Assembly (NCBI GenBank): GCA_030826765.1
Contig: JAUUDM010000015.1
Location: 1-40,444 of the forward strand
From: Nautiliales bacterium
GTDB taxonomy: Bacteria > Campylobacterota > Campylobacteria > Campylobacterales > JAADDX01
Direction of reading: 5' to 3'
Length of the DNA: 40,444 bases
Below the pieces are notes generated by a model, which had not been told where the DNA came from, did no database searches, and saw only the letters and a list, made by a program, of their open reading frames with translations. The position numbers and the translations under genes are program-made. Shown here one piece after another: positions 1 to 40,444 of the stretch (positions are counted from its first letter, which is position 1; each line of letters starts with the position of its first letter).

Positions 1-2
1 GA

Positions 3-77
3 TGGGCTGTCGCCAAGCGGTAAGGCACTGGACTTTGACTCCAGCATTCGGAGGTTCGAATCCTCCCAGCCCAGCCA
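3..77 (+). tRNA. tRNA-Gln (anticodon TTG)
   Basis: A full cloverleaf is visible. The 7-bp acceptor stem TGGGCTG/CAGCCCA is followed by discriminator G and an encoded CCA at 75-77. The anticodon loop CTTTGAC gives TTG, which reads Gln CAA codons. The T arm is GGAGG-TTCGAAT-CCTCC. Four bases separate it from the next tRNA, so the two are probably cotranscribed. Any upstream promoter lies outside the window. Confidence 0.97.
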
Positions 78-81
78 TTGA

Positions 82-315
<234 letters not shown>

Positions 316-1035
316 TTAATACCAGATTCTTTCTAAATATAATCCATTAGGTTTTGCTAGATGTTTTGATATTAACTTTTTTTTATTTAACTGCATTTTT
401 AAATCTGTTAGAGTGAATTTATTTTCATTTATTTTAAGTAAAAAATCTACAATAATTCTAATTTGTCCTCTTAAAAATCCGTTACCTATTATTTTTATTA
501 TATAAAAATTTTTGTATTCAAATGCATATGCTTTATAAATTTCCCTTATATAATGATTTACATCACTTCCTGTCTTTGCAAAATATTCAAAATCATGCTT
601 ACCTTCTAAGATTTTTAAAGCGTTGTTAATTTTTTTTAAGTCTATTTCTTTTTCATAAAAAAGAGTATATTTTGCGTTAAAAGGAGTAAAATTTTTTGAA
701 ATAATATAGCGATAGCTTCTTTTTTTTGCTGAAAATCTTGGATGAAACTCGTTAGGAGCTTTTTGAATTTTTTTAAAATAGATAGATGGGTATAAAATTT
801 TATTTAAAAGAATTCTTAATTTTTCTAAATTCCAAAAATCAGGAATTTCAAATGATATTACCTGATTTAGTGCGTGAACTCCTCTATCTGTTCTTCCTGA
901 ATGATAAATTTTTGTTTTTATGTTAATTTTTTGAAGGGCTTTTAATATTTCTCCTTCTATAGTTTTTTTGTTAGGTTGAATTTGCATTCCATAAAATTCG
1001 CTTCCATCATAAGAGATAATTGCTTTAACTAAAAT
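316..1035 (-). CDS. truA: tRNA pseudouridine synthase A, probable ATT start
   Basis: TruA converts uridines 38-40 in the anticodon stem-loop of tRNAs to pseudouridine. The catalytic Asp lies in the family motif GRTDRGVHA (Asp50 from the start used here). The first ATG in frame, ending at 987, would give 223 residues and would cut off the conserved first strand. The frame continues upstream without a stop through ISYDGSEFYGMQIQP, which matches the usual TruA N-terminus, to an ATT at 1033-1035. That ATT is six bases downstream of AAAGGA. A stop codon lies two codons above it, and no ATG, GTG or TTG occurs in the extension. The product is then 239 residues, normal for the family. The start overlaps the end of the lptF-like gene by seven bases. 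An ATT start is an inference; a sequence error is the alternative. Confidence 0.9.
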   Translation of the reverse strand: MLVKAIISYDGSEFYGMQIQPNKKTIEGEILKALQKINIKTKIYHSGRTDRGVHALNQVISFEIPDFWNLEKLRILLNKILYPSIYFKKIQKAPNEFHPRFSAKKRSYRYIISKNFTPFNAKYTLFYEKEIDLKKINNALKILEGKHDFEYFAKTGSDVNHYIREIYKAYAFEYKNFYIIKIIGNGFLRGQIRIIVDFLLKINENKFTLTDLKMQLNKKKLISKHLAKPNGLYLERIWY

Positions 1036-2000
1036 TTTTTATCCTTTATATATAAAATTATTCCGCTAATAAAAAATAAAGTAATTATTAAAAGTTCGGT
1101 TAAAAATGAATGTGAGATTTTTGTTAAAATCAAATATATAAGGAGAATTAAAATTGAATATATTAATGAATGGTTTTTGTGAAGTCTTGGATGAAAAAAT
1201 CCAAGCAAAGGAATGTAAAAAAATAGAGCAATTGGAATTAAGGCAAAAGGTAAATAAAATAAAAATAATTTTTTATGTTTTTTTAAAAATTTTTTATATT
1301 CTAAAATTGAAAAAGAGATATAAGGGATTTTTTGATTTATATTGACTTTTTCAAATTTAATTGTAATATTTTTATCCAATTGATAAATATAGCCGTTTTT
1401 TAATTGAAAAATTAAATAATTTTTATCTTTTATTGTTTTTGCATAAAGGGCTGTTATAAATTTTTGTTCTGTTGGATTATATAAATAGATATTTTGATAT
1501 AAATTTTTTACTTTTTTTTCTATAAAAACATTCCATTTGCCAAATTGTTGTGAAATTTGAGAAGTTTGGATATTAAATTTTGCTTCTTGTTTTTTTTCAT
1601 TTTTGAAATTGTTATATACTAAATCGGAATATGGAATAGAAATAAAAAGTATAAAAAAATTGATTGTTGTAAAAATAAGAGATATTAATATTATTGGAGA
1701 TAAAATTTTTTTTGGCCTAATACCTGTTGAAAATATAGCTATCAATTCTTGGGTATCACTTAAAGCTGCGTAAGTTTGAATGGCGGCTATAAAAAGAGAA
1801 ATTGATAATGTTATAATTAATATTTTTGTAAGTGAAAGAAAATACATTTTAGCAAGTTCTAAAAATGTTATATGAATAGAAGCAGTAATATTTGAAATTG
1901 AGATAATGATAATAAGGGATGTAATTAAAAAAAGGACTAAAAAAATATTAATAAAGATGTTAAAGAAATGTTTTAAAATATATTTTTGGAGGTTATTCAT
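1029..2000 (-). CDS. lptF: LptF/LptG-family permease
   Basis: This is a membrane subunit of the LptB2FG transporter, which extracts lipopolysaccharide from the inner membrane and passes it to the periplasmic Lpt bridge. The 323 residues show three N-terminal hydrophobic segments (about 12-37, 50-72, 97-120), a hydrophilic periplasmic stretch (about 125-240) and three C-terminal membrane segments (about 247-318). This is the LptF/G topology. Motifs such as SDTQELIAIFSTGIRPKKIL fit the coupling helix that touches LptB. The ATG start has GGAG eight bases upstream. The gene overlaps its upstream neighbour by eight bases, so it is translationally coupled. I cannot separate LptF from LptG with certainty; the place beside truA recalls the LptF-type gene of Campylobacter. 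Confidence 0.85.
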   Translation of the reverse strand: MNNLQKYILKHFFNIFINIFLVLFLITSLIIIISISNITASIHITFLELAKMYFLSLTKILIITLSISLFIAAIQTYAALSDTQELIAIFSTGIRPKKILSPIILISLIFTTINFFILFISIPYSDLVYNNFKNEKKQEAKFNIQTSQISQQFGKWNVFIEKKVKNLYQNIYLYNPTEQKFITALYAKTIKDKNYLIFQLKNGYIYQLDKNITIKFEKVNINQKIPYISFSILEYKKFLKKHKKLFLFYLPFALIPIALFFYIPLLGFFHPRLHKNHSLIYSILILLIYLILTKISHSFLTELLIITLFFISGIILYIKDKKF

Positions 2001-2742
2001 ATAATTTACTCCATAAATTTAAAAAATAATCATTAAAATACCATACTATAAAAGTAGCAATTGCCAAAAAAGGAATAAAAGGAAGTTCAAATTCTTTTTT
2101 TGAGATTCTATTATATATTGATGGAAAAATAGCAATAAATGAAGCAATAAAAAGAGACATTAGAGATAATTTAATGCCAAGTAATGCTCCCATACTTCCA
2201 GCAAAAATTATATCTCCTTCTCCCATTGCTTCTCGTTTTATAAAAAATGAGACATAATATCTAATTAAACTCATACCTCCCATTAAAATTAATGCATTAG
2301 TAAAATTGTCTAAAATATTTGGAGAGTTAAAAAAAGAGAGAGTAAGGGCTAACAAATTCAGACTATCTGGGACTGCTTTATAATCAAAATCTATCATACT
2401 CAAAGTTAAAAATAAGGCAAAAATAAAAAAAGTAATTGTTGAATAAATATCAATTCCCATTTTTTTATAAACTAAAACAGCTAAAATACCAGTTAAAATT
2501 TCTACGATGGGGTAACGAATAGAAATTTTTTCCCTGCAGTATGCACATTTTCCTTTTAATAAAATATAACTTATTATTGGAATATTGTGCCATGGTTTAA
2601 GTTTTGCATTGCATTTGGGACAGTGACTTGGAGGAAATGCTATATTTTCCCCTTTTGGAATTCTATAAATTAAAACATTTAAAAAACTTCCGATGCATAT
2701 TCCTATTATAAAAATTACTAATTCAATTATTAAATTTTCCAT
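1993..2742 (-). CDS. pilD: Prepilin peptidase (A24 family, PilD/GspO type)
   Basis: This inner-membrane aspartic protease removes the leader from type IV prepilin-like proteins and methylates the new N-terminus. The 249 residues contain the N-terminal GSFLNVLIYRIP motif and two CxxC pairs (Cys41/44 and Cys66/69) that form the cytoplasmic zinc-binding domain. The two catalytic aspartates are Asp118 in SMIDFD and Asp177 in GEGDII. About seven hydrophobic helices follow. No pilin, secretin or pilus ATPase gene lies in this window, so its substrates are elsewhere. The gene sits 18 bases after uppS in the same operon. Several ATGs crowd the start, but only the one ending at 2742 is in frame, with GGAG eight bases upstream. 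Confidence 0.92.
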   Translation of the reverse strand: MENLIIELVIFIIGICIGSFLNVLIYRIPKGENIAFPPSHCPKCNAKLKPWHNIPIISYILLKGKCAYCREKISIRYPIVEILTGILAVLVYKKMGIDIYSTITFFIFALFLTLSMIDFDYKAVPDSLNLLALTLSFFNSPNILDNFTNALILMGGMSLIRYYVSFFIKREAMGEGDIIFAGSMGALLGIKLSLMSLFIASFIAIFPSIYNRISKKEFELPFIPFLAIATFIVWYFNDYFLNLWSKLYE

Positions 2743-2760
2743 TTTCCATTCTCCATTTTA

Positions 2761-3423
2761 TTATATTCCTCCAAATCTTCTTTCTCTTTTTTTAAATTCA
2801 TTTATAATTTTTTCAAGTTCTTCACTTGTAAAATCAGGCCAATAGGTTTTTGTAAAAAACATTTCAGCATAAGCTATCTGCCAAAGTAAAAAATTACTAA
2901 CTCTAATTTCTCCGCTGGTTCTTATTAATAAATCAACATTGCGACTTATATCAAGATTTTTTTGAATATTTTCAGGTGTTACCTCTTCATTTTTTTCAAC
3001 CATTTTTTTAACAGCTCTTGTTATTTCATCTCTTGCACCATAATTTAGGGCTAATACTTGAGTTAGTTTTTTATTGTTTTTTGTAACTTCTTTTGTGTAT
3101 TCAATTCTTTTTTTAAGAGCTGGGGAAAATTTTGAAATATCTCCGATAGTTTCAAATTTTACATTGTTTTCTATATAAGTTGGAAGCTCTTTTTTTAGCC
3201 AGTTATCTAAAAGTTTCATTAAAAAATCAACTTCCATCTTTGGTCTTTTCCAATTTTCAGTAGAAAATGCATATAAAGTTAAAATTTCAATTTCAGGATT
3301 GTTTGCACAATAGGTGGTAATTTCTTTTACAACTTCAGCCCCTTTTTTATGGCCTTCAATTCTTTTTAAACCTCTTTTTTTTGCCCATCTCCCGTTTCCA
3401 TCCATAATAATTGCCAAATGCAT
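2761..3423 (-). CDS. uppS: Isoprenyl transferase (undecaprenyl diphosphate synthase)
   Basis: This cis-prenyltransferase condenses isopentenyl diphosphate onto farnesyl diphosphate to make undecaprenyl diphosphate, the lipid carrier for peptidoglycan and surface polysaccharides. The 220-residue protein begins with the substrate-binding motif IIMDGNGRWAKKR (catalytic Asp8). It contains LYAFSTENWKRP and LALNYGARDEI, and ends with the RTSGEIRVSNFLLWQ and AEMFFTKTYWPDF motifs. All are standard for UppS. It starts one base after the end of the upstream gene, so translation is probably coupled. Confidence 0.95.
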   Translation of the reverse strand: MHLAIIMDGNGRWAKKRGLKRIEGHKKGAEVVKEITTYCANNPEIEILTLYAFSTENWKRPKMEVDFLMKLLDNWLKKELPTYIENNVKFETIGDISKFSPALKKRIEYTKEVTKNNKKLTQVLALNYGARDEITRAVKKMVEKNEEVTPENIQKNLDISRNVDLLIRTSGEIRVSNFLLWQIAYAEMFFTKTYWPDFTSEELEKIINEFKKRERRFGGI

Positions 3424-3424
3424 A

Positions 3425-4102
3425 TCAAGCCTTTAAATTTATTAAATTTTCGCTAAATTCATAAAGCATATCAACTTCTTTTTTGCTAACTTCAACTATA
3501 AAAGGTAATTCCTCTTTATATAGATTAATTAAATTAACAGTTGAATCAAATTCGCAAAAAAATTTTAAATAATTTTCAGATAATATTCCTTCAATCTCTC
3601 CTAAATTCTCAAAAGCAGCATAAAATTTTAGCGTGTTTTTTTTATATTTAAGCTGCATTATGGCCTTTTTTTTATCATTTATAATTAAATGATATGTTTT
3701 TTGATGCAAAGAAAGAAAAACATTCATCCAAAAAATAAATTCATTTTTGTTATTGGCATTTGCTAAATGATGCATTATTTCTTTTTTATCAGGTACTAAA
3801 AACTCTTTTGTAAAATTGATTTTTTTTAAGTTTTCAAGTATTTTTGGATATTCTTTTAAATTTGAAATTTGAATTGAATATTTTCCCTCTTTAATCTGGG
3901 CTAAATATTTTTTCCCAACTTTTAATGGAATATAGCTTTTTGTTTCAATTTCCCTGTTTCCAAGCTGAATTAAAAATCTTATTGGATTAATCTCTTTTTT
4001 AACCTCAATTTTAACAGGCAAACTTGCATTAAATTCTTTAATACCTTCAAATCTATTTAAAGTTTTTAATACTTTTCCAATTTTAGATAGATTTAATGGC
4101 AT
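3425..4102 (-). CDS. Conserved hypothetical protein between coaBC and uppS
   Basis: I do not recognise this 225-residue protein. A gene of similar size holds the same slot between dfp/coaBC and uppS in Campylobacter, as I recall. It is hydrophilic, with no signal peptide or membrane helix. Residues 30-70 (QLGNREIETKSYIPLKVGKK) look like the beta-rich module that precedes the Flg_hook domain in FliK-like hook-length proteins. The C-terminal part (KFYAAFENLGEIEG, then PFIVEVSKKEVDMLYEF) has a Flg_hook-like cadence. That is pattern recognition, not proof. An ATG at 4102 was preferred over the TTG one codon upstream. Neither has a clear ribosome binding site. The gene overlaps coaBC by 20 bases, so it probably depends on translational coupling. 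Confidence 0.8.
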   Translation of the reverse strand: MPLNLSKIGKVLKTLNRFEGIKEFNASLPVKIEVKKEINPIRFLIQLGNREIETKSYIPLKVGKKYLAQIKEGKYSIQISNLKEYPKILENLKKINFTKEFLVPDKKEIMHHLANANNKNEFIFWMNVFLSLHQKTYHLIINDKKKAIMQLKYKKNTLKFYAAFENLGEIEGILSENYLKFFCEFDSTVNLINLYKEELPFIVEVSKKEVDMLYEFSENLINLKA

Positions 4103-5225
4103 CAATTAGCTTTAGGGCAATATTTTCTTTTGTATCCTGTTTAAAAAGAATTTCTTTATCTTTTGTAATAAAAATTATCTCATTTTCATCACTTCCAAAA
4201 TTATTTTTTGAAAGAAGATTTAAACAAATTGCATCAAGTCCTTTTTTTTCTAATGCGTTTTTTGCAAATTTAGTAGCATTCTTTTCGTCATATTCGGCTT
4301 TAAATCCTATCTTTTTAAATTCTTTATTTTTAAGTGTTTCTAAAATATCGATATTTTTTTTAAGCTTTAGTATAAATTCATCTCCGATATTTTCTTTTTT
4401 AAGTTTTCCTTTTTTATATTCAGGCACATAATCAACAATTGCAGCAGCCATTATTAGATAATCTGGATTTTCTTTTAAAATTGCCTTTAAATAATCTTTT
4501 GCGCTTTCTACTTTTATTTGTTTTATCTCTTTTGTTAAACTATGATTTTTGCTTGAAATTAAAGTTATATCAGCACCTTTAATATAAAACGCTTTGGCTA
4601 TTGCCTCTCCCATTTTTCCACTTGAGAAGTTACTGATAAACCTCACATCGTCAATTCTCTCAACACTTCCCCCGGCAGTTACAACTACTTTTTTATTTTT
4701 CCAAAATTCATCTTTATTTACTTCTCTCAGTGTCCTTAAAAATATTTCTTCAGGCTCTGCCATTTTTCCAATTCCTTCATCCCCGCAGGCAAGAAGCCCG
4801 GTATTTGCCTCAATGCAGTTTAGGTTTTTTATAGCCTCTTGGGTTGTGGGGTGTAGATACATATTTGTATTTGCAGCCGGTGCAAAAAGAGTTGGGGCGG
4901 TTGTTGCTAAATAAACTTGTAAAAGTAAATTATCTGCAATTCCCCTATATGCTTTATTTAGCGTGTTTGCAGTGGCGGGTGCGATAATATAAATATCAGC
5001 CCATTTTGCCGTATCTATATGGTTAAGGTCATTGCTCCAATCTTCGTTTTGTTCTATTAAGACTTTATTTCTTGTGAGTGCTTCAAAAGTTAAAGGAGAG
5101 ATAAATTTAGCTGCAGCTTTTGTCATTACTACTTGTACATTATCTCCTCTTTTTATAAAAAGTCTTATTAACTCACATATTTTATAAATTGCAATGCTTC
5201 CAGTTACCCCGATTAATACATTCAT
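4083..5225 (-). CDS. coaBC: Bifunctional phosphopantothenoylcysteine decarboxylase / phosphopantothenate-cysteine ligase
   Basis: CoaBC carries out two consecutive steps of coenzyme A synthesis, joining cysteine to 4'-phosphopantothenate and then decarboxylating the product with FMN. The CoaC domain (about 1-170) has GVTGSIA, catalytic His69 in LNHID, the flavin motif APATANT (82-88) and the flexible-loop Cys147 in [12 protein letters not shown]. The CoaB domain (about 178-380) opens with [19 protein letters not shown], which holds the nucleotide-binding and dimerisation residues, and has the AAAIVDYVP segment. The length of 380 is normal. Its stop overlaps the next gene, and its start lies just inside the end of glmU. 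Confidence 0.95.
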
Positions 5226-6517
5226 TCTTTTTTTCCAAAAAATTTGTAATAAAAACCTTCAATTATTTTAAGAGGCGCGCGGCTAATAGCCAAACTTCCT
5301 TTTTTTACATCTTTATTGACAGTACTTCCCGCTGCAATAATTACATCATCTTCAATTACAACCGGTGCTATAAGCTGAGTATCGCTTCCCACAAACACAT
5401 TTTTACCGATTTTTGTTTTATATTTTTTCTTTCCGTCATAATTGCAGGTAATTGTTCCAGCTCCTATATTTGTTCCTTCATCTATTTCGCTATCGCCTAG
5501 ATAACTTAAATGTCCCGCTTTTATTTTATTTAGTTTAGAGGCTTTTACTTCCACAAAGTTTCCAATATGGGTATCAATTAATTCACTTTTTGGTCTAATT
5601 CTTGCCATTGGTCCAACGCCTGAATGTTTAATAACCGCCCCTTCAATTACACTTGATGCTCTTATTTCACTTTCAATTATAACGCTCTCTTTAATTACAC
5701 AATTTGGCCATATTTCACATTCCCCTTCAAATGAAGTATTTGCATCTATATAAATCGTTTCTGGCAGGTGCATAATAACTCCGTTTTTCATCCAAAAATT
5801 TTTTATTCTATTGCAAATTATCCTCTCAGCCTCTGCTAAGTCTTTTTTATTGTTAATCCCTTTAAAATTTTCTTCATCAACTTCAATAGCTTTAATTTTA
5901 CGTCCATCATTTACGGCCATCTCTATAATATCAGTTAAATAATACTCTTTTTGGGCATTGTTATTGTTTAATTTTGGCAGATATTTTTCTAAAATTTCTT
6001 TTTTGATTAAGTAAACGCCTGCATTTACATAAGGGATTTTTAGTTCATTTTTATTTGCGTCTTTTTCTTCAATAATTTTTTTAACATTTTCATTTTCAAT
6101 TAAAACTCTTCCATAGCCAGATGGATTATTTAATTTCATTACACTCATTATAATATCGGCGTTAGTTTCTTCAAATTTTTTAAGTTCATCAGCCTCAATT
6201 AAAGGCATATCACCATTTAATATTAAAACTTTTTCATTTTTAACATTGCTGTTTTTTATTGCAGATAAAACGGCGCCTCCGGTTCCAGGATAATTTATAT
6301 GGTCTTGTTTTGTTATATTTATGGGATAATTTTCAATTACTTTTTTTACATTTTCAAACTGATGAAAAAGAACTACATTTATATCATTTGAAATTTTAAG
6401 CGCTTCTTCAATGATATATTCAATCATTGATTTATTGCATAACTTATGTAGAACTTTTGGAGTAGAACTTTTCATACGGGTTCCTTTTCCCGCTGCTAAA
6501 ATTACAATGCTTAACAT
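5222..6517 (-). CDS. glmU: Bifunctional UDP-N-acetylglucosamine pyrophosphorylase / glucosamine-1-phosphate acetyltransferase
   Basis: GlmU acetylates glucosamine-1-phosphate and then uridylates it to UDP-GlcNAc, the precursor of peptidoglycan and LPS. The 431-residue product starts [21 protein letters not shown], the nucleotidyltransferase signature. The uridyltransferase domain runs to about 225. The remainder is a left-handed beta helix of hexapeptide repeats with the acetyltransferase motif [15 protein letters not shown]. The frame is open 22 codons farther upstream, but that stretch runs through the divergent promoter and overlaps motA. The ATG at 6517 aligns with the family and follows AAAAAAAGG, so it was chosen. 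It is the first gene of the minus-strand operon that runs to truA. Confidence 0.95.
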
Positions 6518-6524
6518 CCATTTA

Positions 6525-6555
6525 CCTTTTTTTGCTATAATTATAGCAAAAAAGG
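6525..6555. promoter_or_regulatory. Palindromic divergent promoter for glmU and motA
   Basis: A nearly perfect 31-base palindrome fills most of the 46 bases between the two start codons. Its centre, GCTATAATTATAGC, carries a TATAAT -10 box on the plus strand (6536-6541) and another on the minus strand (6545-6540), overlapping by two bases. The arms end in A6GG on one side and A7GG on the other. Each arm therefore supplies the ribosome binding site of the gene it reads toward. Leaders would be very short, about 15 bases. The promoter assignment is inferred from position and the consensus -10 boxes. Confidence 0.75.
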
Positions 6556-6563
6556 CTATTTTA

Positions 6564-7331
6564 ATGGATTTAGCTACTGTCATTGGTTTAGTTGGAGCCC
6601 TTGGTCTTATTATTGCCGCAATGGCTATGGGGGTTGGTATCGGTCCTTATATCGACCCTCAATCTATTTTAATCGTTGTTTTGGGTTCTATTATGACGCT
6701 CTTTATTGCAAATAAAATGGAAATGATGACTCAGTTTGCAAAAGTTTTTATGCTGGCAATAAAGCCTAGTTATCAGCCAAATTATGAAGAGCTTGTTAAA
6801 AAACTTGTAGATTATGCAACTCAGGCAAGACGGGATGGAATACTCTCTCTTGAATCAGCAGCGGCAAATGAAGAGGATGAGTTTTTAAAAAAAGGTCTTT
6901 CAATGGCAGTAGATGGGAATGAACCTGATACAATTAGAGAGCTTCTTGAAATTGAAATGGAGCAAATTGATGCAAGACATAAGAAAATGGCCTCAATTTT
7001 TTCAAACTGGGCTGGTCTTGCAGGTGCGATGGGGATGATTGGGACACTTGTTGGTCTTGTTGCCATGCTACTTAACATGTCCGACCCATCAGCTATTGGT
7101 CCTGCGATGGCGGTTGCACTTCTTACAACACTTTATGGAGCGATGATTGGTAACATTTTTGGTAACCCTATTGCAAATAAACTTGGCCTTAGAAATGATG
7201 ATGAACTGCTTGCTAAAACAATGATACTTGAAGGTATTATGTCTATTCAAGCTGGGGATAATCCAAGAACACTTGAAGCAAAACTTTTGAGTTTCTTACC
7301 ACCATCTCAAAGAAAATCACAATTTGAATAA
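6564..7331 (+). CDS. motA: Flagellar motor stator protein MotA
   Basis: MotA forms the pentameric ring of the proton- or sodium-driven stator that turns the flagellum. The 255-residue product starts [20 protein letters not shown] and has four membrane segments: two near the N-terminus and two after about 150 ([20 protein letters not shown] and [20 protein letters not shown]). A charged cytoplasmic loop lies between (about 70-140). The conserved prolines of the last helices are present. An open frame continues 51 codons upstream into glmU antisense; the ATG at 6564 was chosen because it matches the family and follows AAAAAAGG. It is followed at eight bases by motB. Confidence 0.95.
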
Positions 7332-7339
7332 GGCAATTT

Positions 7340-8113
7340 ATGGCTAAAAAATGTAAATGTGAGTGTCCTGAATGTATGCCAGAATGGCTGGCTACATTTG
7401 GGGACTTGATGAGTCTTCTTTTATGTTTTTTCGTTTTGCTTCTTTCAATGTCTACAATGGATGCTAAAAAAGTAGAAGAAGCAGTGGGGTCGCTTGCAGG
7501 TGCTCTTAGTGTGCTTGAAGGTGGAACTCAAACTGAAGTTTCAAGAAATAGAAATCAAATTGCAACTCCTATTGAAAAAACACAAGAAACTGCAAAAACT
7601 GTAAATAAACTCTCTCAAGCAATTCAAGAATTTAAACAATTTACAAAAGGGGGGCAAGGTCCTGCTATTACTTTAGAAGAGGGAGAAGAAGGTTTTTTTA
7701 TAAGACTTCCTGCAGATATTACTTTTAAACCTGGAAGTGCTGAAATTACGGATGAAGATAGCTTGCTTTTTTTAAAAAGAATTTCTCTTATAATTAAAGA
7801 ATATCTCCCAAAAAATATAGAAATACAAATAAAAGGTTTTACTGATAATATACCTCCTCCTCCAACTTCTCCTTATTCAGATAATTGGGAACTCAGTGCG
7901 GCAAGAGCTTTGAGTGTACTTAAAATTTTAATTAAAGATGGAGTGAATCCAAAACAGCTTAGTGCTGCTGCTTATGGAGAATACCATCCAATTGCAAGTA
8001 ATGATACACCTCAGGGCAGGGCAAAAAACAGAAGAGTTGAGATATGGTTTTTTGCAAAGAAAAAAGAATTGCAAGAAAATGTCCAAAAATCTGTATTAGA
8101 TAAAGTTAAATGA
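7340..8113 (+). CDS. motB: Flagellar motor stator protein MotB
   Basis: MotB pairs with MotA and anchors the stator to peptidoglycan. Asp22 at the start of the single membrane helix (FGDLMSLLLCFFVLLLSMS) is the ion-carrying residue. A plug and linker region (about 48-115) precedes an OmpA/MotB peptidoglycan-binding domain (about 125-245) with IKGFTDN, WELSAARA and NRRVEIWF motifs. The cytoplasmic tail before the helix is unusually cysteine-rich: Cys5, 7, 9 and 12 within eight residues. The stop overlaps the fliP start by four bases (ATGA). Confidence 0.95.
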   Translation: MAKKCKCECPECMPEWLATFGDLMSLLLCFFVLLLSMSTMDAKKVEEAVGSLAGALSVLEGGTQTEVSRNRNQIATPIEKTQETAKTVNKLSQAIQEFKQFTKGGQGPAITLEEGEEGFFIRLPADITFKPGSAEITDEDSLLFLKRISLIIKEYLPKNIEIQIKGFTDNIPPPPTSPYSDNWELSAARALSVLKILIKDGVNPKQLSAAAYGEYHPIASNDTPQGRAKNRRVEIWFFAKKKELQENVQKSVLDKVK

Positions 8114-8835
8114 AAAAGATTTTAATTTTTTTATTACCATTATTATTATTTGCAGCACCGCAAATACCAACGGTGAATCTTTCTCTTTCAGCACCTTCAA
8201 CTCCAAAACAGTTAGTTGATATATTAAATATTGTTATATTGCTTACAATTTTGGTGCTTGCACCAAGTATTATTTTAGTTACAACTTCTTTTGTCAGAAT
8301 TTTGGTGGTTTTAGGATTTTTACGCCAAGCTCTTGGAACACCTCAATCTCCTCCAACAACCCTTTTAGTTTCATTTGCCTTAATTTTAACCTTTTTTATA
8401 ATGGAACCTTATGCAAAAGAAGCTTACAATAGTGGGATTAAACCTTATATGGAGAAAAAAATAGGCTATGAAGAAGCATTTGAAAAGTCTGTAAAACCTT
8501 TTAAAAAATTTATGATTAAAAATACTCGTGAAAAAGATTTGGCTTTATTTTACAGAATTAGACATCTTCCAAATCCTAAAACAATTGATGATGTGCCTCT
8601 TACAATTTTAATTCCAGCTTTTATGTTAAGCGAGCTTAAGACCGCTTTTGAAATTGCATTTTTAATATTTTTGCCGTTTTTGGTAATTGATATGGTGGTA
8701 AGTGCTATTTTAATGAGCCTTGGTATGATGATGCTGCCTCCTGTTATGATAAGTTTACCTTTTAAGATTTTAGTTTTTATTTTGGTTGACGGATGGGATT
8801 TGGTTGTGATGGGACTAGTTCAGAGTTTTAAATAA
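8110..8835 (+). CDS. fliP: Flagellar type III export gate protein FliP
   Basis: FliP forms the core of the FliPQR export gate in the flagellar type III secretion system. The 241-residue protein has a cleavable-type signal sequence (about 1-16, ending FAAPQ), as many FliPs do. Hydrophobic helices follow: VILLTILVLAPSIILVTTSF then RILVVLGFLRQALG, with the conserved PPTTLL, and two long C-terminal helices with the family motifs LIPAFMLSELKTAFEIAF and SLGMMMLPP. The start ATG overlaps the motB stop codon. It is 16 bases from trmA, whose start has its own AAAGGG site. Confidence 0.96.
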   Translation: MKKILIFLLPLLLFAAPQIPTVNLSLSAPSTPKQLVDILNIVILLTILVLAPSIILVTTSFVRILVVLGFLRQALGTPQSPPTTLLVSFALILTFFIMEPYAKEAYNSGIKPYMEKKIGYEEAFEKSVKPFKKFMIKNTREKDLALFYRIRHLPNPKTIDDVPLTILIPAFMLSELKTAFEIAFLIFLPFLVIDMVVSAILMSLGMMMLPPVMISLPFKILVFILVDGWDLVVMGLVQSFK

Positions 8836-8851
8836 AAAAGAAAGGGTATAA

Positions 8852-9943
8852 ATGGAATGTAGCAGTTTTGGAAAGTGTGGAAGTTGTGTTTTATGGGAAA
8901 TTCCTTATAATAAACAGCTTGAGATGAAAAAAAATAGATTAAAAGAGTTATTTAGAGATTTTGATATTCCTGAAATTGAAGTTATACACGATAAAGACGA
9001 ACACTTCAGAGCTAGAGCTGAATTTAGGGTATGGATAGAAGGGGATAATCTTTTTTATGCAATGAGAAAAAGAAAAGAAGAAGGCAGAGGCGTTGTGCCA
9101 ATTAGCGAGTGTAAAATTGTAGATAAAGCGATTTATGATGTAATGCCAAGTTTACTTAGCGAAATTGAAAAAAATGAAAATTTAAAAAATAAATTATATG
9201 AAATTGATTTTTTAAGCTCTTCATTAGGCGAACTTATTGTAACTTTGATTTATCACAGAAAAGTGGATGAATCTATTGCAGAGGATATTAAAAAATTAAA
9301 AAAACTTTTTCCTAAAATCGATTTTATTGTTAGGAAAAAGGGGCGAAAGTATGTATTTGATAAAAACTATTTAATTGAAGAGCTTGAAATTAACGGCAAA
9401 ATTTATAAATACAAAATTATTGAGAATACTTTTTCTCAGCCAAATAGAAATATAAACAAAAAAATGATAGAGTGGGTTTTAAAAAATGCTAATTTAAAAG
9501 GCGATTTAGTTGAGCTTTATTGTGGTAATGGAAATTTTACAATTCCACTGAGTGAAAAATTTAATAAAATAATTGCAACTGAAATTAATCCAGAGTCAAT
9601 TCAGGCTGCCACTTTTAATGCTGAAATTAACAATAGGAAAAATATTACTTTTCTTGCAATGAGTGCCGCTGAATTTTCTTCACTAAGAGAAAACAATTCT
9701 CCACTTCTTGCAGGTTATGATTTAAAAAATGTTTTTATTGACCCTCCAAGGGCCGGGCTTGATGATAAGTCGCGCAAATTTGTAAATAGTTTTGAAAATA
9801 TAATTTATATCTCTTGTAATCCCGAAACTTTAAAAAGAGATTTAGAAACTTTAGCAAAAAATAGAAAAATAAAAAAATTTGCGTTTTTCGACCAGTTTCC
9901 TTATACAAACCATATGGAATGCGGAGTAATTTTAGAAAAATGA
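8852..9943 (+). CDS. trmA: tRNA (uracil-5-)-methyltransferase, TrmA type, with Fe-S-like cysteine motif
   Basis: TrmA makes 5-methyluridine at position 54 of tRNA. Residues 51 onward resemble TrmA throughout (FRARAEFRVW, then IENTFSQPN). The SAM-binding motif is LVELYCGNGNFTIP, and IDPPRAGLD carries the catalytic Asp297. The nucleophile is Cys322 in ISCNPETL and the general base Glu356 in HMEC. The length of 363 is typical, and there is no TRAM domain. The N-terminus is unusual for TrmA. It has Cys3-x5-Cys9-x2-Cys12, with a further Cys87 in ISECKIVD, the pattern that binds a 4Fe-4S cluster in the rRNA enzymes RlmC and RlmD. Substrate could therefore be tRNA, rRNA or both, with TrmA favoured by the catalytic half. 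Confidence 0.9.
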   Translation: MECSSFGKCGSCVLWEIPYNKQLEMKKNRLKELFRDFDIPEIEVIHDKDEHFRARAEFRVWIEGDNLFYAMRKRKEEGRGVVPISECKIVDKAIYDVMPSLLSEIEKNENLKNKLYEIDFLSSSLGELIVTLIYHRKVDESIAEDIKKLKKLFPKIDFIVRKKGRKYVFDKNYLIEELEINGKIYKYKIIENTFSQPNRNINKKMIEWVLKNANLKGDLVELYCGNGNFTIPLSEKFNKIIATEINPESIQAATFNAEINNRKNITFLAMSAAEFSSLRENNSPLLAGYDLKNVFIDPPRAGLDDKSRKFVNSFENIIYISCNPETLKRDLETLAKNRKIKKFAFFDQFPYTNHMECGVILEK

Positions 9944-10041
9944 GTTTTGCGGATTTAGTAGGAGAGATTTTTTTAATTTTGCTTTTTTTAGGATTAGCTT
10001 TTGGAGTTATTATTGCAGATAGAATAAGGAGAAAAAGATGA
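9940..10041 (+). CDS. Small single-pass membrane protein (33 aa)
   Basis: This short frame fits exactly between trmA and the PanE-like gene. Its ATG overlaps the trmA stop (ATGA) and its TGA overlaps the next ATG in the same way. The product, beginning MSFADLVGEIFLILLFLGL and ending ADRIRRKR, has one hydrophobic helix of about 20 residues and a basic tail, so the C-terminus should be cytoplasmic. The ribosome binding site of the next gene (AAGGAGA) lies inside its last codons. A GGAG lies about 12 bases upstream of its own start. I know no family for it. The perfect fit at both ends is the main evidence that it is translated. Confidence 0.65.
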   Translation: MSFADLVGEIFLILLFLGLAFGVIIADRIRRKR

Positions 10042-10832
10042 AAATTTTAATAATTGGGGCTGGCGGAGTTGGAGGATATTTAGCTTATAAACTCAAAAAA
10101 TGCGGACATTATGTAAGTGCGGTTAATTCTAAAGGAGAAGTTAAAAAATTAAAAGTTAAAGATGTAGATAAAGAGGATGAAGTTGAATTAAATCCTATTT
10201 GTGAAAATTATGATGTTGTGTTTATTACTACAAAAAGTTATCATTTAGATGAAGTTATTGAAAAATATAGAGATTTGCTAAAAAATTCGGTAGTTGTACC
10301 TATTTTAAACGGAATAGGGCATTTTGAAAAATTTAAGGATTTTAATTTTAAAAAAGCCTGTATTTACATACTATCAAATAAAGAAAACGGGATAATTTAC
10401 AAAAAAACACCTCTTTTTTATTTATGCGTTGAAGATGATGAGGTTTTGAGAAAAATTTTTGAAAAATGCGATTTGAAAGTAAAATTTTCAAAAAATATTG
10501 ATAAAGACATATGGAAAAAATATCTTTTTATTTCTACGTTTGCTACATTGCAAAGTTTTTATAAAAAGCCTACGGGCTGGATTATGGAAGAAAAAAAAGA
10601 TGAAGTTGAGAAATTTTTAGATGAAGTTATAAGAATTGCAAAAGAAGAGGGCATTGATTTAGCTGAAGAAAAAGAAAAAGTTATAAAACAGGCTTTAAAT
10701 ATTCCATATAATTCAAAAATGAGTATGCAAATTGATTTTGAAAAAGGTAGTATTACAGAAGTTGATAATTTAACAGGATTTTTAGCTAAGAAAAGTGAAT
10801 TTATTGATAAATTTTATCGTAAATTAATATAA
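10038..10832 (+). CDS. panE: Ketopantoate reductase family protein (PanE/ApbA-like)
   Basis: The family reduces 2-dehydropantoate to pantoate with NADPH in pantothenate synthesis. The 264 residues start with a Rossmann motif (GAGGVGGYLA, 7-16) and have TTKSY with Lys66, PILNGIG with Asn91, a Trp-Lys-Lys at 159-161 matching the catalytic lysine region, and EVDNLTG with Glu241. The asparagines that follow the catalytic lysine in E. coli PanE are replaced here by Ser/Thr (ISTFAT), so the substrate could differ. The start follows AAGGAGA inside the small upstream gene. Confidence 0.75.
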   Translation: MKILIIGAGGVGGYLAYKLKKCGHYVSAVNSKGEVKKLKVKDVDKEDEVELNPICENYDVVFITTKSYHLDEVIEKYRDLLKNSVVVPILNGIGHFEKFKDFNFKKACIYILSNKENGIIYKKTPLFYLCVEDDEVLRKIFEKCDLKVKFSKNIDKDIWKKYLFISTFATLQSFYKKPTGWIMEEKKDEVEKFLDEVIRIAKEEGIDLAEEKEKVIKQALNIPYNSKMSMQIDFEKGSITEVDNLTGFLAKKSEFIDKFYRKLI

Positions 10833-10841
10833 GGAAAAATA

Positions 10842-11516
10842 ATGGTAGGTTTTCAAGAAGACGGGGAAAAAGTTTTTAAATTTATAAGAAGTATAAGAAG
10901 TCTTGATGAATATAAATTAGATATTTTAAATTCTGTAATAGGAGAGAAATTAAAAAACGATAAAGAGTTTTTTGAAAAGTTAATGGATTATTATAGTTTT
11001 GGAGTATTTTTTAAATATGCAGGAGAGAAGTTAAAAAGTGATAGAAAATTTATTTTAAAACTTTTAAAAAAATATCCAAGTTGTTTTGAATATGTTGATG
11101 ATAAGTTTAAAAAGGATGAAGATATTGTAAGACTTGCTGTAAAAGAGTTTGGACTTAATTTAGAATTTGTAGATGAGAAATTTAAAAAAGATAGAGATTT
11201 AGTTTTAATGGCTGTTAGAGATTGCGGTTTGGCAATAAAATATGCAGATGAAGAGTTGCAAAAAGATAGAGAAATTGTGCTTGAAGCAATTAAAGAAGAT
11301 GGATTAATATTAAGTGAATTAAGAGATGAATTTAAAAAAGATAAAGAAATTGTAAAACTTGCATTGGAAAATAGTGAAGGTATTGCAATTGAATATGTAG
11401 ATGAAACATTACAAAATGACCCTGAAATAATAGAGATATTTGAAAAAATAAAAAAAGAAGTCTGTAAAAAAGTAGGAATGACGGATGCTGAATGTGATGA
11501 ATTTTACAGCCTCTAA
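10842..11516 (+). CDS. DUF4116 repeat protein, first copy
   Basis: This 224-residue protein consists mostly of tandem repeats of about 25 residues, seen best from 75 to 195. Each has the form D-E-x-F/L-K-K-D-x-E/D-I-V-x-x-A-V-K-x-x-G followed by a hydrophobic end such as LEFV or IKYA. This is the DUF4116 pattern, probably a helical solenoid. No signal peptide or membrane helix is visible. Its function is unknown; such repeats usually mediate binding. It follows the PanE-like gene by nine bases with its own AAGGAAAA site, and its last codons overlap a second gene of the same family. Confidence 0.85.
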   Translation: MVGFQEDGEKVFKFIRSIRSLDEYKLDILNSVIGEKLKNDKEFFEKLMDYYSFGVFFKYAGEKLKSDRKFILKLLKKYPSCFEYVDDKFKKDEDIVRLAVKEFGLNLEFVDEKFKKDRDLVLMAVRDCGLAIKYADEELQKDREIVLEAIKEDGLILSELRDEFKKDKEIVKLALENSEGIAIEYVDETLQNDPEIIEIFEKIKKEVCKKVGMTDAECDEFYSL

Positions 11517-11958
11517 CAGTAGAAAAGAAAGTTTGTATCATATACGAGATGAATTTAAAAATAATAAAGAAAAAGTTTTAGAGTTGTTAGAAGAATATCC
11601 TGCTGATTGGATTTTAGAATTGGTAGATGAATCTTTAAAAGATGATGAAGAAATTATTTTAAAGGCAATAGAGGAAAGTGGCGAAGGGTTAGAATATGCA
11701 AGCGAAAGACTTAAAAATAATAAAGATTTTATTCTTAAAGTAATAGATTTAGCCCCTTGGGAATTTAAAAATGTTCCTCCTACTTTAAGAAGAGATATAG
11801 ATGTTGTTTTATTGGCTTATGATACTTATGATGATAATGAAATATGGAAATACCTTGATAAAGATATAAAAGAAAAAGTTTTGCAAATAGAGAGTATAGA
11901 TGAGAAAAAATTTAGTCTAAAAAAAATATTGAATAAATTATATATAAAATTGATTTAA
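11485..11958 (+). CDS. DUF4116 repeat protein, second copy
   Basis: The 157 residues contain further repeats of the same kind (VDESLKDDEEIILKAIEESG, then ASERLKNNKDFILKVID) and a more diverged C-terminal part. It starts inside the end of the first copy in the +1 frame, overlapping by 32 bases. The ATG at 11485 has AGGA eight bases upstream. An ATG five codons later is an alternative. The arrangement fits either tandem duplication or an older longer gene divided by a frameshift. Confidence 0.8.
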   Translation: MLNVMNFTASNSRKESLYHIRDEFKNNKEKVLELLEEYPADWILELVDESLKDDEEIILKAIEESGEGLEYASERLKNNKDFILKVIDLAPWEFKNVPPTLRRDIDVVLLAYDTYDDNEIWKYLDKDIKEKVLQIESIDEKKFSLKKILNKLYIKLI

Positions 11959-12261
11959 ATAGCTGAATCAAATATTTATTTCTAAATTTGAATATATTGT
12001 TTAATTATTATCTTAAATGTTATAGTTATTTTATAATTAATTCCTATGCTTATTTTCTTCCTTATTACTTTTTTTCAATATATCATATCATTTTTGTTAT
12101 AGTAGCTTTATCAAATAGATCGTTATAGAAATATAAAAAATAAAGAATGCATATATAATGCTTAGAATTAAAAGTAAATGATATACTTTAAGTAAAACTT
12201 TTAATTTTTAGGGATTTTTTTGCATAAAAAAGGGAATTTATTGATAAATGTTATCAAGAAT
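11959..12261. other. AT-rich intergenic region between convergent genes
   Basis: No convincing coding frame was found in these 303 bases, which separate the convergent DUF4116 and GGDEF-EAL genes. Near the right end lies a perfect 7-bp hairpin, TTGATAA-ATG-TTATCAA (12241-12257). On the minus strand it is followed nine bases later by a run of six T (12228-12233 region), so it may terminate the GGDEF-EAL transcript. The rest is low-complexity A/T with no recognised element. Confidence 0.5.
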
Positions 12262-12891
12262 TTAGGAATTAAAATTTTTTAAAAATTCCAATGCCTCTTC
12301 AAAAGGCATAGGTTTTGCATAATAATATCCTTGGATATAATCAACTTCCAATTTTTTTAGGATTTCAACTTGTTCTTTTGTTTCCACTCCTTCAGCTACT
12401 GTTTTCATATTTAACAGTTTTGCCATTTCGATAGTGCTTTTTACAATTGCATAATTTTTTTCTTTTTTGGTTATATCATCGATAAAAGTTTTGTCAATTT
12501 TAATAATATCAATAGGTAATTCTTTTAAATATTTTAAAGATGAATGGCCGGTACCATAGTCATCAAGAGCTACTTTTATACCTAATTTGTGGAGGTAATT
12601 TAATTGATTAATCGCTATATTAATATCTTCCATTACAGCACTTTCTGTAACTTCTATTTCAACACAAGTGTTATTTGTTAAATTATTTTTTATTTTGGTT
12701 TCAATCTGTTTTGTTAATATATTTTGTTTAAAATGTTTTGCTGATATATTAATTGCTATAGAAACATCTTTAAAATTGTTTTTACATAAAATTTTTAAAA
12801 TTCTATTGACTTCATCCAAAATTATTTCAGTTATAGGTACAATTAATTCTGAATTTTCTGCAATAGGAATAAATTTAAAAGGAGGAATCAT
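12262..12891 (-). CDS. EAL phosphodiesterase domain fragment downstream of the internal TGA
   Basis: This 209-residue frame carries most of an EAL domain: NISAKHF, EVTESAVM, the metal-binding ALDDYGTGHSSL, IKIDKTFI, AEGVET and the terminal QGYYYAKPMPF. It lacks the first strand and the EAL glutamate itself, which sit before the TGA. The first ATG follows AAGGG by a single base, too close for good initiation. Expression alone is doubtful, and a fragment without the first glutamate should not be active. Confidence 0.5.
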   Translation of the reverse strand: MIPPFKFIPIAENSELIVPITEIILDEVNRILKILCKNNFKDVSIAINISAKHFKQNILTKQIETKIKNNLTNNTCVEIEVTESAVMEDINIAINQLNYLHKLGIKVALDDYGTGHSSLKYLKELPIDIIKIDKTFIDDITKKEKNYAIVKSTIEMAKLLNMKTVAEGVETKEQVEILKKLEVDYIQGYYYAKPMPFEEALEFLKNFNS

Positions 12892-12909
12892 TCCCTTTTG
12901 AGGATGCAG

Positions 12910-13662
12910 TCATCTTATTAATGTTTCAAAATCTGCCACTTTATTTTCTTTTATATCAATTTTTGGTTGTAAATATAATACAAATTCTTTGTTTTCAATG
13001 ACATTTACAAATTCTTTTTTTATTTCTATTTTTTCAAGGATTTCTTGGTACATTTTTTCATCAAAAAGCATCGCTTTATTTTTACCTATTTCTTTTGCTT
13101 TATAAAGGGCTACTTCAGCTTTTTTAAAAAGTTCTTTTGCTTCATTTCCATTAATTGGGTATAAAGAAATTCCTATACTGGAGGTTATGTGAACAGTATT
13201 TAAATTGATTTTAATAGGTTTTTGAATTTCATTTAATAAATTTTGAGCTTGTTCTAAAGCTTCTTCAGGAGTGGAAATAGATGGCGCTATAATACCAAAT
13301 TCATCTCCTCCAAATCTTGCAATAATGTCATAATGTCTAAATGAATTTTTTAACTCTTTTGCAACTCCTTTTAAAACTTCATCACCTTTTTCGTGTCCAT
13401 AAATATCATTTACTGCTTTAAAATTATTTAAATCTATAAAAACCAAAGCAACTACTAAATTTTCTCTTTTAGCTTCATCTAATAAATTTATTCCAACTTC
13501 TTCTAAATAAGCTCTATTATAAAGTCCTGTCAAAGGGTCTTTTATAGCTTTTTGAAAATTTTCTTCTATTAAAGTTTCTTGATAAGAAGTAAAATAATCA
13601 TATTTTTGCGTTACAATAGTTAAAAGATTTTGAAGTATTCGAATCTTTATTTGTTCTCTCAT
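12910..13662 (-). CDS. Diguanylate cyclase (GGDEF) domain part of the interrupted gene
   Basis: This upstream portion can be translated alone as 250 residues. The GGDEF motif is intact (118-122 in RFGGDEFGII), and an RxxD product-inhibition site precedes it by five residues (Arg109-Asp112). KDPLTGLYNR (41-50) marks the domain start. After about 225 the protein enters the first strand of the EAL domain (FVLYLQPKID, ADFETLIR) and stops. It could make c-di-GMP by itself. Its ATG overlaps the stop of the FIST gene by one base (TAATG), which points to coupled translation and a sensor-effector relation. Confidence 0.85.
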   Translation of the reverse strand: MREQIKIRILQNLLTIVTQKYDYFTSYQETLIEENFQKAIKDPLTGLYNRAYLEEVGINLLDEAKRENLVVALVFIDLNNFKAVNDIYGHEKGDEVLKGVAKELKNSFRHYDIIARFGGDEFGIIAPSISTPEEALEQAQNLLNEIQKPIKINLNTVHITSSIGISLYPINGNEAKELFKKAEVALYKAKEIGKNKAMLFDEKMYQEILEKIEIKKEFVNVIENKEFVLYLQPKIDIKENKVADFETLIR

Positions 13663-14789
13663 TATCTTTCCTTCATAATAACTGGCAGTGAAGTTTCATT
13701 ATAAAAAACTAATTTATTTCTTTGAACATCAGGACCAATTTCTCCAAATGTAAAAAACCCAAAAAGATGAGTATTAAAAGTTTTTGTATAAATTTTATTT
13801 TCTTCTGTTGATTTATCTTCTAATACATATTGTCTTGCTATACAAGAAAAATTTAAACATACTTCTGGAAAAGGAAGTTTTTCTATTGTTTGTTTAGCTA
13901 TTTTCTCATCTTCTTGTAATAAATCTATATAGGTAGCAAAAGACATTTTAAAATGTTTTCCTTGTTCTATATTCGCAAAAAATTCTACATACTCATCTGT
14001 TATATTACTTATTGTTCTTGTTGCTGAAATATAATTATCTTCTTCATCAATTATATAAATCGGTGTGTACCATAAATATCGAATATCTGGATTTTCTATA
14101 TTAGTAAATAATTTTTTGACCATATACGCAAAGTTTTTACCATCATCTACTAAATAAATTCTATTATTTTGAGCTTTTGTAATTTTATAAGTAATTCCAT
14201 AAGGTTTAAATCCTAATGAAACTCCAACTTCTGCATCTACATTTTCAAAACTTAAAATAATAAGACCCTTATTTAAAATTTTATTTTCAGTAAAAATATT
14301 TAATATAAGTTCATTTTCTACTTCCATACCACTTGCTACTCCACCTGCTATATTATCAACCGGTGAATAATTAATATTTTTTGAAATTTTTTCTATAAAT
14401 GAATTTATTCTCCCGTTAGAATAATTTGCAAAAATCAAATGAAATTTATCTTGATTGTTATTTAAATAATCAGAAGTTTTTAAAATATCTTCATTTTTGA
14501 TATCTTCTACAAAAAATTTTGATACTTTTCCACTCTTCTCAAAATTTATAGCCAACATAACTACACTTTTATTTTGAACTTCATTATCACAAAAACTATC
14601 AATTGCGTGAAAAGCAATATAATTATTAGTTTTAAAAATTTTTTGAATAGTTTCATTTATAGCATAATTAAATACTGGAGAAATTGCAAATATTAAAAAA
14701 TCAAAATCAACTCTTTCAAGTTTTTCTTTTAACTCTTCAAGTGCAAATAAAAATGTTTCTTTATCAGATGATAAAACTTTTGTATACAT
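13662..14789 (-). CDS. FIST domain sensory protein
   Basis: FIST proteins are predicted sensors of small ligands, possibly amino acids, and often sit beside signalling enzymes. The N-terminal FIST part (about 25-215) shows alternating strands and the NIAGGVASGM segment. The FIST_C part (about 230-370) ends FGFFTFGEIG, then FYNETSLPVI, the typical close of the family. No membrane segment is seen. A GTG four codons upstream (14801) is possible, but a -10 box (TATAAT, 14818-14813) would put the RNA start almost on top of it. The ATG at 14789 was preferred. The next gene is a GGDEF-EAL protein overlapping by one base, so this is likely its input. Confidence 0.85.
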   Translation of the reverse strand: MYTKVLSSDKETFLFALEELKEKLERVDFDFLIFAISPVFNYAINETIQKIFKTNNYIAFHAIDSFCDNEVQNKSVVMLAINFEKSGKVSKFFVEDIKNEDILKTSDYLNNNQDKFHLIFANYSNGRINSFIEKISKNINYSPVDNIAGGVASGMEVENELILNIFTENKILNKGLIILSFENVDAEVGVSLGFKPYGITYKITKAQNNRIYLVDDGKNFAYMVKKLFTNIENPDIRYLWYTPIYIIDEEDNYISATRTISNITDEYVEFFANIEQGKHFKMSFATYIDLLQEDEKIAKQTIEKLPFPEVCLNFSCIARQYVLEDKSTEENKIYTKTFNTHLFGFFTFGEIGPDVQRNKLVFYNETSLPVIMKER

Positions 14790-14812
14790 TCTATTACTCA
14801 CTTTTTTTTATT

Positions 14813-14818
14813 ATTATA
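14813..14818 (-). promoter_or_regulatory. -10 box for the FIST / GGDEF-EAL operon
   Basis: TATAAT reads on the minus strand about 25 bases before the preferred FIST start codon, in the 38-50 base gap after the transporter gene. No -35 box is evident, which is common in Campylobacterota sigma-70 promoters. Transcription would begin near 14806. Confidence 0.5.
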
Positions 14819-14839
14819 ACTTAAAATTTATAAAAAAAT

Positions 14840-16465
14840 CTATAAAAAAAGCACATTACGCAAAGATTTTGTAAAACTTTTTACAAGATGTATATCATTT
14901 ATTGCCATTGGTGTTATGTGAGAATTAACAGATGGATTTTTTGCAATATCCTCAATAATTTGTATACTATTTTTATATGATAAAGATATTCTTTTATAAA
15001 TTTCTTCCATTTCTTCAATTAATTTTTCATCCCCTTTTCTTGCCCCATGAAAAACTAAAACACTTTTAAGAATCTGATAACGAATATTTTTATAAAAATC
15101 TTTTTCTTCTATACTTTTCAAAGAATAAAAAATATCTAAATCATAAAGCATATCTTTAATCGATTTTGAAGCAGTAGCTAAATAATTAACTTTTTGAAAA
15201 ATCTTATTTAATTGCTCTTTTTCTGATTCAGAACTTACTTTGTTTGATAATTTAGAACTAAATTTATAAATCTCACCTTCAAGTTTACGAATATTATCAT
15301 AAAGTTTATCATATTGAATACTAAAATTTTCATTATATTCTTCTAATAATTTACTTACATTTGCCCCTTTTTCTAAAGCTTTTGGTGGTGGGACATTTAT
15401 AGCAAGAAGTGCAAATTCTTCAATCTTATCTTCTAAATGTTCTATCTCTTTTTGCAAAGCATATAATGCCAAATCCGGAATATTTATTGATACATTATGA
15501 ATAAATTCAGTTACATGTAATTCTTCTTTTTTAAAAAATTTATTTAAAAAGTTTGTCAAAATATCAATAAATGGATACCAAATCAAAACACCTAAAACAT
15601 TAAAAAGTGTATGAAAAACTGCTATTTGCACAACTGCATCAAGTGAATGAGCAAAACGTTGCACTATCCAAATAAGCCAAGGTAAGATTAAAAGTGTAAC
15701 TACTCCGGTAGAAACATTAAAAATCAAATGTGCCAAAGCTGTTCTTTTTTTATAAGGAATACCCCCAATAGCTCCTAAAATTGCTGTAACAGTCGTCCCT
15801 ATATTTGCACCTACAACAAAAGCAGCAGCAGCTTCAAAACTTATCATATTAGTAAAAAGAGCACTTTGAGCGATAGCTATGGAAGCAGAACTTGATTGTA
15901 TAATAGAAGTAATAACTAAACCTAATATTGCATACATATAATAATTTGAAAATCTATAAGAACTAATATCAAAGTTTTTAGAAATTACACTAAAACTATC
16001 TTTCATTCCTTCTAAACCCAAAAATATAAGTCCAAAACCAACTAATATTCCAAAATAGTTTTTCCATTTTCCTTCTTCATCAGCCAATACACTTCCAAGA
16101 CCACCTATACCTATAAAAATATAAGAAAGAAGTTTTATATCCATCTTAAAACCAACTAACGCAACTATCCAAGCAGTTACAGTTGTTCCAATATTTGCTC
16201 CCAAAATAATAGCAATAGCACTATTTAAACTCATTAAACCAGCACCAATCAGTGAAAGAGCCATCAAAGTTACTACTGAAGAGCTTTGAAAAATTGCTGT
16301 TGAAATAAAGCCTGTTAAAAGAGCTTTAAAATGTGTAGATGTTGCATTTTCTACCATCGATTTAAAAGAGTTCCCTGCAGAAATTTTTATTTGATTTTCT
16401 AAAAAAATCATTCCAAATAAAAATAGACCTAAGGATGCAAACACTTCTATAAAAATACTAAACAT
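14840..16465 (-). CDS. Na/Pi cotransporter family protein with C-terminal PhoU-like domain
   Basis: The 541 residues comprise two inverted transporter halves, each with the QSSS signature (AIFQSSSVVTLMALSL near 55; SIIQSSSASIAIAQSA near 190). A cytoplasmic helical PhoU-like domain follows (about 335-540). Family members import phosphate with sodium; the PhoU-like tail may gate activity. It starts 14 bases after the TSUP gene, so the two probably share a transcript. The substrate is inferred from the family only. Confidence 0.88.
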   Translation of the reverse strand: MFSIFIEVFASLGLFLFGMIFLENQIKISAGNSFKSMVENATSTHFKALLTGFISTAIFQSSSVVTLMALSLIGAGLMSLNSAIAIILGANIGTTVTAWIVALVGFKMDIKLLSYIFIGIGGLGSVLADEEGKWKNYFGILVGFGLIFLGLEGMKDSFSVISKNFDISSYRFSNYYMYAILGLVITSIIQSSSASIAIAQSALFTNMISFEAAAAFVVGANIGTTVTAILGAIGGIPYKKRTALAHLIFNVSTGVVTLLILPWLIWIVQRFAHSLDAVVQIAVFHTLFNVLGVLIWYPFIDILTNFLNKFFKKEELHVTEFIHNVSINIPDLALYALQKEIEHLEDKIEEFALLAINVPPPKALEKGANVSKLLEEYNENFSIQYDKLYDNIRKLEGEIYKFSSKLSNKVSSESEKEQLNKIFQKVNYLATASKSIKDMLYDLDIFYSLKSIEEKDFYKNIRYQILKSVLVFHGARKGDEKLIEEMEEIYKRISLSYKNSIQIIEDIAKNPSVNSHITPMAINDIHLVKSFTKSLRNVLFL

Positions 16466-16479
16466 AAAAAATTATCTCT

Positions 16480-17211
16480 TTAAATAATTTTTACAGCTGT
16501 TAAAACAAAAATTAAAACATACCACCATAAAAGTTGTTTTTTATGATTATTTGCTTGAATATTATGATAAGTTTTAATCCCAAAAAATACCCCTATCATT
16601 GAAAAAATAGCAATCAAAAATCCAAGTTTATAATCTACAAGACCATAACTTGATAAAGAAATAAATCCACTTGTAGAAGAAAACACTACAAAAAAGAGGC
16701 TCAAACTAACTGCTTTTTTGAGGTCATATCTAAGCATTCCTACTAAAATAGGTGTAATCATTACAGCCCCACCTACTCCCACACTAATAGCTATACTTCC
16801 TACAAAAACACCCACTAAAAATAGTAAAAATTTATTATTTATTTCATTATTTTCTTTACTTTCATAAGGTGCATAAAAAAATTTCATAATAGCAAATGCT
16901 AAAATAAATAAAAACATAAATCCTAAAAATTTACTTGAGAGATGACTAACTATAAACCCACTTAAACTAGCTCCTACTGCTCCACCTACTCCTAAAAATA
17001 CTCCTTCATTAAATCTTAAAAGCCCCTTTTTATAATTTAAAAGACTTCCAAACATACTACTAATCATCATTTGAGTTACACTAACTCCAACAGCAGTTTT
17101 AATATCAAGTCCTAAATATAATAAAATAGGTACTAAAATAGTTCCTCCACCTATTCCAAAAAATCCACTAAAAAATCCAGTAATTATCCCAGCAATTATA
17201 AATTCTATCAT
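16480..17211 (-). CDS. TSUP (TauE/SafE) family exporter
   Basis: This 243-residue integral membrane protein has two homologous halves, each opening with a glycine-rich motif (FGIGGGTILVPILLYLGL near 20; VGVGGAVMITPIL near 145), and about eight hydrophobic helices. TSUP proteins move sulfite, sulfonates or related anions. The exact substrate cannot be told. It heads the minus-strand transporter pair, preceded by AAGGA and a divergent promoter region shared with cheX. Confidence 0.88.
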   Translation of the reverse strand: MIEFIIAGIITGFFSGFFGIGGGTILVPILLYLGLDIKTAVGVSVTQMMISSMFGSLLNYKKGLLRFNEGVFLGVGGAVGASLSGFIVSHLSSKFLGFMFLFILAFAIMKFFYAPYESKENNEINNKFLLFLVGVFVGSIAISVGVGGAVMITPILVGMLRYDLKKAVSLSLFFVVFSSTSGFISLSSYGLVDYKLGFLIAIFSMIGVFFGIKTYHNIQANNHKKQLLWWYVLIFVLTAVKII

Positions 17212-17256
17212 TAAATTATATCCTTAAACAAATAAAATTAATTTTAATTTTAGCAA

Positions 17257-17279
17257 ATTATAACACTTTTTGATATAAT
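17257..17279. promoter_or_regulatory. Divergent -10 boxes for the TSUP gene and cheX
   Basis: TATAAT lies on the minus strand at 17262-17257, facing the TSUP gene, and on the plus strand at 17274-17279, facing cheX. The plus-strand box is in the context TGATATAATT, which recurs before the RluA-family gene and ppa. The cheX leader would be about 17 bases, with AAGGA ten bases or less from the ATG. Confidence 0.6.
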
Positions 17280-17301
17280 TCAAAAAAAGGATATAAATAA
17301 T

Positions 17302-17700
17302 ATGAATACTATTTTAAAAGATGCAATAAAAAATTATATTGAAAGTATTGAATCCAAAATTTCAGAATGTAAAGCAAATCCTAAAAAAGGGTACGTAGCC
17401 AAAATATCAATTAATGGTGATGAAAATATGGATATTTTCGTAGTAGTTCCTAAAAGAAAGCTTGATTATATAGCTGAACTTTGGTTTGGTGATAGTGATG
17501 ATTATGACAAAGAAGATTTAACAAAAGAAATAGCAAATCAAATAATTGGAAATGCTAAAATAATAGCAGCTAAAAAAGGAATTAATTTTGATATTTCAAC
17601 TCCTGAATATTTAGGAGAGTATCAAAATATAGAATATAATAATATTTTGAAATATAAATTTAAAAATAGATGTTTTTATATTTTAATGAAGGATAAATAA
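17302..17700 (+). CDS. cheX: CheX/CheC-type CheY-P phosphatase
   Basis: Proteins of this fold dephosphorylate CheY-P. The 132-residue product carries the phosphatase signature. Asp, three residues, Glu, two residues, Asn appear in DLTKEIAN (about 73-80), and a Pro follows 22 positions later in ISTPEYL. The flanking NQIIGNAK matches the helix seen in CheX and FliY. No signal peptide is present. It ends directly before fliN, so termination of flagellar-switch signalling and the C-ring protein are encoded together. Confidence 0.8.
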   Translation: MNTILKDAIKNYIESIESKISECKANPKKGYVAKISINGDENMDIFVVVPKRKLDYIAELWFGDSDDYDKEDLTKEIANQIIGNAKIIAAKKGINFDISTPEYLGEYQNIEYNNILKYKFKNRCFYILMKDK

Positions 17701-18024
17701 TTGCCAAAAAACGAACAAAATGATCCAACAGAAAAAATACTTCCTGATTATTCAGGATTACTGGATATGGAAGTTGTTTTCGAATCAGACCTAGGTAGAG
17801 TTGATAAAACTTTAAGAGAAATTTTGAAACTTGAAAAAGGTAGTGTTATTGATTTAGAAAAAGCTGCTGGAGAAAGTGTAGATGTTTATGTAAATGATAG
17901 AATTATAGGAAAAGGCGAAGTTATGGTATATGAAAAAAATTTAGCAATTAGACTTAATGAAGTACTTGATAGTAATGCAATACTTTATTATTTATCAAAG
18001 GAAAATTTGTGTATAGATTTATAA
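17701..18024 (+). CDS. fliN: Flagellar motor switch protein FliN
   Basis: FliN forms the base of the cytoplasmic C-ring and helps dock export substrates. The 107 residues are mostly the SpoA domain (about 28-100), with VFESDLGRVDKTLREILKLE, GSVIDLEKAAGESVDVYVN and GKGEVMVYEKNLAIRL, all standard. The start codon is TTG, immediately after the cheX stop, with AAGGA seven bases upstream. No ATG occurs before the conserved core. The C-terminus overlaps the next gene by 16 bases. Confidence 0.95.
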   Translation: MPKNEQNDPTEKILPDYSGLLDMEVVFESDLGRVDKTLREILKLEKGSVIDLEKAAGESVDVYVNDRIIGKGEVMVYEKNLAIRLNEVLDSNAILYYLSKENLCIDL

Positions 18025-18800
18025 TATTGTTTTTTCTTTTTGTATTTGCAAATGCAAGTTCAGTTTTAAATATAAGTTATTTTCCATTAAACAATAAAAT
18101 AGATATACTCTTTTCATTAGATAAACCTTTTAATGGTAAAATTATGTCTTTATCACAAAACAGTTATAAAATTACAAATATAAATTTAAATAGAATTGAG
18201 CAAAAAAAATTTCCAAATAATCTAAATATAATTATTTCACCACTTGATGAAAATAGTATTAATTTAAAACTGAATTACAAAAAATCTTTGAATATAAAAG
18301 CTTCTGTTACTGCCAAAGGATATGGACTTAGAATTAGAATAATAGGATTAGAAAATAAAAAATCTATATTAAAAACTAAAGATATACAAAATCAAAATCT
18401 AAATAACTTAAATGTAAATAATAGTTTTAATTATATAAATTATATAATGGTTATTGCAATTTTAATTTTTTTGATTATAATACTTCTTTATGTAAAGAAA
18501 AAAACATTACAAAAATTACCAAAATCACTCCAACAAGATAATTATAAAGTATTATATCAAAAAATGATAGACCCAAAAAATAGACTTGTTATGATTGAAG
18601 TATTTGATAAAAGATATCTTTTATTATTAGGTGATAAAAACAATATTTTACTTGATGATTTTTCAAAAGAATCTCAAGAAGATTTAAAAGATATCTCAAG
18701 TCAAAATGAATTTGGAAAACTTTTAGATGAAAAACTTGATGATGATAGACTAAATTTTATAAAAAATGCTAGTAAATTAAAGGAAAATGATGAATTTTGA
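18009..18800 (+). CDS. fliO: Flagellar biosynthesis protein FliO (Helicobacter-type, with periplasmic domain)
   Basis: FliO assists assembly of the FliPQR export gate. This 263-residue protein has a signal sequence (about 1-17), a periplasmic stretch (18-145), one membrane helix (about 146-166) and a cytoplasmic tail. In the tail, [21 protein letters not shown] is the FliO-like beta region. The call rests on this layout and on its place just after fliN; in Helicobacter pylori fliO is adjacent to fliN, as I recall. The GTG start is six bases after AAGGA inside fliN. The 3' end overlaps mnmG. Confidence 0.75.
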
Positions 18801-20670
18801 ATATGATGTTATTGTAATTGGTGGTGGACATGCCGGAATAGAAGCTTGTTTAAGCAGTGCTAGAATGGGTAAAAAAACCTTACTTTTAACAATGCTTGTG
18901 GAACAAATTGGGGCGGCAAGTTGTAACCCTGCTATCGGTGGACTTGCAAAAGGACATTTAGTAAAAGAAATTGATGCTATGGGTGGAGAAATGGCAAAAC
19001 TTACTGATAAAGCAGGAATCCAATTTAGAATACTTAATGAAAATCGTGGTCCTGCCGTTAGAGGAAGTAGAGCTCAAATCGATATGGATGAATATAGAGT
19101 AGTTGCAAGAAATGTAGTTTTAAATACTCCAAATTTAGATGTTCGTCAAGAAATAGCCGAAGAAATTTTAGCTGAAAATGGAGAAGTAACTGGAGTTATT
19201 ACAGAACTTAAAAACACTTATAAAGCTAAAAAAGTTATTTTAACTGCTGGAACTTTTATGAAAGGACTTATGCATTTTGGCGAAACAAAAATCAAAGGTG
19301 GAAGATTCAACGAAAGAAGTGCTGAAAAACTAAGTGATAGTTTAAAAAATTTAGGATTTGAGCTTGAAAGATTAAAAACAGGAACTACCGCAAGACTTGA
19401 TGCTAAAAGCATTGATTTTAATAAAATGGAGATTCAACCAGGGGATGCTGAGCCTATTCCATTTAGTTTTTCAACAAACAAAGAAGAACTTAAAAACAAA
19501 AAACAGCTTCCATGTTATATTACTTATACAAATGAAACTACACATCAAATTATTAAAGATAACTTTTACAGAGCTCCTCTTTTTACTGGTCAAATAGAGG
19601 GAATTGGTCCAAGATATTGTCCAAGTATTGAAGATAAAATCAATAAATTTGCTGATAAAGATAGACATCATGTATTTGTAGAACCTCAAACAATTGATGC
19701 AACAGAATATTATATAAATGGACTTTCAACCTCACTTCCTATGGATGTTCAAGAAGATTTTATTCATTCAATCAAAGGTCTTGAAAATGCTAAAATAGTT
19801 AGATATGGATATGCAATTGAGTATGATTTTATCCAACCGACAAATCTAAAACATTCACTTGAAACTAAACAAATAAAAGGTCTTTATTTTGCCGGTCAAG
19901 TAAACGGGACAACTGGATATGAAGAAGCTGCTGCTCAAGGATTTATGGCTGGAATTAATGCAAGTTTGAGTTTAGATAATAAAGAGCCTTTAATTTTAAG
20001 AAGAGATGAAAGTTATATCGGAGTTTTAATTGATGATTTAGTTACAAAAGGAACGAAAGAGCCTTACAGAATGTTTACAAGTCGTGCTGAATTTAGACTA
20101 CTTCTTAGAGAAAGTAATGCTCATTTAAGACTTACTAAATATGGATATGAATTAGGTTTAGTAAGTGATGAATTTATGCAAAGAGTCAATAAACTCGAAA
20201 TTGAAATAAAAAAAGGAATGGAAATTTTACACAACTCATTTTTAACACCAAGTAAAGAAAATAATCAATTCTTAGCAAGTATAGAAGAAGGTTATATTAC
20301 AGATAAAGTATCTAAACAAGTAATTGCAGCAAGACATAGTTTTACAAAAGAAAAACTTTTAAAATTAGCTCCTGAATTAAAAGAATTTAGTGATGAAGCA
20401 ATTGAACAAATCCTAATAGAAGCAAAATATCATCATTATATTAAAAAACAAGAAGCTCAAATAAATAAAATGAAAAGTATGCTTCAAGTAAAAATTCCTG
20501 AAGATTTCGAATACAAAGGAATTCCTGGTCTTAGTATAGAAATAATTGAAAAACTTTCATCAATAAAACCAAATACTCTATTTCAAGCAAGTGAAATTAG
20601 TGGTGTAACACCTGCAGCTATCGATATAGTTCATATGTGGATAAAAATGAGAGAAAAAGGACAAAAATGA
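18790..20670 (+). CDS. mnmG: tRNA uridine-5-carboxymethylaminomethyl modification enzyme MnmG
   Basis: MnmG, with MnmE, adds the carboxymethylaminomethyl group to wobble uridine 34 of several tRNAs. It has the FAD motif [11 protein letters not shown] (9-19), CNPAIGG, the long insert typical of the family, [19 protein letters not shown], and the C-terminal helical domain that binds MnmE (about 550-626). Two adjacent ATGs exist; the second (18790) is better spaced from AAAGGA and was used, the first adds only Met. The stop overlaps the next start (ATGA). MnmE is not in this window. Confidence 0.96.
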
Positions 20671-20942
20671 TTTATGTTTATGTTGATACAAAAAAAGATT
20701 ATATAACAAAAATTGAAGAAGCTTTAAATAAAGCAATTAATTTAGGACTTAAAGATTTTAGATTTTTAGTAAATGACATCAGAAGTATTGATTATTTAAG
20801 AGAGAAAGGGTATAAAGCTATAAATTTAGACTCTTTTGAAGATGTTTTTAATATAGTGACACATGATGATGAACTATATTATCAAACAGATGAAAATGAC
20901 GAATTTGTAAAAATTCAATATTCAAATGCAAAAAAAATTTAA
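20667..20942 (+). CDS. Small hypothetical protein between mnmG and dapD
   Basis: This is a 91-residue acidic protein with no known family to me. It begins [20 protein letters not shown]. It alternates predicted strands and helices ([28 protein letters not shown]) and has no signal peptide or membrane helix. The ATG overlaps the mnmG stop by four bases and follows AAAAGGAC. An open frame ten codons farther up is inside mnmG and lacks a site. dapD starts 12 bases after its end, so mnmG, this gene and dapD are likely one transcript. Confidence 0.8.
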
Positions 20943-20954
20943 GGAGAAAATAAA

Positions 20955-22145
20955 ATGATAAAAACAAAAGAAGAATTTAAAGAATTAGTAGCAAGTATAG
21001 AGGATTTTGAAGGATATAAAAAGCCATTAGCTTTTGGTGTAGCAAGAGTTGATTTTGGTCAAATTAATACTGATAAAGTAATTCAAGCAGTATACCCATT
21101 AGTAAATTGGAATGAAAATTTCGGAAGTGGTGCCGTAATTATTAAAGCTTTAATAGAAAATGGAATTGCTGTTGATTTTAATGCAAGTGAAATAACAGCA
21201 ACTCTAAATGCTGATATTGTAAATGATGTTTTAGAAATGTTTAATCCATTTTTAGAAGAAGCAAAAGCTGATAAAAAAACACATAAAAATATTCAAGTAT
21301 TTTTAACTTTACAAGAACTTTTTGAAGAACATGAGTATAATAATTATAAAGTAACTATTCTTTTTAGTGATGATGCTCCAAAAAGTGTAGAAAGCGTATA
21401 TCTTAAACTTTATGCTTTATCTTTAGGAAAAGCAAAACTTAGAGGAATTAATTTAAATGGTGCATTTGGTGTTTTACCAAACTTAGCTTGGACTGGAAAT
21501 ATTCCTATTGAATTAGATTATTTAAGAGAAAATGAAATTGAGCTTAAACTTAGAGATGAATATCCTGAAATTGATTTTGTAGATAAATTCCCTAGATTCC
21601 TTCAACATATAATTCCTGCTGATAATACGAGAATTTTAGATACTTCAAAAGTTAGATTTGGAGCTCAACTTGCAGCTGGAACAACAGTTATGCCAGGGGC
21701 AAGTTATATTAACTTTAATGCTGGAACTGAAGGTGCCGTAATGGTAGAAGGTAGAATCTCTTCAAGTGCTGTTGTTAAAAAAGGTGCTGATGTTGGTGGT
21801 GGTGCTTCTATTTTAGGTGTATTATCTGGAACAAATGGAAATCCTGTAACAATTGGAGAAAACACTCTTCTTGGAGCAAACTCAGTAACTGGTATTCCTT
21901 TGGGTGATGGATGTATCGTAGATGCTGGAATAGCTGTTTTAGAAGGAACAAAAATCACTATTAGTGAAAAAGAAAGAGCAAAAATCAAAGAAGTAAATCC
22001 TGAATTTGATGATAGAAAAGAAGTTTATAAAGGACTTGAACTTGCAGGACTAAATGGAATTCATTATAGATTCAATACAACAACTGGAAAAATGGTTGCA
22101 TTTAGAAGTGTTAGAGAAGTTAAATTAAATGAAGAACTTCATTAA
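20955..22145 (+). CDS. dapD: Tetrahydrodipicolinate N-succinyltransferase
   Basis: DapD succinylates tetrahydrodipicolinate in the lysine and diaminopimelate pathway, feeding peptidoglycan. The 396-residue protein is of the long form found in Campylobacterota. An N-terminal alpha/beta part (1-225) is followed by a hexapeptide-repeat beta helix (about 230-350), including AAGTTVMPGASYINFNAG and VDVGGGASILGVLSG-like turns. The C-terminal part ends FRSVREVKLNEELH. The start follows AAGGAG seven to nine bases upstream. Confidence 0.93.
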   Translation: MIKTKEEFKELVASIEDFEGYKKPLAFGVARVDFGQINTDKVIQAVYPLVNWNENFGSGAVIIKALIENGIAVDFNASEITATLNADIVNDVLEMFNPFLEEAKADKKTHKNIQVFLTLQELFEEHEYNNYKVTILFSDDAPKSVESVYLKLYALSLGKAKLRGINLNGAFGVLPNLAWTGNIPIELDYLRENEIELKLRDEYPEIDFVDKFPRFLQHIIPADNTRILDTSKVRFGAQLAAGTTVMPGASYINFNAGTEGAVMVEGRISSSAVVKKGADVGGGASILGVLSGTNGNPVTIGENTLLGANSVTGIPLGDGCIVDAGIAVLEGTKITISEKERAKIKEVNPEFDDRKEVYKGLELAGLNGIHYRFNTTTGKMVAFRSVREVKLNEELH

Positions 22146-22150
22146 TTTGA

Positions 22151-22167
22151 TATAATTTACAAAAAGG
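22151..22167 (+). promoter_or_regulatory. -10 box and ribosome binding site of the RluA-family gene
   Basis: TATAAT at 22151-22156 in the context TTTGATATAATTT starts only five bases after the dapD stop. Transcription should begin near 22162, almost on the AAAAAGG ribosome binding site (22161-22167). The leader would be about a dozen bases long before the ATT codons at 22172 and 22175. The close coupling of promoter, site and coding frame supports an ATT start. Confidence 0.55.
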
Positions 22168-22174
22168 TTTTATT

Positions 22175-23104
22175 ATTAGATTAGATATTTATTTAAAAGA
22201 AGAAATTAGTTCAAGCAGGAATCAAATAACAAACTTAATTAAGAATGGTTTTGTAAAAGTAAACAATAAAACTATTACAAAACCATCTTTTAAAGTTAGT
22301 CCTAACGATAAAATAGAGTATGAATTTCAAACTCTAGAAGAGCCAAAAGAATATAAAGTTAACTTTGATATAGAAATTATTTATGAAGATAATGAAATTT
22401 TAGTAGTAAATAAACCTCCACATTTAGTAGTTCATCCAGCACCTAGTGTAAAAGAGGCTACTCTTGTGGATTGGTTAAAATCAAAAAATATTCGTCTTTC
22501 TACTATTTCAGGAGAAGAAAGACACGGAATAGTTCATAGAATTGATAAAGAAACAAGTGGTGCTTTAGTTATAGCTAAAACAAATGAAGCTCATCAATTT
22601 TTAAGTGAGCAATTAAGTGATAAAAGTATGGGAAGATATTATTTAGCTATAATTGATTTACCATTAAAAGAAGATACAGAAATTGATAAACCAATAGGTA
22701 GAAATCCTAAAAACAGATTAAAAAATTGTGTTATAAATAATGGTAAAACAGCTAAAACAAGATTTATAAAACTATGCAAAGAGAAAGAAGAATTAATTGC
22801 TTGTAAACTTTTTACAGGAAGAACTCATCAAATAAGAGTTCATTTAAATTCTATAAATAGACATATTATTGGAGATGAGCTGTATGGTGCGAAGGAGAGT
22901 TCGGATAGAATTTTGCTTCATGCTTATATATTATACCTAATACATCCAAAAACCAAAAAGTTAATGCAGTTTAAAGCACCACTTTTTGATGATATGAAAG
23001 AAAAAATAAATCAAATTTGCAAGGAAGAAACAGATGAAAAGCTTAATGAAAACTACATTATCGATAGGTTCACTAATTTTACTAATTACAGGTTGTACTC
23101 CTAA
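22175..23104 (+). CDS. rluD: RluA-family pseudouridine synthase with S4 domain, probable ATT start
   Basis: This family converts uridines of 23S rRNA (or tRNA) to pseudouridine. Read from ATT at 22175 it has 309 residues: an S4 RNA-binding domain (about 1-60, IRLDIYLKEEISSSRNQI), motif I (ILVVNKPPHLVVHPA), and the catalytic loop GIVHRIDKETSGALV with Asp124. GRTHQIRVHL is the next family motif. The frame upstream contains no ATG, GTG or TTG between an in-frame TGA and RLD. The first conventional start, GTG at 22466, would delete the S4 domain and motif I. The ATT at 22175 is seven bases after AAAAAGG. The 3' end overlaps the next gene by 71 bases. The RluD assignment within the family is by similarity of layout; RluC is possible. 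Confidence 0.85.
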   Translation: MRLDIYLKEEISSSRNQITNLIKNGFVKVNNKTITKPSFKVSPNDKIEYEFQTLEEPKEYKVNFDIEIIYEDNEILVVNKPPHLVVHPAPSVKEATLVDWLKSKNIRLSTISGEERHGIVHRIDKETSGALVIAKTNEAHQFLSEQLSDKSMGRYYLAIIDLPLKEDTEIDKPIGRNPKNRLKNCVINNGKTAKTRFIKLCKEKEELIACKLFTGRTHQIRVHLNSINRHIIGDELYGAKESSDRILLHAYILYLIHPKTKKLMQFKAPLFDDMKEKINQICKEETDEKLNENYIIDRFTNFTNYRLYS

Positions 23105-24227
23105 TAAGCCTATTAAAAGTTCACCAAATATCCCTCAAGTAGGATATGTTCACTCTTTATCTGATAGAAATGCTATTGCTTTAGAATGGAAAATAGTAAA
23201 TAGACCAAGTATTGCAGGATACTACATCCAAAAAAGTGAAGATAAAAAACATTATGAAACAATAAAAAAAATAGAAAATAGATATCAAACTCACTGGAGT
23301 GATACTAATGTAAAACCAAATCATACGTATTTTTATAAAATATCAACTTACAATCAAAAAGGTATCCCCTCATATGCAAAATTTATACAAGCTCATACAT
23401 TAGGACTAATAGAACCAGTTCCTTTTATAGCTAATGCAAATTTAAAAGCAAAAGGAATGATAAAAATAATATTTAGACCAAATCCAAATGAAAGAATTGA
23501 AAAATATAAAATTCAAAGATTTAATGATAAAAATGGTGAGTGGAAAACAATAGATACGATAAAACCAAGACTTAGTGCTGAATATATAGATAAAGGATTA
23601 GTTGATGGTAAAATATATCAATATAGAATCATTTCAGTTAGTTATGATGATTTAGAATCACTTCCTTCAAAAGTCCTAACTACTAAAACATTACAAAAAC
23701 CTGCGATTATTATTCAAGCTATAGCTACAAATGATTTACCAAAACAGATACATGTAAGTTGGAATAGAGTAAAAACAGCTGTAAAATATAATATTTACGA
23801 ATCAGACTTTCCAACAGGTAATTTTACATTAAAATCAACTACAAAAAATAACTTTTATGATGATATAATCCAAAAAGATGGAGTTGCAAGATACTATAAA
23901 ATTACATCTGTTGACAAATATGGTATAGAGTCAATGATGCCTAAGAATCCAGTAATGGGTTCAACTTTATCAATACCTGCAAAGCCTATTGTTTCAATTG
24001 TAAGGGGAAATAATTTTATTAAATTTATATTATCTTCACCTGATGGAAGAGCTGTAAAATATTTAGTAAAAAAAGATGATGGAGATAAAGTATTAAAAAT
24101 TCATAATGTTCATAATGGATGGACTGATACAAATATAAAGCCTAAAAAAAATTATACATATAAAATTTATGCAATAGATAAAAATGGACTTGTTTCAAAT
24201 CCAAATGAAGTTGAGGTCAATTTCTAA
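23034..24227 (+). CDS. Fibronectin type III repeat lipoprotein (FlpA-like)
   Basis: The 397-residue protein has a lipoprotein signal ending LITGC, with Cys21 as the lipidated residue. About four FN3-type modules of 85-95 residues follow (near 35-125, 128-220, 222-308, 312-397), each with the Tyr-rich Y.Y.I pattern. Its neighbours match those of flpA (Cj1279c) in Campylobacter jejuni, a surface adhesin for fibronectin, as I recall. In an organism without an animal host the role is more likely envelope structure or attachment to other surfaces. The start follows AAGGA by eight bases, and the final base is shared with the trmB start. Confidence 0.85.
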   Translation: MKSLMKTTLSIGSLILLITGCTPNKPIKSSPNIPQVGYVHSLSDRNAIALEWKIVNRPSIAGYYIQKSEDKKHYETIKKIENRYQTHWSDTNVKPNHTYFYKISTYNQKGIPSYAKFIQAHTLGLIEPVPFIANANLKAKGMIKIIFRPNPNERIEKYKIQRFNDKNGEWKTIDTIKPRLSAEYIDKGLVDGKIYQYRIISVSYDDLESLPSKVLTTKTLQKPAIIIQAIATNDLPKQIHVSWNRVKTAVKYNIYESDFPTGNFTLKSTTKNNFYDDIIQKDGVARYYKITSVDKYGIESMMPKNPVMGSTLSIPAKPIVSIVRGNNFIKFILSSPDGRAVKYLVKKDDGDKVLKIHNVHNGWTDTNIKPKKNYTYKIYAIDKNGLVSNPNEVEVNF

Positions 24228-25354
24228 TGCCTCACTTATTTATAGACAAAATTAAAAAAATTAAGTTTCCAATAAAAAGTGGAGATGTTGAATTTTTATT
24301 TAAAGTAGATGATTTAATTGCTTGTAAAGTAGAAAATAAAACTTTTTTTATAAGTGTTAGAAAAAAAGGCGATAAATATCTACTTAAATATGACAAAATA
24401 ACTCGTCCTGTTTCTTCACTACTAAAAAAAGCCTATAAAGAATTTATAAATTTAACAAATGCAAATATTTTAACTTCAAATGTAGAAGGAATTAAAGACA
24501 AAGTTTCAAATACCCAAGAATATATGTTGACAATCAATGATAAATTTAATTTTGATAAAGAAATAATTGTTGAAATTGGATTTGGAAGTGGAACTCATCT
24601 ATTACATTTAGCTAAGACTTATCCTGATAAAATTATTATCGGAATAGAAATTCATAAACCATCAATTGAGCAGATTTTAAGAAGAATAAAACACGAGAAC
24701 ATTACAAATATTAGAATAATTGATTATGATGGAAGACTTGTTTTAAGTAAAATAAACTCAAACAAAGTTCATTCTATTTATGTTCATTTTCCAATTCCAT
24801 GGGATAAAAAACCACATAGAAGAGTAATTAGTAAATATTTCATAAATGAATCTATAAGAGTTCTTAAAAAAGATGGATTTTTACATCTAAGAACTGATAG
24901 TGATAATTATTTTGAATATAGCTTTAATGAATTTATGAATTTAAATCAAAATGAACTTAAAATATATAAAAACAGAAATTTAGAAGTAGTAAGTAAATAT
25001 GAGTCTCGCTGGAAAAAAATGGAAAAAAATATCTATGATATTTTTATGATAAGCAATGATATTTCTAAAGATTTAGATGAAAAATTTGATTTTACTTTTG
25101 GATGTTTAGATGCTACAAAGGCTGAAAGGAAAGCATATCTTTTTGATGAATTTGTAATTCATTTTGAAAGAATTGAAAAAATTGACGAAGAAAATTATTT
25201 ACTAAAAGTAACAATGGGTGCTTTTGAAAGACCTGAACATTTATATATAATTGCTGGTAAAAAAAGTTATTATTTCAATAAACCAATTGAACATAAATTA
25301 AATCAAAAAGTACATGATACATTAAAAGGTATATTGAAATGTCAAAAGTCATAA
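24227..25354 (+). CDS. trmB: tRNA (guanine-N7-)-methyltransferase, long Campylobacterota form
   Basis: TrmB methylates G46 in the variable loop of tRNAs. The central domain (about 95-270) has the SAM motif VEIGFGSGTHLLHLA, the GIEIHKPSI acidic loop and the active-site segment YVHFPIPWDKKPHRRV. The protein is 375 residues, longer than E. coli TrmB, with about 95 extra residues at the N-terminus and 90 at the C-terminus (FERPEHLYIIAGKKS). As I recall this is usual in Campylobacter. The end overlaps ftsE by 16 bases. Confidence 0.92.
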   Translation: MPHLFIDKIKKIKFPIKSGDVEFLFKVDDLIACKVENKTFFISVRKKGDKYLLKYDKITRPVSSLLKKAYKEFINLTNANILTSNVEGIKDKVSNTQEYMLTINDKFNFDKEIIVEIGFGSGTHLLHLAKTYPDKIIIGIEIHKPSIEQILRRIKHENITNIRIIDYDGRLVLSKINSNKVHSIYVHFPIPWDKKPHRRVISKYFINESIRVLKKDGFLHLRTDSDNYFEYSFNEFMNLNQNELKIYKNRNLEVVSKYESRWKKMEKNIYDIFMISNDISKDLDEKFDFTFGCLDATKAERKAYLFDEFVIHFERIEKIDEENYLLKVTMGAFERPEHLYIIAGKKSYYFNKPIEHKLNQKVHDTLKGILKCQKS

Positions 25355-26004
25355 CTGCTAAAAATCTAAAACTTGGATACAAAAATGAAGATATTATAAT
25401 AGATGCTTCATTCTCTATTAAAACAGGAGAATTTATATTTTTAACAGGTGCAAGTGGAAGTGGTAAAACTACAATATTAAAACATTTATATGGTGAATTA
25501 AAGCCAAAAGATGGATTTTTACAAATTGGAAATTTTGATATGAATAAAATATCACATTCCAAACTTTTATATTTAAGAAGATTTATAGGTATTGTTTTTC
25601 AAGATTATAAACTAATTAAAGATTGGACTATAGAAAAAAATGTTAAATTACCTCTAATTATAGCTGGTATAAAAGAAGAAAAGGCTCAAAAAAAAGTAGA
25701 TAAACTTTTGGCAAAAGTTAAACTAACACATAAAGCTGAAAATTATCCATATGAATTAAGTGGTGGTGAACAACAAAGAGCTGCTGTGATTAGAGCTATA
25801 ATAAATGAACCTGTAATGATATTAGCAGATGAACCGACAGGAAATTTAGATGATTTTTCAGCAAAAGTAGTAATGGATTTATTTACATTTGCAAATCAAC
25901 TGGGAATAACAGTTGTAATCGCTACCCACCATTTACCTAAAGACTTTAGTATTCCATATAGAAATATTCACATAGAAGGGAAAAAACTTTATGAACTATC
26001 TTAA
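25339..26004 (+). CDS. ftsE: Cell division ATP-binding protein FtsE
   Basis: FtsE is the ATPase of the FtsEX complex, which activates peptidoglycan hydrolases at the division site. The 221-residue ABC domain has Walker A GASGSGKTTI (37-46), the Q-loop VFQDYKL, the signature LSGGEQQRAAVIRAI and Walker B MILADEPTGNLD, followed by the switch histidine in ATHHLP. The gene overlaps trmB upstream and ftsX downstream (14 bases), consistent with equimolar, coupled synthesis. Confidence 0.95.
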   Translation: MSKVITAKNLKLGYKNEDIIIDASFSIKTGEFIFLTGASGSGKTTILKHLYGELKPKDGFLQIGNFDMNKISHSKLLYLRRFIGIVFQDYKLIKDWTIEKNVKLPLIIAGIKEEKAQKKVDKLLAKVKLTHKAENYPYELSGGEQQRAAVIRAIINEPVMILADEPTGNLDDFSAKVVMDLFTFANQLGITVVIATHHLPKDFSIPYRNIHIEGKKLYELS

Positions 26005-26788
26005 AAATCATTTATCTTTAATTTTAGCACTTGTTTCTATTCTTTTTAGTATAGAAGTTTATTTTATTTTCAATAAGATTGTAACTAATTATTCTCAAAA
26101 AATAGCCAATAATTATAATATAATTATAGTTAGTAATAAACCTATAAAAAATTTAAACTTAAAAACTATATCTCAAATAGATCCAATCAATATAGAGAGT
26201 TCACTTCAAAATTTAAAACAAAATCTTCAAGGATTCGATATAAAAAAATTAAAATCTGAACTTCCTTATTTTTATAAACTTCATTTTTCTAAATTCCCTA
26301 CTCCAAATGAGATTGAAGAATTAACAATGCAACTAAAAAAAATACCATCAATTAAAAAAATAGAAACTTTTAGAGCTAATCAAAATAGAATCTATAATCT
26401 TTTAATACTTACAAAAACCATTTCAATTATTTTTATGGCTATTATTTTGTTTATATCATTTTTATTGATTCTAAAGCAGATGGAAGTTTGGAAATTAGAA
26501 CATAATGAAAGAATGTATATTATGGACCTATTTGGTGCTCCTTTTTTATTAAAAAGTGGTGTCTTACTAAGACTAGCTATAATTGATTCAATTATTTCTG
26601 TAATAATAATAGGTATTGTTATTACATTCATACTAAACTCTAATTTATATCAAAATATTTTAAATCAATTAGGCATAACAATAAATGTAAATATTTTAAT
26701 AGATTTATCATTATTTTTTAGTATTAGTATAATTGTTTCTATAATTTCTACAATAATTGTAATTTTTTCTAAAAAGAGTAAAAATTGA
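25991..26788 (+). CDS. ftsX: Cell division protein FtsX
   Basis: FtsX is the membrane partner of FtsE. The 265 residues have one N-terminal helix (about 9-30), a periplasmic domain (about 31-132), then three more helices (about 135-157, 185-215, 232-258). This is the four-helix layout of FtsX. The segment HNERMYIMDLFGAPFLLKSGVLLR between helices two and three matches the family cytoplasmic loop. The sequence is otherwise divergent, so the call rests on topology and position after ftsE. The stop overlaps the next TTG start. Confidence 0.85.
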   Translation: MNYLKNHLSLILALVSILFSIEVYFIFNKIVTNYSQKIANNYNIIIVSNKPIKNLNLKTISQIDPINIESSLQNLKQNLQGFDIKKLKSELPYFYKLHFSKFPTPNEIEELTMQLKKIPSIKKIETFRANQNRIYNLLILTKTISIIFMAIILFISFLLILKQMEVWKLEHNERMYIMDLFGAPFLLKSGVLLRLAIIDSIISVIIIGIVITFILNSNLYQNILNQLGITINVNILIDLSLFFSISIIVSIISTIIVIFSKKSKN

Positions 26789-27996
26789 TTAAAGTTATTT
26801 TTATTTTCCTTTCTTTAACTTTATATGCCTCAAATATAAAAACAAAAATAATAAAAACAAAATCACATATTACTCTTACAAAAAATAAAATATCAAATAT
26901 GAATGCAACACTTGATGTATTAGTTAAACAAATAAATAAACAAACAGATATTTTAAATAATATAAATAAGAAAATTTCTACATTAAATAATAAAATTAAT
27001 ATATTGAAACAAACTCTTAATAAAAATAGTCAAAATTTACAAAATTTACAACTTCAAAAAATAAAACTTGAAAAACAAAAAGAAAAATTACAATCAGAAG
27101 TAATTGAATTTATTTCAAATAATTATACAGCTCAAAATCAGGAGATTTCTTCTGTTGATGATTTAATAAATAGTGAAATTTTACTAACTGTTAGTAAAAT
27201 AAGTGGTAAAAAAATGTCTTCTATAGCTTCATTATATTCACAAATTAATTCAAAAATAAAAGACATTACAAATATTATAGATATGATTAAAAATTCAGCT
27301 ACTATTTTAGAAAAAAAGAAACAAGAATTAGCTAAATTAAAACAGCAACAATATCAAAAATTAAAAGTTTTAAACGCAAAAAAAACAGCTTATAAGAAAA
27401 AATTACAACAATTAATCAATGAACAAAACAGAATGCAAAATCAACTTGCAAAATTAAATATTATTCAAAAAGAAAATGCAAAAAAAGCAAGAGAAGAAGC
27501 AAAAAGAAGAGCAGAAATAGCATACAATAGAAAAATAAAATATAATAGTGGAGCTGATAAAATAAAAGTAAAAGATTATGGAAATGTTTATATGAAAACA
27601 AAAACAGCAAGATATAGAGGTCCTAAAACAATTTCACCTGTAAAAAATGCAAAAATTATTAAAAAATTTGGTGCTTATATAGATCCAATTTATCATATTT
27701 CACTTTATAATGATTCTATTACTTTCCAAACAAGACCAAATGAAAAAGTTAGAGCGATTTTTAGTGGAAAAATTGTATTTGTAAGCAATCAAAATAATAA
27801 TAAAATGATAGTAATAGAACATAAAAATCATCTACATTCTATTTATGCAAAACTTAGTAAAATATCACCTTTTATAAAAAAAGGTTATAGAGTGAAAAAA
27901 AATGACATAATAGCAAAAACAGATGGAAAATTAGAATTTGAAGTTACTTATAAAACTTATCCAATTAATCCATTACAAGTTATAAATTTAAAATAA
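26785..27996 (+). CDS. EnvC-like coiled-coil protein with degenerate LytM (M23) domain
   Basis: The 403-residue protein has a signal sequence (about 1-15), long coiled coils (about 20-110 and 150-250) and a C-terminal LytM fold (about 285-400). In active M23 peptidases the zinc is held by HxxxD and the histidine of YxHL. Here the HxxxD position reads His304...Tyr308, and YxHL reads YAKL with Lys356. The domain therefore probably binds no metal and acts as EnvC does, activating an amidase under FtsEX control. The TTG start overlaps the ftsX stop (TTGA). Confidence 0.82.
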   Translation: MIKVIFIFLSLTLYASNIKTKIIKTKSHITLTKNKISNMNATLDVLVKQINKQTDILNNINKKISTLNNKINILKQTLNKNSQNLQNLQLQKIKLEKQKEKLQSEVIEFISNNYTAQNQEISSVDDLINSEILLTVSKISGKKMSSIASLYSQINSKIKDITNIIDMIKNSATILEKKKQELAKLKQQQYQKLKVLNAKKTAYKKKLQQLINEQNRMQNQLAKLNIIQKENAKKAREEAKRRAEIAYNRKIKYNSGADKIKVKDYGNVYMKTKTARYRGPKTISPVKNAKIIKKFGAYIDPIYHISLYNDSITFQTRPNEKVRAIFSGKIVFVSNQNNNKMIVIEHKNHLHSIYAKLSKISPFIKKGYRVKKNDIIAKTDGKLEFEVTYKTYPINPLQVINLK

Positions 27997-28275
27997 TTAT
28001 TACATTAGCTATTCCTATTTTATTTGGAACTGGTGCAATCACAACTATCATAGTTTTAACTGAAAAACAACATACAATTACTGGGAAATCAATGTTATTT
28101 ATCTCTATTTTATTATCTTCAATTATTACTTATATAATTTTAAGAAATGCAAGTTCAATATCTACATTTTTAGGTGTAAATGGACTTAACTCACTAGCAT
28201 TATGGGACTTATTATTGAGCTATTGCATTTCTATTTTTGATAGGAGGCATTAAGGCTTTATGGTTAATGCCTTAA
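27996..28275 (+). pseudogene. MarC-family membrane protein, frameshifted C-terminal remnant
   Basis: Straight after the EnvC-like gene, a frame without a start codon reads ITLAIPILFGTGAITTIIVL. This is the start of the second half of MarC-family proteins, where AiPlLaGPGaI is typical. It continues as membrane protein to about 28205. Beyond that the likeness survives only if two single-base gaps are allowed, near 28205 and 28217, giving MGLII and then AIAFLFLIGGIKALWLMP before TAA. The N-terminal half is missing. This is a decayed remnant, and its last bases overlap the end of the carbonic anhydrase gene. Confidence 0.7.
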
Positions 28276-28280
28276 GCCTC
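28244..28280. terminator. Strong hairpin between convergent genes
   Basis: GAGGC-A-TTAAGGC (28244-28256) pairs with GCCTTAA-GCCTC (28269-28280), a 12-bp stem with one bulged A and a 12-base loop. It covers the end of the MarC-family remnant and the carbonic anhydrase stop codon. It is GC-rich for this region. Neither side has a proper T run, so Rho-independent termination is uncertain; it could also protect RNA 3' ends. Confidence 0.55.
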
Positions 28281-28901
28281 ACTATTTATAAGTTCAAACT
28301 CTCTTTTTTCTTCATTATATTGGAAAACATCCCCTGTTTTAATAACATAATACCAACCAATTACATTTAATTTCCCATTTTTTAATCCCTCTTCCACACA
28401 AGGATAAGTAGTTAAATTTTCAATCTGTTTTAAGATATTTAATTGCTCTGTTTGAAATTCTTTCTCTTCAATAGATAAATTTTTAGCTAAAATTTTTGTC
28501 TTTACCTCATCTGCGAGTTTTAACCACTCTTTTACATTTGGCATTTTATTTAATTCTTCCTCTGGATAATATAAAGCCTTACAACCACCACAATTACTAT
28601 GCCCACAAACTACAATATTATCTACTTCAAGTTTTTTTACTGCATATTCTATAATAGAAGCAGTACATTTAAATTCTTCATTTGTAGCACGATAAGGTGG
28701 AACCATATTAGCAATATTTCTGATTACAAAAAGCTCACCTGGCATTGTTTTTGTAATTAAATTTGGCACTACTCTTGAATCACTACATCCAATATAAAGT
28801 GTATGGGGGTCTTGATGCTCAGCAATTTCATCAAAAATCTCTTTATGCTCTTCTAAAAATTCATCTTTAAATTTTACTACACCATCTAATAATCTTTTCA
28901 T
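28272..28901 (-). CDS. can: Beta-class carbonic anhydrase
   Basis: The enzyme interconverts CO2 and bicarbonate, useful to an organism fixing CO2 or living at fluctuating pH. The 209 residues contain the zinc ligands Cys39, His101 and Cys104 in the motifs CSDSR and GHSNCGG. The catalytic pair Asp41-Arg43 is also present. The fold elements VIRNIAN and the C-terminal VIGWYYVIKTGDVFQY are standard. It has no signal peptide, so it is cytoplasmic. A 71-base gap separates it from the upstream gene, with AAGGGAAG before the start. Confidence 0.95.
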   Translation of the reverse strand: MKRLLDGVVKFKDEFLEEHKEIFDEIAEHQDPHTLYIGCSDSRVVPNLITKTMPGELFVIRNIANMVPPYRATNEEFKCTASIIEYAVKKLEVDNIVVCGHSNCGGCKALYYPEEELNKMPNVKEWLKLADEVKTKILAKNLSIEEKEFQTEQLNILKQIENLTTYPCVEEGLKNGKLNVIGWYYVIKTGDVFQYNEEKREFELINSEA

Positions 28902-28972
28902 TTTCTTCCCTTCTTCATAAATTTCATTATTATAAAATTTATAAATAACAAAAGAGAAAGAATAATTAAAAG

Positions 28973-30523
28973 TTACTTAATAATGTTACTATTTGTATCA
29001 AATTTATGTTTCTTTTCACACTCACTGTTTAAAAGGTTATTATACATTTCATCGAAAATATATTTATGAACAAAGAAAAATGCATACCAATAAATATAAG
29101 AAACAGTGCTTGTAGGCAAAAAGTATGCTGTAAGAGAAAAGATATACTCTCCATCTTGTTTTTTAATCCTTCCTTGAAGCCATCCAACTCCCGGCATTTT
29201 CATAGTCGATTTAAAACGAATTAATTTTTCATTTTCCGTATCTTTTAATGAAGTAACTACCCAAAAATCAAATGTATTCCCCACTCGAACATTTTCTGGC
29301 TTTACAACCCTTTTTCCAAGTCCTCTACCTCCTATGATTCTATCAATTACAGCCCTTGTTTTCCACATCCACATAGGAGAAAAATACCCACAATCTTTAT
29401 AATTTAAACTTTTTAGATTATAGAACACCTGCTCTACTTTATCTGCTGGGATTTTTCTTTTTACTTTTTCTTTTAATAAATCACCATGTTTTAAAGCAGT
29501 TGAAAATTGTTTTACTTTATATAGATTAAATACAGAATATTCATAAGGCACACTCCATTTACACTCAATATCACAATCTTCCATTCTTTTAGTTGCTATT
29601 GTAATAGCAGTTACATAATCTGTCGGATTTGGAACAAGTTTCATATCTCTGTATTTATCCATCAAAGCTTCGCTGTGAATACTTTCTATTAGAGGTTTTA
29701 TTACATGAGCTTCTATACCACTGATTCTCGCCATTACAAAAGCCAAAAATGAAGGTTTTTCTATAAATTTAAGAATCATTTTAGGTAACTCAATAGTTTT
29801 TATATCTTTGTGTAAAATTTCTTTTGCATAAATTTTTACCATCTCACTATATGTCACAGCTTCATCACTGCCTATTTCTACAATTTTATTGAAATAATCT
29901 TTATTATCTATAACATTTACAAGAGCTGTAATAATGTCATCTACAAATGTTATGTTTGCTTTTCCTTCATTCTCAAATTTAGGTAAAACAGGCACACTCT
30001 CAGCTGTTGTTTTGATAAGTTCAAAACTCATAGATCCAGCACCTATAATAATTCCAGCTCTCATTTCTGTTACATTATTATGATATTTTCTTAAAAAATC
30101 AGCGGTTTCCTGTCTTGAAATAAGATGTTTTGAGGTGTTTGGATTATTTTTATCTCCAAATCCACCTAAATATATTATCTGCTTAACTCCAGCTTTGGTT
30201 GCAGCCATAGCTACAAGTGATGCTAATTCATTATCTTTTTTTCTATAATCTTGTTGCGTCTCACTCAAAGAATGAATCAGGTAAAAAACTACATCCATTC
30301 CTTTTAAATTTTCTACTATTTCATCAAAATATGAAATTCCAAGCTCTTGTTCTACCACACAAACATTCGGATTTACCCCACAAAAAAATGGATTATTTGT
30401 ATTTAAATATTCCAAATTTCTAATATTTCTTGCAAAAAGTGTCAGTTTATAATTTTCATTATATAAAGCCCTTGTAAGCCTTGTCCCTATATACCCATTT
30501 GAGCCAAAAATTGCTATTTTCAT
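28973..30523 (-). CDS. SDR-family NAD(P)-binding protein with C-terminal DUF2867
   Basis: Residues 1-250 form an extended/atypical short-chain dehydrogenase (NmrA-like) domain with the Rossmann motif IFGSNGYIGTRLTRAL, LIHSLSET, and IYLGGFGD. The remaining half (about 330-500) is a DUF2867 module, with FDFWVVTSLKDT, MPGVGWLQGRI and a C-terminal YWYAFFFVHKYIFDEM. This domain pair is widespread, and its reaction is not known to me. Its ATG overlaps the CitE-like gene by four bases. Confidence 0.85.
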   Translation of the reverse strand: MKIAIFGSNGYIGTRLTRALYNENYKLTLFARNIRNLEYLNTNNPFFCGVNPNVCVVEQELGISYFDEIVENLKGMDVVFYLIHSLSETQQDYRKKDNELASLVAMAATKAGVKQIIYLGGFGDKNNPNTSKHLISRQETADFLRKYHNNVTEMRAGIIIGAGSMSFELIKTTAESVPVLPKFENEGKANITFVDDIITALVNVIDNKDYFNKIVEIGSDEAVTYSEMVKIYAKEILHKDIKTIELPKMILKFIEKPSFLAFVMARISGIEAHVIKPLIESIHSEALMDKYRDMKLVPNPTDYVTAITIATKRMEDCDIECKWSVPYEYSVFNLYKVKQFSTALKHGDLLKEKVKRKIPADKVEQVFYNLKSLNYKDCGYFSPMWMWKTRAVIDRIIGGRGLGKRVVKPENVRVGNTFDFWVVTSLKDTENEKLIRFKSTMKMPGVGWLQGRIKKQDGEYIFSLTAYFLPTSTVSYIYWYAFFFVHKYIFDEMYNNLLNSECEKKHKFDTNSNIIK

Positions 30524-31302
30524 ATTTTTCCTTTTAACATATTTTTATAATTCTTATAAACAGGTTCATCCACAAAAAGTCCATCAATCGTAAATGCCCC
30601 CTCTTTTTCAAATCGTTGAGCTATCATTTTAGCATATTCTAAATCTTCATTTTTAAATATTTCATTTGCTATCTCAACTTGTTTAGGAGTTATACACCCT
30701 ACTCCCATAAAACCATAATTTTTTTGAATCTCACACCATTTTTTAAAACCAGCTAAATCTTTATATTTTTGATAAATAAATCCAACTGGAGAAATTCCTA
30801 AATATCTACTATTCAAACTAAAATCAATCAAAATTTTATGAATTAATTGATTATCCTCTTTTATCAAAGAGTGACTTAAATTAAGTTCATCAAACAAATC
30901 TAAAACCCCTAAATAAAAAGCTTTAATTGGTGAATATCTAAAATTTTTCAAATTAAAAAACATCTCTTTTGTCTCAACTGACAAATGAATTTCATTATTA
31001 GTTTTTTCAAAAACTTTTTGCACTTCTTCAATTGAATTAATCTTTGGTATCCTAAAAGCTACATTAAATTCATTTAAAGTTTCAATCTCTTTAAATCCAC
31101 TTTCATAAAGAGAATTAATTCTAACTATTACTTTTTTATTTATACCTTTTTTTAGTAATTTAACTATATTTTTAAGAGCAATCTCTTTTTTATCTTTTGG
31201 CACTCCATCTTCAAGATTTAGCATTATAGTTGCATCAATTTTATCTACTTTTGATAGATGTTTTTCATTATGAGCCGAAACCATTAAATAATTTTTATTC
31301 AT
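30520..31302 (-). CDS. HpcH/HpaI aldolase / citrate lyase beta-like (CitE-like) protein
   Basis: The 260-residue product has the TIM-barrel signatures of the CitE-like family: MLNLEDGVPKDKKEIAL, VRINSLYESGF, a glutamate in LSVETKE, and FMGVGCITPKQVEIANEIF near the end. Such enzymes cleave or form C-C bonds in acyl-CoA or free hydroxyacids. It is shorter than typical citrate lyase beta subunits (about 290), and no alpha or gamma subunits are present, so it is not classical citrate lyase. Both ends overlap neighbours by four bases. Confidence 0.8.
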   Translation of the reverse strand: MNKNYLMVSAHNEKHLSKVDKIDATIMLNLEDGVPKDKKEIALKNIVKLLKKGINKKVIVRINSLYESGFKEIETLNEFNVAFRIPKINSIEEVQKVFEKTNNEIHLSVETKEMFFNLKNFRYSPIKAFYLGVLDLFDELNLSHSLIKEDNQLIHKILIDFSLNSRYLGISPVGFIYQKYKDLAGFKKWCEIQKNYGFMGVGCITPKQVEIANEIFKNEDLEYAKMIAQRFEKEGAFTIDGLFVDEPVYKNYKNMLKGKI

Positions 31303-31667
31303 TTTTGACCTTTATGAAGATAATCATAAATCGATTTTATCTCATCATCTACTAAATAATTATATTTGGGCATTGCAGAATAATTTAAAGTTTTAAATTT
31401 CCCTTTTTTCAATATTTTTGAATTTTTAACTTTATTATAAAATATTATATAACTTATATTTGTAATATTTGGGGCAATTAACTTCTCTTTTTTACCCGTT
31501 TTATCATTTATATAAGTTGCAATTTCTCTACCTTCTCCACTTTCTCCATGGCATTTAGCACAACTAATTCCTCTTGGTTTATTATAAAGCATTTGTCCAT
31601 ATTCTAAATTTGAAATAAAACTTTCGCTAAATAAAAAAATAGGTAAAATCAAGAAAATTAGTTTCAT
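31299..31667 (-). CDS. Small periplasmic c-type cytochrome
   Basis: The 122-residue protein starts MKLIFLILPIFLFSESF, a Sec signal peptide. One haem-binding motif, CAKCH (Cys36, Cys39, His40), is present. Met99 in YSAMPKYNYL is the likely sixth ligand, followed by the usual LVDDEIKSIYDYL helix. The ATG at 31667 is preferred over one nine codons upstream, because it begins the signal peptide and follows AAGGGAAG. It heads an operon with the CitE-like and SDR genes. A minus-strand TATAAT at 31701-31696 is its likely -10 box. Confidence 0.9.
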   Translation of the reverse strand: MKLIFLILPIFLFSESFISNLEYGQMLYNKPRGISCAKCHGESGEGREIATYINDKTGKKEKLIAPNITNISYIIFYNKVKNSKILKKGKFKTLNYSAMPKYNYLVDDEIKSIYDYLHKGQK

Positions 31668-31695
31668 TACTTCCCTTTTATGGTAAAATTTCAAT

Positions 31696-31701
31696 ATTAT
31701 A
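31696..31701. promoter_or_regulatory. Divergent promoter region between cytochrome c and folD
   Basis: In the 50 bases between the two divergent starts, TATAAT reads on the minus strand toward the cytochrome gene (31701-31696). TATTAT overlaps it on the plus strand, in position to serve folD. The folD ATG follows TTAAAGGA. The two -10 elements again share bases, as at glmU/motA but without the wide symmetry. Confidence 0.45.
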
Positions 31702-31717
31702 ACTTAAAGGATTAATT

Positions 31718-32560
31718 ATGACAATACTTAATGGTAAAAAATTATCAGAAAAAATAAAATTAGAAGTAAAAAAAGAAGCGGAAAATTTAAAAAAAGAGGG
31801 AATTACTCCTGGACTTGCTGTTATTTTAGTAGGAGAAGACCCTGCGAGTCAAGTTTATGTAAAAATGAAAGCAAAATCTTGTAAAGATAGTGGAATTTAT
31901 AGTGTAGTTCATGAATTTCCTGAAACTATCTCACAAGAAGAGTTATTAGATACAATCAAAAGAATAAATAAAAATCCAAATATTCATGGGCTTTTAATCC
32001 AACTTCCTCTTCCAAAACATATAGACCCAACAATCGTTTTAGAAGCAGTAGCACCTGAGAAAGATGTGGATGGATTTCATCCATATAATGTAGGAAGATT
32101 AGTTGCCGGACTTGACAGTTTTGCACCTTGCACACCTCTTGGTGTAATGGAAATGTTTAAAGAATATAATATTGATGTAAAAGGACTTGATGCTTGTGTA
32201 GTAGGTGCAAGTAACATCGTAGGTAAACCTATGCAAGCTTTACTTTTAAATGAATTCGCAACAGTTGATATTTGTCATATCCATACAAAAGATTTAGCAG
32301 CTCATACAAAAAGAGCTGATATTGTGATAGTTGGAGTTGGAAAACCAAATTTAATTACTGCTGATATGATAAAAGAAGGAGCAATTGTAGTTGATATTGG
32401 AATAAATAGACTTGATAATGGAAAATTAGTTGGTGATGTTGATTTTGAAAATGTATCTAAAAAAACAAGTTTCATCACACCAGTTCCAGGTGGAGTTGGA
32501 CCTATGACAATCGCAATGCTTCTAAAAAACACAATCAAAGCCGCTAAGGCTTCTAAATGA
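31718..32560 (+). CDS. folD: Methylenetetrahydrofolate dehydrogenase / cyclohydrolase
   Basis: FolD interconverts 5,10-methylene-, methenyl- and 10-formyl-tetrahydrofolate in one-carbon metabolism. The 280 residues have the catalytic YxxxK pair (Tyr47, Lys51), the substrate motif QLPLPKHID, the PEKDVDGFHPYNVGRL stretch, the Rossmann GASNIVGKPMQALL and the terminal TPVPGGVGPMT. The 3' end overlaps lepB by four bases. Confidence 0.96.
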   Translation: MTILNGKKLSEKIKLEVKKEAENLKKEGITPGLAVILVGEDPASQVYVKMKAKSCKDSGIYSVVHEFPETISQEELLDTIKRINKNPNIHGLLIQLPLPKHIDPTIVLEAVAPEKDVDGFHPYNVGRLVAGLDSFAPCTPLGVMEMFKEYNIDVKGLDACVVGASNIVGKPMQALLLNEFATVDICHIHTKDLAAHTKRADIVIVGVGKPNLITADMIKEGAIVVDIGINRLDNGKLVGDVDFENVSKKTSFITPVPGGVGPMTIAMLLKNTIKAAKASK

Positions 32561-33360
32561 AACAAAAGTTAATCAATTTTTACCATTGGTCAAATACTTG
32601 GACAGGAACTATTGTTCTAGTTCTTATTTTTATGTTTTTCGTAGCTCAAGCTTTTTTAATTCCAAGTGGAAGTATGAAAAACACTCTTCTTATTCACGAT
32701 GCACTTTTTGCTAAAAAATTCGCTTATGGAGTACCGATTCCTCATATTCCTTGGCTTGAAATCCCAGTTTTACCAGACTTTAAAGGTAATGGGCATTTAA
32801 TAGATGGTCCAAAACCAAAAAGAGGAGATATTGTAATTTTTAGATATCCTAAAAACACAAAAATGCATTTTGTAAAAAGATGTGTTGCACGTGGTGGAGA
32901 TAAACTTTTTATAAAAGATAAACAATTATATTTAAGAATTGCAAATAATGACGAAAAAACTAAAAAATTTGCTAAACAAATGAAAGCAAAAATAGTAGAA
33001 GTTAATGGAGAAAAATTTGTTTTAAATCCTTATATGAGTTTACATCCTGGTATTCATCACGACCCAAAAGTAAATGAAATAATGGAATTTGATGCTCCAG
33101 TATTCAATTATGGACCAATTATTGTGCCAAAAGGTCAATTTTTTATGATGGGTGATAATAGAGACCATAGTAATGATAGTAGATTTTGGGGAACAGTAGA
33201 ATATAAAGATATTGTGGGAAAACCTTGGTTTATCTATATGAGTTGGGATAAAAACTACAAAATTAGATGGAATCGTGTTGGAAAAACTATTGATGAGATT
33301 GAAGAAGGTTTAAGAAATAAAACTTTGACAGTAGCAAAAATAGATAAAGATGAAAAATGA
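32557..33360 (+). CDS. lepB: Signal peptidase I
   Basis: LepB cleaves Sec and Tat signal peptides. The 267-residue protein has an N-terminal membrane helix (about 17-35). The nucleophile is Ser39 in IPSGSMKNTL, and the general base is Lys107 in HFVKRCVARGGD. GDIVIFRYP and the box E motif MMGDNRDHSNDSRFWG are also present. One helix rather than two matches the shorter Campylobacterota enzymes. It overlaps the M50 gene by four bases. Confidence 0.95.
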   Translation: MKQKLINFYHWSNTWTGTIVLVLIFMFFVAQAFLIPSGSMKNTLLIHDALFAKKFAYGVPIPHIPWLEIPVLPDFKGNGHLIDGPKPKRGDIVIFRYPKNTKMHFVKRCVARGGDKLFIKDKQLYLRIANNDEKTKKFAKQMKAKIVEVNGEKFVLNPYMSLHPGIHHDPKVNEIMEFDAPVFNYGPIIVPKGQFFMMGDNRDHSNDSRFWGTVEYKDIVGKPWFIYMSWDKNYKIRWNRVGKTIDEIEEGLRNKTLTVAKIDKDEK

Positions 33361-34010
33361 TTGAAATCATAAATTTCACTGCAATGGCTTTGGCTTTGGC
33401 TATTGCTGTTATTGGTCACGAAATTATGCACGGATATGTTGCTAAACTTTTTGGAGATTTAACTGCTACATATGCCGGAAGACTCAGTATAAATCCTATT
33501 AAGCATATTGACCCTGTTGGGACTATAATTTTCCCTATATTTTTATATCTTTCTCAAAAGATGATGGGAGTTACAAGCCCTATTATTTTTGGATGGGCAA
33601 AACCAGTTCCAGTAGATATGTTTACAGTTATTAAAAATGGTGGATATTTAGCGGGGACTGCTGTAAGTTTAGCAGGTGTTACTTATAACTTCCTTTTGGC
33701 ACTTATTGCATCATTTTTTGTACATTTTGAGCCAACTTCATTAGTAAGTACATTTGTTTTTTATACATTATATTACACAATAGTAATTAATATTATTTTA
33801 ATGATATTTAACCTTATTCCTATTCCACCTCTTGATGGTGCAAATGCACTTCGTTTTACTGCTAATTATTTTGGAAACAGAAGTATTGGAGAATTTTTTG
33901 ATAAAATCGGAAATTATGGAATGTTTATAGTTTTACTTTTACTATTTACTCCATTATCAAATTATATTTTTGCACCAGCTATGGAACTTATTAACTATTT
34001 ACTTAACTAA
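33357..34010 (+). CDS. Site-2 protease family membrane protein (M50)
   Basis: The 217-residue protein has the zinc-binding HEIMHG in its first hydrophobic segment (His21, Glu22, His25). The third ligand is Asp160 in NLIPIPPLDGA within the last conserved helix. About five membrane helices are seen and there is no PDZ domain. This is the compact class of S2P-like intramembrane metalloproteases. Its substrate is unknown. Overlap with lepB suggests a shared transcript, both being membrane proteases. Confidence 0.9.
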   Translation: MIEIINFTAMALALAIAVIGHEIMHGYVAKLFGDLTATYAGRLSINPIKHIDPVGTIIFPIFLYLSQKMMGVTSPIIFGWAKPVPVDMFTVIKNGGYLAGTAVSLAGVTYNFLLALIASFFVHFEPTSLVSTFVFYTLYYTIVINIILMIFNLIPIPPLDGANALRFTANYFGNRSIGEFFDKIGNYGMFIVLLLLFTPLSNYIFAPAMELINYLLN

Positions 34011-34016
34011 GTATGA

Positions 34017-34022
34017 TATACT
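34017..34022 (+). promoter_or_regulatory. Probable -10 box of the chemoreceptor gene
   Basis: TATACT in the context TATGATATACTTTC lies 37 bases before the chemoreceptor ATG, just after the M50 stop. The same GATATA context marks other promoters in this window. The ribosome binding site is AAAAAGGGAG. Confidence 0.45.
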
Positions 34023-34058
34023 TTCAAAACCAATTAAAAACTTAAAAAGGGAGTAAAA

Positions 34059-36167
34059 ATGAGTTTAAAAAACAAATTGATTATGTTGAATGTTGTATCT
34101 TTATTAGTCTTAATGATTGTTATGAGTTTTATATTAATTTATAAAATGTCAGAAATTTCTAATAGTGATTTACAAGAATTAGAAAAACAAACTATATCCG
34201 AAGAAAAAAGTAAACTTAAAAGTGTAGTAAATTTAGCTGCTAAAGCTACAGAAGCTATATATAAAAAATCTAATCATCCGGAATATTTAGCAAAACAAAA
34301 AGTTTATGAACTATTTAAGGTAATTACAAATTATTATAATGATAATAAAAATAAAATGAGTGAAAAAGAACTTAAAAACAATATTAAAGAAATTGTTAAA
34401 AATTATAGATATGGAAAAGATGGATATTTTTGGATAAATGATATAAATGCAGTAATTATAATGCATCCAATAAAGCCTCAATTAAATGGAAAAGATTTAT
34501 CTAATTTCAAAGATCCAGATGGAGTTAAATTATTTAGAAAAATGGCAAAAGTGTGTAAAGAAAAAGGTGAAGGCGTAGTCAAATATAAATGGGCATACCC
34601 AAAAACAGGTAAATTAGAAGATAAAGTGTCTTTCGTAAAACTTTTTAAACCTTTTGGATGGATAATTGGAACAGGTGAATATGTAATTGATGTAAAAGAA
34701 AATATAAAAAATGAAGTAATTAATATTTTATCTAATATGAGATATGGGGCACAAAATAATGGATATCTATTTGCTTATACTGAAAAAAATAGGAATTATT
34801 ATTTTGCATTTCATGCTGTAAAACCAAGATTAAATGGTAAAAAAACAGATATTACAAAACCGGATATAAAAGGATTTGCATTTAGAAAAGCTTTAATTGA
34901 AGGTGCTAAAAAAAGTGATAACAATTTCGTAACTTATTATTATAAAAAACCATCAACTGGAAAAATTGTAAAAAAACTTGCTTATTCAAAATATATACCA
35001 GAACTTAATTGGGTGTTAGTTTCAGGAGTATATTTAGATATTTTATATGATAAAATGGAAACAATCAAACAAAAAAATAAAAAAAGTTTAATTTCTGCAG
35101 TTACAAAGTCAATTATAATCGTATTAATCTTACTTATTATCAGTATATTTACAGTAATTTATATCTTGAAAAAAGCAGTTATTACACCTATTGAAAATAT
35201 TAGAACTACAATAAAAGATATAGTAACTAACAAAGATTATACAAAACTTATACAAATAAATTCAGATGATGAGATTTCAGAAATTGCTAAAAATATAAAT
35301 GAATTAATTCTATCTTCAAAAAATATTTTAATGGATATGAAAAATACCATAGATTCTACTGCATTAGAAACAAATAAAATTGCAGACATTTCTGAAAAAA
35401 TAACAGAGGCAGCAACTCAAACTACAGAAATTATAGATGAAAGTAGTAAAAAAACAAATGATACACAATTAAAATTAAATCAAAATATTGATGATTATAA
35501 TAAAGTTAAAGAATCTATTTCTAATATCAATCAAGAAGTAAAAACTATAAAAACAAATATAAATAATCTATCAAATATTATTGATACTACAACACAAAAA
35601 GAGAATGAAATAGCACAAGGTATGTATGAGTTAAACAATAATGTAACTGATATAGAAAATGTATTAAATATGATAGGAGATATAGCAGACCAAACAAATC
35701 TTTTAGCTCTAAATGCAGCAATTGAAGCGGCAAGAGCTGGTGAACATGGACGAGGTTTTGCAGTTGTTGCAGATGAAGTTAGACAACTTGCAGAAAAAAC
35801 TCAAAAATCTTTAAATGAAATTAATATTACTGTAAAAAGTATAACAAGTTCTATTGTAAATTATAATGAAATGATAAGAAGTAATGTTAAAAATTTTGAT
35901 GATATAACAACTATGTCAAATAAAGTTGAAGGCATGACAAACGATATTTCTTATAATGTAGAAAATGTTTATAATACATCATCAGAAACTATTAATTCTA
36001 CAAAAAAGATTGAAAAAGAAATTGAAACTTTAAATAATTTAATGATGAATATTGATAAATTAGCTGAAAATAATTCAGAGTCAGTAGAAACTATCAATAA
36101 AAGAATTATTAACTTAAAAAACTCAATGAAGAGTTTAGAAAAAGAAATAAATGAATATAAAGTATAA
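34059..36167 (+). CDS. Methyl-accepting chemotaxis protein with two Cache_2-type domains
   Basis: This is a transmembrane chemoreceptor of 702 residues. A first helix (about 8-30) is followed by a periplasmic region (about 31-345) holding two related single-Cache modules. Each shows the pattern G-Y-F/L-W/F ... HP/H ... NGK, then a WIIGTGEYV or WVLVSGVYL close. A second helix (about 346-370), a HAMP-like segment (about 372-425) and the signalling coiled coil follow. Its hairpin tip, [20 protein letters not shown], is near 545. Cache_2 domains often bind small organic acids; the ligand here is unknown. It is flanked by short promoters and appears monocistronic. Confidence 0.93.
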
Positions 36168-36195
36168 GTACCTCTTGAAAGAATTCTTATTATGA

Positions 36196-36201
36196 TATAA
36201 T
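36196..36201 (+). promoter_or_regulatory. -10 box of ppa
   Basis: TATAAT in the context ATGATATAATTTC lies 23 bases before the ppa start. The leader contains AAAGGAG six bases or so from the ATG. The same TGATATAATTT sequence occurs before cheX and the RluA-family gene. Confidence 0.6.
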
Positions 36202-36224
36202 TTCAAAAAATTAAAGGAGAAAAA

Positions 36225-36746
36225 ATGGATATTAGTAAAATAAAACCGGGAAGCAACCCTGATAAAGTAAATGCTTTAATCGAAATCCCTGTAGGAAGTA
36301 ATATTAAATATGAAATAGATAAAGAGAGTGGTGCTATCGTATTTGATAGAATTATGTATTCAAGCTATCACTATCCAGCAAACTATGGATTTGTTCCAAA
36401 TACACTTGCAAAAGATGGGGACCCAGCTGATATTTTAGTTTTAACTGACTATGCATTAGTTCCGGGATGTGTTATTGCAGTTAGACTTATTGGTATGCTT
36501 GTAATGGAAGATGAAAGTGGAATGGATGAAAAATTACTTGCAGTTCCTGTAACTAAACTTGATCCAACTTATGAAAACATCAAATCTTATGAAGATTTAC
36601 CAAAATTAACTCTTGATAGAATTAAAAATTTCTTTGAAACTTATAAAGCACTTGAACCAAATAAATGGGTAAAAGTAAAAGATTTCGTAGGTGTAGAAGA
36701 AGCAACTAAAATGTTACAAGATGCTATCGATTCTTACAAAGGTTAA
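36225..36746 (+). CDS. ppa: Inorganic pyrophosphatase (family I)
   Basis: Ppa hydrolyses pyrophosphate and so pulls biosynthetic reactions forward. The 173-residue protein has YPANYGFVPNT, the metal-binding signature DGDPAD (64-69), the EDESGMDEKLLAVP segment, and the C-terminal FFETYKALE. The ribosome binding site AAAGGAG is strong, in keeping with an abundant enzyme. Confidence 0.96.
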   Translation: MDISKIKPGSNPDKVNALIEIPVGSNIKYEIDKESGAIVFDRIMYSSYHYPANYGFVPNTLAKDGDPADILVLTDYALVPGCVIAVRLIGMLVMEDESGMDEKLLAVPVTKLDPTYENIKSYEDLPKLTLDRIKNFFETYKALEPNKWVKVKDFVGVEEATKMLQDAIDSYKG

Positions 36747-36750
36747 AAAT

Positions 36751-37269
36751 ATGTTTGGGAAAAAACTAAAAGAATATGATTTAAAAGATATCGAAAAAGC
36801 TCAGTATGCAAAAATAACAACAAATAAAGGAGTTATTTGGGTAAAATTATTCCCAGATGCTGTACCTAATACAGTTGCAAATTTTGCACATTTAGCTAAA
36901 AGTGGATTCTATAATGGACTAAAATTTCATAGAGTAATTCCTGGATTTATGGCTCAAGGTGGATGTCCTAATACAAGAGAAGGTGCATCTGGAATGCCTG
37001 GAACTGGTGGACCTGATTGGGCTATTAAATGTGAAACTTCTTCTGATAAACAAATTCATAAAAGAGGAAGCCTATCAATGGCTCACGCTGGTAAAAATAC
37101 TGGTGGAAGTCAATTTTTTATCTGTTTTGTAGATTGTCCTCACTTAGATGGTGTTCATACTGTTTTTGGTGGAATTGAAAAAAACGATACTGAAAGTTTC
37201 AAAGTATTAGATTCAATTTCTCAAAACGATGACATCGAAAAAATAGAAATTTTTGAAAAAAGAGATTAA
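36751..37269 (+). CDS. ppiB: Cyclophilin-type peptidyl-prolyl isomerase
   Basis: This protein catalyses cis-trans isomerisation of proline peptide bonds. The 172 residues include KFHRVIPGFMAQGG with the catalytic Arg, GSLSMAHAGKNTGGSQFFI and HLDGVHTVFG, all cyclophilin landmarks. There is no signal peptide, so it should be cytoplasmic. The frame is open upstream into ppa, but the ATG at 36751 follows AAAGG at eight bases and lies five bases after the ppa stop, so it was chosen. Confidence 0.94.
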   Translation: MFGKKLKEYDLKDIEKAQYAKITTNKGVIWVKLFPDAVPNTVANFAHLAKSGFYNGLKFHRVIPGFMAQGGCPNTREGASGMPGTGGPDWAIKCETSSDKQIHKRGSLSMAHAGKNTGGSQFFICFVDCPHLDGVHTVFGGIEKNDTESFKVLDSISQNDDIEKIEIFEKRD

Positions 37270-37356
37270 TTTCTCTTTCTTCAAAAGATAAATAATTCTT
37301 AGTAATTGACTTCAACACTTAACAATAAAACAAATTTTTTAACATTACAAAAAGCT

Positions 37357-37404
37357 AAAAAGTGTCAACACAAGTACCCTTCGGGTTTGAAACACACTTT
37401 TTTT
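37357..37404. terminator. Probable bidirectional terminator between ppiB and the MFS gene
   Basis: AAAAAGTGT (37357-37365) pairs with ACACTTTTT (37394-37402) around an inner ACCC-TTCG-GGT tetraloop hairpin. The run of A on the left and of T on the right lets it work in either direction. It sits between convergent genes, as expected for a shared Rho-independent terminator. The stem has internal unpaired bases, so efficiency is uncertain. Confidence 0.6.
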
Positions 37405-37444
37405 CATTAAAATTTGTAGTTGTTTCTTTTATGTAGTCAATTAT

Positions 37445-38938
37445 TTATTTTAAAGACTTTTTACTATTACCTCTTATCATCAAAAACCAAATCACAAAAA
37501 TAGGCACTACAAAATTAATTGTAGTTACCAAAATAAGTAGCTTTCCAAGCTGTGAATAATCTGCACTTGAAACAACTACTCCATTTTGAACTACTTCCCT
37601 ACTCACTACAAAAATTTTATTTAAATATTTTGTAAATAATCCTCCAGCAGTTAATGCCAAATTCATCATACTTGCCATCAAAGCAAACCAAGTTGCTCTT
37701 TTACCTTCTGGTGCATAAATAGCAATTAAAGTAAGAAGTGGAATCATACTCAATTGTGCGAAAGGAGACTCTACTGCTGTATCAATTAAAGCAATAGTTT
37801 TTGCACCAAATCCAAAAACCTGCTCAGTCCAATGATGAAGTCCAAAATACATTCCAACTATCGGTAAACTTAAAATCGTTCCAACGCTTGTTAGCATAAT
37901 CAAAGTCCAGCTAATAGGCTTTTTAGTTATCCAATCACTTAAAAACCACATTCCTAAAATTGCAAGTCCTGAGCCAATTTGTGCTAAAGTCCCAAAAAAA
38001 GCTTTGTCAAAATGTAAAATATCAATTTCCCACCAAGTAACACCCGGACCAACTCCTGGCATAGCACGATATACAAAAATCACAATGGTTGCAATTATAA
38101 TTTTTCTTTTTGTTTCTTCATCCAAGTCATCAATAATATCTTTTATCATATAACTAATTACTAAAAAACTAACCACAAAAACTATCTCTTGAGAATATTC
38201 AAAATCACTATATCCCATAAACACTACAAAAACTGCAAAAGCAAGTCCCCCACATAAGATTTTACAATCAATAGGACTTGGTTTTACTTTATTAAGTTTA
38301 ACAATAGTTACTCCAATAATTGAAAAAATTGGTACAAAAAGAGAAATCTCAAATATAGTTTCATAAGAAAGAATTTGAGCTAACCATCCACCAAGTCCAG
38401 CAACCATAAAGCCAGATATACTCAAAGCTAAACGTCCTAACACCTGCACCATTGCAAGCTCTTGCTCTACTATTTCTTGTGGTTGATTTCTATCTACAAC
38501 TTCTGTACTCATTGTATCAGCTACCACATCTTGTAATACAAAGCCGATAACTCCGATTACAGAAGCTAAAATATAAACATATTCAGTAGAAGCAAAATGA
38601 ATCCAAGATTTGTTTCCAGCAAGTCCTATCATTAAAATAGTGCTAAGTGCAATAAGCCCTGCTCCAATATAAACATAAGCTCTTCTTTGTGAACCAAAAA
38701 TTGGCACACTATCGACTAATTGTCCAAATACCATCTTTATAGTCCAAGGCACACTTAACCAAACACCTAAGCTAACAAGTGCTTCGGCAGTTAAATTCAG
38801 ATGTTCTTTTACCCAAAAAGTTTCGGCAATACCTGAAAATCCACTTGCACCATATGAAAAATATATCATAAGAAGTGGTAAATATCTAAGTTTAAATGAT
38901 TTTATTGGATTTAAAAAAGCGGCTTTTAAAGCATTCAT
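37445..38938 (-). CDS. MFS transporter, folate-biopterin transporter (BT1) like
   Basis: This 497-residue integral membrane protein has about 12 helices. The motif KMVFGQLVDSVPIFGSQRRAYVYIG between the second and third helices is characteristic of the folate-biopterin/BT1 branch of the major facilitator superfamily. Also typical are LQDVVADTMSTEVVD and APEGKRATWFALMASMMNLA. The transported compound is unknown. It is separated from rpsR by a short gap holding a small hairpin, so it may be transcribed on from the ribosomal operon or on its own. Confidence 0.85.
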   Translation of the reverse strand: MNALKAAFLNPIKSFKLRYLPLLMIYFSYGASGFSGIAETFWVKEHLNLTAEALVSLGVWLSVPWTIKMVFGQLVDSVPIFGSQRRAYVYIGAGLIALSTILMIGLAGNKSWIHFASTEYVYILASVIGVIGFVLQDVVADTMSTEVVDRNQPQEIVEQELAMVQVLGRLALSISGFMVAGLGGWLAQILSYETIFEISLFVPIFSIIGVTIVKLNKVKPSPIDCKILCGGLAFAVFVVFMGYSDFEYSQEIVFVVSFLVISYMIKDIIDDLDEETKRKIIIATIVIFVYRAMPGVGPGVTWWEIDILHFDKAFFGTLAQIGSGLAILGMWFLSDWITKKPISWTLIMLTSVGTILSLPIVGMYFGLHHWTEQVFGFGAKTIALIDTAVESPFAQLSMIPLLTLIAIYAPEGKRATWFALMASMMNLALTAGGLFTKYLNKIFVVSREVVQNGVVVSSADYSQLGKLLILVTTINFVVPIFVIWFLMIRGNSKKSLK

Positions 38939-38959
38939 AATAAGCCTTTGTAGTGTTTA

Positions 38960-38976
38960 TTTCCCAAAAAGGGAAA
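38960..38976. terminator. Small hairpin between rpsR and the MFS gene
   Basis: TTTCCC-AAAAA-GGGAAA forms a 6-bp stem with a five-base loop directly after the rpsR stop on the minus strand. There is no T run of the right kind after it. It may weaken read-through from the ribosomal operon or stabilise its 3' end rather than terminate outright. Confidence 0.4.
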
Positions 38977-38984
38977 AAGTTTAA

Positions 38985-39260
38985 TTATTTGTGTAAAGGT
39001 TTGATTTTATCAAATGGAGATTCTACAACATTTTTTCTATCTACAATATAAGGAATTAATGCTGCTGCTCTTGCTCTTTTTACTGCTTTTGATAAAGCTT
39101 CTTGATGTTTTTTACAAGTTCCAGTAAGTCTGCTTGGCATAATTTTAAATCTTTCACTAACACCAAGTTTTAAAGTTTCTAAGTCTTTATATGAAATATA
39201 ATCAATTTTCATATCACAAAATTTACATCTTTTTTTTCCGTATTTTTTTCTTTCTTGCAT
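38985..39260 (-). CDS. rpsR: 30S ribosomal protein S18
   Basis: S18 binds the platform of the small subunit together with S6. The 91 residues have the family core IDYISYKDLETLKLGVSE and RAAALIPYIV. The N-terminal CKFC (Cys12, Cys15) together with Cys49 and His52 in TGTCKKH makes a likely zinc site, the so-called C+ form. It is the last gene of rpsF-ssb-rpsR, 11 bases after ssb. Confidence 0.97.
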   Translation of the reverse strand: MQERKKYGKKRCKFCDMKIDYISYKDLETLKLGVSERFKIMPSRLTGTCKKHQEALSKAVKRARAAALIPYIVDRKNVVESPFDKIKPLHK

Positions 39261-39271
39261 TTCTTTTCCTT

Positions 39272-39766
39272 TTAGAATGGTATATCTTCTTCGTCTATAT
39301 CTATTGACGGTATTTTTTCTTCTTGTTGTGGTTGAGTTTGCTGAACAGGTGCAGATTGTTGATTATACTGCGCTTGTGCTTGATTATTATAGTTTTGATA
39401 ATTTCCACTATTATAATCATTCATTCCACTATTTTCATTTTTACTATCCATAAATTGCATTTTTTCAGCAATTACAGAATGTTTACTTCTTTTTTGTCCA
39501 TCATTTCCAGTCCACTGGTCTAATGCCAATCTTCCTTCAATTAGAACTTTTTTACCTTTTTTTAGCCATTGATTAGCTGTTTCGGCACTTCTTCCAAACA
39601 TAGTTATGTCAATAAACATAACTTCTTGTTTTTTTTCTTTAGTAACAGGATCATTGTAAGTTCTGTTAGTAGCTAAACCAAATTTAGCTACTGCAGTACC
39701 ACTAGGAGTATATCTAAGCTCAACATCTCTAGTCAAATTTCCTATTAAAATAACTTTATTATACAT
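39272..39766 (-). CDS. ssb: Single-stranded DNA-binding protein
   Basis: SSB coats single-stranded DNA in replication and repair. The OB fold occupies residues 1-110 (NKVILIGNLTRDVELRYTPSG, FIDITMFGRSAETANQWLKKG). A Gln/Asn-rich linker (about 115-150) and the acidic tip DEEDIPF follow; the tip recruits partner proteins. The 164-residue length is typical. Its ATG directly abuts the rpsF stop. Confidence 0.97.
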   Translation of the reverse strand: MYNKVILIGNLTRDVELRYTPSGTAVAKFGLATNRTYNDPVTKEKKQEVMFIDITMFGRSAETANQWLKKGKKVLIEGRLALDQWTGNDGQKRSKHSVIAEKMQFMDSKNENSGMNDYNSGNYQNYNNQAQAQYNQQSAPVQQTQPQQEEKIPSIDIDEEDIPF

Positions 39767-40099
39767 TTATTTTGCTTCTTTTACAGATTTTTCCCACTCA
39801 GCTATTTCTTTTTTGTTTTCATATTTTACAGTTAAAAATCTAATTACATTTTCATTAATTCTTAAATTTCTTTCGATTTCTTTAATTGCACTACCTGGTG
39901 CTGTGAAATAAGTAATTGTATAGTATCCTCTTTTATTTTTTTGAATTTCATAAGCTAAGTCTCTCATACCAATATTATCCACTTTTGCAATTTCTCCACC
40001 ATTTGCAGTAATAACTGCATTTATAGCTTCAACTTGTTTTGTATTTTCTTCGTCTGTTAATGTTGGTTTAAGAACAAATAGTAATTCGTAATGTTTCAT
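39767..40099 (-). CDS. rpsF: 30S ribosomal protein S6
   Basis: S6 forms a heterodimer with S18 on the 30S platform. The 110-residue protein starts [18 protein letters not shown] and contains [19 protein letters not shown] and [11 protein letters not shown], all diagnostic. It leads the operon; the ATG follows AAAAGGAAG. A leader of about 70 bases with a long hairpin precedes it. Confidence 0.97.
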
Positions 40100-40122
40100 T
40101 GTCTTCCTTTTGGTTTTTTAGC

Positions 40123-40181
40123 CCTTACCTATAAATTATAAATATAATTTATAAGAGCAAGGATTTTGAAACATTATTATA
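40123..40181 (-). promoter_or_regulatory. rpsF promoter and structured leader
   Basis: A minus-strand TATAAT (40181-40176) places the transcript start near 40168. The leader holds an 11-bp inverted repeat with a two-base spacer, TATAAATTATA (40130-40140) and TATAATTTATA (40143-40153). Its ends can be closed further by CCTT (40123-40126) and AAGG (40159-40162). Leaders of this operon often bind S6:S18 for feedback control, but the CCG trinucleotide I associate with that motif is not seen, so regulation is only a possibility. Confidence 0.5.
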
Positions 40182-40242
40182 CCATAAGAAGATTAATTTT
40201 TCAATAAAATTTAATATTTTTTATATGATTTATTTTGGAAAT

Positions 40243-40285
40243 AAAAAAAGGGGTAAGAAGAAGGAAGGGGGATAAACCTTCTTCT
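40243..40285 (-). terminator. Probable terminator downstream of tRNA-Val
   Basis: On the minus strand, AGAAGAAGG (40285-40277) pairs with CCTTCTTCT (40264-40256) across a 12-base loop. A run of seven T follows at 40249-40243, after six intervening bases (TACCCC). It lies between the tRNA and the rpsF promoter and could end the tRNA transcript. The gap before the T run makes it imperfect. Confidence 0.45.
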
Positions 40286-40310
40286 AAAAATGAAAAATAA
40301 AATGGGAAGG

Positions 40311-40363
40311 GATATTAAATAATATATATAAAATAAATATAGCAAAAATTTGCTTTTAATATC
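40311..40363. repeat. Nested inverted repeats just after tRNA-Val
   Basis: GATATTAAA (40311-40319) is complementary to TTTAATATC (40355-40363). Inside it AGCAAA (40341-40346) pairs with TTTGCT (40349-40354), a two-base spacer between. Transcribed with the tRNA, the RNA would fold within a few bases of the CCA end. It may be a processing or protective structure, or chance in AT-rich DNA. Confidence 0.4.
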
Positions 40364-40367
40364 AAAA

Positions 40368-40443
40368 TGGTGGTCGCTACTGGACTCGAACCAGTGACAA
40401 CCTGCTTGTAAGGCAGGGACTCTACCAACTGAGCTAAGCGACC
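40368..40443 (-). tRNA. tRNA-Val (anticodon TAC)
   Basis: Read on the minus strand, the acceptor stem GGTCGCT/AGCGACC is followed by discriminator A and an encoded CCA (40370-40368). The anticodon loop CTTACAA gives TAC, reading GTA and probably other valine codons. The T arm has TTCGAGT. Its 5' end is one base from the window edge, so any upstream tRNA cluster is out of view. Confidence 0.96.
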
Positions 40444-40444
40444 A

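Follow-up and report, generated by a model that had tools for sequence, protein, structure and literature searches.

An RluA-family pseudouridine synthase gene of a Nautiliales bacterium is probably translated from an AUU codon

Results

RluA-family gene without a standard start codon

The window (the whole stretch of DNA analysed, contig JAUUDM010000015.1, 40,444 nt) contains a gene for an RluA-family pseudouridine synthase, referred to here as rluA. The gene and the elements around its 5' end are the following:

22148-22150, plus strand: in-frame TGA read in the sequence, upstream bound of the rluA frame
22151-22156, plus strand: TATAAT, -10 promoter box with exact consensus; the same box precedes an A-rich AAGG in many Nautiliaceae orthologues
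22161-22167, plus strand: AAAAAGG, Shine-Dalgarno (SD) sequence, whose AAGG ends 7 nt before the ATT at 22175
22172-22174, plus strand: first ATT, the less likely start; spacing to AAGG 4 nt, rare in the genome
22175-22177, plus strand: second ATT, putative start codon; spacing to AAGG 7 nt; aligned with ATG of genomes G001 and G114
22175-23104, plus strand: RluA-family pseudouridine synthase gene, stop included (TIGR00005, E=8e-74); N-terminal 97 codons under purifying selection
22466-22468, plus strand: GTG, first standard codon, 97 codons inside the gene; a default gene caller would pick this codon

The product matches TIGR00005 with 248.6 bits (cut-off 192.7), lies below the equivalog cut-offs of both RluD and RluC in the family-model search and carries the catalytic HRxD motif (HRIDKETSG, residues 122-130 of the frame counted from 22172). 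Judged by the family model and this motif, it is an RluA-family pseudouridine synthase.

Downstream of the TGA at 22148-22150, the frame reads TAT AAT TTA CAA AAA GGT TTT ATT(22172) ATT(22175) AGA TTA GAT, the last five codons encoding I-I-R-L-D. Reading of the sequence detected no ATG, GTG or TTG in frame between this TGA and the S4 domain. The initial annotation had claimed that no conventional start separates the TGA from RLD, that the S4 domain precedes the first GTG (22466) and that two ATT codons (22172 and 22175) follow AAAAAGG; all of this is borne out by the sequence.

A codon-usage survey was performed on the whole genome (1,512,028 bases in 47 contigs), in which 1,421 genes with closed 5' end were scored. 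The stretch that precedes any standard start has a higher coding score in rluA (S=30.6) than in all other genes surveyed. Its frame is open over 317 codons, and comparison of the N-terminal part with G001 gives pN/pS of 0.30, a value obtained with saturated synonymous sites. It is confirmed that the open frame does not occur by chance and that the absence of a standard start is real. Rescue by a single indel was also considered and rejected: ATG at 22129 and TTG at 22147, both located in another frame, run into TAA within 9 codons. Gene callers restricted to ATG, GTG and TTG cannot place starts of this kind and would cut 97 codons from rluA, for which the outcome is mainly a corrected gene model.

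Start codon, SD sequence and promoter

Genome-wide, the distance between AAGG and start codon (about 920 AAGG motifs) peaks at 6-8 nt, with 281, 306 and 156 cases, respectively, and equals 4 nt in 8 cases. Because AAGG precedes the ATT at 22175 by 7 nt (306 cases in the genome) and the ATT at 22172 by 4 nt (8 cases), the former is the likelier start; the latter was rejected due to its short spacing. G001, which contains the nearest rluA orthologue (68% identity), and G114 both have ATG directly before RLD, aligned with 22175. ATT 22175 is thus most likely the start of rluA. The start region folds weakly (-0.9 kcal/mol).

In this genome, the commonest distance from the end of an exact TATAAT box to a start is 19-33 nt; the box of rluA ends 18 nt before ATT 22175. 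Transcription is predicted to begin approximately 7 nt past the -10 box, at 22162-22164, giving a leader of about 12 nt. This position falls inside the SD sequence, in agreement with the original proposal that the TATAAT box places the RNA start at the ribosome binding site. The arrangement of TATAAT followed by A-rich AAGG is kept in many Nautiliaceae rluA orthologues, and a short leader is an ordinary habit of the lineage. The designation of this RNA as "nearly leaderless" is consistent with the predicted length of about 12 nt, but not as an oddity, since such a leader is ordinary here and contains an SD sequence. For the same reasons, rluA mRNA was not classified as leaderless in the strict sense (leader under 10 nt, without SD). 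Leaders of Campylobacter jejuni average 30.6 nt (PMC3847290). Leaderless mRNAs of this species, a member of the same phylum, resemble rluA in having the -10 box close to the start; they differ in lacking SD and in beginning with ATG, whereas rluA RNA would combine SD with AUU (PMC3847290).

Start codons of rluA orthologues

A standard start is found within 30 codons of RLD in 80 of 80 rluA loci from GTDB, and 20 of the 21 Nautiliaceae orthologues possess a standard start as well. The exception is the orthologue of G074 (L279), whose sole standard codon lies upstream of a -10-like box and which contains ATA 7 nt after AAGG; its start is probably AUA. Among the orthologues compared, the ATT of rluA is private to the source genome, a lineage-specific change seen in one strain. 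An ATG or GTG at this position in a sister orthologue had been named at the outset as an observation that would speak against ATT. G001 indeed has ATG aligned with 22175; the ATT is therefore not conserved, which does not by itself make it false.

Recurrent ATT start of truA

The second pseudouridine synthase gene of the window is located on the opposite strand:

316-1035, minus strand: truA, with ATT at 1035-1033 as putative start, in overlap with the stop of lptG (1031-1029); ATT also in six further truA genes

Its start region reads TAA AAA ATT TTA GTT AAA GCA on the minus strand, so that the reported likeness to rluA, with ATT at 1035-1033 in the context TAA AAA ATT TTA GTT, holds. In total, seven truA genes of six genomes have this ATT and lack a standard start upstream of the conserved YDG motif: the window gene, the copy on contig C8 of the same genome, and those of G001, G032, G112, G061 and G047. 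They belong to three separated clades of the truA tree. The C8 copy reaches its first standard start at codon 142. In genera g16 and g53, an ATG lies a few codons upstream in truA. Some of the assemblies with ATT consist of a single contig, e.g. G061 (1,676,444 bases).

In both rluA and truA, ATT behind a well-placed SD is the best candidate initiator. The two cases differ in that an AUU start conserved in relatives is found for truA and not for rluA. The recurrent AUU of truA is the stronger part of the observation, and it offers a naturally conserved system in which discrimination by IF3 can be tested, as can re-initiation where a stop overlaps the start.

Origin of the two genes

Part of the window has a second copy in the genome:

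316-9943 of the window and C8:56026-67015: duplicated-block genes, i.e. truA, prepilin-peptidase-like, uppS, coaBC, glmU, motA, motB, fliP and trmA-like

About ten genes are duplicated here in syntenic order, with identities of 44-86%. The source genome belongs to family f1 together with G001, apart from Nautiliaceae (f15). The window truA is nevertheless 82-83% identical to that of G032 (Nautiliaceae), against 52-54% for the copies of C8 and G001; in the truA tree it groups with G032 and G112. Further, genes for tRNA-Gln and initiator-type tRNA-Met are located at 3-158 of the window, in the same order as beside truA in G112. The left block of the window is likely to have been transferred from a Nautiliaceae donor; a chimeric contig instead of transfer might also account for the duplication. 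Broad contamination was rejected as a cause, as few duplicated genes occur outside the C7/C8 block, and so was Nautiliales as the host, an assignment that fits the left block only. The nearest relative of rluA is that of G001. Since the truA block is of Nautiliaceae type, the two putative AUU starts of the window have different histories.

A further tRNA pair lies at C1:4032-4198, and the initiator-type gene of the window is thus the second one besides the C1 copy; having two initiator tRNA genes might influence how well weak starts are tolerated. Another duplicated pair of neighbouring genes was noticed at C10:1097-3755 and C28:130-2768 (79% and 57% identity). In G112, the truB match falls into two parts and contains an in-frame TGA (C1:1093730-1094192, minus strand), perhaps due to a frameshift or a broken gene.

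Other non-standard starts in the genome

Two genes on contig C11 also lack a standard start over a considerable length; their names were read from the sequences by the analyst. The ftsK-like gene (C11:19140-21449, minus strand) has 66 codons without standard start, with the region AAAAAAGG ATTTATT ATA AAA AGA, and likely starts at ATA, 7 nt after AAGG. The flhA-like gene (C11:39118-41322, minus strand) has 59 such codons, with the region AAGG ATGAGAAA CTG, and likely starts at CTG, 8 nt after AAGG; its G001 counterpart has a standard start. A homology survey against partial G061 and G001 was noisy because leaders align through their SD sequences, and it was used only for flhA. Five non-standard starts were detected altogether with a survey sensitivity of approximately 53% of genes detectable, which suggests about 8 genes (0.5%) with such starts genome-wide. 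ATG is available as the start of infC in this genome.

Discussion

We consider it probable that rluA is an intact gene translated from a lineage-specific AUU at 22175. The ancestral standard start, still ATG in the sister genome, would have been lost, and the gene would remain usable thanks to a well-placed SD and a nearly unstructured AU-rich leader. Transcription would probably begin about 7 nt past TATAAT, so that the SD stands at the head of a leader some 12 nt long. By positioning the 30S subunits, the SD would allow initiator tRNA to pair with AUU in spite of the third-base mismatch. Such initiation should be low and IF3-sensitive. The putative AUU of truA is a separate, recurrent case: as it overlaps the stop of lptG, ribosomes can probably re-initiate there in a coupled manner. 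The position of the RNA start, the use of AUU for initiation, its low output and dependence on IF3, and the coupling are all predicted from sequence.

It is unlikely that ATT 22175 reflects an error of consensus or sequencing and that the true codon is ATG or another standard start. The genome is a draft assembly of 47 contigs, the ATT is known from one assembly of a single strain, and the aligned codon of G001 is ATG, all of which would agree with an error. On the contrary, near-cognate starts in other genes of this genome, along with truA ATT in independent assemblies, including single-contig ones, suggest that such starts do occur in the clade.

The initial annotation left it open whether the starts of the two synthase genes coincide by chance or reflect a shared control, low-level or IF3-dependent, of RNA-modifying enzymes. 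Taken as a low-level, IF3-dependent control of pseudouridine synthases through near-cognate starts, it would comprise AUU in truA and rluA and, for the rluA orthologue of G074, probably AUA. A nominal excess exists: pseudouridine synthases account for three of the five non-standard starts detected in the genome, which with truA counted once gives a hypergeometric P of 1.7e-4 (8e-4 with sensitivity-corrected rate), a post hoc value that rests on two loci. The architectures differ, however, as truA, probably coupled to lptG, overlaps the stop of that gene, while rluA has its own promoter. Their origins differ too, with truA in a 10-kb block of Nautiliaceae type, to which native genes on C8 form a second copy, and rluA nearest to G001. 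Moreover, truB, truD and other readable RluA/RsuA-type genes of the genome have standard starts, and ftsK and flhA, which do not encode pseudouridine synthases, are also affected. A shared programme is thus possible but unproven, and we regard it as unlikely. If true, it would mean a new translational control of RNA modification, with pseudouridine synthases kept at low, IF3-sensitive output.

Exclusive synthesis of a shorter protein that starts at GTG 22466 and lacks motif I and the S4 domain is very unlikely. This GTG is the first standard codon and is preceded by GAGG at a distance of 8 nt; yet GAGG as well as GTG falls within codons for the conserved KEATLVDW stretch. The 97 codons that come before this GTG form an open, conserved frame with purifying selection acting on it, and a putative promoter and SD lie upstream of ATT. 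Decay of rluA after start-codon loss, which would fit the loss of the standard start in the source genome only, is hardly credible given the frame open over 317 codons, the intact -10 box and SD, and the lack of any paralogue above about 33% identity that could replace it.

AUU is a rare and weak start codon, established for only a small number of bacterial genes. Initiation at AUU is already known elsewhere, so that the starts proposed for rluA and truA would be further cases; no AUU start of truA or rlu genes was found in titles and abstracts of the open-access literature searched. The infC gene starts with AUU in Escherichia coli and ATC in Streptomyces, and discrimination by IF3 is documented (PMC5472188). 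Like rluA with its predicted start, infC is a translation-related gene with an AUU initiator and SD (PMC5472188). It differs in that its codon serves IF3 autoregulation and in that infC of the source genome has ATG available. As cited in PMC1780047 and PMC13009471, the AUU start of E. coli pcnB limits expression; like rluA, pcnB encodes an RNA-acting enzyme, with limited output established there by experiment and predicted here. In Staphylococcus aureus, cvfC1 starts at AUU and ccpN at AUA (PMC13009471). As in the window genes, these near-cognate starts stand behind good SD sequences, and they are conserved in the S. aureus case; they differ by an extended SD and ribosome profiling from the plain AAGG and sequence-based prediction of rluA (PMC13009471). 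Beyond the genes named above, a gene of unknown kind in G061 (172607-173485, minus strand, stretch L305) contains ATT preceded by AAGGAG, and its frame runs for 50 codons without a standard start.
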